Assembly: GCF_002117005.1 (NCBI RefSeq)
Contig: NZ_CP021023.1
Coordinates: forward strand, 744,001-808,000
DNA length: 64,000 nt
Source of the DNA: Sedimentisphaera salicampi
GTDB lineage: Bacteria > Planctomycetota > Phycisphaerae > Sedimentisphaerales > Sedimentisphaeraceae
Direction: 5' to 3'
The position numbers were made by a program, and so were the translations under genes. The notes under the pieces were generated by a model, which did no database searches, was not told the DNA's origin, and was given only the letters and a program-made list of their open reading frames with translations. Of the stretch, positions 1-64,000 are shown in pieces (positions within the stretch are counted from its first letter, which is position 1; each line of letters starts with the position of its first letter).

Positions 1-244
1 GGGAAGGCGAGCACATAGGCCCAGCCGCATAAAACTGCGTGAACCGAACGCCTTTTTCGGCTAAGCTATCCATATTCGGCGTTTTCAGATCCTCAGCCCC
101 GTAGCAATTCATATCTATTGAGCCTTGGTCGTCTGTATAAATGATAATTACATTGGGCTTTCTTTCAGAGGCTTCGCATATGCCCCTAAAGCTCAAACCT
201 GCTGCTGCAGCTCCTAACCCTTGCAAAAATTTTCTTCTATCCAT
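1..244 (-). CDS. Sulfatase, N-terminal part (runs off the window)
   Basis: Reading leftward from ATG at 242-244 gives a twin-Arg-like or lipoprotein-free export start (MDRRKFLQGLGAAAAGLSF), then NVIIIYTDDQG, the metal-binding strand of type I sulfatases, and at the window edge CSPS, the start of the CxPxR motif whose Cys is converted to formylglycine. The family hydrolyses sulfate esters, here probably on algal or mucin-like polysaccharide. It lies 70 bases downstream of the GH92 gene on the same strand, so the two are probably cotranscribed and act on the same sulfated glycan (inference). Only about 81 codons are visible, so the substrate subfamily cannot be assigned. Export is probably Tat-like because RRKFLQ follows the start closely. 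Confidence 0.85.
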   Translation of the reverse strand, partial: MDRRKFLQGLGAAAAGLSFRGICEASERKPNVIIIYTDDQGSIDMNCYGAEDLKTPNMDSLAEKGVRFTQFYAAGPMCSPS

Positions 245-313
245 TTTATTTATCTCCATTCGTAATTTGATTCAACCATATCATATAAAACTAAAGTTAA
301 AGTAAAAGTTAAG

Positions 314-3310
314 CTACTTTTTTCGGAACAGCTCAGAGTGAGAAAACGGCCTGAAATCTCCATCCGGTTCAGCAACCTCCACGCTCAGCGCCTCATCAAC
401 ATTGCCTTCGAAATAAAGCACCTTAATCTCATGGAAACCGGCCTTTAACGCAGCCATACCATCTGCAGCCTGAGCACCGTGGAAGCCGTCGTTATTAACA
501 ACAAGCTCAGAATTTACATACAGCCTGCTGCCGTCGTCAGATATAGTTTTGAACCTATACATACCTTCCTTTTCGACCTTAAAGTAACCGGTAAATTTGA
601 GGCCGAAATTGTCTCGCCTATTGGTAACTGTTAGATCGATATTATCGCTGGTTCCGCTTTTTTTAACCTTTGAATCTGCAAGGTCTAATACGCTTCTAAA
701 GCTGCCTACATAAACCGAGTAATTCAGTCCGCTGGCAAGCTCATTCCTTGAGATATCTGCCGGTTCTTCAAGGGTTTTTCTTTCAACAAGAGCTGAGAGG
801 GTGTAGCTGGGCATTGCTCCGCGTTTGAATGCTTTTGCCTTTAGCGTTGTAGTTTCGCTGAGCTTAAACGGCTCAGTATAGTGATTTGAGGATTTGTCAG
901 GCTCGCTTCCGTCCAGCGTAAAATATACTTCAGCTTCGCTGTCATCACAGTTGATATTAACAATAATATCTTCAGTAAAAGCCTGATCCAATTCTTTCAG
1001 ATAGGGCATAAGAGTTAGCTCTTTGCCCGGATTTGAAGAAGGTCTTTCCTGCTGAGAAGAGCCCCAACTCTTATTAGGTTCAGAACCCATCTTGAAAACA
1101 AGTTCACCGCCGCCGATTATATCATCGTGATGAATATATGTTTTTGAGTAAGGCCTTCCGTTGAGAGTAACCGATTGAACATAGATATTCTTGTCTGAGT
1201 GGTTTTCAGCTATGATGCGGAATTCTTTTCCGTTTTCAAGATTTATGCTCGCCTCTGGAAACATCGGCGTTCCAAACACATAAATCGGCTGCCCCGGGCA
1301 AACCGGATACATACCCATTGTGCTGAATACATACCATGCAGACATCTGCCCGCAATCATCATTACCGCATAGACCGTCTGGCTGGTCGCTGTAAAGTGTG
1401 TTTACAATCTGAGCAATCTTCTCCTGCGTTTTCCATGGCGACCCAGCATAGGAATATAAATATGCATAGGTGTGGCTGGGCTCATTGCCGTGGGCATACT
1501 GGCCTATCATTCCTGTAATATCAACATCGCTATGTCCGTCTTCGCCCTTAGCAGCTGAGGGATTAAAAAGCTTATCGAGTTTTCCTATAAACGCATCGTC
1601 TCCTCCCATCAGATCGATCAAGCCGTTAACATCGTGAGGAACGAACCAAGTATATTGCCATGAATTAGCTTCAGTATATTCAGAAGCTCCCTGTGAAGGG
1701 AATTTTGCAGGGTCGAAGTTTTGTCTCCAAAAACCGTTTTTATTCTTACCCCGCATAAAACCAGTTGAGACATCAAAGACGTTTCGGTAGTTCTGCGAAC
1801 GACGCTGATACTTTTTCCAGTCTTCAGTTCTTCCAAGATCATCAGCCATTGCAGCTATGCACCAGTCGTCGTAGGCATACTCAAGAGTCCTTGAGACAGA
1901 TTGAGTTCCGCTCTCCAAAGGGATATAGCCATATTTTTTATAGGCTTTAAGACCCTGATGGTCCTGCATCGCCGAGTTTTTCATAGCTTTTAAGGCATAA
2001 GAAGGGTCGTAGCCGCGTATGCCCTTTACCCATGCATCGGCAATTACGGGAATCGAATGGTAGCCGATCATACACCACGTTTCGCCGGAGGCAAGCTCCC
2101 AGTAAGGAAGCAGGCCGCTCTGGTCATATTTCTTCAGCATTGAATGCACAAAATCGTTCGTCCTATCCTGCTCTACGATTGTATAAAGCGGGTGTAAGGC
2201 ACGGAATGTGTCCCAAAGTGAGAAAACTGTGTAGTAATCAAAATCCTCAGCAGTATGAATCTTTTTGTCCATGCCGCGGTATCTGCCGTCAACATCCATA
2301 AATATATTAGGCACAAGGAAGCTGTGGTAAACGGAAGTGTAGAAAGTGCGCTGCTGCGATTCTGACCCGCCCTTCACTTCAAATTTTGAAAGCTGCTTTT
2401 GCCATAGAGACTTGGCCTCGCTGTGAACCTTTTCAAAATCCCATCCCGGACATTCGGCCTGCATATTCTTGGCCGCCCCGTAACAGCTAACATTTGAAAG
2501 GGCAACTTTCACCATTACATTTTGCTTTTCCCTTGCATCAAAACGGAAATATCCCTGAAGGCTCTTTCCTTTCGCCTCCTTGGCAGATTCATCAAGCCGG
2601 CCGTTGATTCTCAAACCGCTTTTCTGAAAAGGACGTGAAAATTCTGCTGTGAAGTAGAGGTAACGATTCTTAGACCAGCCGTTCTTGCGGAAAAACCCCT
2701 GAATCTGACGATTGTCAATAATTTCAATTTCACTCTCAACAATCCTGCCCCAACCGATAATATGAGTAACATCAACGATCACGTTAGCCTTATCTGTCTC
2801 AGGGAAAGTGTATTTATGAAAGCCAACCCTTTCTGTGGCAGTAAGCTCAACATCTATATCATAATCTTCCAGATAAACGCTGTAGTATCCCGGGGAGGCA
2901 TCTTCTCTGTCATGAGAAAATCGTGAGCGGTAGCCTTTTTCCGGATTTTTCTCGCTGCCGGGAACAAGCTTAGGATCTCCAGTTGTAGGCATAAAGAGGA
3001 AATCGCCGTAATCGGGAACGCCCGTTCCACTTAGATGCGTATGACTGAAACCCATAATTGTGCCTTTTTTGTAGTGATAGCCTGAACAGTGATTCCAGCC
3101 TTTATTGTCTGTATCGGGGCTGAGCTGAACCATACCGAAAGGAACAGTTGCACCGGGAAAGGTGTGGCCTACTGTATCTGTTCCGACAAACGGGTTTACC
3201 TTTTGAACAAGCGGAAAATCATCTTTTACGCTTCCCATTTCGCAAAAGGCCGCAAAGGGCGTAAGTAAGAAGCTAAACATTATCATCTGAAAAATTCTTT
3301 TCTTCATCAT
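314..3310 (-). CDS. GH92 family alpha-mannosidase with chitobiase-type and PA14-like C-terminal domains
   Basis: Secreted exo-acting mannosidase (998 residues). A signal peptide occupies residues 1-23. The GH92 N-terminal beta-sandwich follows (about 30-270), with motif NPFVGTDTVGHTFPGA, then the alpha/alpha catalytic barrel (about 290-740) with hallmark motifs SLWDTFRALHP, GNEPSHTYAY and GNDDCGQMSAWYVFSTMGMY. Next is a short chitobiase/hexosaminidase C-terminal-like module (about 790-850, VYFTLDGSEPD) and a PA14-like module (about 870-985, FKTISDDGSRLYVN) that may bind carbohydrate. GH92 enzymes are calcium-dependent and invert alpha-1,2/1,3/1,4/1,6-mannosides. Two adjacent ATGs exist; the second (3305-3307) is better spaced from GGAG. 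Followed by a sulfatase on the same strand. Family call is secure; linkage specificity is not visible. Confidence 0.95.
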   Translation of the reverse strand: MMKKRIFQMIMFSFLLTPFAAFCEMGSVKDDFPLVQKVNPFVGTDTVGHTFPGATVPFGMVQLSPDTDNKGWNHCSGYHYKKGTIMGFSHTHLSGTGVPDYGDFLFMPTTGDPKLVPGSEKNPEKGYRSRFSHDREDASPGYYSVYLEDYDIDVELTATERVGFHKYTFPETDKANVIVDVTHIIGWGRIVESEIEIIDNRQIQGFFRKNGWSKNRYLYFTAEFSRPFQKSGLRINGRLDESAKEAKGKSLQGYFRFDAREKQNVMVKVALSNVSCYGAAKNMQAECPGWDFEKVHSEAKSLWQKQLSKFEVKGGSESQQRTFYTSVYHSFLVPNIFMDVDGRYRGMDKKIHTAEDFDYYTVFSLWDTFRALHPLYTIVEQDRTNDFVHSMLKKYDQSGLLPYWELASGETWCMIGYHSIPVIADAWVKGIRGYDPSYALKAMKNSAMQDHQGLKAYKKYGYIPLESGTQSVSRTLEYAYDDWCIAAMADDLGRTEDWKKYQRRSQNYRNVFDVSTGFMRGKNKNGFWRQNFDPAKFPSQGASEYTEANSWQYTWFVPHDVNGLIDLMGGDDAFIGKLDKLFNPSAAKGEDGHSDVDITGMIGQYAHGNEPSHTYAYLYSYAGSPWKTQEKIAQIVNTLYSDQPDGLCGNDDCGQMSAWYVFSTMGMYPVCPGQPIYVFGTPMFPEASINLENGKEFRIIAENHSDKNIYVQSVTLNGRPYSKTYIHHDDIIGGGELVFKMGSEPNKSWGSSQQERPSSNPGKELTLMPYLKELDQAFTEDIIVNINCDDSEAEVYFTLDGSEPDKSSNHYTEPFKLSETTTLKAKAFKRGAMPSYTLSALVERKTLEEPADISRNELASGLNYSVYVGSFRSVLDLADSKVKKSGTSDNIDLTVTNRRDNFGLKFTGYFKVEKEGMYRFKTISDDGSRLYVNSELVVNNDGFHGAQAADGMAALKAGFHEIKVLYFEGNVDEALSVEVAEPDGDFRPFSHSELFRKK

Positions 3311-3512
3311 TTCTCCATGCTTAAATATTTTAAATTTGAATCACGAAATATATTTCTGCATAAGTTCCATCTTGCGTTGAAATCAATTGTCATATCTGTA
3401 TATCTTAGAAAAGGCCGGATTTCACAATAATACGATTTTTTTATCACAGTTAAAGCTGCTTCTTAAGAAATCATTACTGCTTATCCGTATCACTGGCCGA
3501 ACCCGTTTTTTA

Positions 3513-3701
3513 TCATAATTTCTTAGAAGTTTCGCTGCTCTGTCCAGCAGCGCAGACACGATAGCGATAAGCAGTATTCGGAACAGCGTTTTTATCCTGA
3601 TACATCTGATTGTCGTATTCGCTGCGTGTTGTTTCCCTGAACTGACATCGTTTTGCAGTATGGTGTTTTACCTTCTCAATTAGAACAACCACGTCAAACA
3701 A
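3513..3701 (-). other. Possible fibronectin-III-like remnant in an intergenic stretch
   Basis: The 3311-3814 gap holds no convincing gene. One short open frame (62 codons) ends with YQDKNAVPNTAYRYRVCAAG, which resembles the F-G strand region of a fibronectin type III domain as found in secreted planctomycete enzymes. There is no good ribosome site and no upstream partner, so if real it is the relic of the end of a larger secreted protein. Chance similarity cannot be excluded. Confidence 0.25.
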
Positions 3702-3814
3702 ATGGGCATTGTCCGGCGCAAATCCGGAGCCATTGCCTCTGACACGAGGTGTTTTTTACTTCGGTTTCATCATAAGGCCACAAAATCAAATTTATACAAA
3801 AGATTTTAGACTAT

Positions 3815-5428
3815 CTATTCAGATGCGGGATAAATTCCGCTGTTTTGCCAATTCAGAGCTATATACGCAAAATCGTGGATATCAATCATACAGTCTGGCT
3901 CTCCTTCAGGCCCGCTGACATCAACAGCCTCGCTGTAATCAAGAAGGCAAAGATGTTTATCAGGCTCGGTTAGGTTATTGTAAAGATCCAGAATTTCTGT
4001 ATCAGCCTTTGCATAAGTGTAAACCCGTACATCATCGATCAATCCTTCAAGAGGTGTTCCTCCTGTAACCTGTTCGGCTCCTATTACCAGCGGATTATCA
4101 GAAAGCAACGGCTCTGCATTCGGATATGCTTCAGAGGCATTCTCTTCGCCGTCGATATAGAGCTTCATTTCACCCGTCTCGCCATCATAAGTTGCAGTAA
4201 TCATATGCCACTGCCCATCAGTAACAGCGACATCACTCGTAACTCCGCCTACCTCACGGTAGCCGAAAGTTGCCTGCCCTAATCCATTTGTCTCGATTAC
4301 ATATCCTCGCCATGGGCTGTAGCCATCACGGTCCTGCTTGCATACTAAGCCGTGCCATCCTTCCAGATCAGATTTCATCCAGAAATTAACAGTTAATCCG
4401 AGATGGTAGAAATTGAATGCATCTTCACTGCCCGGAACCTGAACATGCTTTGGGTCGTTAATGAGTGATAAAGCGATTCCGTCTTTACCAGCAGCGAAAA
4501 CTGCCGGCGGGTTAGTATGTGCTGCATCAAATCCGCTCCCGCTGGAATCAGTTAGGTCATTATCCATCTTCCAATGCGCTGCTAGACCTTCCAAAACTAA
4601 ATTCCCCGGCCTTGAATTGAGCGAACTGCCCGTCGAGTTCGTTATCTTACAGAAATACTGCCCTTCATCTGCATTTTGAATATTGGATATCTGCAAGGTA
4701 TCTGTTGAGACTCCGGAATATTTTTCATTGTTCGCCAGAGCAGCAGGCTCGGGATCACCCTGTTTATACCACTGGCAATTCTGAAAATTAGCGGCTTGCA
4801 CCTGAAAAACGGCCGAACCGCCAATCTCTGCCAATTGCAAATCTGGTTCTTTTAAAAAGGTCATAAGGCCCATATCGCCTCGCAGCGCTGCCACCATTCG
4901 GATATGACGGACTCGTTTCAGCTGCCCATCTTCATTGGCATAATTCAAACCATACGGCCAGATATGAGTACTGTCTGCATGAAGCACTGCCTCAGGCCCA
5001 TTAAACTCCTTTACCTGCGAAGTAGCATATTCGCCTGTCCACACATTACCGTCGCGGTTTGCGTCCCAGCTATTATATAGGCCGCTGTACGTCCCCACAC
5101 CTAATGTATGAGAAATCTCATGCAGGGCTGTCCGTGTACTCCTTGACCCGCCAAATTTAATGATTCCCAGTATATTTGCATTGGCTGTCGGCACACCTGG
5201 AGCATAGCGGATAGACAAATTTTTATTAAACGAACCGTACTTATTGTAGAGGTCAACCGCTTCCTTGATGGAAGTTTCGATCTCACTGCGAATATCCGCG
5301 GGCCAATCATCTGGCTGATAAAGTTTATAAGTAATATCAGCCGAAAGCGATGCCGGCCACGCAAAGACATATCCTATTAACACCAGAATAAAAGTGTTCA
5401 AATTCGCTTTGGATGCAAAATAATTCAT
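3815..5428 (-). CDS. Secreted metalloprotease-like protein with Ig-like, LamG and dockerin-like tail
   Basis: 537 residues. A signal peptide covers about 1-30. Residues about 31-195 resemble a zincin: ALHEISHTLGVG contains HExxH, but the residue where metzincins carry the third His (HExxHxxGxxH) is Thr; a later HADSTHIWPYGLNY segment may supply another ligand (inference). Then come an Ig-like domain (about 200-280, ending YFCKITNSTG), a LamG/concanavalin-like domain (about 285-490) and a single dockerin-like calcium motif (about 510-530, DCMIDIHDFAYIALNWQ). The LamG plus tail are nearly identical to those of the protein encoded just upstream (5617-7929), showing recent duplication or conversion. 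Protease activity is unproven; a non-catalytic glycan-binding protein is the alternative. Confidence 0.7.
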   Translation of the reverse strand: MNYFASKANLNTFILVLIGYVFAWPASLSADITYKLYQPDDWPADIRSEIETSIKEAVDLYNKYGSFNKNLSIRYAPGVPTANANILGIIKFGGSRSTRTALHEISHTLGVGTYSGLYNSWDANRDGNVWTGEYATSQVKEFNGPEAVLHADSTHIWPYGLNYANEDGQLKRVRHIRMVAALRGDMGLMTFLKEPDLQLAEIGGSAVFQVQAANFQNCQWYKQGDPEPAALANNEKYSGVSTDTLQISNIQNADEGQYFCKITNSTGSSLNSRPGNLVLEGLAAHWKMDNDLTDSSGSGFDAAHTNPPAVFAAGKDGIALSLINDPKHVQVPGSEDAFNFYHLGLTVNFWMKSDLEGWHGLVCKQDRDGYSPWRGYVIETNGLGQATFGYREVGGVTSDVAVTDGQWHMITATYDGETGEMKLYIDGEENASEAYPNAEPLLSDNPLVIGAEQVTGGTPLEGLIDDVRVYTYAKADTEILDLYNNLTEPDKHLCLLDYSEAVDVSGPEGEPDCMIDIHDFAYIALNWQNSGIYPASE

Positions 5429-5561
5429 AAAATAATACCTAAATTTAATTTGATTTGGTTTTCATGGCTGCAGCGGAAACAATAGGATATAATGCTTTTA
5501 TTGCCATATCTTTACAAAATATGCGGTTTCTCAGTTATCAATTATTTACGCATGATAACGG

Positions 5562-5599
5562 AAAAAATCGGCGGACTCTCAGGCAGAGAGCCCGCCGAT
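5562..5599 (-). terminator. Rho-independent terminator after the 5617-7929 gene
   Basis: On the minus strand ATCGGCGG and GAGAG/CTCTC arms pair with their complements around a short loop, followed by TTTTTT. It lies directly downstream of the 5617-7929 stop codon, so that gene and the 3815-5428 gene are probably separate transcripts. Confidence 0.75.
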
Positions 5600-5616
5600 A
5601 ATAATTATTGATGCTT

Positions 5617-7929
5617 TTATTCAACTACTGGATAAATTCCGCTGTTTAGCCAATTCACAGCTATATATGCGAAATCATGCATATCTATCATGCAGTCTGG
5701 CTCTCCTTCAGGCCCGCTGACATCAACAGCCTCGCCGTATTCAAGCAGGCAGAGCTGTTTATCAGGCTCGGTTAGGTTATTGTAAAGATCGAGAATTTCA
5801 GTGTCAGGCTTAGCATAAGTGTAAACCCTTACATCATCAATCTGCCCTTCAAGAGGAGTTGCGCCTGTAACCTGTTCCGCTCCTATAACCAGCGGATTAT
5901 CTGTAAGCAGAGGAGCTGACTCCGGATAAGCTGCTGAGGCCTTCTCTTCGCCGTCAACATAGAGCTTCATCTCACCTGTTTCACCGTCATAAGTTGCAGT
6001 AATCATATGCCACTGCCCATCAGTAACAGCGACATCACTTGAAATTGAGCCTACTTCACGGAATGTAAAAACTGCCAGCCCTGAGCCGTTTGTCTCGATT
6101 ACAAGGCCTCGCCATGGGCTGTAGCCATCACGGTCCTGCTTGCATACTAAGCCGTGCCAGCCTTCCAGATCAGATTTCATCCAGAAATTAACAGTTAATC
6201 CGAGATGGTAGAAATTAAATGCATCTTCACTGCCCGGAACCTGAACGTGATTCGGGTCGTTAATGAGTGATAAAGCGTTTCCGTCTTTACCAGAAGCGAA
6301 AACTGCCGGCGGGTCGGTATGCGATGCGTCAAAGCCGCTGCCGCTGAAATCAGTGAGGTCATCGTCCATCTTCCAATGTCCTGTTATGCGCTCTGTAACA
6401 AGACGGGCAGTGTCGCTGTAAACGGCCTCTTCAACACCTGATTCATTCCAGATCTGGCAGTAATAGTAGCCTTCATCGCTAACCTGAATGTCTGTGAGGT
6501 CAAGCGAGTTTGTAGCGGGGCTTGCTAAAGGCCCTGCCGGATCGCCTACTGGAGTATCCAGAGGCAGGCCTGTTCCTTCATCAAAGGCCGGCTCTACGCC
6601 GTTACACTTATACCACTGGAACTGCATATCTGTGATGCCCTCGGCCTCAACTGAGAAAGATGCGCTGCCGCCCTGCGGGACAAGCGTATCATCTAAAGAC
6701 TGACTTGTGATCTCAGGGATTGCTGGTACAGTTTCAAAAGTCCAAACCGGGCCTTCAGATACTACATAAGGATCGCCGCCCGGGATATCGTTGGGCTCAC
6801 GGGCATCAACACGCCAAAAGTACTGTGTTCCGTTATCAACATTCTCGGCATTGAAATTAAAATCGTCGGACTGATCTGTTGTATATTTCACTATTGGCAG
6901 ATTTTCCGGCTCTGTGCCTAAATGAACTTCATAAGTGATTCCAAGACCTGCTGCCGAATCTTCCTGCCCCCAAGACAGATCAACCGCCTCTACAGGCAAA
7001 TCGATTGAGTTGTCTGCTGGAGAAGGACTGATTGCCAGATAAGGAGATTCTGCATAGATATTATAAACGCCTTCGCCCATATCTTCATAAACGATAGAAG
7101 AATCTGGAACCGTAGAAGTTATCTGTCCGGCGTCTATGAAGGCCTGAATCGCAGCGGCATCAAGGCCGCTTGTCTCGAGCAGGCCGCCTTTAAGATCTAT
7201 GAAACTGTTTTCCCCTGCGAAAGAAATAGTGCCGGCCTGTACAAGCCCGCCCTGAATGGTCAGTACTGAATCGTTTTGAACGCTCAGGTCTGGGGTTTCA
7301 ACCGTGCCGTTTAGAACCGTCATAGAACCGGTAGCGTTTTGGCCCACGTTAAGCCATTGGGTGGCCGTAATTTTGCCGCCCTTGACCACAGCCTCGCTAT
7401 TGTCGGTCCCTGAATTGGCGCACACGCGAACTCTGGCGGTACTGATTTCACCGCCGGAAATTTCAAGATAACCTTGAGATTGGCTGCCGACGTGAACTTC
7501 CTTACCTGCTCCACTATATAGACCGCCGTTATGGATCCACTGACCGAAAGAGCCCGCTCCGATTCCTAAGGCAGCACTTTGATACCACACACCGCCATTG
7601 AATGTGATGGTTGCGGGTTCATCGAGGCCGACATTAATAGCGCTCCAGTTAGCGCCTGTATAGTTTTGCGAAGGCATCTCATAGTTATACACGCATTGGT
7701 TTACTACATCCACAGGACTTTCGCCAAATCTCATCGAACCGCCGTTGTTGTCTGCCTCGCCGGGGAGTTCGGTCGCATCGACTATGCCATCATTGTAGTC
7801 GCATTTCCAGTTGTCCAAATTAGACCACTCGGAGCTTACAGCACCTTCCCAGTAGTACACTCTAGCCTGCGCAGTGAATGAAAGAAACACTACGGCAGCG
7901 CACATTGTTAAATAATTTAACTTCATCAT
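5617..7929 (-). CDS. Large secreted beta-solenoid/FN3-like/Ig-like/LamG protein with dockerin-like tail
   Basis: 770 residues. A signal peptide (1-22) is followed by a region starting VYYWEGAVSSEWSNLDNW, typical of planctomycete secreted proteins with strand-loop repeats (about 25-270; recurring G-G-x-hydrophobic units such as ISGGEIS and VKGGKI). Next are a fibronectin-III-like domain (about 300-400), an Ig-like domain (about 405-510), a LamG domain (about 515-725) and a dockerin-like motif (about 745-765, DCMIDMHDFAYIAVNWL). No catalytic residues were recognised; the likely role is carbohydrate binding or cell-surface attachment. GAGG lies 5 bases before the first ATG. The last ~260 codons are a near copy of the end of the neighbouring gene at 3815-5428. 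Confidence 0.75.
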   Translation of the reverse strand: MMKLNYLTMCAAVVFLSFTAQARVYYWEGAVSSEWSNLDNWKCDYNDGIVDATELPGEADNNGGSMRFGESPVDVVNQCVYNYEMPSQNYTGANWSAINVGLDEPATITFNGGVWYQSAALGIGAGSFGQWIHNGGLYSGAGKEVHVGSQSQGYLEISGGEISTARVRVCANSGTDNSEAVVKGGKITATQWLNVGQNATGSMTVLNGTVETPDLSVQNDSVLTIQGGLVQAGTISFAGENSFIDLKGGLLETSGLDAAAIQAFIDAGQITSTVPDSSIVYEDMGEGVYNIYAESPYLAISPSPADNSIDLPVEAVDLSWGQEDSAAGLGITYEVHLGTEPENLPIVKYTTDQSDDFNFNAENVDNGTQYFWRVDAREPNDIPGGDPYVVSEGPVWTFETVPAIPEITSQSLDDTLVPQGGSASFSVEAEGITDMQFQWYKCNGVEPAFDEGTGLPLDTPVGDPAGPLASPATNSLDLTDIQVSDEGYYYCQIWNESGVEEAVYSDTARLVTERITGHWKMDDDLTDFSGSGFDASHTDPPAVFASGKDGNALSLINDPNHVQVPGSEDAFNFYHLGLTVNFWMKSDLEGWHGLVCKQDRDGYSPWRGLVIETNGSGLAVFTFREVGSISSDVAVTDGQWHMITATYDGETGEMKLYVDGEEKASAAYPESAPLLTDNPLVIGAEQVTGATPLEGQIDDVRVYTYAKPDTEILDLYNNLTEPDKQLCLLEYGEAVDVSGPEGEPDCMIDMHDFAYIAVNWLNSGIYPVVE

Positions 7930-8021
7930 TATTACCTCTTAAAAAAATTAACTTTTCCAGCTCTACTCAAGCTGAATACTATAACGTTACGCTAATAAAC
8001 AACATTTCAAAGCATAGAAAC

Positions 8022-8105
8022 CTCCGCTAAAGATAAATTAGTAAAAACATTTTCAAAAATCGATTTTCAAATACATTCAAAGGTTTATATCTTAAGGAGT
8101 GCTAT
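8022..8105 (-). promoter_or_regulatory. Duplicated upstream element, copy 1 (probable promoter)
   Basis: About 84 bases here are closely repeated at 12828-12909. Both copies lie roughly 85-95 bases upstream of a minus-strand gene for a secreted protein (5617-7929 here, the sulfatase pseudogene there). On the minus strand the block contains TTGAAA and TATCTT about 15 bases apart, a passable sigma-70-like promoter. The rest of the 7930-8240 gap holds only the GH3 terminator. Confidence 0.5.
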
Positions 8106-8149
8106 TTTTCTCTGCAGAGCAAAAAAAATTAAAAATTTTTCATACAGCG

Positions 8150-8184
8150 TAAAAAGGAGGCTATTCAAATAACGAATAGCCTCC
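8150..8184 (-). terminator. Rho-independent terminator of the GH3 gene
   Basis: Minus strand: perfect 11-base arms GGAGGCTATTC / GAATAGCCTCC around a 7-base loop, then TTTTT. It starts 57 bases after the GH3 stop codon. Confidence 0.85.
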
Positions 8185-8240
8185 CACTCGATCTTTTCAG
8201 TTAAATTAAAGCCTGCTGAAAGATTTGAGCATCTTCTTTC

Positions 8241-10769
8241 TTAGAATTCTAAGCTTCCCTCAAGCCTTATGTCTTTTGAAGAGCTGCCTGCCATAATCAC
8301 AAACTCCCCTGGTTCTGCAATCCAGCAGTCGAGCTCTGGGTTGAAGAATGAAAAATCTTCTTTGCTGAGGGTGAATTGAACTGTCTTAGCCTGCCCCTTA
8401 TTGAGAGATATTTTCTCAAAGCCCTTCAGCTCTTTGACTGGTCTTTTAAGAGAACTCTTTTTATCGTGGATATAGATCTGTACGGTTTCCTTGCCCATTC
8501 TTTTGCCGGTATTCTTAACCGTGAGGGAAACGTTTGCCGTGAACGGCTCTTCGCTGGTAATTTTCAGATCGGAATATTCAAAGTTTGTATATGAAAGCCC
8601 GTGGCCAAAGGCAAACTCCGGCTCAACGTCCATCGTGTCGTAGTAGCGGTATCCCACGAAAATCCCTTCCTTATGCTCCACCTCGCCGTTCTCGCCCGGG
8701 TATTCGCCGATTGCGAAGGCAGGGGTGTCTTCGAGTCGTTTGGGCAAGGTAACAGGCAGCTTGCCTGAGGGATTAACCTTGCCGAAAATAATATCAGCTA
8801 TGGCTTCTCCGCCTCTCTGGCCGGCATACCATGCCTGAATCACAGAAGGCACGTCCTCAAGAAAGCCGCCCATCTCAACAGGCGAGCCGCCCACCATAAC
8901 AACAATAGTATTCGAGTTCGCCTCAGTGATTGCCTTGATCTGCTCTGCCTGCCTGCCCGGGAGCTTCATATCCGGCTTGTCTTTGCCTTCTCTGTCGTAT
9001 TCATGGCTCAGCCCCGCAAATACAACTGCCGCTCCGCAGCGGGAAGCCATCCGAGCGTCTTCCTTGAATATCTTGTTATGATTCATTTCTTTTCGCCAGA
9101 GCAGCTCAACTACAGAATCTTTCAGGCCGTTGTAATATTCAATTTTTATCTCACAGGTTTTATCTTTCTCAAGCCTGTACTTATCCGTTTCAAGCTGTGC
9201 GCCGTGGTTGCCCCAATTATCCACAACAAGCTCTCCGTCAATAAACAGCCTCGATCCGTCGTCGCTGTTGAGCCCGAATATATAATCCCCTGTTTCATCA
9301 ACCCTCACAGCACCAGTCCACCTTACAGAGAAGTTCGTTTTGGGCAGTTTTTTTGCCGGCGATTTTCCCGTCCAGTTGAAATTTACCTGACTGTCAATTT
9401 GCACTTCAGCGTGGCTGCCATCGAAATTTTTGTTATCGTAGTAATGGCCGATTAGCCCGTTTTGATTGGATGATTTTGAAGTAAGCAAGTTTTTAGCTGG
9501 TATGGGCTTCAATTCCTGCTTCCCGCTGTAGGGCTTGTAAAGCAGCTCTGTATTGCTCTCTTCGCAAGCCATCCGCATACCCTCCAGCGGAGTGATTTCA
9601 TAATCGCAGTGTATAGCACTGCTTCCTCCTCCTTCACTGTGAGTTTGATCTGCATTTATCCCAGTGATAAATATAGAGTCTAAGCCTTTCTTATCCAGCG
9701 GCAGGGCTGCTGGTGAATTTTTCAAAAGCACGATTGCCTCCCTTGCCGTCTCAAGTGCAATCTTTTCGTTTGCCTTTTTATCAAGCTTAGGTCTTTGCCG
9801 CTTGGGCGATTCTTTGAGAGCTCCAATTTCATAATGCAGCCTGAGCATCCGCCTTACCATATCATCAACCCTGCTCTCAGGGATCTCTCCATTTCTGCAC
9901 CCTTCAAGAAGCGGCTCGCCGAGATAGTTGTTATCATTGCCGGGCATTTCGAGGTCGAGCCCGCCCTCAGCAGCATTAACGCTGTGAACAGCTCCCCAGT
10001 CGCTCATAACAAGTCCGTCAAAACCCCATCTCTCTTTAAGTATATCGGTTTGGATAAAACCGTTTTCTGAGCAGTATGTCCCGTTGAGCTTGTTGTATGC
10101 GCTCATAACGGTTAGCACATTCCCCTCCTGCACACTGGCCTTGAAGCCAGGAAAATATATCTCGTGCAGCGTTCTTAAGTCAACGTTTTCGTCTATACTG
10201 AACCTTTGCCTTTCCTGGCTGTTCGCAACAAAGTGTTTCACGCAGGTTGCAACGCCGGTACTCTGTACGCCCTTGATGTATGGAACAATAAGCTCTGATA
10301 TGTGGTAAGGATCTTCGCTCATATATTCGAAAAATCGCCCGCAGAGCGGGTTTCGGTTGATGTTGATTGCCCCGCCCAAAATTACATCTCTCCCGGAAGC
10401 ACCGGTTTCAGTTCCCAAGGCCTTGCCGTAGTCTCTGATAAGCTCTCTGTTCCAAGTAGCTCCAACAGAAATGCCTGTTGGGAAGTAGGTGTGGGCTTCA
10501 TCCCTGTTAGGAAGGTGTTTTCTGTCTCTGTATCTAATTCCAACCCCGTGAGGCCCGTTTACAACTTCAAGCGATCTTATCCCGAGACGTTCTACTGATG
10601 CTGTGGTAAAGCGAGAAGCCCCATGACATAGTGATACCTTCTCCTCAAGCGTCATTTTCTTTAGCAATTTTTCCACAGTTTCCTCTCTGTGCAGGCTTGC
10701 TGATGCCATGCTGGAATTGATTGCCAATGCAAGAGCAATCAATAACAATAATTTCCACAGCCATCCCAT
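8241..10769 (-). CDS. GH3 family beta-glucosidase with PA14 insert; N-terminus rebuilt by an IS end
   Basis: 842-residue retaining exo-beta-glycosidase. GH3 N-terminal barrel (about 30-310) has KHFVANSQE and the nucleophile motif VMSDWGAVH (Asp257). The alpha/beta sandwich is split by a PA14 domain (about 430-545, FGLNSDDGSRLFIDGE), and a fibronectin-III-like domain closes the protein (about 745-830). It probably releases glucose or xylose from oligosaccharides outside the cytoplasm. The start is unusual: ATG and codons 2-4 lie in the terminal inverted repeat of the IS at 10756-12263, and codon 5 (TGG) straddles the junction. The original start, with AAGGA upstream, is at 12293-12295 beyond the IS. 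The hybrid N-terminus MGWLWKLLLLIALALA still looks like a signal peptide, but no clear ribosome site precedes the new ATG, so expression is uncertain. Confidence 0.9.
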   Translation of the reverse strand: MGWLWKLLLLIALALAINSSMASASLHREETVEKLLKKMTLEEKVSLCHGASRFTTASVERLGIRSLEVVNGPHGVGIRYRDRKHLPNRDEAHTYFPTGISVGATWNRELIRDYGKALGTETGASGRDVILGGAININRNPLCGRFFEYMSEDPYHISELIVPYIKGVQSTGVATCVKHFVANSQERQRFSIDENVDLRTLHEIYFPGFKASVQEGNVLTVMSAYNKLNGTYCSENGFIQTDILKERWGFDGLVMSDWGAVHSVNAAEGGLDLEMPGNDNNYLGEPLLEGCRNGEIPESRVDDMVRRMLRLHYEIGALKESPKRQRPKLDKKANEKIALETAREAIVLLKNSPAALPLDKKGLDSIFITGINADQTHSEGGGSSAIHCDYEITPLEGMRMACEESNTELLYKPYSGKQELKPIPAKNLLTSKSSNQNGLIGHYYDNKNFDGSHAEVQIDSQVNFNWTGKSPAKKLPKTNFSVRWTGAVRVDETGDYIFGLNSDDGSRLFIDGELVVDNWGNHGAQLETDKYRLEKDKTCEIKIEYYNGLKDSVVELLWRKEMNHNKIFKEDARMASRCGAAVVFAGLSHEYDREGKDKPDMKLPGRQAEQIKAITEANSNTIVVMVGGSPVEMGGFLEDVPSVIQAWYAGQRGGEAIADIIFGKVNPSGKLPVTLPKRLEDTPAFAIGEYPGENGEVEHKEGIFVGYRYYDTMDVEPEFAFGHGLSYTNFEYSDLKITSEEPFTANVSLTVKNTGKRMGKETVQIYIHDKKSSLKRPVKELKGFEKISLNKGQAKTVQFTLSKEDFSFFNPELDCWIAEPGEFVIMAGSSSKDIRLEGSLEF

Positions 10770-12263
10770 AGGTCCATAGATTTATCGTTGAGGGCTTGTT
10801 TATTGTATTAAAACGCCCTTTTCCTGAAGGATTTCAATCACCCCAGTTTGCATTTTTTTGGCTATTGTTCAATTGTCAGTTATTTGCTCAATACTGCCCA
10901 CTCTTTTTTCACCTCTTTCTTTGCGTAAAATCTTGCTACATATTAAAACCTGGCAAATAAGCCTGCTGAGGGCTTGCAACCATACGCGGTGAACCACGTG
11001 CTGTCCCACAGGCAGCCATAACGCTAAAAACATCCAGCCGGCTGAATAATACACCCCTCAGCAAAGTAAACAATCGACTGAATGTTCCTTTCCATTTGCC
11101 GAGGAAACCTATATACCGTATTAAAATATAAGCAAGCATTGCCGTCCATACTTGCCATAGAATCGCTTCTTGGCTATGCCCTAGGAAATCGCTTAGCTGC
11201 AAAGTCTGCTTTATTTGCTTGAAAAACACCTCTATGCCCCATCGGCATTTATATAGGCCGCAGATACTGCTCGGCGCCCACTGAGTATTGTTAGTGATAA
11301 ATTTCATAAGCTTTTTCTCGCCGTTAACTTCCACATAAGCCTTAACCAAACGGAGCTGCTTCGGGTAGGCCTCATAGCTTTTCGGCATTTCAAGTTCAAT
11401 TAATGCATCGTATTGGATATCACCTTTTGGTTCTGTATTCTGTTTAACAAAACGATATTTCATATTGTCTTTGGCTCTGGTAACCCAGAATAATTCTCGC
11501 CTGTCAAGATCAGCCAGATGCTTAAAATCCACGTAAGCCTTGTCAAAAACCGCTATTTCGCCGCTTTTAAGGTTCTGACAGAGCTGATAAGCCTCTGTCG
11601 AATCATGGGTTGAGGCTTCTTTTACAATAGCAAATTGAGGCAGGAATGTCTGGAGATTAAGCTGCATGTGGCACTTTGCAGCGGCTTTGCGTCTGCGATG
11701 TTTAGCCCAGTCAATACAGTTGGCTACAAGCTGAATCGTTGTTGAATCAACCGCATATATTGCTCTCTTAAAACGCCTTGGAAGGCCGGAGTATTTATGA
11801 CCTCTGCCAAAATTAGGATGCTGGGCTTGGATATGGGACAGCACCTCCCAGAAGAGAGTCTCTGCCATACGAGGATCTCGAACCCTGTTTGCATGAGAAA
11901 GCCCATTCCTGCTTGGTGGGGTTGCACGGCGAATAGGAATCAAAGCTCCGGAATGATTACGCAATGTGTCGGCAACGTCGTTCAGCGAGAGGCTGTGAGC
12001 AATCTGGACATGAAGCATAGATACAATGTGAGACCAGCACGAAAATGTTCGTGATTGCTTGTCAATACCGTAAAACCGGGATAATTTTGAAACAAGATAA
12101 GCAGGAATATATTGGCATATCTGCTTGAGAACTGTATATTGATGCTTAGCGGGTGTCATGAGTTACTCCTAATTTTTGGTTAGTTTGTTGAAATTAGTGT
12201 AACTCATACCCCGCTATTTTCAAAGAAACATCTTATATTTTGTTCTTCTATGGGATGGCTGTG
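10756..12263 (-). mobile_element. IS4-family insertion sequence, copy 1 (1508 bp)
   Basis: Perfect 16-base terminal inverted repeats, CACAGCCATCCCATAG at the left and its complement at the right, bracket one transposase gene. The element is flanked by the 9-base direct repeat AATAATTTC (10747-10755 and 12264-12272), the target duplication. It lies within the first codons of the GH3 gene. An apparently identical copy is at 54014-55521, so transposition is recent. Confidence 0.97.
10936..12159 (-). CDS. IS4-family DDE transposase (copy 1)
   Basis: 407 residues. An N-terminal DUF4372-like domain (about 1-75) precedes the DDE domain. First Asp is in AVDSTTIQL (about residue 137), second in VFDKAYVDF (about 207), and the Glu lies in the IS4-family YREK signature, seen as YKCRWGIEVFFKQIK (Y-x2-R-x3-E-x6-K, about 300-315). 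The enzyme cuts and joins the 16-base terminal repeats. It reads in the same direction as the GH3 gene it interrupts. The protein is the same as that at 54194-55417. No frameshift or stop is present, so it is probably active. Confidence 0.97.
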   Translation of the reverse strand: MTPAKHQYTVLKQICQYIPAYLVSKLSRFYGIDKQSRTFSCWSHIVSMLHVQIAHSLSLNDVADTLRNHSGALIPIRRATPPSRNGLSHANRVRDPRMAETLFWEVLSHIQAQHPNFGRGHKYSGLPRRFKRAIYAVDSTTIQLVANCIDWAKHRRRKAAAKCHMQLNLQTFLPQFAIVKEASTHDSTEAYQLCQNLKSGEIAVFDKAYVDFKHLADLDRRELFWVTRAKDNMKYRFVKQNTEPKGDIQYDALIELEMPKSYEAYPKQLRLVKAYVEVNGEKKLMKFITNNTQWAPSSICGLYKCRWGIEVFFKQIKQTLQLSDFLGHSQEAILWQVWTAMLAYILIRYIGFLGKWKGTFSRLFTLLRGVLFSRLDVFSVMAACGTARGSPRMVASPQQAYLPGFNM

Positions 12264-12310
12264 AATAATTTCTTAAATCCTTTAATCATTGTCATCTTGA
12301 AAATCCTTAA
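12264..12310 (-). other. Severed original 5' end of the GH3 gene
   Basis: Removing the IS and one copy of its target duplication joins ATG at 12293-12295 to the GH3 frame: MTMIKGFKK then LLLLIALALA, a canonical signal peptide. AAGGA sits 9 bases before that ATG. In the present sequence the same start reads 15 codons, MTMIKGFKKLFTAIP, and stops at the TAG inside the IS terminal repeat. Confidence 0.85.
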
Positions 12311-12389
12311 AATAGAGTTAAAAATTGCGATATTTCTGTTGCTAAAAAGTTTCAATGGGACCTTTCAGCGTCTTTACTTCTCTTATAGA

Positions 12390-12740
12390 TTATATTGTGC
12401 CTAATGTTTCTTCTTTCGGTTTTAGTCCACGGTTTACGTGCGGGAAAAGGGCCTTGGATATTCCAACCCGCGGGTGATAGCAGCCTGTCATAAGAGCCGC
12501 TCTTGAGGGGCTGCATACGCTCTGGGATACGTGGAAATCGGTAAATCTCATCCCCTCAGCGGCCATTTTGTCTAAGTTGGGGGTTTCGAAGCCCTCTGCT
12601 CCAAAACAGCCCACGTCTTCATATCCCTAATCATCTGTGAATATTACAACAAAATTCGGCAGTTTCTGCGCTGCAGCGGCTGATAAGCTATCTGCAAGGC
12701 CGCCGGCGCGTTTTAGAAAATTTCTTCTGATGAAACGTTT
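12390..12740 (-). pseudogene. Sulfatase pseudogene (5' fragment with in-frame stop)
   Basis: The minus frame reads KRFIRRNFLKRAGG (export-type start without an ATG), then NFVVIFTDD, a TAG stop where active sulfatases have Gln, [19 protein letters not shown], and the formylglycine motif [13 protein letters not shown]. It ends after EETLGTI, about a quarter of normal length. Three lesions (no start, internal stop, truncation) make it dead. It lies between the IS4-family element and an ISL3 transposase remnant, and its upstream region matches that of the 5617-7929 gene. It was probably once part of the glycan block with GH3 and GH92. Confidence 0.85.
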
Positions 12741-12827
12741 GATATAACGCCCTTTCTTTTCAAGCTGTTAAACAGCAAAAATTCATTGAAAGCGTTTTTA
12801 ATCTACCCACAATACTATAAAGCAAAG

Positions 12828-12909
12828 CTCCGCTAAAGATAAATTAGTAAAAACATTTTCAATAACGATTTTCAAATATATTCTTAGGTTTATATCTTAA
12901 GGAGTGCTA
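12828..12909 (-). promoter_or_regulatory. Duplicated upstream element, copy 2
   Basis: Near copy of 8022-8105, placed about 88 bases upstream of the sulfatase pseudogene and in the same orientation to it. It keeps the TTGAAA-like and TATCTT-like boxes. Its persistence beside a dead gene suggests duplication of a whole promoter region. Confidence 0.5.
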
Positions 12910-12958
12910 ATTTTCTCGGCTCTTCCGAAAAACGCGTAATTAATTTCAAAAAGAAGGA

Positions 12959-13150
12959 TCATCCGAATAATGCGTACTTTTCATTGCGGAAGTTGAACAG
13001 TCTGAGTTTGAAATATTGCTTGTCTCTGTATCCATAAGGCTTTTTTTTGCAGGGTTCATATTTTAGCAGCTTTCATTTTGCCGCTGCTTATTTTATGTTC
13101 ATACCAGTTAAGGATATGGTTTCTCCAACCTCTTATCCTATTAGCCCTGA
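12959..13150 (-). pseudogene. Remnant of an ISL3-like transposase C-terminus
   Basis: Minus strand: one frame gives GWRNHILNWYEHKISSGK followed, after a stop (TGA) and a frame change, by YGYRDKQYFKLRLFNF and NEKYALFG then TGA. This order matches the end of ISL3-type transposases (WxxHIxNWY...ISxGK...KIKTLKR..YGYRDxxYFxLR), with the middle partly deleted. No start, catalytic domain or terminal repeats remain. The rest of the 12741-13219 gap is AT-rich with no gene; a hairpin at 13162-13186 may end the upstream URO-D transcript. Confidence 0.6.
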
Positions 13151-13219
13151 TTTCTCACTTAGGGGTAAAAAGTGGGTTTTTGCCCCCGTCAGAGGGGTTG
13201 GTCTGTCGCCAAAGATTCG

Positions 13220-14248
13220 TTATTTTTTGAGCTTTTCGTTATTGAAGCCATCCTGATTCTTTGCTTCATCGATAAACGCAAGCATATTTTCAAGGCAGGT
13301 GTCTCCTTCAACGGCATGGGAAGGAGAGAAAATATAACCGCCTTTCGCCCCGGCCTTCAAGAGCCTTTGCGATTCAATCACTACATCCTCAGCGGTTCCG
13401 CAGGGCAGTGTTTTCTGCATTGAGAGTCCGCCGAAAAAGGTGAGCCTGCCCCTGTATCTTTCCAGTAATTCAAAGATATCCATAACTTCCGGCTGGAACG
13501 GATTAAAGCAGTTCACTCCGGCATCAATCAAGTCGTCAAAAAGCTCGTCAACGTCGCCGCAGGAATGTATGAAAACGTATTTGCCCTTCTCTCTCGCTGC
13601 CCTGTACATCCTCTTGAGATGTGGAAGTATGAATTCTCTCCAGAATTTCGGCCCCATCTGCAAACCCTGCTGCTGTCCCCAGTCGTCCCCGAAGTAAACA
13701 GCGTCTATGTCATATTCAGCGGCTTTTTCAAGCTGGGCAATGTTGTAGTCGGTTATTTTCGTGAATAACTGGTGCACGAAGTCTGGATGGTCGAGAAAAT
13801 CCATCATCAGATTTTCCATGCCCCTCAATGTCCATGCACGTTCGTAGAGGGAAAAGCCTATTTCAAACAGGCGGAAACAATCGGAGTATTTCGAAATCAA
13901 ATTTTCGATATTTTCAAAGAACCGTTTGTCCAGCGGATCGGGGAATTCGTATCCTGAGAGGCTTGGTTCTTTTAACACCTGTCCGCACACTACGCCGATA
14001 TCTTTATCAACGCTGCGGTCCCATTTTACTCCGAAAACATCTTGATAAATCCCGCCGCCGAGCTCTTTAAAAAAGCCTATATCACTGCCCAGCCTGACAA
14101 TATGATTATCTGCGGCTTTATCTATATCTTCTGTGCCGAAATGCTCCACAAGAAGCTCATTTGCTTCCTGAGTAAACTTGTAAGACCACGGGACATACGG
14201 AGGGGTTTTGCCTTCAAGAACAGTTTTTACTACATCTCTTTTGTTCAT
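13220..14248 (-). CDS. Uroporphyrinogen decarboxylase (URO-D/MtaA) family protein
   Basis: About 342 residues with URO-D/methyltransferase fold features: the C-terminal half has [43 protein letters not shown] and [15 protein letters not shown], all typical of the non-heme URO-D-like branch related to corrinoid methyltransferases MtaA/CmuA. The start [10 protein letters not shown] is chosen because GGAG lies 5 bases before it; a frame extension to 14275 lacks a ribosome site. True HemE residues are not conserved enough for tetrapyrrole synthesis. Phycisphaerae often carry such genes near glycoside hydrolases and sulfatases, where a demethylation role on methylated sugars is only a guess. No corrinoid protein is next to it. 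Confidence 0.8.
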
Positions 14249-14339
14249 CACTTCTCCAAAATCTTCTTCTATCATTAATTGAAACTGCCAGAATCAGATC
14301 GTTCATTGCCTAAAGCATTAAGATGCGTTTTTCAGTGCT

Positions 14340-14495
14340 TCAGCTTTTCTCTTGCCTTGCCGCAAGGCTGTCGCAGAGTTCGTTGTTTTTATCGCCGCTG
14401 TGCCCTATAACACATTTCCAGTGTCTTTCTCGCAAGCATATCCCCCGCCCCTCTTCCAGAAGGGTGTTTTTTGCGGGCGTGATTTCTTTTGCCTT
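14340..14495 (-). pseudogene. Ribonuclease HI remnant (C-terminal fragment)
   Basis: After an in-frame stop at 14496-14498 the minus frame reads KEITPAKNTLLEE...HWKCVIGHSGDKNNELCD then SLAARQEKS and TGA. The W-x-x-V-x-GHSGD-x-x-NE-x-CD-x-LA pattern is the conserved C-terminal motif of RNase HI, including the catalytic-loop His and the final metal-binding Asp. The N-terminal two thirds, including the other carboxylates, are missing; upstream sequence runs into the tRNA-Leu terminator. The rest of 14249-14596 shows no other gene. Confidence 0.6.
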
Positions 14496-14562
14496 TCAGG
14501 CAGGGCAGGAGATTAACGCCGTCGAAAGGCTTGCCGAGAATCTTGCTCCCCTGCTAATGATT

Positions 14563-14587
14563 GTAATAAAACCCCTCTCACGGGGTC
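14563..14587 (-). terminator. Terminator of tRNA-Leu
   Basis: Minus strand: ACCCC-GTGAGA-GGGGT hairpin followed by TTTTATT, about 10 bases past the tRNA 3' end. Confidence 0.6.
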
Positions 14588-14596
14588 AAAAAAAGG

Positions 14597-14681
14597 TGCC
14601 GGAGGTGGGACTTGAACCCACACCCTGTTAACCAGGAAAGGATTTTGAATCCTTCGCGTCTGCCGATTCCGCCACTCCGGC
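14597..14681 (-). tRNA. tRNA-Leu (anticodon CAA)
   Basis: An 85-base class II tRNA. The acceptor stem GCCGGAG pairs with CTCCGGC, the discriminator is A, and CCA is not encoded. The anticodon loop TTCAAAA gives CAA, reading UUG leucine codons. A long variable arm (CTGGTTAACAGG) and the T-loop GGTTCAAGTCC are present. Confidence 0.95.
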
Positions 14682-14695
14682 AAGGAAAGTGCATA

Positions 14696-14724
14696 AAGAT
14701 AAGTAAAAGGGTGATTTATGTCAA
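14696..14724 (-). promoter_or_regulatory. Sigma-70-type promoter of tRNA-Leu
   Basis: Consensus -35 TTGACA (14719-14724) and -10 TATCTT (14696-14701) separated by 17 bases, 14 bases before the tRNA 5' end. Confidence 0.8.
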
Positions 14725-14996
14725 GCAGTATTAACCGGATCAAAAGAGAAAACCGCGGACAGTACGCATTGCACGGATTTCACAGATTTTCTGCGGCAAC
14801 CAGCGAGTGGTAAGAAGATTTGCCGCACGCCCCTTGCTACAAAAAATCTGCGTAATCAGTGGATGAAATCAGTTTCGCCTGTACATGCCCACAAAGCCCT
14901 CAAAAAAAAACCTTGAATCCTTCGAGAACTTCGAGGTTTAGTAAGGAATTTTCTTACCACGAATTTTCTGTAGGATAAACGGTTAACTGTACCTAT
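14725..14996. other. Intergenic stretch without a gene
   Basis: No coding frame or RNA gene is convincing. It contains short phrases (such as GGATTTCACAGATTT and TGATTACGCAGATTTT) similar to parts of the dispersed intergenic repeats elsewhere in the window, so it may be an old, degraded repeat copy. Confidence 0.3.
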
Positions 14997-15024
14997 AAAA
15001 CCCAGCAGAGAATGCCCTGCTGGG
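14997..15024 (-). terminator. Terminator of leuB
   Basis: Minus strand: GCCCAGCAG and CTGCTGGGT arms around an 8-base loop, then TTTTAT. It begins about 28 bases after the leuB stop. Confidence 0.85.
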
Positions 15025-15051
15025 CTGCTTCTATTTTCCCGCACCGGATTA

Positions 15052-16140
15052 TCACCCGCTGGTGATTTTTTCTGCTATCATATCGCCCGCTTCGCTGGTG
15101 GAACAGCCCATCTTGCCGGCTGCCATGCTCTCGAATTTTTCGGCCGTTGCCCACTTCACCGCATTTTCGATATCCTCGCCTGCGCTGCTTTCCCCGAGCG
15201 TTTCGAGCATCATCGCCCCTGAACATATTGCAGCAAGCGGGTTGATTTGGCCGAGTCCGGTAAATGCGGGGGCAGTACCGCCGATCGGCTCAAACATACT
15301 CACGCCTTCAGGGTTTATATTCCCGCCAGCGGCTATTCCAAGCCCGCCCTGAGTGGCTGCGCCGAGGTCTGTGATGATATCGCCGAACATATTGCCCGTA
15401 ACCACTACATCAAATATCTCGGGGCACTGAACCATATATATGCAGGCCGCATCAACGTGGTAGTATTCCCGCTTCACATCGGGATACTCCGCCTCGCCGA
15501 TCTCGTTGAATGCCCTGTCCCAGAGCCCGTAAACATAGGTGAGCACGTTCGTCTTGCCCACTAATGCAAGTGTATTATGCTCGCCCTTGCCTCTGGATTT
15601 TTTGCCGTTCTTACGTGCATATTCAAAAGCGAATCTCAGGCATCGCTCCACCTGAAAACGTGAATACACATTAGACTGCACTGCCACCTCATTCGCAGTG
15701 CCTGTGAGGGTGTTTCCGCCTGTTCCGGTGTACACCCCGCCTGTGTTCTCACGAACCACAACATAATCTATCTCATCAGGCCCCTTGCCTTTAATCGGGC
15801 TCTCAACGCCCGGATAGAGCTTCACAGGGCGAAGGTTTATGTACTGATCGAGCCCGAATCTCGCCTTCAGCAAAACTCCCTTCTCAAGAATTCCCGGGGC
15901 GATATCAGGCCTGCCGATTGCTCCGAGCAGGATTGAATCATAGCCCTTGAGTTCTGTGAGAGTTTCATCGGAGAGGGTTTCCCCTGTCCTGAGATAACGC
16001 TGCCCGCCGAGATCAAATTCGGTTGTCTTTATCTCAATATTGTGCTTGGCTGCCGCCGCCTGCATAACCTTAACAGCCTCCGCTGTAACTTCCGGGCCTG
16101 TCCCGTCGCCCGGGATCACTGCAATATTCAACTTGTTCAT
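15052..16140 (-). CDS. leuB: 3-isopropylmalate dehydrogenase
   Basis: 362-residue NAD-dependent beta-decarboxylating dehydrogenase of leucine synthesis, converting 3-isopropylmalate to 2-oxoisocaproate in the cytosol. Visible family motifs are AVIPGDGTGPEV at the N-terminus, the substrate-binding Arg region NLRPVKLYPG, VVRENTGGVYTG, the metal-site stretch MFGDIITDLGAA, and the NAD-binding PIGGTAP. The length fits LeuB. The start at MNKLNIAV is chosen because GGAG lies 6 bases before it; a longer frame to 16179 has none. It stands alone: leuC, leuD and leuA are not in the window, so it is either dispersed or at an operon boundary. Tartrate or isocitrate dehydrogenase relatives are less likely, given the LeuB-like motifs and length. 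Confidence 0.95.
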   Translation of the reverse strand: MNKLNIAVIPGDGTGPEVTAEAVKVMQAAAAKHNIEIKTTEFDLGGQRYLRTGETLSDETLTELKGYDSILLGAIGRPDIAPGILEKGVLLKARFGLDQYINLRPVKLYPGVESPIKGKGPDEIDYVVVRENTGGVYTGTGGNTLTGTANEVAVQSNVYSRFQVERCLRFAFEYARKNGKKSRGKGEHNTLALVGKTNVLTYVYGLWDRAFNEIGEAEYPDVKREYYHVDAACIYMVQCPEIFDVVVTGNMFGDIITDLGAATQGGLGIAAGGNINPEGVSMFEPIGGTAPAFTGLGQINPLAAICSGAMMLETLGESSAGEDIENAVKWATAEKFESMAAGKMGCSTSEAGDMIAEKITSG

Positions 16141-16204
16141 CTGTTTCTCCAATGATTTTGTGTGTTTAATTTGCCGCAATTATATATGCAAATTCGATTG
16201 GTGC

Positions 16205-16445
16205 AATAATGACTGCAAAATAAACGCCGCCCTGCCGGCAGAGAGCCTACCCTCATTTATGCACCTCTTCCCTCCAATGTAAATTTGATTTAAAACATCG
16301 GAGGAAGCGGAGTAATCGGAGGAAGAGACTGGTATATTATATAAAAAAATCTGTGGATTATATATATTTCCTCTGCGTCTGTCCGCCTGCGGCGTATAGA
16401 TTCAGCTTAAAAAAGCTTTGCCAAAAAATAATGCTGCACACCACC
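16205..16445 (-). repeat. Dispersed mosaic intergenic repeat, copy A
   Basis: The complement of this stretch follows the same order of blocks as the copy at 38690-39168: a GTGTGC-type end, GGCAAAGCTTTTTTAAGC, a GCCGCAGGCGG palindrome, an ATCCACAG block, AAATCAAATTTACATTGGA and CTCTCTGCCGGCAG. It sits between leuB and the GLUG gene. The remaining 16446-16680 shows no gene or strong signal. Confidence 0.7.
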
Positions 16446-16680
16446 GCCCTGCCGGGGATAACTGAGCAAGGAAAATGACAGCCCAATGATTGAGCAGGCT
16501 CAGCGGGATTATTTCTCTATTTCACCGCTAAGGGCTCGTGCGGGCAATGGACTGACGGCAAGCTTTCCCTGCAGTTAAAGAGAGTCCACATCACTGTGAA
16601 GGTTTGCTCTGATGTAAATTCAGTTTCAGGCCTCGAACCAATCGATTAAACAAAGCAATGCGGCATCAGTTTTGGCAGTT

Positions 16681-18060
16681 TTATCCCTGCCAGTATGAGG
16701 CAAGGGCAGCATAATCTTCCAAGTCCACCATGCCGTCTTCGTTTATATCAGCGGCATAATCGCCTGCAAGGAGCCATTCATCTGCCATCATTGAGAGGTC
16801 ATCAAGATTCACTTCTCCGCTGCCGTCTATATCGCCTTCAATATCATACCCGAAAACCGCCAGCTTCGGATAGCTCCCCGGGAGCATAATCCAGATCTGA
16901 TCGTCGCCGTCTTCGCTTGAAAAATCCCAGCCTTCAGCGGTAAATGTTGATTTAGACTGCATTTGAGATGTGGTTTTGCCCTCCGCTACGCCCACAGTGC
17001 TGTAAACAGGGGTATAATCAAAGGCTTGAGTATAGGCCTTGTCTTCTCCTGAGGTCTGCGTATCCCAGAAGCAGCCTGAGATATCGTCTTCATAGCTGCA
17101 TCCTGCAATTGCCGCACTTGAGAGGCAATCGGCAGTTTCGCCGGCAGAGAAGCAGTTTTGTATGCTTCCGTAATTGAATCCAACAAGAGCTCCCGTTTCG
17201 CAGCCAGTTCCCGTAAATGCAGCATTTGCATTACCAACAGCATAGCAATCCGAAACAATTCCGCGGTTTTGCCCTACAAGAGAGCCCACTATTGCGTATC
17301 CGGTAACGTCCATCTCAGAATACGATTGCGTGATAGTGCTGCTTCCGCCTGCATAGCCTACGAGCCCGCCGGTGTAGGTGTTGCTGCAGGAAAGCGTTCC
17401 CGCTGTGTAACAGCCGGTAACTGTGCCGTTGTAGTTTTCGCCGATGAGCCCGCCGGCATCGGTTGCCGAACCGCTAACAAGGAGAGTTGAATAGCAGTTT
17501 TGAACGAAGCCGTGGTTGCAGCCTATAAGCCCGCCAAGGTTATTGCCGCTCGCTGAAACGCTCCCGCCGGTTGCGCTGCAGCCGATTACATTGCTCACCT
17601 CGCTTGGGCTGCTTCCTGCCAGAGCACCCACATAATCATCTCCCGAGACATCAACATTGACAAGCTTGACGTCCATAATCAAAGCCTGCGAATCAATCTT
17701 TCCGAAAAGCCCGAGATATTCATCCTCCTCGCCGCAGTCTATTGTAAGCCCTGATATTTGGAAGCCTGCGCCGTCAAAGCTTCCGATAAAGGGCGTGCCT
17801 TCGTAGTTTGAGCTCCAATAAGACGCTTCATTCGGGGAAATAACGGCTTCATCGTAGGTTGTGGTGGATAGATCAATATCGTTTACGAGAATGTAATGGG
17901 CTGCTGGAGAATTGGTAACCGCTTCCAGATCGGCCTTAGTTGAGATTTGATACGGGTCGGAAGAGCTTCCGCTTCCTCCTGCAAAACCAAAAGACAGACC
18001 TGCCAGTGAGCAGAGTGCGAATTGAACGCAGATTAATGAAACAACAACTTTATTTTTCAT
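16681..18060 (-). CDS. Secreted GLUG-repeat protein with dockerin-like tail
   Basis: 459 residues. A signal peptide (about 1-26) precedes GFAGGSGSSSDPYQIST, a header typical of GLUG proteins, then about eight GLUG repeats (about 130-330; units like GGLIGCNHGFVQNCYS and GGLVGYAGGSSTITQSYS), predicted to form a right-handed beta-helix. The C-terminus (about 405-457) carries two calcium-loop motifs, DIDGSGEVNLDDL and DINEDGMVDLEDY, a complete dockerin-I-like module. No enzyme signature is seen; the role is probably adhesive or scaffold-attached. Two larger paralogues lie at 58932-60437 and 60574-62061. No cohesin partner is visible here. Confidence 0.8.
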   Translation of the reverse strand: MKNKVVVSLICVQFALCSLAGLSFGFAGGSGSSSDPYQISTKADLEAVTNSPAAHYILVNDIDLSTTTYDEAVISPNEASYWSSNYEGTPFIGSFDGAGFQISGLTIDCGEEDEYLGLFGKIDSQALIMDVKLVNVDVSGDDYVGALAGSSPSEVSNVIGCSATGGSVSASGNNLGGLIGCNHGFVQNCYSTLLVSGSATDAGGLIGENYNGTVTGCYTAGTLSCSNTYTGGLVGYAGGSSTITQSYSEMDVTGYAIVGSLVGQNRGIVSDCYAVGNANAAFTGTGCETGALVGFNYGSIQNCFSAGETADCLSSAAIAGCSYEDDISGCFWDTQTSGEDKAYTQAFDYTPVYSTVGVAEGKTTSQMQSKSTFTAEGWDFSSEDGDDQIWIMLPGSYPKLAVFGYDIEGDIDGSGEVNLDDLSMMADEWLLAGDYAADINEDGMVDLEDYAALASYWQG

Positions 18061-18240
18061 TATTACAACCTTTCAATATAACAACGTTTTACTTGTATAA
18101 TACCATTTTAATCTCAAAGATTAAACTTTTTTTCAAAATATTTAGTTCATTTCAAAAAAAACTCAATATTATTGTTTAAAATTTCAGGTTTGAAAATATA
18201 ATCTGGAATAATTAGAGTTATTTTATGCAGGGTTCAGGAT

Positions 18241-19788
18241 ATGGAGCTTGATTCAGTATTTATAAAGATACAGCTTATAAAAGGCGTTGGTTTGTGCCTT
18301 TGGTTTTATTTGTGCGTAGTGCTGGTTAAACACTTCAGCGGACATATTTTTATGAAAAACAGCTTCCAGCCTATCATAAATGCTGTTTCGCTGGTGTTAG
18401 GGCCTCTTTCCCTGTTTGCTGCATTTTCTGTGCAGTTTGCCAGAAGAGCCTCAAAGAAAAACCTCTCTCTCTGGGATGCGCTCTGCAAGCTTATCAAAGG
18501 AACTTTCTGGGGGAAAGGTCTGGACGCAGAGCTTAGTGATGAATCTCTCATTGCAGCGGACGATATAGATATATTAGACAATACAGGCAAAAGCATTGAG
18601 GCTGTTTACGGGAACAACACATCCCGCTCTGATACTGCTGTAGCCCTTTTGAGCAAGCAGATTATAGCCGATGCGATACAATCAGCCGCCAGCGATGTGC
18701 TTTTAGACCCGTCCGGCACAGAAGGCTACACAGTGAGGCTGAGAGTTGACGGGAAGCTCAGGCTCAGCAGAGAAATGAATACCGAAGTTGGGGCTGCTGT
18801 AATAAACTGCATCAAGGCAGTTTCGGGTATGGATATTTCAGAAAAGAGAAAACCGCTTGACGGGGCTTTTACCGCAAAAGTGAAGGGAGAATCCGCTTCT
18901 TTCAGAGTGGCCACTGCCGGTGTTGTTAATGGGCAGAAAATGTCTATAAGGCTGCTGTCTTTGTTTACGGGCAGACTGGAGCTTGAAGAGGTTGGTTTCA
19001 AGGAGAAGGATCTTGTCAGAGTTAAAAATGCTTTAAGCAAAAGCTCGGGTATGATTCTGCTCTGCGGACCTACCGGCAGCGGAAAAACAACAACTATGTA
19101 CGGAATGCTCTCAGCAATAGACAGGGTTGAGAGGAACGTAATCACGATTGAAGACCCCGTGGAACACAGCCTTAAAGGCGCAAGCCAGATAGAGATCAAT
19201 CCGAAGGCAGGAATAAATTTCGGCGATACTCTCAAAGGCATACTCAGGCAGGATCCGGATGTGATAGGCATAGGCGAAATTCGAGACCCTCTCACCGCAC
19301 AGACCGCTGTGCAGGCCTCTCACACGGGACACCTGATTATAGCCTCAATGCACAGCTCTGACAACTTAACCGCCATAATGAGGCTCAAGGAGCTTGGCGT
19401 GGAAACAGGACTCCTTGCGAGCAACATATCGCTGATTATTTCTCAGAGGCTGGTAAGGAATCTTTGCGATGACTGCAAGGAGCCCGGGAAGCTAAGCTCT
19501 GAAAAGCTTCAGGTGCTTCAGAAAAGGCACATAGACACAGAGCATATTATGAGTCCTGTGGGCTGCGAAAAATGCAGTTTTACGGGGTATAAGGGAAGAA
19601 CGGCTCTTTTTGATGTGCTGGAAATGGATGATGAAACAAAAAACCAGATAGCAGATCTTGCAGAAGTTACAAGGGAAAACCTTATTGCGGCCTCCTCCGG
19701 CAGGATGAAATCGAAAATGAAAAAGGAAGCCCTCAAGAAGGTTATCAGCGGTGAAACGTCTTTTCAGGAAGTTAAAAGTTATCTTTAG
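18241..19788 (+). CDS. GspE/PilB-type secretion ATPase with membrane-anchored N-terminus
   Basis: 515-residue P-loop ATPase of the type II secretion / type IV pilus family, powering pilus or pseudopilus assembly at the inner membrane. Visible motifs: Walker A GPTGSGKTTT (Lys282), Asp box IEDPVEH, Walker B GIGEIRD, His box QASHTGHLIIASMHS, and a zinc-type C-x2-C pair (CDDC...CEKC). The N-terminus is odd: residues 1-80 hold two hydrophobic segments instead of the usual soluble MshEN/GspE-N domain, so this copy may anchor itself in the membrane. A 176-residue membrane protein follows 8 bases downstream. The prepilin peptidase at 46853-48001 could serve the same machine, but no pilin gene is nearby. 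Confidence 0.9.
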   Translation: MELDSVFIKIQLIKGVGLCLWFYLCVVLVKHFSGHIFMKNSFQPIINAVSLVLGPLSLFAAFSVQFARRASKKNLSLWDALCKLIKGTFWGKGLDAELSDESLIAADDIDILDNTGKSIEAVYGNNTSRSDTAVALLSKQIIADAIQSAASDVLLDPSGTEGYTVRLRVDGKLRLSREMNTEVGAAVINCIKAVSGMDISEKRKPLDGAFTAKVKGESASFRVATAGVVNGQKMSIRLLSLFTGRLELEEVGFKEKDLVRVKNALSKSSGMILLCGPTGSGKTTTMYGMLSAIDRVERNVITIEDPVEHSLKGASQIEINPKAGINFGDTLKGILRQDPDVIGIGEIRDPLTAQTAVQASHTGHLIIASMHSSDNLTAIMRLKELGVETGLLASNISLIISQRLVRNLCDDCKEPGKLSSEKLQVLQKRHIDTEHIMSPVGCEKCSFTGYKGRTALFDVLEMDDETKNQIADLAEVTRENLIAASSGRMKSKMKKEALKKVISGETSFQEVKSYL

Positions 19789-19796
19789 AGGCATTT

Positions 19797-20327
19797 ATGT
19801 TGGTTTTACTGGCTTTAACAGCGGCAGCTGCGGGAATACTAATCTCGCTGAAAAAGAATTTTATTTCAGTATGGCTGCACAGTTTCAATGTGATAATATC
19901 AATCCATCTGGCTATATTGATTTTAGGTCTGCTCGGGAGCATAGACAATTCATCACTCAGTACAGCAGCGGTGAAAGGGGCAGCCCTGCTGGTAATATCC
20001 AGCGTGATTTTCGTATTTCTCACCTTTGCCGCCAAGCTCCTGCTGAGCAATATGGCAGAAGTGAACCTCCCAACGATGCTGGAATTTACTGTTAAGCCTC
20101 TCGCCGCGGGTTTTGCTGGATGGATGGCTTTCTGGTTTATTATTTTTGCAGCCGCCACTATCGCCTCAGACTCAATCCAAGCCTTCGAGGAAAAAACCGT
20201 TAAAACCAGTCAAGCCGCCTCAAAGCAATTATCCGCCTGCGAAAGCCTGGCAAGAGAAATCTCGCTGTGCGAAGATGAGAAGGTTTTACCGGAGATAATA
20301 CAATGGATTACCGAATCTGAAAATTAA
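19797..20327 (+). CDS. Hypothetical multi-pass membrane protein
   Basis: 176 residues, not recognised. Four hydrophobic segments are visible (about 1-17, 22-50, 60-85 and 97-125), followed by a hydrophilic, helix-prone tail with two Cys (SACESLAREISLCEDE). It starts 8 bases after the GspE/PilB-like stop and is surely cotranscribed, so it may be an accessory membrane component of that secretion or pilus system. It ends just before the MITE-like element. Confidence 0.65.
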   Translation: MLVLLALTAAAAGILISLKKNFISVWLHSFNVIISIHLAILILGLLGSIDNSSLSTAAVKGAALLVISSVIFVFLTFAAKLLLSNMAEVNLPTMLEFTVKPLAAGFAGWMAFWFIIFAAATIASDSIQAFEEKTVKTSQAASKQLSACESLAREISLCEDEKVLPEIIQWITESEN

Positions 20328-20378
20328 TCAGCAAATACGGCTCAATTGATCCCCCGATTTAAAATACGCAATAAAAGG

Positions 20379-20793
20379 GTGTGCGACAATTTTTTTGGGC
20401 AAAGCTTTTTAAAGCTGAATCTATCCGCTTGTTCCGGCCCGCCTACGGCGGGCCTCCACGTGCGGCTCGGTTTAAATGTTCGCCTCGTAAAATCGCTGCG
20501 GAATACTAACGACAATCAGAGCCACGCATGAAGTCCGCCTACGGCGGACGAAATAAGTGGACAAAAGGCAATGAGAAGGCAATAGGTATAAGTTTTTTCC
20601 ACCAAATTTTCACGCTTCGCAGGCAAGGCGCTCGCGCAGGTTCGCCTCTACTTGCCAACAAAACCAGCAGACAAAAAATCCTTAGCGAGTTTTCCGCCGC
20701 AGGCGGACTGGCTCAGTAATATAGATAGCAATAAATTCTACAAAGCATTGCAGCATAATGATTTGCATTTTGTAAAAAAATATTGTCGCACAC
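20379..20793 (+). mobile_element. MITE-like nonautonomous element (415 bp) with target duplication
   Basis: The ends are inverted repeats: GTGTGCGACAAT followed by a T run at the left, and its complement at the right (20782-20793). The 8 bases ATAAAAGG occur directly outside both ends (20371-20378 and 20794-20801), a target duplication. The interior has no transposase; it carries GCCTACGGCGGGC-type palindromes and a block (around 20456-20560) also found twice at 55720-56290. A 120-codon frame across the right part is not protein-like. The 20802-20979 stretch to the kinase gene holds no other gene. Confidence 0.8.
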
Positions 20794-20979
20794 ATAAAAG
20801 GGATAAAGCTAAAATACACTTGTTTATGAAGCTGGATTATGTTAGTATAAATTACAAATACAAAATATATCTCCCTTTTGCACAGTTCAAAAGGATAAGG
20901 CAAAATATTAAAAAAGGCTTGTATGTGCATACACATTCAGGTTGGAAAATAGCCAAAGGCAGGCTTTGCAGGAAGTTGA

Positions 20980-23900
20980 ATGATAAACTTCTACAAAAAA
21001 TACAGTCTTAAATGGAGCGATGAGCTTGGGCTTTCAGCAGGACTGACTGGATGCAGCGTCATATTCCTCACCTTTCTTGAAAAAGGCGTGTGTAAGCTTG
21101 TAGCTGCGGGAACCCCGGAAAAACTTGCCGCACCAAACATTTCCCTCTCCGGCGAATTCACAGAGGCTGCGCTTGATGCCAGAAAAAAGAACACCCCGCT
21201 AAAGCTCCAAACAAAAGCTCTATGTTCGGGCTGCAGTGAATGTATGATTTACCCGTTTGAATACAAAGGGGTATCTTATCAGCTCTGCGCCTGCAGCGGG
21301 GAATCTATCGGCAAATCAGCAGAAAAGGGGCTGAAGCTTATCGAAGAGTGGCTCAAGAGAGATATTGAGCGTGAAATCTCAGACCCCACCTCCACTGCCC
21401 CAATAGAAATAGAAAACGTTGATGCGCTGGTGAAATCTGCCGCCTGGACATACGACCCCAAAACAAAGCTCTACACCGGAAGCGACTCTTTCTACGAGAT
21501 TTTCGGCGTTGAGAAAAAGCCTTTACCCAGAGAAAAGCTTTTTTCCTACATTCACCCAGAAGACAGGGAGAAGGCTGTAAGCAAGATTGACTCAGGTATC
21601 CGCGACGGCACAGTCCACCAGAGCTTCTTCTACCGGCTCATTGCGGGCGACGGAAGCATTAAATACGTAAACGTTAATTCAATCAACGTATTCGATGAGA
21701 ACGGCAGATTCCTCAGGCGGTTCGGCGCTATTCAGGATGTAACCGAGCAGAAGCTTGAAATCGAACGGCTCAGACAAAGAGAAAGACGGCTCGAAAAGGC
21801 GCACAAACTCTCACTCACCGGCTACTGGAGCTATGATATAAAAACCGATGAGATGGTGTGGTCTGAGCAGCTTTATTCAATTCTCGAGGTGGACAAATCC
21901 ATCAAACCATCTCACAATTTTTTCGTGAACCTGATTCACCCTGAAGACCAGAATCAATACACCCGCCTTTTCGAAAAAGCCCTTAATTCCGGCGGCTTAG
22001 ACAGCTTCGACTGCAGCTTCCGGATACTCCTCAAAGACGGCAGGATCAAATGGCTCGAAGGGTTTACAGAGGTTGTGAGAAACGAGCAGGACGAGGCGAT
22101 ATTCCTCAACGGCTATCTCAGAGATGTGAGCAGCCTGAAGCTTCAGCGGGAAGTCTTCGATACAAGCTCATCTGTTGGAGATGTTGGAGTTTTCGATTTA
22201 AACCTCATCACCGGCAGGCTGAAAGCAAATGAGCAGTGGTTCGTTAATAACGGCCTTGAATACAGTTCAGAAGAGCAGGACATCTCCATTATCCTTGATA
22301 AGCTCCATCCCGAAGACCGCAGAAAGATCAATGCGATTCTGGCAGACTGCGCCGCCGGCAAGACCAAGCAGTTCTCAGCAGACCTGCGCGTTTATATCAG
22401 CTCTGAGAGATACAAATGGACAAGGGCTTCCGCTCAGGTTAAGGATTATCTGCCCGCCAACAACATCATAAGGCTGGTTGGCGTTGTGCTGGATATAAAT
22501 GAAATCAAGAAGGCGGAAAGCTCTTCCAGGATAAACGAAAATAAATTCAAGTCTATGTTCGATAATGCCCCCCTGCCCTATCAGTCTCTGGATCCGGAGG
22601 GCAGATTCATTGAGGTAAACCCCGCTTGGCTTGGGCATCTGGGATATTCAAAGCAGGATGTTGTTGGCAGATGGTTTGGCGATTTTCTCAGCGAAGAGTA
22701 TAAAGATGCTTTCAAAGAAAATTTCCAAGAGTTTCAAGCCTGCGGCGAGATAGACAATGTTATCTTTGAGATGATAAAGGCAGACGGCAGCGTGATTACC
22801 GTTTCGTTCCAAGGGAGATTTTCCTACGACTCCGATTCAAATCCCGTGAAAAGCCACTGCGTTTTCAGAGATATAACCGAAGAGCTCGAATCTATGAAGA
22901 CAATCCGTCTTCTCTCAAAATTCCCCTCCGAAAACCCCAACCCCGTTCTGAGGATGAGCGAAATAGGCGAGCTGTACTACACTAATAAAGCCGGAGAGGA
23001 GTTCCTTGAGGGAAGCGGAAAAGAAAGAAAGCTAAATAAAGACTTCAAGGATCAGGTGCTCATTGAATGCTGCATCAATTCTCCAGGAGTTTTTAATTAT
23101 AAGCTTGGCGAAAAGACATACCGCGTTTCTTTTGCAAAAATTCCGCCGGAGAACTACATAAACATCTACGCCTCGGACATTTCAGAGGAGGTGGATGCAA
23201 GAAAACGAATCGATGAGCTCTCAAAATTCCCGGAAGAGAATCCAAGCCCTGTTTTAAGGATCGATTTCGATAAAAATGTTCTCTACAGCAACGAGGCGGC
23301 AAAAAGATTTACAAAGTTTGAAGGCAGCAGAGAAGTAATTAAAGACGAACTCCTGAAGAAAACAAACGAGATTTCGACAAACACAGAAACAGGCGGTTTT
23401 GAAACAGAATATAACGAACAAACCTACAGTTTCAGGTATTCTGTGATTGACCCGCCAGGATATATAAACCTCTACGGCACTGACATTACAGGCCGCAAGA
23501 AGGCTGAACTCGAAAAACAGCAGCAGGCGGAGAATCTCCGCATCACGGTTAACTCCATAGGAGATGCCGTGATAGCAGCGGACACGCAGGCGAGGGTTAC
23601 GCTTATGAATCCAAACGCCGAGCAGCTTAGCGGAGTGAAATCTGAAGATGCCCTCGGCAGACGGGTTTCAGAGGTGCTGGATTTTAAGCGGGCGGGCACA
23701 GAAGAGCAGGTTGCCAATCCTGTTGATAGAGTATTGGAAACTGGCGAGGAGGTTGGCCTTGCTAACGATACGGTTCTTGTTTCGGCAGATGGGAGCAGAA
23801 GGCAGATAGCAGACAACGGGGCGCCGATAAAAGATGCGGAGGGGAATATCACCGGCGCCGTGCTGGTGTTCCGTGATGTAACAGAGCAGTATGAAAACCG

Positions 23901-26900
23901 CAAACGTATTGATGAGAGCGAAAGAGAGCTCAAAAGGGCTCAGGAAATCGGCGAGATAGGCAGCTGGAAATTCAACTTAAATACTTCTGAGGTCTTCGCC
24001 TCGCCGGAGACCTGCAGACTCTACGGCCTGGATCCAGCAAAGAGCTACAGCATCCCTGAGGTTCAGGAAGTGCCTCTTAAAAAACACAGGAAGCAGCTTA
24101 ATGAAGCTATTGAAAAACTCCTCACCGGCGAGAAGAAATACGACGAAGAATTCAAAATCAAACGTCCCTCTGACGGCAAAATTCGCTGGATCCATTCGAT
24201 AGCAGAATACGATAAAGAGGCAAACGTTATACGCGGAACCATACAGGACATAACCAAAAGCAAAGAGGCCTCCGAAAAGCTTGCCGAAAACGAGGCCAAA
24301 CTTCGCAGCTATATAGATAACGCACCTTTCGGGGTGTTCGTTGCAGATTCCAAAGGCCGGTATCTTGAAGTTAACCCCTGCGCAAGCAGGATGTCAGGAT
24401 ACAGCAATGAAGAGCTTACGAAGATGTCTATCCCTGATCTCCTCACGCCTGAGAGCAAAAAGCTGGGTGAGGAGCATTTCAAACAGCTCTGCCAGATGGG
24501 CTTTTCCTACGGAGAAACAGAGCATTTCCATAAGAACGGCGAGAGGAGATGGTGGTCTGTTTCAGCAGTGAAGCTCAGCGAAGACAGATTCCTCGGATTC
24601 ACCGAAGACATCACCGAAAAGAAGAAAGCCCTCCTCCAACTCGAAGAGAGCGAAGAGAATCTCAGGATTACTCTCGATTCAATCGGGGATGCTGTTATAT
24701 CCACAGATACTGAGGGGCGGATTGTATTATTCAATCCTGTAGCGCAAAGGCTCACCGGCTTCAGCTTGCAGGAAGCGGCCGGCAGGGATATATTTGAGGT
24801 GTTCAATATTTTCAAGGGCGGCACTAACGAACCAGCGGAGAATCCTGTTAAGAAAGTTTTGGAGAAGGGGGAAATCGTAGGCCTTGCCAATCATACTGTG
24901 CTTATATCTAAAGACGGCAGCGAGTATCAGATTGCAGACAGCGGGGCGCCCATCAGAAATTCAAAGGACGAGATGATTGGCGTTGTCCTTGTGTTCAGGG
25001 ATGTAACAAAGCAGTATGAATATCAGCGCAAGATAAGGGAAAGCGAAGAGCGATTCAATGCCATCCTCCATACAATCCCCGATATGGTATCCGTGCACGA
25101 CCGCGATCTGAATATCGTTTTCAGCAACTGGAAAGGCTTTGCAGCAGTGGACAAGAGCAAGAGGGTGATAGGCTCGAAATGCTATAAGACATACCGCGGC
25201 TATGATGATATATGCCCGGACTGCAAGGCAGGCGAGGTTTTGAAAACCGGCAAACAGATTCATAGAGAAGCCCGTCTCCCAGACGGGAACTGGTTCGATA
25301 TCAGGGTGATGCCGATATCTCCGGAAGGTGAAAAAGAACCTGCATACTTTGTCGAATGGGTTCGGGATATTACAGAAAGAAAGAAGAATGAAGAGCTGAT
25401 AAAAGAAAGCGAAGAAAAATTCAGGAGCCTTTATCAGAGCATTCTTGATGTAATTCTCATACTTGATGAAAACGGCTTTATCTTAGACTGCAACAAAGCG
25501 GCAGAAGAAAACTACGAATACACCAGAGAAGAGCTGATAGGGAAAAATGTAACTGATCTTTGTGAAGAGTCGGATATAGAAGATTTCAGAAGTTTCACCG
25601 AAAAGGTGTTTAGAGAAGGTTCGGAAAAGCGAAATTCCGGACACCCGCACATCTCCAAGAGCGGAAAGAAAATATACCACGACGTAAATTACAGCTTAGT
25701 TGAGTATAAGGGCGAAAAACGAATAATGGCCGTATGCAGGGATATTACGAAGAGGCTTAAAGCAGAAAATGAGCTGCGGGAAAACAAAACCTTCCTCGAC
25801 AGCATCCTTGAGAGCATACAGGACGGAATCAGCGTACTTTCTAAAGATCTTGATGTGCTGTACACAAATCCAAAAATGGAGCAGTGGTATTCCCAGAATT
25901 TGCCCCTTGAAGGGAAAAAGTGCTATGAGTGTTATCACAACAGCAAAAAGCCCTGCAGCAACTGCCCCTCTATAAGGGCAATGAAAACCGGAAACACAGA
26001 ATATGAGATAGTTGAAGGGCTCCCCGGAACTGAAATGTCTTATGTTGAGCTCTTCAGCTATCCCATGAAAGACCCCATTACTAACGAGATCATCGGTGTA
26101 ATTGAGTTTGTGCGGGATGTAACCGAGCGTCTCAAAAATGAGCATGAGATTGAAAAGCTTACAGAACGCCTTCAGCGGTCAACCAAGGCCGGCGGCGTAG
26201 GGGTTTGGGAATACAATATAAAAACAGGCGAGCTTATATGGGATGATTCAATGTACGAGGTTTACGGGGCAAACAAAAAAACTCATCCCGTGCAGAAATA
26301 CAGCGACTGGCAGGATATGCTCCATCCCGACGATGCTGATAATGCGATCAAAGCTGTTGAAGATGCCCTTGAGAATCATATTCCCTTTGACACTGCCTTC
26401 CGGATAATAACAGACAACGGGCAGGTAAGGTGGATAGCAGGGAAGGCAGATATCACGTATGATAAAGACGGCAAGCCGGAATATATGGCTGGTACAAACT
26501 GGGATATTACAGAGCTCAAAGAATATCAGCAGTCTCTGGAGATTGCTGCAGAGCAGGCAAGGCAGGCAAACACCGCCAAGAGCCAGTTCCTCGCAAATAT
26601 GAGCCACGAGATAAGAACGCCGCTGAATGCGATTATCGGCTACGGGAATATCGTAAAGCAGAGCAACCTCGACCCGATTGTGCTCAAGCACGTTGAATCG
26701 ATGAACATTGCAGGGAATTCGCTGCTTGCTCTGGTTAATGATGTGCTGGATCTCTCGCGGATTGATGCGGGAAAATTCAAGGTAACTAATAAGCCGGTAG
26801 ATATCGGGGCGCTGATGAATGAACTTGAGGCAATATTCGAGAACAGAATGAAGAGCAAGGGACTCAAATTCAACATCTCAAAGGAACTTGCCGTAAACGG

Positions 26901-27984
26901 GATTCTAATAGATGGGGCACGGCTGAGGCAGATTCTGGTTAATCTGCTGGGCAATGCAGCAAAATTTACCGAAGAAGGCCATATCGACCTCAAGGCGGGA
27001 GTGTACCATTCGAGCGGAAAAAGCGATCTCTACGATTTAGAGTTCACGGTTAGTGATACAGGGCCGGGGATTAAAAAGGAAGATCAGGAAAAGATATTCG
27101 AGTCTTTTGAGCAGGTTGATGCAGGGCCAACCAAAAAACATCAGGGCAGCGGGCTCGGACTTTCAATATCAGCAAAGCTTTCCGAACTCCTCGGCGGAGA
27201 GCTTAGCGTTGAGAGCGAAACAGGAAAGGGAAGCACTTTCCGCCTGCATCTGCCCAAGAGAAAATTTGCCGAGATTGAAGCATATGACAGCCATTCAGAA
27301 TCGGTAGTATTCAGTCCCTGCAAGGTAGTTGTTGTGGAGGATGATGAGGATAACCTAAAGGTATTGTGCGAGCTGCTCAAAACGCTGAACTTAAAGCCCG
27401 TGCCGTTTGAATCAGGCAGCGGGGCTGTAGAGTATTTCAAAAACAGCTCTGGGCAGGTTGTTCTGTGCGATTTGAGGATGCCGGAGATGGCAGGCGATGA
27501 GGCTGTAAGAGAAATTAAAAAAACAAGATTTGGAAGCAGTGCAAGCTTTATCGCTGTTACAGCGGATATCTTCGAAAAACAGCACTATGATATGAGCGTG
27601 TTTGATGATGTGCTGCATAAGCCTGTATCAAAGGCTGATTTGGTGGGCGTGCTTGAAAAATACCTCGACCACACCTTCTCACAAAACGCCTCAAACACAA
27701 TAAGCAAAGGGGCGGGGAAGAAGCTAAATAAAAACATAAAACTCTCGAAAAAAGCCGCAGAGAAATATAAGCAGCAGATCTCGCCTATGATTGAAGAGGC
27801 AAGCTCAGCAGGCCTTGCTATGAAACCAATAGCAGAACTCGCAGGGAGCCTGAGGATATTCGCTGAAGAGAACAAAAATCAGCAGCTCAAAGCCCTCGCA
27901 GAAGAGCTGGATTTTGCAGCCAGATCTTTTGATATAAACCTGATAGATGAGTGCATCAGCATACTCAAGGAGCTTGGCAGATAG
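20980..27984 (+). CDS. Giant soluble multi-PAS hybrid histidine kinase
   Basis: 2334 residues, no membrane segment. The N-terminus (1-135) has a Cys cluster (CSGCSEC, CACSG). About fourteen PAS/PAC units follow (about 145-1850), several ending in RDVTE/QDITK-type PAC motifs; two carry extra cysteines (CYKTYRGYDDICPDC and CYECYHNSKKPCSNCP). HisKA has MSHEIRTPLNAIIGYG (phospho-accepting His1876), HATPase_c has NAAKFTEEG, DTGPGIK and GSGLGLSI (about 1980-2095), and a receiver domain has Asp2164 in LCDLRMPEMAG. The last ~90 residues look like an HPt bundle but have no His. GGAAG precedes ATG by 5 bases. Probably a cytoplasmic redox or metabolite sensor; no partner regulator is adjacent and the output is unknown. 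Confidence 0.93.
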   Translation: MINFYKKYSLKWSDELGLSAGLTGCSVIFLTFLEKGVCKLVAAGTPEKLAAPNISLSGEFTEAALDARKKNTPLKLQTKALCSGCSECMIYPFEYKGVSYQLCACSGESIGKSAEKGLKLIEEWLKRDIEREISDPTSTAPIEIENVDALVKSAAWTYDPKTKLYTGSDSFYEIFGVEKKPLPREKLFSYIHPEDREKAVSKIDSGIRDGTVHQSFFYRLIAGDGSIKYVNVNSINVFDENGRFLRRFGAIQDVTEQKLEIERLRQRERRLEKAHKLSLTGYWSYDIKTDEMVWSEQLYSILEVDKSIKPSHNFFVNLIHPEDQNQYTRLFEKALNSGGLDSFDCSFRILLKDGRIKWLEGFTEVVRNEQDEAIFLNGYLRDVSSLKLQREVFDTSSSVGDVGVFDLNLITGRLKANEQWFVNNGLEYSSEEQDISIILDKLHPEDRRKINAILADCAAGKTKQFSADLRVYISSERYKWTRASAQVKDYLPANNIIRLVGVVLDINEIKKAESSSRINENKFKSMFDNAPLPYQSLDPEGRFIEVNPAWLGHLGYSKQDVVGRWFGDFLSEEYKDAFKENFQEFQACGEIDNVIFEMIKADGSVITVSFQGRFSYDSDSNPVKSHCVFRDITEELESMKTIRLLSKFPSENPNPVLRMSEIGELYYTNKAGEEFLEGSGKERKLNKDFKDQVLIECCINSPGVFNYKLGEKTYRVSFAKIPPENYINIYASDISEEVDARKRIDELSKFPEENPSPVLRIDFDKNVLYSNEAAKRFTKFEGSREVIKDELLKKTNEISTNTETGGFETEYNEQTYSFRYSVIDPPGYINLYGTDITGRKKAELEKQQQAENLRITVNSIGDAVIAADTQARVTLMNPNAEQLSGVKSEDALGRRVSEVLDFKRAGTEEQVANPVDRVLETGEEVGLANDTVLVSADGSRRQIADNGAPIKDAEGNITGAVLVFRDVTEQYENRKRIDESERELKRAQEIGEIGSWKFNLNTSEVFASPETCRLYGLDPAKSYSIPEVQEVPLKKHRKQLNEAIEKLLTGEKKYDEEFKIKRPSDGKIRWIHSIAEYDKEANVIRGTIQDITKSKEASEKLAENEAKLRSYIDNAPFGVFVADSKGRYLEVNPCASRMSGYSNEELTKMSIPDLLTPESKKLGEEHFKQLCQMGFSYGETEHFHKNGERRWWSVSAVKLSEDRFLGFTEDITEKKKALLQLEESEENLRITLDSIGDAVISTDTEGRIVLFNPVAQRLTGFSLQEAAGRDIFEVFNIFKGGTNEPAENPVKKVLEKGEIVGLANHTVLISKDGSEYQIADSGAPIRNSKDEMIGVVLVFRDVTKQYEYQRKIRESEERFNAILHTIPDMVSVHDRDLNIVFSNWKGFAAVDKSKRVIGSKCYKTYRGYDDICPDCKAGEVLKTGKQIHREARLPDGNWFDIRVMPISPEGEKEPAYFVEWVRDITERKKNEELIKESEEKFRSLYQSILDVILILDENGFILDCNKAAEENYEYTREELIGKNVTDLCEESDIEDFRSFTEKVFREGSEKRNSGHPHISKSGKKIYHDVNYSLVEYKGEKRIMAVCRDITKRLKAENELRENKTFLDSILESIQDGISVLSKDLDVLYTNPKMEQWYSQNLPLEGKKCYECYHNSKKPCSNCPSIRAMKTGNTEYEIVEGLPGTEMSYVELFSYPMKDPITNEIIGVIEFVRDVTERLKNEHEIEKLTERLQRSTKAGGVGVWEYNIKTGELIWDDSMYEVYGANKKTHPVQKYSDWQDMLHPDDADNAIKAVEDALENHIPFDTAFRIITDNGQVRWIAGKADITYDKDGKPEYMAGTNWDITELKEYQQSLEIAAEQARQANTAKSQFLANMSHEIRTPLNAIIGYGNIVKQSNLDPIVLKHVESMNIAGNSLLALVNDVLDLSRIDAGKFKVTNKPVDIGALMNELEAIFENRMKSKGLKFNISKELAVNGILIDGARLRQILVNLLGNAAKFTEEGHIDLKAGVYHSSGKSDLYDLEFTVSDTGPGIKKEDQEKIFESFEQVDAGPTKKHQGSGLGLSISAKLSELLGGELSVESETGKGSTFRLHLPKRKFAEIEAYDSHSESVVFSPCKVVVVEDDEDNLKVLCELLKTLNLKPVPFESGSGAVEYFKNSSGQVVLCDLRMPEMAGDEAVREIKKTRFGSSASFIAVTADIFEKQHYDMSVFDDVLHKPVSKADLVGVLEKYLDHTFSQNASNTISKGAGKKLNKNIKLSKKAAEKYKQQISPMIEEASSAGLAMKPIAELAGSLRIFAEENKNQQLKALAEELDFAARSFDINLIDECISILKELGR

Positions 27985-28038
27985 AACATTTCCGCCTCTG
28001 CCCGCCCTTCCGCATAATAAACCGGTTTTATCTTTCTT

Positions 28039-28074
28039 CTGAGAAAAATTGCTGGTAAAATTGCGTTTTCTCAG
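28039..28074 (+). terminator. Hairpin after the kinase gene
   Basis: Nine-base arms CTGAGAAAA / TTTTCTCAG around an 18-base loop, 55 bases past the kinase stop and before the GH43 gene. The T run lies inside the stem, so it may be a weak terminator or an mRNA-stabilising hairpin. Confidence 0.4.
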
Positions 28075-28121
28075 TAAATTAATGTGCAGTAAATTTGAAC
28101 TAATTAACAAAAGGGGAAGCG

Positions 28122-29405
28122 ATGTTTCGCAAACTTACTATCCTGTTTTTCGCTGCTGCTGTTTGCTCAGTCTGTTCTTCTAAAGAGATTATATCACTGG
28201 CAGACCCCGCTATTATTCAGGCCGAGGACGGCTGGTTTTACGCCTTTGGCACTGGAAGAGGCCTGCCGATTTATCGAACTAAAGACCTTGTTGACTGGCA
28301 GAGGTCTGACACGGCCTTTGATACACCTGTGCCGGAATGGGCGAAAAAGCCGATGGGCAGTCCAAATGCGGTATGGGCTCCGGATATAGTTAAGATGGAC
28401 GGAGATTATTACCTCTACTACAGTGTTTCCCAGTTCGGCAGCCAGCGGTCTGCTATTGGAGTGGCTCGGAACAAAGCCCTGAATCCCGATTCGCCTGATT
28501 ATGAGTGGAAAGATCTCGGGATGGTTGTAGAATCTTTCCCGGGCAAAAGCAGCTTCAACGCAATAGACCCGTGCGTTTTTCAGCTTGACAGCGGCAAGGC
28601 TTATATGTTTTGGGGTTCATTCTGGAGCGGGCTGAAAAGCGTGGAGATCAACCCCGAAACAGGCAAACCTGCAAAAGAAAACCCCGATATCCAGCCGATA
28701 GCGGCAAGACCAAACAGCCACCCGCCGGCGATTGAAGCCCCCTTCTACTACGAGAAAGACAACATCCATTACCTCTTCGTATCTTACAACAGCTGCTGCG
28801 ACGGGGCTGAGAGCGAGTATAAGTTAATGGTAGGCCGAGCGGGCAAGCCCCTCGGGCCGTACCACGGCCTCGACGGAGAAAAAATGCTCGAGGGCGCCGG
28901 AGCCCTTCTGCTTTCAAACAACGACAACTGGCGCGGCCCCGGACACAACTCGGTGATAGAGGCGAAAGGGAAAACATGGCTCGTTCATCATACATACGAC
29001 ACATTCAATCTTCACAAAAGACGCATTATTCAGGTGCGCCCGCTCTACTGGACTTCCAGCGGATGGCCTGTGGCCGGGGAGCCGCTGAGCAAAACAAATC
29101 CTATGACCGCAGATAAGGCAAATCCGTCTTCCAGAGACCTTTTCGGGAGCTGGAGGCTGAGCATCAATTATGAAGAAAAGGGTTTATATGATTTTGTACG
29201 GGACGGAAAAATCGCCTCACACCCAAAGGCATGGTGGAAACATTCCGGAAATAGAATAAAGGTGAACCTCCCGGGAGAACTCGCTCAAAACGGCTCCGAG
29301 CCGGAAGCTGAAACGCTTTTCATTGAACCTTCGGAAAGCTGTATGGTGGGCAGAAACCAAAACGGAGATATCCTCAGATTCAAGAAGGTAGGCGTTTGCA
29401 GGTAA
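28122..29405 (+). CDS. GH43 family glycoside hydrolase (arabinanase/xylosidase-like)
   Basis: 427 residues with a signal peptide (about 1-20) and a five-bladed GH43 propeller (about 22-330). The three inverting-mechanism acids are visible: base Asp28 in SLADPAII, pKa modulator Asp149 in NAIDP and acid Glu205 in IEAPF. GPGHNSVI and WLVHHTYD are typical of endo-arabinanase-like subfamilies. The C-terminal ~85 residues form a small beta domain (LFGSWRLSINYEEK) common in such enzymes. It probably cleaves arabinan or arabinoxylan outside the cell. GGGGA precedes the ATG. It stands alone downstream of the giant kinase; whether the kinase controls it is unknown. Confidence 0.92.
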   Translation: MFRKLTILFFAAAVCSVCSSKEIISLADPAIIQAEDGWFYAFGTGRGLPIYRTKDLVDWQRSDTAFDTPVPEWAKKPMGSPNAVWAPDIVKMDGDYYLYYSVSQFGSQRSAIGVARNKALNPDSPDYEWKDLGMVVESFPGKSSFNAIDPCVFQLDSGKAYMFWGSFWSGLKSVEINPETGKPAKENPDIQPIAARPNSHPPAIEAPFYYEKDNIHYLFVSYNSCCDGAESEYKLMVGRAGKPLGPYHGLDGEKMLEGAGALLLSNNDNWRGPGHNSVIEAKGKTWLVHHTYDTFNLHKRRIIQVRPLYWTSSGWPVAGEPLSKTNPMTADKANPSSRDLFGSWRLSINYEEKGLYDFVRDGKIASHPKAWWKHSGNRIKVNLPGELAQNGSEPEAETLFIEPSESCMVGRNQNGDILRFKKVGVCR

Positions 29406-29453
29406 GATAAGAGAAAGCTTGTATGAGCTGGATTGTCCGCATTTTCTAAACGC

Positions 29454-29672
29454 TTAATGGTTTTCAATAAGAGTCTTAATCAAGTTTTGGCCGGCTATCC
29501 CAAACTTGCGGGATTTTCTGTTAAGCTCCGTTACCAGTCAAAATGGGGAATCCACATTCACTCATTTGTACTCACAATCAGAATATCCGGCTCTCGAAAC
29601 ATTCAGCAGTTAAGCAATATAAAGACCTTCATCAAAGGCTTTGTCAAGATCTTCTAATTTTTCAGCCTTCAT
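29454..29672 (-). pseudogene. Dead CopG-type antitoxin gene (three nonsense codons)
   Basis: One continuous minus frame from ATG at 29670-29672 reads MKAEKLEDLDKAFDEGLYIA, TAA, LLNVSRAGYSDCEYK, TGA, VNVDSPF, TGA, LVTELNRKSRKFGIAG, QNLIKTLIENH, TAA. It follows the CopG/BrnA-like antitoxin pattern (KAExFDxxFDEGED...DLSKA...RVNVDFPxWxxxxLDxEAKxxGVTRQxLIKxWI). The second and third stops sit where Arg and Trp are expected, so single base changes explain them. No toxin gene is next to it. It is the only content of the 29406-29738 gap. Confidence 0.75.
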
Positions 29673-29738
29673 ATAAAGCAATTTACTTTACCCTGCTCCA
29701 GCGGCACATATCGGCTTATCTGCTTTAGAAACCCTTAT

Positions 29739-29975
29739 TTAAAAACATTTACTTTCGTTATATAATGTTTCTGGGTCTATATCAATGCCGTTAGCCCATT
29801 CAACACTGTCAAACGCTACTCTGGCAGAATTAAACATCTGCATATTTTTAAGCTCGGCGAATTTACCTTTATTCAAATAACGCGAAAGATCAAAAACGCG
29901 TCTTTCGCCGTTTTCGAATTTTAAATCCAGTTTGAAATCTTCAAGCGGTTTTACTTCAATAACACCTTTATACAT
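29739..29975 (-). CDS. DUF2442 family small protein
   Basis: 78 residues. It matches the DUF2442 pattern: a start such as YKGVIEVKPLEDFKLDLKFE, the FENGERRVFDLSRYL core, FAELKN, and the ending VEWANGIDIDPETLYNES. The family is of unknown biochemical function and is often found beside DUF4160 proteins in toxin-antitoxin-like pairs. Here the partner is missing, but a dead CopG-type antitoxin lies just downstream on the same strand, so this may be what is left of a toxin-antitoxin island. GAGG occurs shortly before the ATG. Confidence 0.85.
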   Translation of the reverse strand: MYKGVIEVKPLEDFKLDLKFENGERRVFDLSRYLNKGKFAELKNMQMFNSARVAFDSVEWANGIDIDPETLYNESKCF

Positions 29976-30121
29976 AATTCACCTCAATGGTTCTATCTTA
30001 AAAGGAACTTCACCATTTTGAGCAAGCTCTTAATATTCTCACTCCGGCTTTAATGGAAATCATTGCCGCATTTAACCTATAAGTCTCAGCAGGCAATTAT
30101 ATCAGACTCTTTTAAAAATCA

Positions 30122-30155
30122 AAAAAAGCCCGATGCTGTTAAGCACCGAGCTTCT
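30122..30155 (-). terminator. Terminator downstream of 16S rRNA
   Basis: Minus strand: AAGCTCGGTGC and GCATCGGGCTT arms with a 6-base loop (one mismatch), then TTTTTTT. It lies about 100 bases past the 16S 3' end; no tRNA or 23S gene intervenes, so the 16S gene forms its own transcript. Confidence 0.8.
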
Positions 30156-30252
30156 AAATTCTTATCAGGGCACTGAATCGTTAAGGAGTCTGACGTAAAA
30201 GGCCAAGCAGCTAAAATTTCGGCATAATTGCCATACTGCTTAGTTTTTCATC

Positions 30253-31796
<1,544 letters not shown>

Positions 31797-32035
31797 AAAT
31801 CCTTATCTCATCAATCTCACTGTAAAAGCGATTTTGTGTGATTTTATTTTTTACGGATGCTTCACACTCCAGTTTCTCGCAAGGAGTATGATTTATAACA
31901 CACCTGTGTTATTATTTTCTGCCTCCCAATATCCAGTGCGAGCCGAATATCAGGGGCACTCCTAACGATTCTGGTCTGTACCCTGTTAAGTTTTTAATGA
32001 GCTCCTCGAAAGCTTTCGCTGACAAGGAACGTGGA

Positions 32036-32063
32036 ATTCTATAGAATTGATGGGCCAAGTCAA
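32036..32063 (-). promoter_or_regulatory. Probable 16S rRNA promoter
   Basis: Minus strand: -35 TTGACT (32058-32063), 16-base spacer, -10 TAGAAT (32036-32041), about 235 bases before the mature 16S 5' end, leaving a leader of normal size. The 31797-32156 gap holds this promoter and leader and no gene. Confidence 0.6.
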
Positions 32064-32156
32064 ACCAATTCTAAACAAAATTATGAAAAATTTGCCGACT
32101 GGCTCAAAGATTATGAGAAAATCTCGCTTTAGAAGCAATATGCTTGCTAAAAAACT

Positions 32157-32666
32157 CTACTCTTTTGGTGCATGCTTGTAAGTAAGGTATGCAGAATCGG
32201 AGAATGCCACCAAATAAACTTCCTGCACATACTTTGAGGTTTGCAGGAATCTTTCAATCTCTCTTGCTGCAATCTTTGCCGCTTCCGCCAAAGGATAACG
32301 GTATGCCCCTGTGCTTATTGAAGGGAAGCTCACCGAGCGGAGTTTATATTCTTCTGCAAGCTTGAGAGAGTTTTTATAGCAGTCAGCAAGCAGCTCCGGT
32401 TCGTTGTAGTCTCCGCCTCTCCAAACAGGCCCTACGGTATGGATCACATATTCTGCCGAGAGATTGTAGCCCGGAGTGATTTTTGCCTCGCCTGTTTTGC
32501 AGCCTCCGAGGGTTACGCATTTTGCAAGCAGCATCGGGCCTGCCGTCCTGTGTATTGCCCCGTCAACACCGCCGCCTCCAAGCAGAGTTTTGTTTGCAGC
32601 GTTTACCACAGCATCTGTCTGCTGCTTTGTTATATCACCTTTTATAACCTTGAAAATTTTTTCCAT
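32157..32666 (-). CDS. Macrodomain protein (O-acetyl-ADP-ribose deacetylase-like)
   Basis: 169 residues, a single macrodomain of the YmdB/MacroD type, which removes the acetyl group of O-acetyl-ADP-ribose or ADP-ribose from acidic side chains. Visible motifs: [16 protein letters not shown] with the conserved Asn, [16 protein letters not shown] with the catalytic Asp-Gly-Ala-Ile loop, and [11 protein letters not shown], the phosphate-binding loop. The start MEKIFKV is chosen because family members begin here; the frame extends to 32696. It lies about 48 bases downstream of the endonuclease III gene and is probably cotranscribed with it, linking DNA repair and ADP-ribose turnover. Confidence 0.9.
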
Positions 32667-32713
32667 TTGTCGAACCTGAAAATCTTTACAAAACAAACGA
32701 GAAGTTTAATGTT

Positions 32714-33415
32714 TCACCGGCTTTTTTCAACCCCGATTCGCTTGCAGAAAGCAGTTATCGGGCACTGCGAGCAAATAGGCGATATCGGCTTGCATATCTG
32801 CTGACCGTGGGCGACTATATACGTATTGTACCTTATCCAATGCTTTTTAGGGAGCACTTCCTCCAGCATCTGCTCAGTTTCGTAGGGCGTTTTTGTTTCG
32901 ATTATCCCGAGACGATTGGATATCCTGTGAACGTGCACATCAACGCAGATTGCTTCCTTGCGGAACGCCTCGCCAAGCACCAAATTTGCCGTTTTCCTGC
33001 CCACTCCTTCAAAGCTCATCAATTCCTCGATACTTTGAGGCACCTGCCCATTGAAGCTGTCTATGAGTTTCTGTGCGGCGGCCTTTATTCTCGGGGCTTT
33101 AGTGCGCCAGAAACCAACCGGATATATGAGCTTCTCGATTTCCGATTCCGGCAGTTCGGCAAGTTCCTGCGGAGTATTCGCCCTTTCGTAGAGCCTTTTT
33201 GAAGCAGCGGCGGTGGTCTGGTCTTTGGTTCTGGAAGAGAGCATTGTAGAGATGAGCACCTTGAACGGATCCTTCTCCTGAACGGCTATGAGCGTAACGA
33301 TGGGAATCTGGTAGTTATCGAATGATATACGCAGAGATTCCATCAGAGATGCTATGTCTATTTCTTTGCCGTACGGTGTTATTTTCATTTCAGGCACTCT
33401 TTTAACCAAAGGCAA
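32714..33415 (-). CDS. nth: Endonuclease III (DNA glycosylase/AP lyase)
   Basis: 233 residues; excises oxidised pyrimidines and cleaves the abasic site. The helix-hairpin-helix motif reads FEGVGRKTANLVLG with the catalytic Lys141; the catalytic Asp159 is in CVDVHVHR. The 4Fe-4S loop has the exact C-x6-C-x2-C-x5-C spacing (Cys208, 215, 218, 224). The length is close to that of the Escherichia coli enzyme plus a short N-terminal extension; ATG at codon 10 (MKITPYGKE) is an alternative start. The macrodomain gene follows on the same strand. Confidence 0.95.
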   Translation of the reverse strand: MPLVKRVPEMKITPYGKEIDIASLMESLRISFDNYQIPIVTLIAVQEKDPFKVLISTMLSSRTKDQTTAAASKRLYERANTPQELAELPESEIEKLIYPVGFWRTKAPRIKAAAQKLIDSFNGQVPQSIEELMSFEGVGRKTANLVLGEAFRKEAICVDVHVHRISNRLGIIETKTPYETEQMLEEVLPKKHWIRYNTYIVAHGQQICKPISPICSQCPITAFCKRIGVEKSR

Positions 33416-33531
33416 CTTTAATACAAATTCCGAACAGGAGGATATTATACTGTTTAGCCGAAGGCAAGAAAGCTGTTTTAAATTTAATCCCCCAAATAGT
33501 ACAGATACAAATGATTAAAAGCAAAACAGAC

Positions 33532-33560
33532 TTGAAATACGAGTAATCATATTGTACTAT
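33532..33560 (+). promoter_or_regulatory. Probable promoter of the PEP-CTERM gene
   Basis: TTGAAA (33532-33537), 17-base spacer, TACTAT (33555-33560), followed by AT-rich sequence, about 90 bases before the coding start. Confidence 0.5.
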
Positions 33561-33601
33561 TATAATTATAATAGGGTTTATTTCGCTAAATATTTTGATC
33601 A

Positions 33602-33663
33602 GGAAAAAGTTGTAAAGATGAAATTATTGAAAGGAAAAAGGTGTAAAGATGAAATTATTGAAA
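33602..33663 (+). repeat. 31-base tandem duplication covering ribosome site and start codon
   Basis: Two copies (33602-33632 and 33633-33663), differing at one base, each contain an A/G-rich ribosome site, ATG and the codons AAA TTA TTG AAA. Because 31 is not a multiple of 3, the first ATG opens an out-of-frame 32-codon reading frame beginning MKLLKGKRCKDEII that overlaps the true gene start and stops within it. Confidence 0.9.
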
Positions 33664-34356
33664 ATTGGTATTTCAGCAGCGTTACTTATCGCATTTACAG
33701 GTGTTTCAAAGGCTAATTATCTTGATGTGAGAATCGACCTGTCAAACGATCATGGTTCGGCTTCAGGGAACTGGAATGTTATTGATGAAAGCAAAAAAAA
33801 CTCAACTGTTACAGGTCTGGTAGATTACATCGACGGGACGTCCACTGATCTGTCAATCACTGGCTCAAACTGGGATGGCGAATGGCACGGAAGTTGGCAT
33901 CCTGAGAATGATCAGGATGTTGGCTGGGTGGAATATGACGCCGGCATGGACCATTTTAATGTATATAAAGACTCTGCGAGCATTGAAGTTGTCGGGCTGA
34001 GCACCAGTAAGAGCTATCAGGTGGAAATTGTAAGCGCTTATGGCGTAGAAAATGGTGCTACTTTTCACCTGACTGTCGATAACGAATACGCCGACAGAAG
34101 CTACCAAGGGATAACCGATCCCGCCGCTCTGGAGAGCTGGGATGCTGTTGCAGCGAGCGGATATAATGAAGGAGACAGCCCCGACTGGCTTATATGGGAT
34201 GATGTAACTTCCGATACCGGAAACATAAACTTAACTTCGAGCTGCGACAGCGACTATGCAAACATTAAGGCAATCAGAATTTCAGAAGTGCCGGAACCTG
34301 CAACGATGGCGATGCTCGGATTAGGCGGGCTGTTTCTCAGAAGACGCAAAGCCTGA
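33649..34356 (+). CDS. PEP-CTERM-anchored secreted protein
   Basis: 235 residues. A signal peptide (about 1-22, MKLLKIGISAALLIAFTG) precedes about 185 residues of beta-rich, acidic sequence with no recognised enzyme motif. The C-terminus is a classical PEP-CTERM sorting signal: VPEPATMAMLGLGGLFL then RRRKA, the substrate of an exosortase that releases or anchors exported proteins; the exosortase gene is not in the window. A 31-base tandem duplication at the start creates a competing upstream ATG, which could lower translation. It is transcribed divergently from nth. Confidence 0.85.
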   Translation: MKLLKIGISAALLIAFTGVSKANYLDVRIDLSNDHGSASGNWNVIDESKKNSTVTGLVDYIDGTSTDLSITGSNWDGEWHGSWHPENDQDVGWVEYDAGMDHFNVYKDSASIEVVGLSTSKSYQVEIVSAYGVENGATFHLTVDNEYADRSYQGITDPAALESWDAVAASGYNEGDSPDWLIWDDVTSDTGNINLTSSCDSDYANIKAIRISEVPEPATMAMLGLGGLFLRRRKA

Positions 34357-34510
34357 TATAATATTTCTGTAAAACGGCAGGGAAGGCATTGAGAGACCTT
34401 CGCAAACCGCTGCTTTACCTGTATCAAAAGAGGGTATTTGACAAGCCCTCAACGATAGATTTATGAACTTATGGGGCAGCTGTGAAGCGGAAAAGATATT
34501 ACTATATATA

Positions 34511-34544
34511 GAGCGGTTAGTCTTGATAATAAGATTAACCGCTC
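34511..34544. terminator. Hairpin between convergent genes
   Basis: GAGCGGTTA and TAACCGCTC arms extended by TCTT/AAGA around a short loop, placed between the PEP-CTERM gene and the end of hisG. It probably serves both strands; neither side has a strong T run. A second, imperfect hairpin with GAAGG/CCTTC lies at 34369-34420. Confidence 0.5.
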
Positions 34545-34592
34545 AGAGAGATGGATTAACCTAAAATAGGGTTTTATTTCCGGCATTGCAAA

Positions 34593-35441
34593 TCAGATTC
34601 TGCAAGTCTGGATATGTGTAACGATTATTCCTTTTGCTCCAAGTTCTGCGAGCTGGTCGATAGCGGGATTAATTTTCTTTCTCGGGAGCATAGCCTTCAC
34701 AGCCATCCAGCCCTGTCTGCTGAGCGGTGATACCGTAGGCGATTCGATACCCGGGGTGATTTTGCAGGCGTCTTCGAGCTTTTCCTCCGGCACGTCATAC
34801 TCGATTATGGCATATTCTCTGGCAACGATAATCCCCCTGAGCCTTTCGATAAAGAGCCGAACCTGCTCGTTTTCCATTATGCTCTCATTCTTAGCGACAA
34901 CCGCCGCCTCGGATTCCATTATCGGCTCTCCGATTGTTTTGAGCCCAGCTGCTGTAAGCGTCCTTCCGGACTCAACGACGTCCGCTATCGCATCGGCGAC
35001 ACCCAGACGTATCGATATCTCAATAGCTCCATCCAGCTCCACAACCTCAGCGCTGACGCCGCGTTTTGCCAAATCGTGCAGGACAACATTCGGATAGGAT
35101 GTGGCGATTCTCTTGCCCTCAAGGTCTTCCGGTGTTATATCCAGCTCCTTCGGTGCGGCATAGAAAAACCTGCTCTTTCCAATACCCAGCCCGAGAAGCT
35201 CGCAAACACTCGATTTGCTGTCTATAGCAAGGTCTCGGCCGGTAATCCCGAGTTCGAGAATCCCTTTGCTTACGTATATAGCAATATCCCTCGGGCGCAG
35301 ATATATAAATTCGATTTCGTTTTTCTTGTCAACTACTGAAAGCTCTTTCCCGCTGCGTTTGCAGCTGTAGCCGGCTTTTTTTATAAGATCCAGCGAAACA
35401 TCAGATAGCGAACCTTTATTCGGCACTGCTATTTTAAGCAT
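34593..35441 (-). CDS. hisG: ATP phosphoribosyltransferase (long form)
   Basis: 282 residues; joins ATP and PRPP to phosphoribosyl-ATP, the first step of histidine synthesis. The N-terminal MLKIAVPNKGSL, the GITGRDL motif and the PRPP-binding segment ADAIADVVESGRTL are typical. The C-terminal ~75 residues (about 208-282, ending AKGIIVTHIQTCRI) form the ACT-like regulatory domain of long HisG, so a HisZ partner is not needed and feedback by histidine is expected. It lies 53 bases downstream of hisE, probably one operon. The other his genes are elsewhere. Confidence 0.96.
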   Translation of the reverse strand: MLKIAVPNKGSLSDVSLDLIKKAGYSCKRSGKELSVVDKKNEIEFIYLRPRDIAIYVSKGILELGITGRDLAIDSKSSVCELLGLGIGKSRFFYAAPKELDITPEDLEGKRIATSYPNVVLHDLAKRGVSAEVVELDGAIEISIRLGVADAIADVVESGRTLTAAGLKTIGEPIMESEAAVVAKNESIMENEQVRLFIERLRGIIVAREYAIIEYDVPEEKLEDACKITPGIESPTVSPLSRQGWMAVKAMLPRKKINPAIDQLAELGAKGIIVTHIQTCRI

Positions 35442-35494
35442 TTCTTTTTCCCTTTATTGTAACCTTTGCAGCCTGAATCTAGGCCGTCGAATTT

Positions 35495-35758
35495 TTAAAG
35501 ATACCTATAAACGTCTTCAAGCTCGAGCCCTGAGGCAATCATCATAACCTGCGCATGATAAAGCAGCTGAGATATCTCCTCGGCGGTTTTCTCTTTGCCT
35601 TCGTATTCAGCCGCCATCCACACCTCGCCGGCCTCTTCTATCACCTTCTTGCCGATGAAGTGCTTGCCCTTGCTGTATTCTTTCACTGTTCCGGAATTTT
35701 CATCCTGCGAGGCAATCTTGCCCTTGAGCTCTTCAAATAGTTCTTCAAAACTTTTCAT
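35495..35758 (-). CDS. hisE: Phosphoribosyl-ATP pyrophosphatase
   Basis: 87 residues, the MazG-like all-alpha enzyme of histidine synthesis step two, hydrolysing phosphoribosyl-ATP to phosphoribosyl-AMP. The start [12 protein letters not shown] is chosen because homologues begin here; the frame continues to 35845 without a better start. Motifs: [20 protein letters not shown] with the metal-binding Glu residues, and [15 protein letters not shown] separate single-domain hisE, not fused to hisI. It is directly upstream of hisG on the same strand. Confidence 0.94.
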
Positions 35759-35876
35759 TATTAACCAGCCGAAATCAAAATTATTTCTTTTGTAAAACGA
35801 GGCAGAAGTATATCGTTTGCTGAAAAAAAATAAAGATAATTTCAACTTGTATTTTTTCGGATTCCTAACAAAACAC

Positions 35877-35904
35877 TTGCATTAAGCCGCAATTTCTATA
35901 AAAT
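35877..35904 (+). promoter_or_regulatory. Promoter of tRNA-Lys
   Basis: TTGCAT (35877-35882), 16-base spacer, TAAAAT (35899-35904), 17 bases before the tRNA. Confidence 0.6.
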
Positions 35905-35921
35905 CCGCCTTCCTATCAAAG

Positions 35922-35994
<73 letters not shown>

Positions 35995-35997
35995 TTA

Positions 35998-36033
35998 GCC
36001 CTTCTCTGCTTAATTGCAGGGAAGGGCTTTTTC
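35998..36033 (+). terminator. Terminator of tRNA-Lys
   Basis: GCCCTTC and GAAGGGC arms with inner CTGC/GCAG pairing, then TTTTTC, directly after the tRNA. Confidence 0.85.
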
Positions 36034-36049
36034 TTGGAAATTTTTATTT

Positions 36050-36253
36050 TTATTCAGCTTTGTGTTCTTGGTCGTTTTCGCTGTTTTCGTCTTGATCTAT
36101 TTTATCTTGGCTGCACCCTTTGTTTCTCGCAGGGCAGTCTGCCGGGCAGCCTTTCCCGCAGGGCGTTTCGCCCTTTGAGGATTTAACAAAAGAATACACA
36201 AGGAAAACGGCCGCAAAAACTACCACAGCCCCCACAATAATCTTTTCTATCAT
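36050..36253 (-). CDS. FeoB-associated Cys-rich membrane protein
   Basis: 67 residues. One transmembrane helix at the N-terminus (MIEKIIVGAVVVFAAVFLVY), then a Cys-rich segment (CGKGCPADCPARNKGC) and a very acidic tail. This is the small FeoB-associated family found after feoB in many anaerobes, thought to help ferrous iron passage or FeoB assembly, perhaps in the place of FeoC. Gap to feoB is 13 bases, the same operon. GGAG lies before the ATG. Confidence 0.9.
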   Translation of the reverse strand: MIEKIIVGAVVVFAAVFLVYSFVKSSKGETPCGKGCPADCPARNKGCSQDKIDQDENSENDQEHKAE

Positions 36254-36266
36254 AATTGCTCCTTTC

Positions 36267-38315
36267 CTAAGTTATGAGGATCCCCATCTGATACACCGCA
36301 GCAGTAATCACAAATGCCAGGACAGTGAGCCCGATAAACTGCCCCATAGCAAATGCCCAAGACTGCGTTTCTTTTCTGCAAATTGCCACCGTCGCCACGC
36401 AGGGCGTGGATATCAGGCAGAACAGCATAATGCAGAAGCCCTGGAGCGGTGTGTATTGCTCTTTAAGTTTCTCTCTGAGCGGTTTTGATTCGGCCCCTGC
36501 ATCCCCGAGCGAATTCACGATACCCATCTGAGCCACGAACACCTCTTTTGCAGCGAATGCGCCGAGAAGTGCGGTTCCGATTTTATAATCGAAACCCATA
36601 AGCTTTGTTGCCGGCTCGATAGTGGTTGCAATCCTGCCTGCTGCAGTATGCTTGAGCTCTGCGGCCTGCGCCTGTTTCGGCACCATTCCCGCTGTTTGTT
36701 CTTCCGGAAGCTTTGGGTAGCTGGTCATAGCCCAGAGTATGATTGAGATAGCCAGAATAAGGGTACCGGCCTTCTTTAGGTATAGCCAGCTTTTCTGCCA
36801 CATATGGGTAAAGACGCTTCTGAGCGTCGGAACGCGGTATGGAGGCAGCTCCATAAGCATCACTGTATTTTTGCCCTTGAATAGCGTTTTGCGGAGCACC
36901 TTGGCCAGAATAATCGCAAGCAGTATGCCAATAACATACATACTCCACATCATAAACCCGTGCAGATGCTTTGGGAAGAATGCAGGGATTATCAGGGCGT
37001 ATATCGGCAGCCTCGCTCCGCAGCTTATTAGCGGAAGAATCATAATCGTAGTAAGCCTGCTTCTGCGTTCGTTGAGTATTCGGGTGCCCATAATTGCGGG
37101 TACGGTGCAGCCAAAGCCGATAAGCATCGGGATAAAGCTCTGCCCGTGAAGACCGATTTTCTTCATAATTCTGTCCATCAGGAATGCAGCCCTTGCCATA
37201 TATCCGGAATCTTCAAGCACCGCAATCGCAAGGAACAGAAATATAATATTAGGCAGAAACACGACCACTCCGCCAACTCCGCCTATGATTCCATCAACAA
37301 TCAAAGACTGAAGCGGGCCTTCTGCGCCTGCCGGCCAGGCAGAGTTTACAAAGCCTTTGAGCAAATCGAAGCCGTTCTCTATTACTGTCATCACAGGATC
37401 GCCGAGCCAGAATGTGAGCTTGAACACAAGATACATCATCCCGAAGAATATCGGCAGCCCGAGCACCCTGTTTAGCAGGATTTTGTCTATAGCATCGCTG
37501 GCATCGTGCCTTATCTCCACAGTTTTGCGTACAGTCTGCTCGAAGAGCCCCGAGATAAACCCGTACCGCTTCTCTGCCATAAGGATGTGCGGATTGTCGC
37601 CGTACATACGGTTCAGCTCTGAGATTGCCTCCTGAGCCACTTTTGCAGCATTCTCGCCGAATTCGTTTATATCGCAGTCCATCTGAAGAAGCTGAAGGGC
37701 GTGGTAGCGGGCTTTTTTCTCGTCTCCGGCGGTAACCTCTTTGGAGATCAGGCATGTGAGCCTTTCGAGCCTTTCTTCTATATCGCTGCCGTAGTTGATT
37801 CTGTTGTCGAATTCCCGCCGGCAGTTATGCTCGTAAACAACAGCATCCAGAAGCTCTTTTATCCCCTCGCCCTTGTTGCCCACCGTGGATACGGCAGTTC
37901 CGTTCAGGAAGGTACCGATCTTTTCTTTATCGTATTCAAGGCCGTTCTTAGTTGCCACATCATACATATTCAACGCTGCAACCAAAGGCTTGTTCAGTTC
38001 GAAAAGCTGGGTAGTGAGAAAGAGGTTTCTCTCGAAATTGTTGGAATCTATTACATTTACAATCACATCGCACTCATCGCTGAGAACGAAATCCCTCGCA
38101 ACCTTCTCATCCATTGAATGTGCGGAGATGCTGTATGTACCGGGCAGGTCAACAATTCTGATTCTATAGCCCTTATGCTCGCACCACCCTTCAACCTTCT
38201 CTACTGTAACCCCGGGATAATTGCCTACATGCTGCTTTGCGCCAGTAAGGCTGTTGAAAACGCAGCTTTTACCGCAGTTGGGATTGCCAGTGAGTCCTAC
38301 TGTTATTTGTTCCAT
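36267..38315 (-). CDS. feoB: Ferrous iron transporter FeoB
   Basis: About 682 residues. The cytosolic G domain has G1 GNPNCGKS, G3 DLPGTYS and G4 NMYD, followed by the GDI helical region (about 175-270) and the membrane part with two Gate-type repeats (FLPNIIFLFLAIAVLEDSGY; GCTVPAIMGTR; LISCGARLPIY). It imports Fe(II) across the inner membrane, an expected route in an anaerobe. The start MEQITVGL is chosen because family members begin here and GGA lies 7 bases before it; the frame extends to 38342, overlapping feoA. Operon order is feoA-feoB-Cys-rich protein. Confidence 0.96.
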   Translation of the reverse strand: MEQITVGLTGNPNCGKSCVFNSLTGAKQHVGNYPGVTVEKVEGWCEHKGYRIRIVDLPGTYSISAHSMDEKVARDFVLSDECDVIVNVIDSNNFERNLFLTTQLFELNKPLVAALNMYDVATKNGLEYDKEKIGTFLNGTAVSTVGNKGEGIKELLDAVVYEHNCRREFDNRINYGSDIEERLERLTCLISKEVTAGDEKKARYHALQLLQMDCDINEFGENAAKVAQEAISELNRMYGDNPHILMAEKRYGFISGLFEQTVRKTVEIRHDASDAIDKILLNRVLGLPIFFGMMYLVFKLTFWLGDPVMTVIENGFDLLKGFVNSAWPAGAEGPLQSLIVDGIIGGVGGVVVFLPNIIFLFLAIAVLEDSGYMARAAFLMDRIMKKIGLHGQSFIPMLIGFGCTVPAIMGTRILNERRSRLTTIMILPLISCGARLPIYALIIPAFFPKHLHGFMMWSMYVIGILLAIILAKVLRKTLFKGKNTVMLMELPPYRVPTLRSVFTHMWQKSWLYLKKAGTLILAISIILWAMTSYPKLPEEQTAGMVPKQAQAAELKHTAAGRIATTIEPATKLMGFDYKIGTALLGAFAAKEVFVAQMGIVNSLGDAGAESKPLREKLKEQYTPLQGFCIMLFCLISTPCVATVAICRKETQSWAFAMGQFIGLTVLAFVITAAVYQMGILIT

Positions 38316-38338
38316 ATTATTGTTCCGGTGTTTGGTTT

Positions 38339-38575
38339 TCAATTTGATATATCCGCAAGATCCACTTCAATGTTCCCCGCATTCTCGCACCTGATTGAGA
38401 TAAAGGCATTGCCGAGTTTTACTTCTATCGGATCTCCCAAAGGCGCAAAACGAAGAACTTTAACGCAAGCCCCTGCTCGGAGCCCCATTTCTACGAAACG
38501 CTTTAGATATCTGTCTTCTGCAGATATGCTTTTTATCGTGCAAATTTTGCCCGCAGGCACTTCAGTAAGCTTCAT
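38339..38575 (-). CDS. feoA: FeoA, SH3-like accessory protein of iron uptake
   Basis: 78 residues with the FeoA pattern: KLTEVPAGK at the start, RYLKRFVEMGLRAGACVKVLR in the middle, and DPIEVKLGNAFISIR near the end. This small cytosolic beta-barrel binds FeoB and supports ferrous iron transport. The feoB start follows 23 bases later. No obvious Fur box was identified in the upstream 38576-38671 stretch. Confidence 0.93.
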   Translation of the reverse strand: MKLTEVPAGKICTIKSISAEDRYLKRFVEMGLRAGACVKVLRFAPLGDPIEVKLGNAFISIRCENAGNIEVDLADISN

Positions 38576-38671
38576 AATCCTTTGCCCTAATTGCTTCCGA
38601 GAAAAATGTTAGTCTTTCCTAAACTTTTAAGGAGAAGTATAACTCAATGAAAAAAAATTTCAAACTAAAAT

Positions 38672-39186
38672 TTCAGAATACCAAGCTTCGTGTGCGACAA
38701 TATTTTTTGGCAAAGCTTTTTTAAGCCGAATCTATACGCCGCAGGCGGACAGACGCAGAGGAAATATATATAATCCACAGATTACACGGATTACACAGAG
38801 GTTTTTAAATAGATATATCATTCTCTCTCTCCGATTGCTCTCCGCCTCCGGCGGACAGGCTCGGTATAAATCAAATTTACATTGGAGGGGGGACAGGCAC
38901 ATAAATGAGGGAAGGCTCTCTGCCGGCAAGGACGGCGCCACGCAATACACAATTTTATTCTTATGCGGAAAATGTGTTTTTGACACGGAGATACCGGAGG
39001 AAACGGAGGGGAGATGTGATTTTGACAGGATTTACAGCCCCGAACCGCTTTTGCTACGGGGCAAGGATTGACAGGATAAATATTAAATAAGGAAAAGGCG
39101 GAGAGAAATTTTTCAGCCGCTAATCAGCACTAATTATTCACTGATGATCTGCATTTTGCCCAAAAAAATTCAGAATACCAAGCTTC
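38672..39186 (+). repeat. Dispersed mosaic repeat, copy B, flanked by an 18-base direct repeat
   Basis: The interior 38690-39168 starts with GTGTGCGACAAT plus a T run, like the MITE at 20379, and ends with GCATTTTGCCCAAAAAAA, where the final 12-base end is missing. TTCAGAATACCAAGCTTC occurs immediately outside both sides (38672-38689 and 39169-39186). The interior carries CCGCAGGCGG and CCGCCTCCGGCGG palindromes and blocks shared with 16205-16445, 52860-52990 and, inverted, 55870-55990. No gene is present from 38576 to 39394. Confidence 0.75.
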
Positions 39187-39330
39187 TGATTGCGTTAATA
39201 ATTCGGGTCATTCCCCAAGTATTTATTGGACAGAGCTTTGCGTAATTGATTGATATTTTTCTTCAGTGAAAGTGCTCGAAAACTTCCAATATTTTTCAGG
39301 TCGGGCGGGTTTTAGACAAATACTCTTAAC

Positions 39331-39378
39331 AAAAACAAAAGGACGCAGAGAAGAGTCCCTGCGTCCTTGAGTGTTTAG
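39331..39378 (-). terminator. Terminator of the 39395-41956 gene
   Basis: Minus strand: AAGGACGCAG and CTGCGTCCTT arms with a 10-base loop, then TTGTTTTTG, directly after the stop codon. Confidence 0.8.
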
Positions 39379-39394
39379 TTATTTGTAATTATGA

Positions 39395-41956
39395 TTAGTA
39401 AAGCGGTTCAGGCCAGAGCTCTGTTTGAAGCCATTCGCCTGCCATCAGTGCATAATCGGGGAGGTTTATCTCGCCGCTGTCATCAACATCAGCGCTGTTG
39501 TCTGGAAGCGGGATCGTTGTGCTGGAAACGTCTGCAAGATAGAGGATTTCCGCTGGAGCAAGGGCATAGTCGTAGATCTGCACCTCATCCATATCACCTT
39601 CCATACGAGACCATGTGCCTTCTCTAACGCCGCCGAGGCTGGCATTGACAATCTCGCTGCCTATAATCTCAGTATCAGCGCCATAGTTTATTTCAGCGGG
39701 CAGACCGTCTATATATATAGTTGCCTTGGATGCACCAGCATCTTTAACAAATGCGTAGTGAACCCATCTCTGATCTGCATCTGAAGGATAGTACTCGGTA
39801 ACACCATCCAGCTCACCATCTCCTGAGCCTGAGAAGAATCTGACTATTTTGTCCGGCGTAAGATTGATTCTTACAGACTGATCGCCCCAGTCGCTCCTGT
39901 AGGCTCTCATAACATCACGCCACTCACCGTTATCAGGAACCTTCAGCCACATTGAAACAGAAACCTGATCTGTAACGCTGCTGAAGACCTCTCCCGGGAT
40001 GAGGAAGTGGAAGTTTCCGTCGAAGTCTGCATAGCCGCTGCCGTTATACCCGCCTGAAGACTGAACAACTGCGGTCTCTTCCGCTGATGAAGGATAGGCA
40101 TCGTAGCCGTTTCCTGAGATATCGAAGATTGTGTTCGGATCGGTTATGCCGTTGAAGTCGTAATGTACGAGTTTGTGAGCCTGATCGGGCTGTTCAGCGG
40201 TAATAACATTCTCTGATTCCAGCCACTGACCTGCCATATACAGCATATCATCCTCATCTACCACGCAGTCGTGGTTGAAGTCTGCTGTCTGGAGGAATGA
40301 GTCGGGCGTGCCGTCGCCTGTGGAGTCCCAAACGCAGCGAGGAGATTGTATCGAAACATTATCAATCAGAACCATTCCGCTGCCTGCAGGAGCTGAGGCG
40401 GTTTCCTCGCCAATCTGAATGTGAATCTTCTTCACCTGAGTAAGATCAACGCCCTGAGGGGAGGCATCTGCAAGGTCTGCATTGAATTTGAAGCCTGAAT
40501 CCCAGTTTACAATAGGGCCGAAAGCAATATCATCAACATCACCAGCGTAGCTGAGCTTTGCCTGATTGCCAAGGTCGTCTTCTAAGATGAGATAAATCGG
40601 CTCGACGTCGTTATCTTCGCTTCCCTTGAAATTGAACCCAACAGCCTGGATTTCCTCTCTGGTGAAATCCTGAACCGTGTCAAACGTTTTTGTTACCAGT
40701 GAGTAGTATGGGGCCTCGTCGTTGTTGTAGTACACCGGCATCATCTGGCCGTGTGCAAAGCCGCTCTGTTCCACATAAGGTGATTCAGGATATCCTACCT
40801 GCGAGCCAGTTCCATTGCCCGGGACAACCACGGGAGTTGAATAGCCAACGCCGTCGTGCCATGTTTGGTACACCCTATTGCCTTCATCGCCGGTGTAATC
40901 CTCGAAATCATCAATCATAAACGTTTCCTGCGGGGTGAAAGACCAAACATCGCCGGTCCAGATCTCTGTGCCGTCTGCGCTCACTTCATCTACTCTCCAG
41001 TAGTGCGTGAGACCCATAATGTAGTCAACAGCGATCTCGTTCGGGTCTATTCTGCCCAGATAAAGATCGGAGCTTGTGTCTGCCGCCTCTACGTCTGCCT
41101 CATTATAACCGAGGTAAACATCGTGCTTATCGGCCTCTATGCCGGCAGTCCAGTCGAGCATATCGCGGTCGTAATCAATACCTGCGCTGTTGTTTGCGGG
41201 GATCGGATTGCTTGCAAAAGTAAGCTCAAGGCTCGCAGTAACTATGGTTTCGTCGTTCTCTTCATCATATTCCGCTGCAATCCCGAGATCCTGCTTGGTT
41301 GAAACAATCTTTCCGTTGTTAACATAATCATTAACTTGAGAAACTTGATCGCCGTCAATAATGAGAGTTCCATCGGAGATATTAACTACTGTAGGCTCTG
41401 TTGTGCTCTGGCCTCTTATATCAATCTCTCCAGCTATAACGGTGCCGCCGTCGAGATTCAAGACCCCCGAAGCATCGCCGTACATACCCATCGCAAGCTT
41501 TGTGCCCACATCAAGCAGCCCGCCAGTCATGTTGACAGCGGCTTTTGTCTGACCGCCGAGGGTAAACCAGCCGCCGGTGGAAATGGTTCCGCCGCTCATG
41601 TTGAGAGTTGCTTCCATACCGCTTCTATTATCTTTACACATCACGAATTTATCGCTGACATTCAGGCTTCCGCCGGATACATTCATCTCGAAAACACCGT
41701 CTGCAGTGGCTTTTCCGAGATAAGCCTGATTCACCTCAAGATCAACAGTTGAGTCCATCTCCATCAGCGGACTCCACTTGTTGTCGAAATAAAGAATATC
41801 TCCTGGCGCAGGAACGCCTTTGTCGCCCCAGTAGTTGTCTGGGTCGCTTATGAGATTGTTGTTCGGGTCTCCGCCGCTCCAGTAATGGTCTTCCGCCATT
41901 GCTGCGCCGGCGGTAAAGATTAGAAGTGCTGTTAAAACGAATACTATTTTTTTCAT
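39395..41956 (-). CDS. Secreted strand-loop/LamG protein with two dockerin-like segments
   Basis: 853 residues. Signal peptide (1-21), then a strand-loop region (about 22-235) with HYWSGG and repeated MSGGTIS, MTGGLLD and LDGGTVI units, a fibronectin-III-like domain (about 250-345), a jelly-roll-like region (about 350-575), a dockerin-like motif (about 588-610, DFNHDCVVDEDD), a LamG domain (about 635-805) and a second dockerin-like motif near the end (DVDDSGEINLPDYALMAGEW). No catalytic residues were recognised. Residues 1-~230 are almost the same as in the shorter PEP-CTERM protein encoded just upstream (42151-42942), and the upstream ~130 bases are duplicated as well. Probably involved in binding plant or algal polysaccharide with the adjacent hydrolase locus. 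Confidence 0.8.
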   Translation of the reverse strand: MKKIVFVLTALLIFTAGAAMAEDHYWSGGDPNNNLISDPDNYWGDKGVPAPGDILYFDNKWSPLMEMDSTVDLEVNQAYLGKATADGVFEMNVSGGSLNVSDKFVMCKDNRSGMEATLNMSGGTISTGGWFTLGGQTKAAVNMTGGLLDVGTKLAMGMYGDASGVLNLDGGTVIAGEIDIRGQSTTEPTVVNISDGTLIIDGDQVSQVNDYVNNGKIVSTKQDLGIAAEYDEENDETIVTASLELTFASNPIPANNSAGIDYDRDMLDWTAGIEADKHDVYLGYNEADVEAADTSSDLYLGRIDPNEIAVDYIMGLTHYWRVDEVSADGTEIWTGDVWSFTPQETFMIDDFEDYTGDEGNRVYQTWHDGVGYSTPVVVPGNGTGSQVGYPESPYVEQSGFAHGQMMPVYYNNDEAPYYSLVTKTFDTVQDFTREEIQAVGFNFKGSEDNDVEPIYLILEDDLGNQAKLSYAGDVDDIAFGPIVNWDSGFKFNADLADASPQGVDLTQVKKIHIQIGEETASAPAGSGMVLIDNVSIQSPRCVWDSTGDGTPDSFLQTADFNHDCVVDEDDMLYMAGQWLESENVITAEQPDQAHKLVHYDFNGITDPNTIFDISGNGYDAYPSSAEETAVVQSSGGYNGSGYADFDGNFHFLIPGEVFSSVTDQVSVSMWLKVPDNGEWRDVMRAYRSDWGDQSVRINLTPDKIVRFFSGSGDGELDGVTEYYPSDADQRWVHYAFVKDAGASKATIYIDGLPAEINYGADTEIIGSEIVNASLGGVREGTWSRMEGDMDEVQIYDYALAPAEILYLADVSSTTIPLPDNSADVDDSGEINLPDYALMAGEWLQTELWPEPLY

Positions 41957-42090
41957 AGTACGCCTCCGATTAAATTAAAAAATAAAACACGAATTTCACT
42001 ACAGATTTGATTTTACTGCCTTGCGAAGCGAATACCAAGGCAAAAACACCGCCAAAATTCACATATTTTTCACTGATTTGTAAACACAGC
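41957..42090 (-). repeat. Duplicated upstream region (pair with 42943-43077)
   Basis: The ~130 bases before the 39395-41956 gene closely match those before the 42151-42942 gene, including the AGGCGTACTATG start context. The second copy runs into the 3' end of the XylR-like gene, so the ancestral order was regulator then secreted protein, and this copy arose by tandem duplication. Confidence 0.85.
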
Positions 42091-42150
42091 TTTTCCCTAT
42101 GCTAACTGCATACGCTTTAAGCAGACGGTCTTAAAAACTGCAAAATCAAA

Positions 42151-42942
42151 TTAAGATCTGCGTTTCTTCCTGAGAGCAAAAAAACCAGCAGAAAGAAAAG
42201 CGAGAGTTGCAGGCTCCGGAGCAGTTACAAGTGTCTGATCCAAATTGGAATCATAGCTTGCAGTTACATCATAGGAAGTAGTGGAAACTATTTTTCCTGC
42301 ACTGACGAAGCTTAGAACATCCGATACCTTATCACCTTCAAGTTTTAGAGTTCCATAAGATATGTTAATCTTTGTAGGCTCTGTTGTGCTCTGGCCTACG
42401 ATATCAATCTCTCCAGCCATAACGGTGCCGCCGTCGAGATTCAAGACCCCCGAAGCATCGCCGTACATACCCATCGCAAGCTTTGTACCCACATCAAGCA
42501 GCCCGCCAGTCATGTTGACAGCAGCTTTTGTGTTGCCGCCGAGGGTAAACCAGCTGCCGGTGGAAATCGTTCCGCCGCTCATGTTGAGAGTTGCTTCCAT
42601 ACCGCTTCTATTATCTTTACACATCACGAATTTATCGCTGACATGCAGGCTTCCGCCGGATACATTCATCTCGAAAACACCGTCAACAGTGGCTTTTCCG
42701 AGATAAGCCTCAGCAACCTCAAGATCAACAGTTGAGTCCATCTCCATCAGGGGATTCCACTTGTTGTCAAAAAAGAGGGTGTCTGCCGGTGCCGGAACGC
42801 CTTTGTCGTCCCAGTAGTTATCGGGATTATTAATCAAGTTGTCTTGCTCGCTTCCGCCGCTCCAGTAATGATTAGTTGCTGCCAACGTTTCGCCTGCTGC
42901 TAAAACGGAAAACAGCAATAAAAAGAATACTATTTTTTTCAT
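42151..42942 (-). CDS. PEP-CTERM paralogue of the downstream strand-loop protein
   Basis: 263 residues. Signal peptide (1-21), strand-loop region with the same HYWSGG, MSGGTIS and MTGGLLD units as the protein at 39395-41956, then a short C-terminus APEPATLAFLSAGFFAL and RKKRRS, a PEP-CTERM anchor handled by exosortase. It therefore has the same outer domain but a different fate: membrane or exopolymer sorting versus the dockerin-like tail of its sister. It follows the XylR-like gene on the same strand at 128 bases and may be its regulatory target (inference). Confidence 0.85.
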   Translation of the reverse strand: MKKIVFFLLLFSVLAAGETLAATNHYWSGGSEQDNLINNPDNYWDDKGVPAPADTLFFDNKWNPLMEMDSTVDLEVAEAYLGKATVDGVFEMNVSGGSLHVSDKFVMCKDNRSGMEATLNMSGGTISTGSWFTLGGNTKAAVNMTGGLLDVGTKLAMGMYGDASGVLNLDGGTVMAGEIDIVGQSTTEPTKINISYGTLKLEGDKVSDVLSFVSAGKIVSTTSYDVTASYDSNLDQTLVTAPEPATLAFLSAGFFALRKKRRS

Positions 42943-43070
42943 AGTACGCCTCCGATTAATTTAAAAATACAATACGAATTTCACTACAGGTTTGATTTTA
43001 CCGCCTTGCAAAGCGAATCCCAAGGCAAAAACACCGCCAAAATTCACACATTTTCCACCGATTTGTAAAC

Positions 43071-44261
43071 TCAGCCTGTTCTTTCAGTACGGAGGTCTCT
43101 TCGGTACTGCGTTGGTGAAATACCCTTTTGTTTCTTGAAATACCTTGATACGTGGTCAGGGTCTGGGAAGTGCATTTTATAGGCAATTTCGGAGATAGTC
43201 ATATTTGTTTCAATAAGCAGCTCACAGATTTTTCTGATTCTGCACCTTCGGATATAATCGTGTACAGAGCATTTCAGGTGTCTTTTGAATTTGTTGTACA
43301 GGAACTGCCTTGAGCAGCACACTTCATCGCAAACATCTTCTGTTTGTATGGGCAGCATAACATTGTCTCTAATAAATCGAAGGGCTTTTGCAACGCTCTG
43401 ATCTCTCACAGCTATAAAATCTGTTGACTGCCTTACAGAAATTCTCCCCGGTTCAACGTGGAGCGTTGCAGGCGGGCATTTCTCTCCATCCATCAATTTC
43501 ACGAGAAGTTTTGCAGCTTCAAAGCCGCAGTCTCTGGTTTTCAGGTTTATGCTGGAGAGTGTCGGCGTTGTGAAATTGCAGATCAGATCATCATTATCCA
43601 CTCCCAGCACAGAAACCTCATCAGGAACTTTAATATCCAGCCTCTTGCAGGCCTCTATAACGTGTTTGCCGCAGAAGTCGCTGCAGGCAAATATTCCAAT
43701 AGGTTTCGGGATAGAATCAAGCCATTTTTCCATCCCGGCACGGAAAGGCTCCTTCATTGTGTATTTCCCGGGAGGCTCGTAAAAAAAACTCCGCAGCCCC
43801 TTGCACTGATTTTCAACTATCTGCTTGAAATGCTCGAATCTTGCGTTGCACCAGTCGAAATCCTGCAGGCCAACGTATCCGAAGTATGAATGTCCGTAGC
43901 TAACGAGGTGTTTGACGGCCTCACGCGCAACCATCTGATTGTTCACCTGTATCAGATAATCGCCTTTGGCAAAGCCTCTTGAAGCGGAAGCGAGAATTGT
44001 CGGCACTCCGAAATCGGGGAGCGAATCGATATAAACAGATTCCACCATAATTATCCCGCTAACGCCTTTCGCCTCTTGTGAGACGTATTTTATGAAAGCG
44101 TGTTCTTTGAGCTCTGTGGCGATTTCTGCATCAATAATTTTGAAACGGAGATTTTTTACAACCCTCCCGTAGCTGCTGATTCCCTTGAGCAGCTCTCGTC
44201 CATTGCTTTTTGTTCTGTCTATAACTAAAAGTATTGAGCGAGGGTCAAACAAAGTTTTCAC
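43071..44261 (-). CDS. XylR-like transcription regulator (LacI-type sensor, AraC-type HTH)
   Basis: 396 residues. Residues about 8-280 form a periplasmic-binding-protein-like sensor of the LacI/XylR type (GIIMVESVYID, GYVGLQDFDW, SVLGVDNDDLICN), and residues about 290-390 an AraC-type double helix-turn-helix with CCSRQFLYNKFKRHLKCSVHDYI and ISEIAYKMHFPDPDHVSRYFKK. This architecture is that of XylR, which activates xylose or other pentose genes when sugar binds. It overlaps the upstream GH-A hydrolase gene by 4 bases (ATGA), so the two are translated together, and it precedes two secreted-protein genes. The ligand is not known; xylose or arabinose are plausible from the context. Confidence 0.93.
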   Translation of the reverse strand: MKTLFDPRSILLVIDRTKSNGRELLKGISSYGRVVKNLRFKIIDAEIATELKEHAFIKYVSQEAKGVSGIIMVESVYIDSLPDFGVPTILASASRGFAKGDYLIQVNNQMVAREAVKHLVSYGHSYFGYVGLQDFDWCNARFEHFKQIVENQCKGLRSFFYEPPGKYTMKEPFRAGMEKWLDSIPKPIGIFACSDFCGKHVIEACKRLDIKVPDEVSVLGVDNDDLICNFTTPTLSSINLKTRDCGFEAAKLLVKLMDGEKCPPATLHVEPGRISVRQSTDFIAVRDQSVAKALRFIRDNVMLPIQTEDVCDEVCCSRQFLYNKFKRHLKCSVHDYIRRCRIRKICELLIETNMTISEIAYKMHFPDPDHVSRYFKKQKGISPTQYRRDLRTERTG

Positions 44262-45688
44262 CTGCCAATTTCAAACATTGCAAAACTGTACGGTTTCATA
44301 ACTGCGTTAATGCCTTCTTTTGTGATGGATGTTTTCAAAGGCGAAATTATCTTCTCGCTATCTGTTTCCAGAGGCGCTGCCTGCTTGCCGGATACCTTTA
44401 AGTTGCCTTCTGATGGAATTTCGATACTGAGTTCTCTTTCAAGCTCAGATTTATTGAGGGCGAAAACGTAAATCTTTCCGCTGGATTCATCCATCGCTGC
44501 TGCTGAGGGGAGGGTAAAATCCTCAGGTTCCGATTCTATAAGCGTTTTTCCCATCACATTTGACAGCAGCCTAAATATATAATATACAGGCTGGGGATTA
44601 TCCTTTCCTTCGAAAAGATTTCTCCCGCTGAATTTGGCATTCGGTCTGTTCGGCGTATCAATTGGCCACATGCAGGCGATATCGAGCCCGCCGTTTATAA
44701 ACTGCATCATCATCTCAGCCTGCATCAGGGAGCACTGCCTTGCTGTTAGATCCTCGCCTTCGTCTTTCGGCCCCACGTTCCACTCCAGAGAGGCGAATTT
44801 TATATCCCTTCCGAACGATTCTGCCCTGCTGCGGAAGATTTCGATAGTTTTCTCGTAAGACGGGGCTTTCGGATGCCACTGATTCTTCTGGCTCATCGGC
44901 TTCTGTGAGAGCCAGCTTTTCCAGCTCGCCTTGCCCCAATTCCAGTACCAGTGCACATCCAGCACATCAACGAACTCGCCTGCGTGTTCAATGATTTTTC
45001 TGATCTGATTCCAGTTGTTGTTTTTGAACACCCCGCTTTTCCAGTTGACGATAATCTGAATATCAGGGTCTATGCGTTTCATCCGTGAGGCAAAATTCTT
45101 TACTATCCTTGCATACTGCTCTGCCGAGACAGAGATCCGCGAGCCTTCGTGATAGGGCTCATTGCCGACATACCAGTATTTAACGCCGTAATCGTTTTCC
45201 TTGCAGTATCTCACGAACTCCATCGCCTCGCGGAGAGAATCAGCGTTGCGGTTGAAAACCAGCCCGGAATCGATATTCACACCAATCATCTTCTCGCAGC
45301 CTATCTTTTCGCAAAGCTCGATATAATCATCGACGGTTATGTAGTTATCGTTTTCGGGGGCGAGCTTTGGGTCTAAATCCGGATTGTTTTTCCATGCATC
45401 GTGCCAGCCGTCGTAGGTTGGGAGCTTCCAGTGGAAGTAATCGCTTACCTCGCCTCCCGGATAGCGGAGAACTTCTGTATTGAGCTCCTTGAAAAGCTCA
45501 ATGTTGTTTTCGTAGTACCAGAAATCTTTGGGATTCCAGCAGTATATCGCATTGAACCCCATCAGCTCCTCGCTGATCTTCCCCTGCCTGCTTTCAGGGC
45601 TGATTTTGAGGGAGATGTTTTCTGCAAACGCTGAGTTTGCGGCGAACGAGATAACTGTTAAAAATGTTAAAAACCTTACAATAGCCAT
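44258..45688 (-). CDS. Secreted clan GH-A glycoside hydrolase, GH51-like
   Basis: 476 residues. Signal peptide (about 1-22), a (beta/alpha)8 barrel (about 30-385) and a C-terminal beta domain. LRYPGGEVSDYFHW resembles the early barrel motif of GH51 alpha-L-arabinofuranosidases and relatives. The acid/base is Glu177 in YVGNEPYHEG and the nucleophile Glu302 in FASLEWNVG, both in clan GH-A positions. It should cleave arabinose or related side chains outside the cytoplasm. GH30, GH39 and GH79 are alternatives, since the sequence is divergent. First gene of a minus-strand locus with the XylR-like regulator (4-base overlap) and two secreted proteins. Confidence 0.75.
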   Translation of the reverse strand: MAIVRFLTFLTVISFAANSAFAENISLKISPESRQGKISEELMGFNAIYCWNPKDFWYYENNIELFKELNTEVLRYPGGEVSDYFHWKLPTYDGWHDAWKNNPDLDPKLAPENDNYITVDDYIELCEKIGCEKMIGVNIDSGLVFNRNADSLREAMEFVRYCKENDYGVKYWYVGNEPYHEGSRISVSAEQYARIVKNFASRMKRIDPDIQIIVNWKSGVFKNNNWNQIRKIIEHAGEFVDVLDVHWYWNWGKASWKSWLSQKPMSQKNQWHPKAPSYEKTIEIFRSRAESFGRDIKFASLEWNVGPKDEGEDLTARQCSLMQAEMMMQFINGGLDIACMWPIDTPNRPNAKFSGRNLFEGKDNPQPVYYIFRLLSNVMGKTLIESEPEDFTLPSAAAMDESSGKIYVFALNKSELERELSIEIPSEGNLKVSGKQAAPLETDSEKIISPLKTSITKEGINAVMKPYSFAMFEIGR

Positions 45689-45821
45689 TCTTTAACCCAT
45701 TAAATTAATAAAATTTCACAAAAGCCCTGCAAATCTTATATCATTTGCAGTTTAGATGTCAACAGAGTTAATGTTTGCAGGAAGTTAAATTTATACAGTT
45801 TTTTGCTCAGGCCCGAAAAAA

Positions 45822-45833
45822 ATTGTCGCACAC
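45822..45833 (-). repeat. Solitary MITE-type end
   Basis: ATTGTCGCACAC preceded by an A run, the same 12-base end found in the 20379-20793 element, but with no partner end nearby. It lies in the 269-base divergent gap between the GH-A hydrolase gene and murB, which has no other recognised feature. Confidence 0.5.
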
Positions 45834-45957
45834 GAGGTTTGTGTGGGATTCGATTTTGCTTGACTGAAAGCCCGAAAAACTTACTCTTCTATAATATAAG
45901 CCCGAGCTGAAATCAGCCCGGCTTTGAGATGAATATTTATCGCATCGAAAGGAAAAA

Positions 45958-46830
45958 ATGAGCCTATTTTCTGATTTGGATTTCGTGAAGGAGAACTATC
46001 CGCTCGCGGGCTATACTTGGTATGGAGTGGGCGGGAACGCTGAATATTTCGCTCCGGTTCAAAATATTGATCAGCTTCGCAGAGCAGTTGCAAGGGCGAG
46101 CGAGCATAATCTGGATATAAAGATCCTCGGGCAGGGCTCTAATGTTCTCGTTCGTGATGAGGGCGTGAAGGGTCTGGTAGTGAAGCTGGAAGGCGATTTC
46201 AGCAAGTTCGAATTCCGCGGCGGGTCAATCATCGCAGGCAGCGGGGTTAATCTGGGCAATCTTGTACTTGAATCGGTTCGGGAAGGCCTTGGGGGGCTCG
46301 AATCGCTCACCGGCATACCGGGAAGCTTAGGCGGAGCTGTAAAGATGAATGCAGGCGGAAGTTTTGGGGAAATCGGAACGTCTGTTGAATCCGTAGAGCT
46401 TATGGATATGCAGGGCAGCACCTTCAGCAAACACAAACCAGAGCTTGTGTTCTCATACCGTCAAAACAATATATACGAATCAATTATCACCTCCGTTGAG
46501 CTTTCGCTCACCCCTGCCGATTCGGAAATGCTTCTCAAGCGGGTTCAGGAAATATGGATTTACAAGAAGAATCATCAGCCGGTAAACCGCCGCACAGCAG
46601 GCTGCGTTTTCAGGAATGTATCAGGCCGCTCTGCAGGCGAGATAATCGAGAGCTGCGGGCTTAAAGGCGCCGAAAACGGAAAGGCAAAGCTCAGCGAAAA
46701 ACACTGCAATATTATCATCGCAGAAGAGGGCTGCACGAGCTCGGATATAATCGGGCTTATCGAAAAAATCAGGGATAAGGTTCGGGAGCTTGCCGATATT
46801 GATCTGCAGCTGGAAATTGATATGTGGTGA
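45958..46830 (+). CDS. murB: UDP-N-acetylenolpyruvoylglucosamine reductase
   Basis: 290 residues; FAD enzyme that reduces enolpyruvyl-UDP-GlcNAc to UDP-MurNAc in peptidoglycan synthesis. The FAD-binding motifs are ILGQGSNVLVRDEG and GIPGSLGGAVKMNAGG; the active-site segment is RRTAGCVFRNV, where Cys216 occupies the position of the proton-donating Ser of the Escherichia coli enzyme (Cys also occurs in some lineages). LKGAENGKAKLSEKHCNIII follows. The short form lacking the type I extra loop suggests type II MurB. GGA lies 6 bases before the ATG. Its presence supports a peptidoglycan wall in this planctomycete. Confidence 0.95.
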   Translation: MSLFSDLDFVKENYPLAGYTWYGVGGNAEYFAPVQNIDQLRRAVARASEHNLDIKILGQGSNVLVRDEGVKGLVVKLEGDFSKFEFRGGSIIAGSGVNLGNLVLESVREGLGGLESLTGIPGSLGGAVKMNAGGSFGEIGTSVESVELMDMQGSTFSKHKPELVFSYRQNNIYESIITSVELSLTPADSEMLLKRVQEIWIYKKNHQPVNRRTAGCVFRNVSGRSAGEIIESCGLKGAENGKAKLSEKHCNIIIAEEGCTSSDIIGLIEKIRDKVRELADIDLQLEIDMW

Positions 46831-46852
46831 TTGGCTCGTAACAGCGGGCATA

Positions 46853-48001
46853 ATGCTTTATATGTTCGTAGTTGGGGCTTGCGCAGGCAGTTTTCTGAAC
46901 GTTGTAATACATCGGCTGCCCCGGGGGGTGTTCCTCTCGGAGAGGCGGTCTTTCTGCCCGAGCTGCGGGAAGTTTATACCGCTTCGGGAAAATCTCCCGC
47001 TGATATCGTGGTTTGTTCTCAGGGGAAAGTGCAGCGGCTGCGGGGCGAAGATCTCGCCCAGATACGTGATTATCGAGTTTATAACAGCTTCATTCCTCGC
47101 TCTTCTGTATTTCTTCTACTTCAGCGCAGGAACAATTAGCTTTTCGCATTCACAAACAAATTTTGTTGATTTCTTCGGAGGCGGTTGGTGGCTGTATTTA
47201 TCTCATGCCGTGCTGTTCTGCTGCCTTATAGCGGCCTCCGCTATAGACCTTGAGATGTATCTGATACCGATGTCGCTCTGCATCTTCGCAACGCTCTTCG
47301 GGCTTCTAACCGCCGCAGCTGCCCCGTTTTTCATCGAATACTGGCAGATTGCAGAGTTCCAGCTTTTTCCATACTCCACAGTTCGTTTTTCCGGATTGAT
47401 CGCAGGGAGCGGTTTGGGAATATTAGCCGCAAATATCCTTTTGGATGCGGGGATCATAAAACCAAGCTACGAAGGCCTTGAGCTCGAAACCGAAAACAAT
47501 AAATCGCAGGAAAATATATCAGAGAACCCGGGCTTCAACGACCGCAAAGAAATGATGAAGGAATTTCTCTTTCTTATCCCAGTGGCTTTGTTTGGCGTGA
47601 TAGGGTGGAAATTCCTCACTCCGCTGGAATGCTGGGAGAACCTCGCTGCAAACCCGCATATATCAACCCTGCTCGGTGCAGCCGGGGGGTATCTCACGGG
47701 CGCTGGGATTGTTTGGCTCACCCGAATCATGGGCACTCTTTCCTTCGGGAGAGAGGCTATGGGGCTTGGAGACGTTCATCTGATGGGGGCTGTCGGTGTT
47801 TTCTGCGGGGCGCTTCCAGCTGTTGTAATCTTCTTTGCAGCACCATTTTTCGGCCTCGCTTTCACCGTGATTCAGCTTATAACTAAAAAAAATAAGGAAA
47901 TTCCTTACGGCCCGTTCTTGTCTTTGGCGGCGGTTTTTGTTATTATTTTCCGTGATGCCGTTTTTGAATGGCTTTCAAAAACAATGGGGTTTGCCGGCTG
48001 A
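46853..48001 (+). CDS. Prepilin peptidase / N-methyltransferase (A24 family)
   Basis: About 382 residues, multi-pass membrane protein. The N-terminal part has GACAGSFLNVVIHRLPRG and two zinc-type Cys pairs (CPSCG and CSGCG), the methyltransferase-associated domain. The aspartyl protease residues are in SAIDLEMYLIP and in GLGDVHLMGAVG. It cleaves leader peptides from type IV pilins and pseudopilins at the inner membrane. A ~75-residue insert between the catalytic segments (about 200-275) makes it longer than usual. The ATG at 46853 is preferred; the frame extends back through the end of murB to a TTG at 46790. It may act with the GspE/PilB-like ATPase at 18241. Confidence 0.92.
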   Translation: MLYMFVVGACAGSFLNVVIHRLPRGVFLSERRSFCPSCGKFIPLRENLPLISWFVLRGKCSGCGAKISPRYVIIEFITASFLALLYFFYFSAGTISFSHSQTNFVDFFGGGWWLYLSHAVLFCCLIAASAIDLEMYLIPMSLCIFATLFGLLTAAAAPFFIEYWQIAEFQLFPYSTVRFSGLIAGSGLGILAANILLDAGIIKPSYEGLELETENNKSQENISENPGFNDRKEMMKEFLFLIPVALFGVIGWKFLTPLECWENLAANPHISTLLGAAGGYLTGAGIVWLTRIMGTLSFGREAMGLGDVHLMGAVGVFCGALPAVVIFFAAPFFGLAFTVIQLITKKNKEIPYGPFLSLAAVFVIIFRDAVFEWLSKTMGFAG

Positions 48002-48014
48002 AGCGTAATTTCGG

Positions 48015-48044
48015 TTGAGAAAACCTTCTGGCGGTAAATAGAAT
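48015..48044 (+). promoter_or_regulatory. Possible promoter of the OmpA-like gene
   Basis: TTGAGA (48015-48020), 18-base spacer, TAGAAT (48039-48044), 26 bases before the ATG, with GGAG in between. Confidence 0.45.
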
Positions 48045-48069
48045 AATAGTTTCTTTTACAGGAGTTAAA

Positions 48070-48744
48070 ATGAAATCAGCATTATTAAAGTTATCTGTGC
48101 TTGCAGTTGCAGCGATGGTTCTTACCGGCTGCACCGATTGGAAGAAGAAGTATGAAGGGCTGAATGTGCAGTATGAGAATCTTCAGGGAAGATACGACAA
48201 CTGTATGTCTTCGCTTGATGAGGCAACCGCTGCGAAAAGCTCACTTTCAAGCGAGCTCCAGAGCAAGGAAAATGAGATTGCAGAGCTGCAGTCTAAAATT
48301 GAAGACCTCAACCAGACCCCCGAAGACGCCACCGGCTTCGGCGAGGATTATGAAGTGGAGTTTGATGCCGACAAGGGCACTATTACAGTAACTCTGCAAA
48401 ATACGATCCTTTTCGCACCGGGCAAGGCCTCTCTGAAAAGTGCACGAAATGCAGACCTCAACCATATTTATTCTGTAATACAAAGCGAATATGCCGGCAA
48501 GGAGATTGATGTGGTTGGCCATACAGACTCAGACCCGATAAGAAAATCAGACTGGGACGACAACTGGGAACTTTCCGCCCAGCGAGCCCTTTCTGTGCTT
48601 AGATACCTCACAGATCAGGGGATTCCGGATTCTAAGATCCGTGCGGTTGCCTGCGGGGAGAGCAGGCCGGTAGCCTCAAACGCAACAGCTTCCGGAAAAC
48701 AGAAGAACAGACGTGTTGAGATTGTTGTAAATATGAAATCGTAA
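48070..48744 (+). CDS. OmpA-family peptidoglycan-binding lipoprotein
   Basis: 224 residues. The lipobox LTGC gives a lipidated Cys21. A coiled-coil-like region follows (about 28-80, with YENLQGRYDNC and SELQSKENEIAELQSKIEDL), then an OmpA C-terminal domain (about 95-222) with ILFAPGKASLK, VVGHTDSDPIR, LSAQRALSVLRYL and GESRPVASN, including the Asp and Arg that bind diaminopimelate of peptidoglycan. It should tether outer membrane and wall. GGAG precedes the ATG by 7 bases. A terminator follows, so it is a single-gene transcript. Pal-like in size but with an added coiled coil. Confidence 0.92.
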   Translation: MKSALLKLSVLAVAAMVLTGCTDWKKKYEGLNVQYENLQGRYDNCMSSLDEATAAKSSLSSELQSKENEIAELQSKIEDLNQTPEDATGFGEDYEVEFDADKGTITVTLQNTILFAPGKASLKSARNADLNHIYSVIQSEYAGKEIDVVGHTDSDPIRKSDWDDNWELSAQRALSVLRYLTDQGIPDSKIRAVACGESRPVASNATASGKQKNRRVEIVVNMKS

Positions 48745-48766
48745 AGCACTAACGCCGGAATTTATA

Positions 48767-48795
48767 AGCGGGGAGCCAAAATCTCCCCGCTTTTT
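48767..48795 (+). terminator. Terminator of the OmpA-like gene
   Basis: Arms AGCGGGGA / TCCCCGCT around a short loop, followed by TTTTT, 23 bases after the stop codon. Confidence 0.9.
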
Positions 48796-48896
48796 CATTG
48801 CGCAGAATCTCTGCGGATTGAATTATCTGAGTTTGTGTTGAATCTTTCTGTTTATAACCGTGTTATCTGCTCTCTACTGCGGCGTCTCTGGGCAGT

Positions 48897-50286
48897 GTCC
48901 CAAATTGTGTGTCTGAAGGATCTTTTCAGCATTTATGCTTAGCTCCTTATTTCACCTCAGGGTACCCTGAGGTGAAATTTTCCGCCTTTCTTTTGCCATT
49001 GTATCAAGTTCATCCTTGCATGCAAACAGACTCGTAACTTTATACCTCATCAATTTCGTCTCACTGTGCTCCATTAAACGGGCGCAGATCAGATTCAACG
49101 CACTTTCTTCTGTAGGAAAGCTGCAGCGTATTTTAACGGTTCTCCTGATTATCCTGTTAAGAGCCTCTATCCAATTGGTGGTGTACATCATACGATGCAG
49201 TTTAGTCGGATATTTCAAATATGTGAAATAATCATCCCTCTCCTGCTCAGGGAAAATATTCTCAAAACTGCTGTACTTCTTTGCCCATTTCTTCACAAAT
49301 TTATCCAGCTCGCATTTACCATCTTCTAAACGGTAGCTGCCATCTTCAAGCTTGAAGACCGCTTTGAAATCTGAGGCAACTTCCTTCTTGTCATTTTGGC
49401 GAACCTTGCTGAGTACATTGCGAAGCTTATGAATAAGACAACGTTGAAAATCGCTTGAAGGATAAACCCTGCTCACAGTTTCCGACAAACCCTTTAGACC
49501 ATCTGCAGCAAAGCAAAGAACCTTCTTTACTCCACGCTCTTTGAGGTCTTTAAGAACTGAATGCCAGCCTTCGCTGCTCTCTTCTGGTATATTGTAAACA
49601 CCTAATACATCTCGACTTAGGTCTTCCTTTAGCCCTAAAGCAACGTACATCGATTCATTGGAAACCTTGTCCCTGCGAAGCTTTACCTTTACCGCATCAA
49701 TGTAAATGATGTACCAGTCTTCATCCAGCGGCCTGTTCTGCCAGAGCTTGCGGTATTCTGTGAAATTCGAGGTTATGCGAGATATGCTGCTCTTGGAGTA
49801 ATTTTGCTCGAAAAGCTCCTGGAAAATCTCTTCGATCTCTCGAGTCGTAAGGCCTTTGCTGTATAACCTAAAGGCTAAATTATCATATTTGCCTCTCTGA
49901 GAATTTAACAGATCAAGAAAAAATGGCTGAAAATTACCAAGACGATCTCGGGGAATGTTTATCCTGAAAGTGGATTGCAATCCCTGGACTAAAGCCTGAC
50001 GGTAACCATTACGCTTGTTGCTCGTGGATTTGTCTTTCCGGCAGCCGTTGACGTAACCCAAAAATTCATCCTGCTCGGCTTTGAGAATAGTCTCGAATGT
50101 AATCCGAATTGCATCTTCCAAACTTTTCCCGCTGTGGGCAAGAAAATCTTCAACCGCTTTTTCCAAAATTGTGTTATAATTCCTTTTCATAGGGGTTCCT
50201 TTTTGTTTAATTTGACTTTTTTTTAACATACTAAGCATATAGCTTAGAAAAGGAATCCCTTTTTCTTTAGACACACTAATTGGGAC
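48897..50286 (-). mobile_element. IS256-family insertion sequence (about 1390 bp)
   Basis: Imperfect terminal inverted repeats: GTCCCAAATTGTGTGTCT at the left and the complement of GTCCCAATTAGTGTGTCT at the right, around one IS256-type transposase gene. No 8-base target duplication is visible (TGGGCAGT left, GGTCTCCG right), so one side may have been deleted or rearranged. The right end overlaps the end of the antiporter reading frame and gives it its stop codon. The 48796-48896 stretch before it has no gene. Confidence 0.85.
48952..50190 (-). CDS. IS256-family transposase
   Basis: About 412 residues, a mutator-type DDE transposase. First Asp in WYIIYIDAVKVKLR, second in LCFAADGLKGL, with DFQRCLIHKLRNVLSKV after it, and the Glu in TTNWIEALNRIIRRTVKIR, all family hallmarks. 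The start MKRNYNTILEKAVEDFL is chosen because homologues begin here and GGAAC precedes it; the frame continues to 50334, crossing the IS end into the antiporter gene, which is not plausible. No internal stop or frameshift; it could be active. Confidence 0.95.
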   Translation of the reverse strand: MKRNYNTILEKAVEDFLAHSGKSLEDAIRITFETILKAEQDEFLGYVNGCRKDKSTSNKRNGYRQALVQGLQSTFRINIPRDRLGNFQPFFLDLLNSQRGKYDNLAFRLYSKGLTTREIEEIFQELFEQNYSKSSISRITSNFTEYRKLWQNRPLDEDWYIIYIDAVKVKLRRDKVSNESMYVALGLKEDLSRDVLGVYNIPEESSEGWHSVLKDLKERGVKKVLCFAADGLKGLSETVSRVYPSSDFQRCLIHKLRNVLSKVRQNDKKEVASDFKAVFKLEDGSYRLEDGKCELDKFVKKWAKKYSSFENIFPEQERDDYFTYLKYPTKLHRMMYTTNWIEALNRIIRRTVKIRCSFPTEESALNLICARLMEHSETKLMRYKVTSLFACKDELDTMAKERRKISPQGTLR

Positions 50287-51520
50287 GGTCTCCGTCTCTG
50301 GCAGGTGATTTAGTTTGTTGGGGAGATTGGGCAAGCAGGTGTTTGCCGCCCCATGTGATTGCTATGCTGCCCAGAGGAGCCGTGATAACGATGCTCATCG
50401 CAGCGGCAGCGAGGATAATCTCGCCCGGTCCAGTATCCATTCCGCCCGCTTTCATTGCAGCGAGCGGTGCAGCCCCGATTGCCGCCTGCACTGTGGCCTT
50501 GGGAAGATAGGCGAGCGTGAGAAAGAGCCTCTCGCGGGCGCTGAACTTGCTCTTAATCATACACAGCTGCACAGCAACGCTCCTTCCGATCAGCCCTGTC
50601 AATATCACCCCTACCCCCGAGAGGCCGGCCTTCACAGCAACGGGCACATTGACCTCCGTTCCCACGAATATGAACAGAAGGAGCTGGGCAAACACCCAAA
50701 CCTTCCCGAGTTTGCTTGAGAGCTCGTGGGCGATATGCTCTCTTTTTTCGAGGATGATAAAGCCCGCTGCCATTATCGCAAGCAGAGAGGCAAACGGAAT
50801 GAAACCCTCAATCCAATTTTCGAGATTCAGGATTATTATCGAAAGCCCCAGCAGGATAAGCACTCGTTTTGTAGCCCTGGGGTTGAATTTTTCGAAGAAG
50901 CGGCAGAGAACAAAGCCAATCCCCAACCCAGCAGCTATCCCTGCTGCAATAGAAACAGGCACGCCCGCAAGCTCCGAGGCAACGCTCACATCGCCTCCTG
51001 TGTACATACTGATAAACGCCCCGCAGAGAACAATCGCTACCGCATCATCGCAGGATGCCCCAGCGAGAATAAGCGTTGGAGCTGCCTTGTCTTCCCCCCT
51101 TCGCTCTTCGATGAAACGTATCATAAGCGGCACAACCACCGCCGGCGAAACAGCCGCAAGAACTGCACCAAGCATCGCAGATTCAAGCACAGTGAGCCCC
51201 AAGAGGTACGGAGCGGCAAGAGTTACCGCGGCCACCTCAAACAAACACGGTATAAACGCCATAAGAGCTGCCCTGAGCCCAACCTGAGCGAGTGCCTGCC
51301 GGCTCATCTCGAGCCCAGCCCGAAGCAGAATAACCACGAGGGCAATCATCCGCCAGTCCGCTGATACGGCAGTTGTGGCGGGGTTTACTGCATCGAGAAA
51401 ATGCGGCCCCATCACCACGCCCAGAAGCAGCAGACCAACCAGCCCGGGAACCCGGGCAAAACGCATCAGCCAGTCAACAAGAAGACCGAGAAGTATCAGC
51501 TCTGCAATACCTAAAGCCAT
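50276..51520 (-). CDS. Cation/proton antiporter (CPA family), C-terminus altered by an IS
   Basis: 414 residues, about 12-13 transmembrane helices. LGVVMGPHFLD, VVILLRAGLEMS, AAVSPAVVVPLMIRF and GASCDDAVAIVL (paired Asp of the transport core) mark a Na+/H+ or K+/H+ antiporter in the inner membrane. No RCK/TrkA-N domain is present. The last codons (SPARDGDRPN) run into the IS256-family terminal repeat, where the TAG stop lies, so the original C-terminus was probably longer or different. The transport core is intact, so activity is likely preserved. The 51521-51685 gap has no recognised gene. Confidence 0.88.
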   Translation of the reverse strand: MALGIAELILLGLLVDWLMRFARVPGLVGLLLLGVVMGPHFLDAVNPATTAVSADWRMIALVVILLRAGLEMSRQALAQVGLRAALMAFIPCLFEVAAVTLAAPYLLGLTVLESAMLGAVLAAVSPAVVVPLMIRFIEERRGEDKAAPTLILAGASCDDAVAIVLCGAFISMYTGGDVSVASELAGVPVSIAAGIAAGLGIGFVLCRFFEKFNPRATKRVLILLGLSIIILNLENWIEGFIPFASLLAIMAAGFIILEKREHIAHELSSKLGKVWVFAQLLLFIFVGTEVNVPVAVKAGLSGVGVILTGLIGRSVAVQLCMIKSKFSARERLFLTLAYLPKATVQAAIGAAPLAAMKAGGMDTGPGEIILAAAAMSIVITAPLGSIAITWGGKHLLAQSPQQTKSPARDGDRPN

Positions 51521-51685
51521 AAGACTTGAATCCTTTCAAATTATAATACAGCGTGAAAATATACTCTAAACAGGGAAATTATCAACGACGCTTCTAAAGC
51601 GGTCTCACTGCTAATAAAGACTGCTGAGATAAATTCTTCTCATAAAACTATGCTGCAAGATAGCTTATAGTTTATCTGTTCTTTG

Positions 51686-52663
51686 TTATTTTCGTCTTGC
51701 TGCCGGGCATACATACAAATTCTTCTGTTCCTCCGAGCCGCAGATAGTACGGATGCCGGTGAAGTTTTTCGTGCCGTATCTGCGGAGATTGATAAATGCG
51801 TTTTTTATTTCAATATCAAGCCTTCCCTTGCTCTGGAGCTCGAAGAGAGACGCCTTTGGATTAAAAATCCGCAGCCCGTCTATAAACACCTTCTTATGGT
51901 CTTCCCCGTTTTTCCATTGAAACACCGACCTTGCCCTGCCCCTTCCCCAGTCGCCGAGGATTTTTACGTCTTTGATTCTGCTCACAGAATCCTGATATGT
52001 GTTCCAGCCGAACTGAAAGGGGACGCAGTTTTGAATCATCTTTATCGTTACGCCGGAAACTTCGATATCGAAATAGCATTTAACCGCATCATCGCCGGTT
52101 TCGAAATAGCAGTCTTTGATTGTTGAACCGTGTCCGCCGGAGAAGCCGTCTGAGTGGTTTCCCCAGCCGCCACGATTATCTATAAAGCTGCATCTCTCCG
52201 CGTGGCACTGATTCTTCCAGCCTCTGATGAAGAATGCGAACGGGTTTACAGCCGTGAGATTGCGGACACGCAGCACCCCTGCTCTATTCTGAAACTGCGA
52301 ATACTCATACGCCTTTAAGCCTCTGCTGTCTGCCCATTTCTGCTGGTCTGTCCCGTAAACGATTGAGGTGTTTCTGTCTCTGCCCTCTATCGTGCAGTCG
52401 CTTGAGGTGCGGAATGCACCAGTTACGATGCAGTTTTTACCGATAACAATGCGTGAAACCTCTTCGGGTACATCCCAGAAATGGCTGCGATAATTCGGGC
52501 GGTCGAGGTTTATCGTTCCCGAGGAGATAAATTTCATCTCTGATTTGCCCTTGTTCCAAACGGCTTTGCCTGAATAAGCAGATATAAGAGCCTCCGGCGG
52601 CTGAGAGGCGAAGGCCAAGGCTGACAGCACAACAGCGGCCAAGAAATATTTAACTGAACTCAT
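51686..52663 (-). CDS. Secreted right-handed beta-helix protein, GH28/pectinase-like
   Basis: About 325 residues. Signal peptide (about 1-19), then beta-helix coils (about 45-310). NHSDGFSGGHGSTIKDC and FETGDDAVKCYF resemble the NxD / DD catalytic arrangement of GH28 polygalacturonases and related beta-helix hydrolases, but the usual order of motifs is not fully present, so the exact family is open (dextranase-, carrageenase- or pectinase-like). The ATG at 52661-52663 is used, as AAGAG lies 7 bases before it; the frame extends 5 codons to a TTG. It stands alone on the minus strand between the antiporter and a decayed mobile cassette. Confidence 0.65.
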   Translation of the reverse strand: MSSVKYFLAAVVLSALAFASQPPEALISAYSGKAVWNKGKSEMKFISSGTINLDRPNYRSHFWDVPEEVSRIVIGKNCIVTGAFRTSSDCTIEGRDRNTSIVYGTDQQKWADSRGLKAYEYSQFQNRAGVLRVRNLTAVNPFAFFIRGWKNQCHAERCSFIDNRGGWGNHSDGFSGGHGSTIKDCYFETGDDAVKCYFDIEVSGVTIKMIQNCVPFQFGWNTYQDSVSRIKDVKILGDWGRGRARSVFQWKNGEDHKKVFIDGLRIFNPKASLFELQSKGRLDIEIKNAFINLRRYGTKNFTGIRTICGSEEQKNLYVCPAARRK

Positions 52664-52859
52664 AATAATACTCTTCAAATTAACATTATGCTTTAAGACT
52701 CTTTTAATAATATCCGTGAAACATTATTTTTTACAATTTTCCCGCTTATGACTGAATTTATATCCTTGAAATCCTCGAAATTCTTTTTTAAGTATATCTC
52801 TTAAGATGCTTAGATATGGGTATATCCTAAAAAAGGTCTTCATACAGTATTATTCAAAT

Positions 52860-52990
52860 CTCCCCTCCAATGTAAATTTGATTTATACCGAGCCTGTCCG
52901 CCGGAAGCGGAGCAATCGGAGGAAAAGAATAATATATCTATTCAAAAACCCCTCTGTGTAATCTGTGGATTATATGTATCCACTGCTTTG
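52860..52990 (-). repeat. Dispersed mosaic intergenic repeat, copy C
   Basis: Shares CTCCAATGTAAATTTGAT, a CCGCC-rich block and AATCTGTGGATTATAT with copies A (16205-16445) and B (38690-39168). Its right end lies inside the 52942-53451 frame and replaces that gene's C-terminus. The 52679-52859 stretch before it shows only AT-rich sequence. Confidence 0.7.
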
Positions 52991-53451
52991 AACGTTTTTT
53001 GATACTCTTCGATTTTGGCTTTTGGTAGTGAGTAATCTTTCCCTCCCTTCAGCACAAAAGTATATCCGGAAGGCTCGTCCACATTACTCTTTTCTTTTCT
53101 TATTCTTTTATGGTCTAATTTTCGGACAGGTTCCTGTCTGGTTTTCGGGCAGGTACCTGCCTGATTTTCGGACTGGTCGGATTTTCCTACCGGTCGGGTT
53201 TTCGGGCAGGTTTTGTAAATGTTTGACTTCCCGATACCCTGCTGCTGAACTTCCAGAAGCCCAGCGGATTCCAGCCGGTTTATGGAGCTGCAAACAGTTC
53301 CAGCGGCAAGCCCGCTTTTTTCCTGAAGCTTCCTCCTGCCCGGCCAAGCCTCGCCCTGATTTTCATAATTTTGGATAATCGCAAGGATTATCTTATCGCT
53401 TGCCCGCAGGTCTTTCCGTGCTGCTGTATCGGCATCCAATTTAAAGAACAT
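52942..53451 (-). pseudogene. HTH_36-type (replication-initiator-like) protein, C-terminus cut off by a repeat
   Basis: About 169 codons. The N-terminus (about 1-85) is a helix-turn-helix domain of the phage/plasmid type: SDKIILAIIQNYENQGEAWP and AAGTVCSSINRLESAGLLEV. A low-complexity stretch of repeated CPKTR/ENQ units follows (about 90-115), then PKAKIEEYQKTFKAVD, which in relatives leads into an R/W-rich final segment. Here it is replaced by YNPQITQRGF encoded by repeat copy C. So the gene is truncated and its product probably faulty. It is third in a tightly overlapping minus-strand cassette with a small protein and an excisionase-like gene. TTG at 53457 is an alternative start. Confidence 0.7.
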
Positions 53452-53611
53452 CTTCAATCCGCCTCCTTTTTATTCTCTGCTGTCTTTGCTGAAGCTCAGC
53501 ATTTGCAAAACAGAGGTTGAAATCGTATCTGTCTGGTGTTATCAGCCTGAATCGCTTTTGCCTCGCCTCCGCTGCCGCCTGAGCTCGGGGGCTCTTTTTA
53601 TTCCGCCTCAT
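53441..53611 (-). CDS. Small basic hypothetical protein of the mobile cassette
   Basis: 56 residues, very basic (MRRNKKSPRAQAAAEARQKR; RQQRIKRRR), not recognised. The ATG overlaps the TGA of the excisionase-like gene (ATGA), and its end overlaps the start of the HTH_36 gene by 11 bases, so the three genes form one translationally coupled unit. It has no membrane segment. Probably a DNA-binding accessory of an integrative element. Confidence 0.5.
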   Translation of the reverse strand: MRRNKKSPRAQAAAEARQKRFRLITPDRYDFNLCFANAELQQRQQRIKRRRIEDVL

Positions 53612-54012
53612 TTTCCACCTCGTGATTTGTATTGTCTCCACCGGTCGGCTGGGATAAACCCGCCGGCCTCAATGCTTGCCTCAAACCATCTTTCCAGTTC
53701 CGCTGCCGGAAAAAGCAGTTTGCGGCCTGCCCGCAGGGGACGAACGCCAATCCTGCCGTCTGAGAGCATTTCGTAGAATAGAGTTTTACCAACATTCAAT
53801 TTGGCTCGCACTTGCCCGCTTGTGAGCATTGCTGATTCAGCTTGCTTCGGTTTCACCTCCTTTCGCTTCGCTGCCATTTCAGCGAGGCTTGCTTTAACTG
53901 CCTCCAGTTCAAATTTGTATTTGCGTCCAATCCTGAGACAAGGAATCTTCCCCGCCTCTACTTGCTCTTTAATCCAGCTGAGCGGCAAGTCAAGCTCATT
54001 TGCAATTTGGTT
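53608..54012 (-). pseudogene. Excisionase-like double-HTH protein, 5' end severed by an IS
   Basis: About 130 codons remain. Two MerR/excisionase-type DNA-binding domains are visible: one with IANELDLPLSWIKEQVEAGK and CLRIGRKYKFELEAV, the second with TSGQVRAKLNVGKTLFYEML and VRPLRAGRKLLFPAAEL. Reading back, the frame meets TGA at the IS edge. Removing the IS restores seven codons, MKLKNIN, at 55526-55547 in frame. A TTG at 53986-53988 could restart translation but would lose part of the first helix. The protein would direct excision or transcription of an integrative element whose integrase is not in this window. Confidence 0.8.
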
Positions 54013-54013
54013 T

Positions 54014-55521
54014 CACAGCCATCCCATAGGTCCATAGATTTATCGTTGAGGGCTTGTTTATTGTATTAAAACGCCCTTTTCCTGAAGGATTTCAATCACC
54101 CCAGTTTGCATTTTTTTGGCTATTGTTCAATTGTCAGTTATTTGCTCAATACTGCCCACTCTTTTTTCACCTCTTTCTTTGCGTAAAATCTTGCTACATA
54201 TTAAAACCTGGCAAATAAGCCTGCTGAGGGCTTGCAACCATACGCGGTGAACCACGTGCTGTCCCACAGGCAGCCATAACGCTAAAAACATCCAGCCGGC
54301 TGAATAATACACCCCTCAGCAAAGTAAACAATCGACTGAATGTTCCTTTCCATTTGCCGAGGAAACCTATATACCGTATTAAAATATAAGCAAGCATTGC
54401 CGTCCATACTTGCCATAGAATCGCTTCTTGGCTATGCCCTAGGAAATCGCTTAGCTGCAAAGTCTGCTTTATTTGCTTGAAAAACACCTCTATGCCCCAT
54501 CGGCATTTATATAGGCCGCAGATACTGCTCGGCGCCCACTGAGTATTGTTAGTGATAAATTTCATAAGCTTTTTCTCGCCGTTAACTTCCACATAAGCCT
54601 TAACCAAACGGAGCTGCTTCGGGTAGGCCTCATAGCTTTTCGGCATTTCAAGTTCAATTAATGCATCGTATTGGATATCACCTTTTGGTTCTGTATTCTG
54701 TTTAACAAAACGATATTTCATATTGTCTTTGGCTCTGGTAACCCAGAATAATTCTCGCCTGTCAAGATCAGCCAGATGCTTAAAATCCACGTAAGCCTTG
54801 TCAAAAACCGCTATTTCGCCGCTTTTAAGGTTCTGACAGAGCTGATAAGCCTCTGTCGAATCATGGGTTGAGGCTTCTTTTACAATAGCAAATTGAGGCA
54901 GGAATGTCTGGAGATTAAGCTGCATGTGGCACTTTGCAGCGGCTTTGCGTCTGCGATGTTTAGCCCAGTCAATACAGTTGGCTACAAGCTGAATCGTTGT
55001 TGAATCAACCGCATATATTGCTCTCTTAAAACGCCTTGGAAGGCCGGAGTATTTATGACCTCTGCCAAAATTAGGATGCTGGGCTTGGATATGGGACAGC
55101 ACCTCCCAGAAGAGAGTCTCTGCCATACGAGGATCTCGAACCCTGTTTGCATGAGAAAGCCCATTCCTGCTTGGTGGGGTTGCACGGCGAATAGGAATCA
55201 AAGCTCCGGAATGATTACGCAATGTGTCGGCAACGTCGTTCAGCGAGAGGCTGTGAGCAATCTGGACATGAAGCATAGATACAATGTGAGACCAGCACGA
55301 AAATGTTCGTGATTGCTTGTCAATACCGTAAAACCGGGATAATTTTGAAACAAGATAAGCAGGAATATATTGGCATATCTGCTTGAGAACTGTATATTGA
55401 TGCTTAGCGGGTGTCATGAGTTACTCCTAATTTTTGGTTAGTTTGTTGAAATTAGTGTAACTCATACCCCGCTATTTTCAAAGAAACATCTTATATTTTG
55501 TTCTTCTATGGGATGGCTGTG
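54014..55521 (-). mobile_element. IS4-family insertion sequence, copy 2 (1508 bp)
   Basis: Same length, same 16-base terminal inverted repeats and apparently identical sequence to the copy at 10756-12263. Flanked by the 9-base direct repeat ATTTGGTTT (54005-54013 and 55522-55530). It lies between codons 7 and 10 of the excisionase-like gene, again with transposase and target gene in the same direction. Here the IS-derived ATG runs into a TGA at the junction, so no fusion is possible. Confidence 0.97.
54194..55417 (-). CDS. IS4-family DDE transposase (copy 2)
   Basis: 407 residues, identical in translation to the copy at 10936-12159. AVDSTTIQL, VFDKAYVDF and the YREK signature YKCRWGIEVFFKQIK are all intact. 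The identity of both the gene and the non-coding ends of the two copies indicates that one transposed from the other (or both from a third) very recently, before any mutation accumulated. Confidence 0.97.
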   Translation of the reverse strand: MTPAKHQYTVLKQICQYIPAYLVSKLSRFYGIDKQSRTFSCWSHIVSMLHVQIAHSLSLNDVADTLRNHSGALIPIRRATPPSRNGLSHANRVRDPRMAETLFWEVLSHIQAQHPNFGRGHKYSGLPRRFKRAIYAVDSTTIQLVANCIDWAKHRRRKAAAKCHMQLNLQTFLPQFAIVKEASTHDSTEAYQLCQNLKSGEIAVFDKAYVDFKHLADLDRRELFWVTRAKDNMKYRFVKQNTEPKGDIQYDALIELEMPKSYEAYPKQLRLVKAYVEVNGEKKLMKFITNNTQWAPSSICGLYKCRWGIEVFFKQIKQTLQLSDFLGHSQEAILWQVWTAMLAYILIRYIGFLGKWKGTFSRLFTLLRGVLFSRLDVFSVMAACGTARGSPRMVASPQQAYLPGFNM

Positions 55522-55525
55522 ATTT

Positions 55526-55579
55526 GGTTTATGTTTTTCAGTTTCATAATACCCAAAGTTTAACAACTGCTTTGGGTAT
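55526..55579 (-). promoter_or_regulatory. Severed start of the excisionase-like gene and a 10-base inverted repeat
   Basis: The original ATG is at 55545-55547. Just upstream are perfect inverted repeats ATACCCAAAG (55549-55558) and CTTTGGGTAT (55570-55579), separated by 11 bases. Placed over the ribosome site of an excisionase-type gene, they could be an operator for autoregulation, or a hairpin closing off translation. Upstream, G/T-rich TGGGG units and AT-rich DNA to 55719 show no gene. Confidence 0.55.
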
Positions 55580-55719
55580 CAAGTGGGGTGTTAGGTGGGG
55601 TTTTTGGTGGGATTGCGGGGTTTTTTATTTTTTCAGCGAATAAAAGCCTTTATTGCTGTCCTGCTCTATCAATTCCCAAGCCCGGAATTTTAATAGGGAC
55701 AGTTACCCATTTATTGATG

Positions 55720-56290
55720 CGTGGCTCGGTTTAAATATCTCGTTTTGTGAAGTCGCTGCGAAATACTAACGACAATCAGAGCCGTGCGTGGAGTCCGCCG
55801 GAGGCGGACGGAGCAAACGGATAGATTCTTGGCTCGTGGCGAGTGGCTGAGCTGCAAGTCCGCCTGCGGCGGATTGCTCGTGGCAAAATCATTAGTGAAA
55901 AATTAGTGTTGATTAGTGGCTGAAAAATTTTCTCCCCGCCTTTTCCTATATTAAATATTTATCCTGTGAATCCTGTAAATCCTGTCAAAAAAAAAATCTC
56001 CCCTCTGTGCCCCTCTGTGTGCCTCTGTGGTTAATATATATCTTTTCTCTCCATACTGCTGTCCACTTATTTCGCCCCGCCTGCGGCGGGCCTACATGCG
56101 TGGCTCGGTTTAAATATCTCGTTTTGTGAAATCGCTGCGAAATACTAACGACAATCAGAGCCGCACGTGGAGTCCGCCGAAGGCGAAGAGCCTGTCCGCC
56201 GAAGGCGGAAAGCAAGCGGATAGATTCGTGGCTCGTGGCTCTTTGCAAAATCATTAGTGGAAAATCAGAATAGATTAGTGAGTGGACGAG
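55720..56290 (+). repeat. Dispersed mosaic repeat, copy E, with an internal direct repeat
   Basis: A ~100-base block beginning TGCGTGGCTCGGTTTAAAT occurs at about 55718 and again at about 56096, and once inside the MITE-like element at 20379-20793. CCGCCGGAGGCGG-type palindromes punctuate it, and 55870-55990 is the inverted counterpart of a part of copy B (around 39050-39150). No gene is present between 55580 and 56591; the last 300 bases are AT-rich without a recognised feature. Confidence 0.75.
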
Positions 56291-56591
56291 GTGGACTCGG
56301 TCGGCTGGCACTGCTGTGTATCAATGGCTTTTTTGCCTGCACAGACCAACACAGGCTTCTACGGACTCCCGCTTATTCCCCGCAGAGAGTTCGTGAGTGT
56401 CTGTGAACATTTTTCCAGCTTCTGCCTGCTCAACATAGGTCAATCCTTGAGCTGCAAACAGAATAGCTGAAAGATAAAAAATTGTTGGCTTAAAAAGGGG
56501 TAAAACATATAATAACCGCCTCGTTAATATACCTTGGCAACATAATCAGGATTGAGCGAGCTGAAATAATTCTTTTTAAATTTGGTAATTT

Positions 56592-57581
56592 ATGACCACC
56601 TACGTTATCAGAAGAATTCTGCTTATGATTCCGACACTCATCGGGATCACCGTTCTGGTGTTTGCTATAAGCAGGCTTGCCCCGGGCGATCCTATCGCTA
56701 TGCAGATGGGGCTGGATCAGGGTATTCAGAGCGGGCAGAATCAGGCGGCAAGGCAGGCCCAGCTTGAGCTTTACGGCCTCGATAAGCCCGAACCCGTGCA
56801 ATACTTTATCTGGCTTAAGAATATCGTTCAGCTCAATTTCGGGCAGTCTTTCAAGCATCACCGCCCTGTTATAGAGCTTATAGCCAAGCGACTCCCCATC
56901 ACCCTCACGCTCAATCTCACCGCCTTTACAATAATTTACCTAGTGGCTCTGCCTCTGGGCACACTGTCAGCTCTGAGGCACAACAGATTTACGGACAGGG
57001 CGATTTCTGTAGTACTGTTTATTCTTTGGTCTCTCCCGATAATGTGGGTGGGGCAGATGCTCATAGGCTATTTCTCCAACCCCGACTTCTTCAACTGGTT
57101 CCCTTCTTCTGGGATAAACAGCAACAACTCAGATAAAATGCCGTTCCTCGTATGGCTTAAAGACCGCATCTGGCATCTGGTTCTGCCGGTGCTTTGCATC
57201 ACCTTCAACGGCTTTACCTACCTAACCAAGATCGTACGGGCGAGTATGCTCGATAACCTCAGGATGGATTACGTTCGCACAGCAAGAGCCAAGGGGCTTG
57301 CTGAGAAAACAGTAATCTTCCGACATGCATTCAGGAACAGCATAATTCCGGTAATCACGGTTCTGGCAACCCTTCTGCCGGCCATGATTGCCGGTTCTGT
57401 AATCATTGAAAAGCTGTTCTCCATCCCCGGGATGGGGCTTCTGGCATTCGAGGCGATAACAACAAGGGATTATAATGTAGTGATGGCAGTGGCCACGATT
57501 TCGGGAGTGCTGAATCTTGCAGGGCTTCTGCTGGCCGATATATGCTACGCAATAGCTGACCCGAGGATATCTTACGACTGA
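56592..57581 (+). CDS. Oligopeptide-type ABC transporter permease (DppB/OppB family)
   Basis: 329 residues, six transmembrane helices. The N-terminus TYVIRRILLMIPTLIGITVL and APGDPI are characteristic of DppB/OppB. The EAA loop, contacting the ATPase, reads MDYVRTARAKGLAEKTVIFRH, followed by RNSIIPVITVLATLLPAMIA. It forms the membrane channel with the next gene product; the genes overlap by one base (TGATG). The binding protein and ATPases are not adjacent. Substrate may be peptides or, as in some Planctomycetes and Thermotogae relatives, oligosaccharides (uncertain). Confidence 0.93.
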   Translation: MTTYVIRRILLMIPTLIGITVLVFAISRLAPGDPIAMQMGLDQGIQSGQNQAARQAQLELYGLDKPEPVQYFIWLKNIVQLNFGQSFKHHRPVIELIAKRLPITLTLNLTAFTIIYLVALPLGTLSALRHNRFTDRAISVVLFILWSLPIMWVGQMLIGYFSNPDFFNWFPSSGINSNNSDKMPFLVWLKDRIWHLVLPVLCITFNGFTYLTKIVRASMLDNLRMDYVRTARAKGLAEKTVIFRHAFRNSIIPVITVLATLLPAMIAGSVIIEKLFSIPGMGLLAFEAITTRDYNVVMAVATISGVLNLAGLLLADICYAIADPRISYD

Positions 57582-58786
57582 TGGTAAACGAAAGTATCAA
57601 TAATAAAAGAAACTGGGGAAAAACCTTCGGACAGCTCACTTGGGAGCAGTTCCGGAAGAACAGGCTTAATATAGTTTGCCTCGGCTTTATTATACTGCTC
57701 TTTGTGATAGCGGTTTTTGCGCCCTTTATTGCCAACAGCAAACCCTATTTCGCAGTGATCAAAGGGGAGCTGAGCTTTCCGCTTTTCTCCGCTTTGGACA
57801 GCTCAGACTACAGCGTGTTATTTGCTGCGGCCTGCTGCATAGGGCTCATTTTCAAGATCAAATCCAACACCAAAAAATACACGCCCTCTGTGCGCGGGGA
57901 AATCTTCCTCAGGCAGCTTATGATCACTGCCGGAATAATACTGGCAGGGGTGATATTTTTCAAAGCTGTTATCCCAACCTACAACAGCACCGTTAATTAC
58001 AAGCAGCTTGTGCAGGAGTCTGAAGAGAACTGGGCAGTATTTCCTCCCGTTCCATACAGCTACGCAGAAACGAGCCTTGAGGATAAGTATCAGCCGCCAT
58101 CTCAAAAGCACCTTCTCGGGACAGATGATGTGGGCTCGGATGTGCTGGCAAGGCTTATACACGGCTCGAGGATCTCGCTGTCTGTGGGGTTTGTGGCGGT
58201 AGGTATCTCTACAACTATAGGCGTGCTGATAGGGTCTGTTATTGGATTCTTCGGAGGTATCGTTGATTTTATAGGAATGCGTTTTATTGAGATTATGATG
58301 GCGATCCCCGCCTTCTTTTTGATCCTCACGATTATAGCTTTCTTCGGCAAGAGCCTCTTCAATATTATGATAATTATCGGCATAACAAGCTGGACAGGCA
58401 ACGCCAGATTCATCCGTGCAGAATTCCTCAAGCTCAGAAAGCAGGATTTTGTGGATGCGGCAAGGGCTCTCGGCCTGCCTACAAGCAGCATTATCTTCAA
58501 GCATATCCTGCCCAACGGCGTAGCGCCGGTATTGGTGAACGCCACATTCGGGATCGCAGGAGCGATCTTTATCGAGGCGGCTCTGAGCTTCCTTGGGTTC
58601 GGGATTGTGCCGCCGAAGCCGAGCTGGGGACAAATGCTCAGCCTCGGAGTTAATTCTTCCGGCGAGTTTATATGGTGGATGACGCTCTTCCCCGGACTGG
58701 CCATAATATTCACCGTAATGGCATACAACCTCGTGGGCGAAGGCCTGCGCGACGCAATAGACCCGAAACTCAGAAAAGCCGCATAA
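57581..58786 (+). CDS. Oligopeptide-type ABC transporter permease (DppC/OppC family), enlarged
   Basis: 401 residues, about 100 more than usual. The N-terminal WEQFRKNRLNIVCLGFIILL is the OppC-N segment; residues about 60-160 form an unusual insert with two further hydrophobic segments (VLFAAACCIGLIF and LMITAGIILAGVIFF). The canonical core begins at HLLGTDDVGSDVLARLIHG and has the EAA loop QDFVDAARALGLPTSSIIFKH and ALSFLGFGIVPPKPSWGQML. It pairs with the DppB-like protein and is translationally coupled to it. The insert may reflect a special partner or a periplasmic domain. No further transporter gene follows; 58787-58931 has none. Confidence 0.92.
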   Translation: MVNESINNKRNWGKTFGQLTWEQFRKNRLNIVCLGFIILLFVIAVFAPFIANSKPYFAVIKGELSFPLFSALDSSDYSVLFAAACCIGLIFKIKSNTKKYTPSVRGEIFLRQLMITAGIILAGVIFFKAVIPTYNSTVNYKQLVQESEENWAVFPPVPYSYAETSLEDKYQPPSQKHLLGTDDVGSDVLARLIHGSRISLSVGFVAVGISTTIGVLIGSVIGFFGGIVDFIGMRFIEIMMAIPAFFLILTIIAFFGKSLFNIMIIIGITSWTGNARFIRAEFLKLRKQDFVDAARALGLPTSSIIFKHILPNGVAPVLVNATFGIAGAIFIEAALSFLGFGIVPPKPSWGQMLSLGVNSSGEFIWWMTLFPGLAIIFTVMAYNLVGEGLRDAIDPKLRKAA

Positions 58787-58931
58787 AGCCGCAGCAGCAG
58801 AAATGTCTCACTGCGAAAAATTACTCAGAACCGCCCCCCTGCTTAGGACAGTGCCCTGATTAGCTTATTTTCCCCGCACGATACTTTGTATTGGCAAATT
58901 ATTACGTGCGAGCCCTGCAATGTTCTTTGCT

Positions 58932-60437
58932 TTATTCGGCAGTAAACCAATTTTCGGTTAATATCGCATAATCGAGAATATCAACGTAATCATCAAAGTT
59001 TGAATCTGCTTCAAGCCGGGTTTGTGCCGGCTGAGCTTGAAGCCACTGCTCTGCCATAATCAATATATCATTCTGGCCGACGTATCCGTCATAGTTGCAG
59101 TCGCCGGGGAGATATTCCCAGTAAAAATTGGGATATTCGCCCGCATGCTGATACCAGAGATCCATCTTCCCGTTATTATCCTCGTTCACATAATCCCAGC
59201 CGGCATCTGTAAACGTGCTCAGAGTCTGCATCTGGGCTGTAGTAAGCCCTGCTCCTCCTGCGCTGGAATCCATTCCGCTGGATTCAGTGTCCCAGAAACA
59301 ACTGGAGGTTGTGCCTTGATAATCATCTCCACACAGGCCGCCTACCTCCCAATCTCCCGAAACAGAGCCGGTTGAATAGCAGTTGGTTAAACAGATTTCC
59401 TTAAAAAAGCCGCACAGACCGCCAACATTTTGTTCTCCCGAAACAGATCCGGCTGCATAACAGTTTTCAACAATGCTCTGAGTAAAGCCGCATAAGCCCC
59501 CTACATTTTGATCACCAGAAACAGACCCTGCAGCAAAGCATTTCCTGATTGTACCGCTTTCATTATATCCGCACAAACCGCCAAGATACTCTTCTGCCAA
59601 AACTGAACCTGATGCCCAGCAGTTTTCAATTGTTCCTTTCCAATGATGTCCGCAAAGACCTCCGACATAACTTGAGTTAGCCCCGCATGAGACTGATACA
59701 GCTGCATAGCAGTGTTCTATTGTGCCGGAATTCATACCGCATAATCCGCCAACATGCATTAAATCACTGTCTCCGGAAACAGAGCCTTCTGCATGTGAGT
59801 TTGCAATTATGCCGCTATCATTATATCCGCAAAGACCGCCGAGCCGCCAATTACTTCCAGAAACCTCTACTGCGGCATAGCAGTTCTCAATTGTGCCGCT
59901 ATCATTAGTTCCGCATAATCCACCGAGGTACTCCTGCCCCGAAATATAACCCGAGGCATAGGAGCCTTTGATTTCGCTTTCAAAGTTGACCCCGCAAATA
60001 AGGCCTATATGACTCGAGTCCTCGCCGCCGTCTATATCAGCATTCTCCATGCCGAGATCCAGTACTTCGCCTCCATCAATTTTTCCGAAAAGACCTAAAA
60101 AACTCGGGTAATTCCCCGTTACACCTGCAGCATCAACGTTTAGATTCAAAATCTTATATCCTGCCCCGCAGAATGACCCTGAAAAAGGGCTGTCGGAGAA
60201 ATAAATATTGCTGTAATCAAGATCCGGTGCTATAACGGCGCGTTGGTATGTCCTGCCGGTTAAGTCAATGTCATTGATTAAGATGTAATTGGCAGATAGA
60301 TCGCTGTTCACCGCTTCAAGATGGTCTGGAGTCGAAATCTGGTATGGGCTGCTTTCAGTTCCATCGCCCCCTGCAAAACCAAATACGAACGCTGGAATAA
60401 TAAGTGATGCCAGAATTGATAACCTGAGGTAACACAT
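58932..60437 (-). CDS. Secreted GLUG-repeat protein with dockerin-like tail (tandem copy 2)
   Basis: About 501 residues. Signal peptide ending near GFAGGDGTESSPYQIST, then about nine GLUG units (about 130-365; for example GGLCGYNESGTIRKCFAAGS), FWDTESSGMDSS, and a C-terminal module with two calcium-type loops (DCNYDGYVGQND and DSNFDDYVDILD), a dockerin-like pair. The start MCYLRLSILAS is chosen because GGGGAG lies 6 bases upstream; the frame continues to 60518 through sequence conserved with the next paralogue. No enzyme residues are seen; a beta-helical adhesive or display role is likely. The downstream neighbour in transcription is none; a copy of the same gene lies directly upstream. Confidence 0.82.
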   Translation of the reverse strand: MCYLRLSILASLIIPAFVFGFAGGDGTESSPYQISTPDHLEAVNSDLSANYILINDIDLTGRTYQRAVIAPDLDYSNIYFSDSPFSGSFCGAGYKILNLNVDAAGVTGNYPSFLGLFGKIDGGEVLDLGMENADIDGGEDSSHIGLICGVNFESEIKGSYASGYISGQEYLGGLCGTNDSGTIENCYAAVEVSGSNWRLGGLCGYNDSGIIANSHAEGSVSGDSDLMHVGGLCGMNSGTIEHCYAAVSVSCGANSSYVGGLCGHHWKGTIENCWASGSVLAEEYLGGLCGYNESGTIRKCFAAGSVSGDQNVGGLCGFTQSIVENCYAAGSVSGEQNVGGLCGFFKEICLTNCYSTGSVSGDWEVGGLCGDDYQGTTSSCFWDTESSGMDSSAGGAGLTTAQMQTLSTFTDAGWDYVNEDNNGKMDLWYQHAGEYPNFYWEYLPGDCNYDGYVGQNDILIMAEQWLQAQPAQTRLEADSNFDDYVDILDYAILTENWFTAE

Positions 60438-60573
60438 GTTTTTCTCCCCTGTAATAATACTTACTTTTATCCGAAGCTTACTTACTTTCTTATTTCCAAT
60501 CGGCTTTGACCCTATCAAATTTCAAAAGAGGTTTCAAGAAAAATAATTAAAAAAATTATGTAAAACCCTGCTG

Positions 60574-62061
60574 CTAATTTGCATCAAGCCAATTCTCAAA
60601 AAATATAGAATAATCGAGAATATCAACGTAATCATCAAAGTTTAGATCTGCTTCCAAGCGATTATATCTGTCAGAATAATCAAGCCACTGCTCTGCCATA
60701 ATCAATATATCATTCTGGCCGACGTACCCGTCATAGTTGCAGTCGCCTGGAATTGCCTGCCAGAAAAGCTTCGGGTAATCGTCCGGATTTTGATACCATA
60801 AATCTATCATTCCGTTCGTATCCTCGTTCACATAATCCCAGCCGGCATCTGTAAACGTGATTTGTCTGTGCATTGCAAAAGTCGTAATACCTGTTCCCTC
60901 AGCGCTTGAATATAGTCCGCTGGTCAAAATATCCCAGAAACAGTTTTCAATTACCCCGCTATCATTATAATTAAGACCGCATATCCCGCCAATATTATTA
61001 TCCCCCGAAACAGTTCCCGTGGCATAGCAGTTTTTGATTGAACCGTAGTAATTATTCCCGCAGATTCCACCGATATTATCCGACTCGCTGCCACCAGAGA
61101 CAGAGCCTGTGGCATAGGAATTTTCAATTTTGTAAGTACTCCTTCCGCACAAACCGCCAAGATTATCGGCATAAGAATCATCCCCTCCAGAAACAGAGCC
61201 TGTGGCATAGCATCTTTTTACTGAGCCATTATTATTCCCGCACAAACCTCCGAGGATATCATGTCCTGAAACAGAGACATCGGCATAAGAGTTTTCAATA
61301 GCAGCCTGATTAGAATTTAATCCGCACAGTCCGCCGATATGGCTGGAATTTTCTCCGCCCGAAACAGTGCCGTTCGCACAGCAGTTCGTGATTTTTCCGT
61401 AATTATCGTAATTGTACCCGCATAGACCGCCGATTCTGCTAGATTCATCGCCGCCAAAAACAGCTACATTCGAACAGCAGTTTGTAATTGAACCTGTGTA
61501 ATTAACTCCGCAAAAACCGCCAAAATCCTGAGATTCATCGCCGCCTGAAACAGTTCCATTTGCATAGCAGTCTGTTATTCTGCTATCGTAATTCCAGCCG
61601 CACATACCGCCTATATATCGTGAATCATCCCCGCCTTCTATATCAACGCCCTCAATTCCAAGATTTTTTATTTCCGCACCATCAGTTCTACCGAAAAGTC
61701 CGAGATGGCCAGGATAATCCCCTTCCGAAAGCGAGGAGTCAATGTTCAAATTAAGGACCCGAAAGCCTGCCCCGTCAAATGTACCTGAGAAACGAGTGCC
61801 ATCGAACTCATATTTGTAATAACCGTTACCATCGCTGTAATCTGTATCGGGAGCAATTACGGCACGCTCGTAAGATCTCCCGGAAAGATTTATGTCATTT
61901 GTCATAACATAATGGGCTGCAGGATCATCATTCACCGCTTCAAGATGGTCTGGAGTCGAAATCTGGTATGGGCTGCTTTCAGTTCCATCGCCCCCTGCAA
62001 AACCAAATACAAGCGAGGGAATGATAATCGATGCCAGAATTGATAATCTGAGGTAACACAT
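60574..62061 (-). CDS. Secreted GLUG-repeat protein with dockerin-like tail (tandem copy 1)
   Basis: About 495 residues, paralogue of the 58932-60437 protein with the same layout: signal peptide, header GFAGGDGTESSPYQIST, about eight GLUG units (for example GGICGNNYYGSIKNCYATGT), a final FWDILTSG, and two calcium-type loops (DCNYDGYVGQND and DLNFDDYVDILD). The signal peptide, first ~45 residues, C-terminal module and ~120 upstream bases are nearly the same in both, while the GLUG core has diverged and differs in repeat number. The same ribosome site GGGGAG precedes MCYLRLSIL. Each copy has its own promoter region, so expression may be separate. Confidence 0.82.
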   Translation of the reverse strand: MCYLRLSILASIIIPSLVFGFAGGDGTESSPYQISTPDHLEAVNDDPAAHYVMTNDINLSGRSYERAVIAPDTDYSDGNGYYKYEFDGTRFSGTFDGAGFRVLNLNIDSSLSEGDYPGHLGLFGRTDGAEIKNLGIEGVDIEGGDDSRYIGGMCGWNYDSRITDCYANGTVSGGDESQDFGGFCGVNYTGSITNCCSNVAVFGGDESSRIGGLCGYNYDNYGKITNCCANGTVSGGENSSHIGGLCGLNSNQAAIENSYADVSVSGHDILGGLCGNNNGSVKRCYATGSVSGGDDSYADNLGGLCGRSTYKIENSYATGSVSGGSESDNIGGICGNNYYGSIKNCYATGTVSGDNNIGGICGLNYNDSGVIENCFWDILTSGLYSSAEGTGITTFAMHRQITFTDAGWDYVNEDTNGMIDLWYQNPDDYPKLFWQAIPGDCNYDGYVGQNDILIMAEQWLDYSDRYNRLEADLNFDDYVDILDYSIFFENWLDAN

Positions 62062-62241
62062 GTTTTTCTCCCCTGTAATAATACTTACTTTTATCCGAAG
62101 CTTACTTACTTTCTTATTTCCAATCGGCTTTGAGCCTATCAAATTTCAAAAGCGGTTTCAAGAAGAAAAAAAAAATTTTCGTTGAACGTGTGAGCGGTAA
62201 TGCCACTGCTAAATGTTTTGTTTTTTGGGCAGCTATAAATT

Positions 62242-62269
62242 TTGACTCCGCAGCGTTTTTAAGTATAAT
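62242..62269 (+). promoter_or_regulatory. Promoter of gyrA
   Basis: TTGACT (62242-62247), 16-base spacer, TATAAT (62264-62269), about 90 bases before the gyrA ATG. A strong sigma-70-type match. Confidence 0.8.
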
Positions 62270-62303
62270 TAAGGCTCTTATTTTATTCAGAAATCAATGT
62301 TAG

Positions 62304-62333
62304 GGGCTCTCTCTCTGATTATGCTGAGAGCCC
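62304..62333 (+). promoter_or_regulatory. Leader hairpin before gyrA
   Basis: Perfect arms GGGCTCTC / GAGAGCCC with a 14-base loop, inside the gyrA 5' leader and 24 bases before the ATG. Without a T run it is not a classical terminator; an mRNA-stabilising or translational control hairpin is possible. Confidence 0.45.
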
Positions 62334-62357
62334 TGATTTACGGAGCAGAACAATCCG

Positions 62358-64000
62358 ATGACAGACGAGATAAATAGGCCGGAATTTAAAGAGTTCATCG
62401 AGGAGAAATCAATCCTTGATGAGATGAAGCATTCGTATCTGAATTATTCGATGAGCGTGATAGTATCACGTGCTCTCCCGGATGTTCGAGACGGGCTCAA
62501 GCCCTCTCAGAGGCGAATTCTGGTGGCGATGAACGATTTGAACCTAGGGCCTCGCGGAAAACACAGAAAATGCGCCAAGATTGCCGGTGATACCAGCGGT
62601 AACTATCATCCCCACGGCGAGGCTGTTGTGTATCCCACGCTGGTTCGCATGGGTCAGGGCTGGAGCATGCGTTATATGCTCGTTGACCCGCAGGGCAACT
62701 TCGGGAGCATAGACGGCGACCCTCCAGCTGCAATGCGTTACACCGAAGCACGTATGCACGCCGCTGCTACGGATATGCTTGAAGACATCAACAAAGAGAC
62801 TGTTGACTTCGTGCAGAACTACGATGAAACCAGAACCGAACCTGTTGTTTTGCCGTCGAAATTCCCCAATCTGCTCGTAAACGGCTCAACAGGAATTGCC
62901 GTTGGAATGGCAACGAATATGGCCCCGCACAACATCACAGAAGTGTGCAGGGCGATGATAAAGCTCATAGACAACCCCGAAAGCACAATCCTCGATCTTA
63001 TGGAAGATCTGCCCGGGCCGGATTTCCCCACAGGCGGGATAATCTGCGGCAAAAAGGGCATTATGGATGCCTACACCAATGGGCGCGGGCATGTGCGAGT
63101 TCGGTGCAGGTATGATGTTGAGGAAACGAAGACCGGCAAGAGCAAGATCATCATCACAGAGATCCCTTATATGGTTGTGAAAACCAACGTGGTATCGAAA
63201 ATTGCCGACTGCGTTCACAGCGGGCTCCTGCCAGAGGTGGCAGATGTGAACGACGAATCGGACAGGAAAGGGCTGAGAATCGTTGTTGATATCAAGAAGG
63301 ATGCAGAGCCGGAAGTTGTTATCAACAAGCTCTTCAAATATACCCAGCTTCAAACCACCTTCGCTATAAACAACGTTGTGCTGGTGAACAACCGCCCGAT
63401 GACGCTCAATATGCGTCAGCTGATGCAGGAATACCTTGACCACCGCAAAGACGTAATACGAAGAAGAACCCAGTTCCTGCTGAGAAAATCACGCAACAGG
63501 GCACACATTCTCGAAGGTTTGATTCTTGCGGTAAGCGATATTGATGAAATAATCGAGCTGATCAAGAGCTCGCCTGATGTGCCTAATGCCAAGCTCAATC
63601 TTATGAACAAACCCCTCAAGCTCGTTGAGTCTGCAACGCTGAAAAGGCTTCTGCCTGAAGATTTCCTATCCGAGGCAGAAGGGGGAGAGAAATATCTCAC
63701 AGGCCCGCAGGCTGATGCGATCCTTGGTATGCAGCTTCAGAAGCTCACCGGCCTTGAGATTGAGAAGCTTGCCAATGAGTATGCAAAGCTTGCCGAGCAG
63801 ATAAGGCATTACGAAAAGATCCTCGCAGATGAGAAAATCGTGTTTTCCATGATACGCGAAGACCTCTCTGAGATGGTGGAGAAATACGGAGATAAAAGAC
63901 GAACCGAAATCACAGAGGCGGTAGAGGATTTTGATATCGAAGACCTCATCCAGGAAGAGAAGGTTGTGGTAACGGTGAGCCATGAAGGATACGTTAAGCG
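62358..64000 (+). CDS. gyrA: DNA gyrase subunit A (5' part; runs off the window)
   Basis: 547 codons visible of a type IIA topoisomerase that cuts and passes DNA to introduce negative supercoils. MSVIVSRALPDVRDGLKPSQ is the family start; the catalytic Tyr128 is in AAMRYTEARM; the coiled-coil gate region follows (about 360-500), and the frame is reaching the C-terminal domain at HEGYVKR. The quinolone-determining loop reads HPHGEAVVYPTLVRM, with Ala89 and Pro93 at the positions of Escherichia coli Ser83 and Asp87. GGAG lies 11 bases upstream of ATG. ParC is an alternative, but the overall similarity is to GyrA. gyrB is not next to it. Confidence 0.95.
   Translation, partial: MTDEINRPEFKEFIEEKSILDEMKHSYLNYSMSVIVSRALPDVRDGLKPSQRRILVAMNDLNLGPRGKHRKCAKIAGDTSGNYHPHGEAVVYPTLVRMGQGWSMRYMLVDPQGNFGSIDGDPPAAMRYTEARMHAAATDMLEDINKETVDFVQNYDETRTEPVVLPSKFPNLLVNGSTGIAVGMATNMAPHNITEVCRAMIKLIDNPESTILDLMEDLPGPDFPTGGIICGKKGIMDAYTNGRGHVRVRCRYDVEETKTGKSKIIITEIPYMVVKTNVVSKIADCVHSGLLPEVADVNDESDRKGLRIVVDIKKDAEPEVVINKLFKYTQLQTTFAINNVVLVNNRPMTLNMRQLMQEYLDHRKDVIRRRTQFLLRKSRNRAHILEGLILAVSDIDEIIELIKSSPDVPNAKLNLMNKPLKLVESATLKRLLPEDFLSEAEGGEKYLTGPQADAILGMQLQKLTGLEIEKLANEYAKLAEQIRHYEKILADEKIVFSMIREDLSEMVEKYGDKRRTEITEAVEDFDIEDLIQEEKVVVTVSHEGYVK

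Follow-up and report, generated by a model that had tools for sequence, protein, structure and literature searches.

What is the 415-bp intergenic element, with matched ends and a repeated octamer on either side, that lies between 20327, where a short gene ends, and 20980, where a long kinase-like gene with multiple PAS domains starts, and how did it come to be there? The coordinates given here are those of the window, the whole 64,000-nucleotide stretch of Sedimentisphaera salicampi DNA analyzed, unless they are marked as genome positions. Exact coordinates were read from the sequence: positions 20371 to 20801 contain, in order, an 8-bp target-site duplication (TSD), ATAAAAGG (20371-20378), an element of 415 bp (20379-20793) that opens with GTGTGCGACAAT and closes with ATTGTCGCACAC, and a second ATAAAAGG of 8 bp (20794-20801). 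The left terminal inverted repeat (20379-20390, plus strand) is GTGTGCGACAAT, extending as GTGTGCGACAATTTTTTTGGGCAAAGCTTTTTAAA, and the right one (20782-20793, minus strand) is again GTGTGCGACAAT, extending as GTGTGCGACAATATTTTTTTACAAAATGCAAATCA. The 12-bp ends are perfect inverted copies of each other, and they reach ~25 bp if imperfect matching is counted. No transposase-like frame was found inside the element, where the longest internal frames, of 60-odd amino acids, are mechanical open reading frames. A sequence-only reading of this DNA had reported the matched ends, the exact 8-base duplication outside them, and the lack of an internal transposase, and all of these are confirmed at the same positions.

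The element thus has the terminal inverted repeats, small size, and lack of a transposase that are expected of a MITE, and its family adds a fixed-length TSD, multiple dispersed copies, and empty sites. We consider, with a probability of about 0.93, that 20379-20793 is a nonautonomous MITE mobilized in trans by a transposase that makes 8-bp duplications. A transposase supplied in trans, putatively of the DDE type, would move geneless DNA of ~150 to 490 bp with ~25-bp imperfect inverted ends; it would cut at GTG/CAC, and staggered cuts 8 bp apart would leave the 8-bp duplications.

Within the window, perfect 12-bp ends are found at 20379 (plus strand), 20782-20793 (minus strand), 38690 (plus strand), and 45822-45833 (minus strand), and with up to 2 mismatches allowed there are 6 matches versus 3.8 expected, which is not above chance. 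Genome-wide counts, taken over one contig of 3.19 Mb that includes the window, gave 35 exact 12-mers and none for a reversed-pattern control (the same letters backwards), and the 18-mer end with up to 3 mismatches gave 88 matches versus 3 for the control. The genome search for the 12-base end that had been proposed as a check did bring up further paired ends. A DNA search with the element gave 108 matches in the genome, ~11 of them near full length, with further ~415-bp copies at 97% identity, the best value seen. Family members are ~150 to 490 bp long, contain no gene, and have ~25-bp imperfect inverted ends that read GTGTGCGACAATWTTTTT and then GGCAAA. The inner parts of a copy's two ends usually differ, with GGCAAAGCTTTTTAAA on one and GGCAAAATGCAAATCA on the other, so that the shared inverted repeat is the outer ~25 bases. 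This is a dispersed family of small geneless mobile elements, with dozens of copies across this genome and that of the sister species, and it accounts for many of the repeated intergenic sequences of the genome.

Two features of the surroundings of family ends may be recorded here. At genome positions 2088969 and 2090526 (loci L194 and L022), two family ends 1.5 kb apart are bordered on the outside by one and the same 20-bp sequence, ttgaatatgtgggaatgaaa, a pattern that a tandem duplication of a gene together with its MITE end would leave. Minisatellite-like tandem arrays (GTGTGGGAGAAA units, with frames reading VDEPSGYAFVLKGGKDYSLPKA) lie near family ends at L067, L069, L072, and L012, and arrays of the same type fill a 1378-bp end pair at genome position 1812393.

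The duplications were assessed on 20 facing end pairs, with 100 to 1500 bp between the ends, from the DNA that was read. An exact 8-bp TSD is present in 8 of the 20, and one further pair matches at 7 of 8 positions; none of the mispaired controls (n=380) did better than 6 of 8. Duplications of other lengths between 3 and 12 were not recurrent: lengths 3 and 5 were seen in one pair each and the rest in none. The duplicated 8-mers vary between copies, as expected of target DNA. A recognizable TSD is missing from 11 of the 20 pairs, for which decay, false pairing, or rearrangement could account. The fixed 8-bp TSD at paired ends genome-wide bears out the earlier proposal of a nonautonomous family with 8-bp duplications. 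When the sites were rejoined, the frames running across the insertion point were mostly short; three exceed 100 codons (genome positions 1194825, 1469228, and 1491173) and are read not as interrupted genes but, putatively, as antisense frames or as extensions of frames on their upstream side.

The remaining ends in the window were treated in the same way. The one at 38690, where the sequence-only reading had noted this end alone, is the left end of a copy 489 bp long (38690-39178). It is bordered on each side by CAAGCTTC, an exact 8-bp TSD, the whole spanning 38682-39186. In place of its last ~10 bases this copy has a duplicate of the 10 bases to the left of its left duplication, and the result is an 18-bp direct repeat, TTCAGAATACCAAGCTTC, flanking the remainder; such an altered right end could have arisen through repair or template switching across the duplication. 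The end at 45822-45833 (minus strand, GTGTGCGACAATTTTTTTC) is indeed solo, as had been noted, with no partner end or matching 8-mer TSD within 2 kb. Synteny with the compared stretch of the sister species stops short of both sites. The window also includes a 16S rRNA gene (30259-31796, minus strand), and its genes point to a planctomycete of the Phycisphaerae.

Comparison with relatives shows the insertions directly. At genome position 1491173 the sister species has both flanks (80 to 91% identity), no element, and a single copy of the target, which is a clean empty site of the kind that the sequence-only reading had recommended looking for, and its ground for abandoning the transposon idea, a locus conserved in relatives with no empty-site variant, does not apply. 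The empty site also speaks against the idea that the 8-bp matches belong to some longer conserved sequence and are not target DNA. The sister species likewise lacks the insertion at genome position 2420749, which here lies in the T-tract of a hairpin resembling a terminator. At least one other copy is common to both species with the same outer flank (2177738 in G000 and 2025972 in G004), and thus predates the species split; there are accordingly insertions that the two species share and others that are private, and these, together with the empty sites, provide clean markers for comparing them. In the sister's intergenic counterpart of 20371-20801 the 415-bp element is absent, but different repeats, a further family end among them, occupy the space, so that the site does not count as a clean empty one.

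Family ends were found in two of the five genomes searched in the taxonomic family, this one and one congener (G004), and of 161 genomes searched in the order, the 2 that matched the element DNA both belong to this genus. The exact 18-bp end pattern gave 11 single hits in unrelated taxa in GTDB 220 (~85,000 species genomes, from which own-genome or very near records were possibly left out), about the chance expectation by estimate. Among the genomes searched, the family is restricted to the genus.

If the family was mobilized in trans, its partner should be a transposase gene enclosed by these very ends. End pairs with up to 3 of 18 mismatches enclose no transposase anywhere in the genome, and the only wide pair (1378 bp, genome positions 1812393-1813770) has neither a transposase frame nor a TSD. 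IS66, ISL3, IS1595, and IS256 are families that make 8-bp TSDs. IS66 and IS1595 transposases are each absent from the genus (0 of 2 genomes), so that a MITE derived from either would have no resident source, and ISL3 is represented solely by a degraded fragment, a 103-amino-acid frame with two stops, which was rejected as the partner since no family ends lie near it.

The best of the competing explanations is that the elements are internally deleted derivatives of an IS still active here, the IS256-family element, a copy of which lies in the window at ~48891-50292. The genome holds four near-identical copies, and all show 8-bp duplications (cagagacg for the copy in the window and catctgaa, tctaattt, and aaaaatac for the others), as this origin would predict. 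The ends of IS256 are GAGACCGTCCCAATTAGTGTGTC and GGCAGTGTCCCAAATTGTGTGTC, however, and not GTGTGCGACAAT, so that the shared terminus of an IS256-derived MITE is lacking, and the sister species carries the MITE yet has just an IS256 fragment with a 151-amino-acid frame. We regard this origin as highly improbable.

Other resident elements fare no better as sources. Both genomes have many PF01609 elements, and none of those with ends that were read has GTGTGCGACAAT. The IS4-like element with a 408-amino-acid DDE_Tnp_1 frame, present in nine copies with identical ends in the genome and twice in the window (10756-12263 and 54014-55521, with 9-bp duplications gaaattatt and aaaccaaat), was rejected because its ends are CACAGCCATCCCATAG and not the family ends. 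The IS elements adjoining family ends in the sister species, two IS1634-like (TAACCCCGATTTCTCACTTAG and TTCCTGACTTCGGCGGTA) and one IS5-like, have unrelated ends of their own. Differing IS1634-like elements were seen directly beside or within family ends at L126 and L161, in both species; given the copy number, this proximity may be coincidence.

The search for an autonomous IS with the same ends, which had also been suggested, thus came out negative among the IS66, IS1595, ISL3, IS256, and IS4/IS1634/IS5-type elements examined in the two genomes of the genus. The nonautonomous family with its TSDs stands; its movement in trans by an unseen transposase is a step that we infer, no intact autonomous copy having been found. 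The partner transposase has presumably been lost, has degenerated, or lies outside the families searched. A more specific version, which we think unlikely but conceivable, is that the MITE family has been orphaned: its transposase, which made 8-bp duplications, would have belonged to an IS group, undescribed or unrecognized, that the genus no longer has, and the dozens of copies and fragments would be all that records it.

The interior of the element has a palindromic core module (20421-20561) that also occurs outside the 415-bp element and whose arms are swapped in some copies. The core is ~130 bp long with GGCGG palindromes, sits either way round relative to the outer arms, occurs without family ends and in many more places than the whole element, and is present at the sister's counterpart of 20371-20801; it seems to be a dispersed repeat in its own right that the MITE carries. 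Immediately beyond the second IS4-like copy there are two core-repeat pieces (55723-56185) without family ends. A core that is palindromic, independent of the ends, found in both orientations, and dominant in the copy number of DNA matches is what one would expect if the element were a dispersed extragenic repeat of the REP/BIME kind, spread by recombination with no transposon involved. For the whole element, we find this hardly tenable: a TSD of constant 8-bp length beside defined ends, together with an empty site that holds the target once, is the mark of transposition, whereas REP/BIME-type units are short palindromic repeats without TSDs. It may still hold for the core module. That the locus is a regulatory or structured RNA element kept by selection is extremely improbable, for although the 415 bp fold as single-stranded DNA better than shuffles (z = -4.0), such folding follows by construction from the palindromes inside and the long inverted ends, no Rfam family matches at the locus, and the sister species lacks the element at the orthologous position.

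The MITE reading adds a family to a little-studied bacterial group and leaves the general view of mobile DNA unchanged; the element is genuine mobile DNA of a commonplace kind. The family is apparently undescribed in the literature searched: no paper linked MITEs to this bacterial group or printed the family end in a relevant setting, and a full-text search for the 12-mer returned unrelated papers only, apparently primers or chance. With the IS66, ISL3, IS1595, and IS256 families it shares the 8-bp target duplication, but its ends differ from those of IS256, and the IS66 and IS1595 transposases do not occur in the genus. Known bacterial MITEs include Correia/NEMIS, RUP, Chunjie, and Nezha, and the present family is like them in being short, geneless, dispersed, intergenic, and genus-restricted, with inverted ends and a fixed-length TSD; it is unlike those described in that its end, GTGTGCGACAATWTTTTT, matched none, its interior is modular with a separate palindromic core, and it has no autonomous partner among the elements found. 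GTAG- and CGTC-tagged palindromes have been reported in prokaryotes (PMC3733652). REP/BIME-type repeats resemble the inner GGCGG palindromes of the MITE and its core that recurs in many places, but they are 20 to 40 bp long against ~130 bp for the core, and the whole MITE is set apart from them by its transposon ends and TSD.
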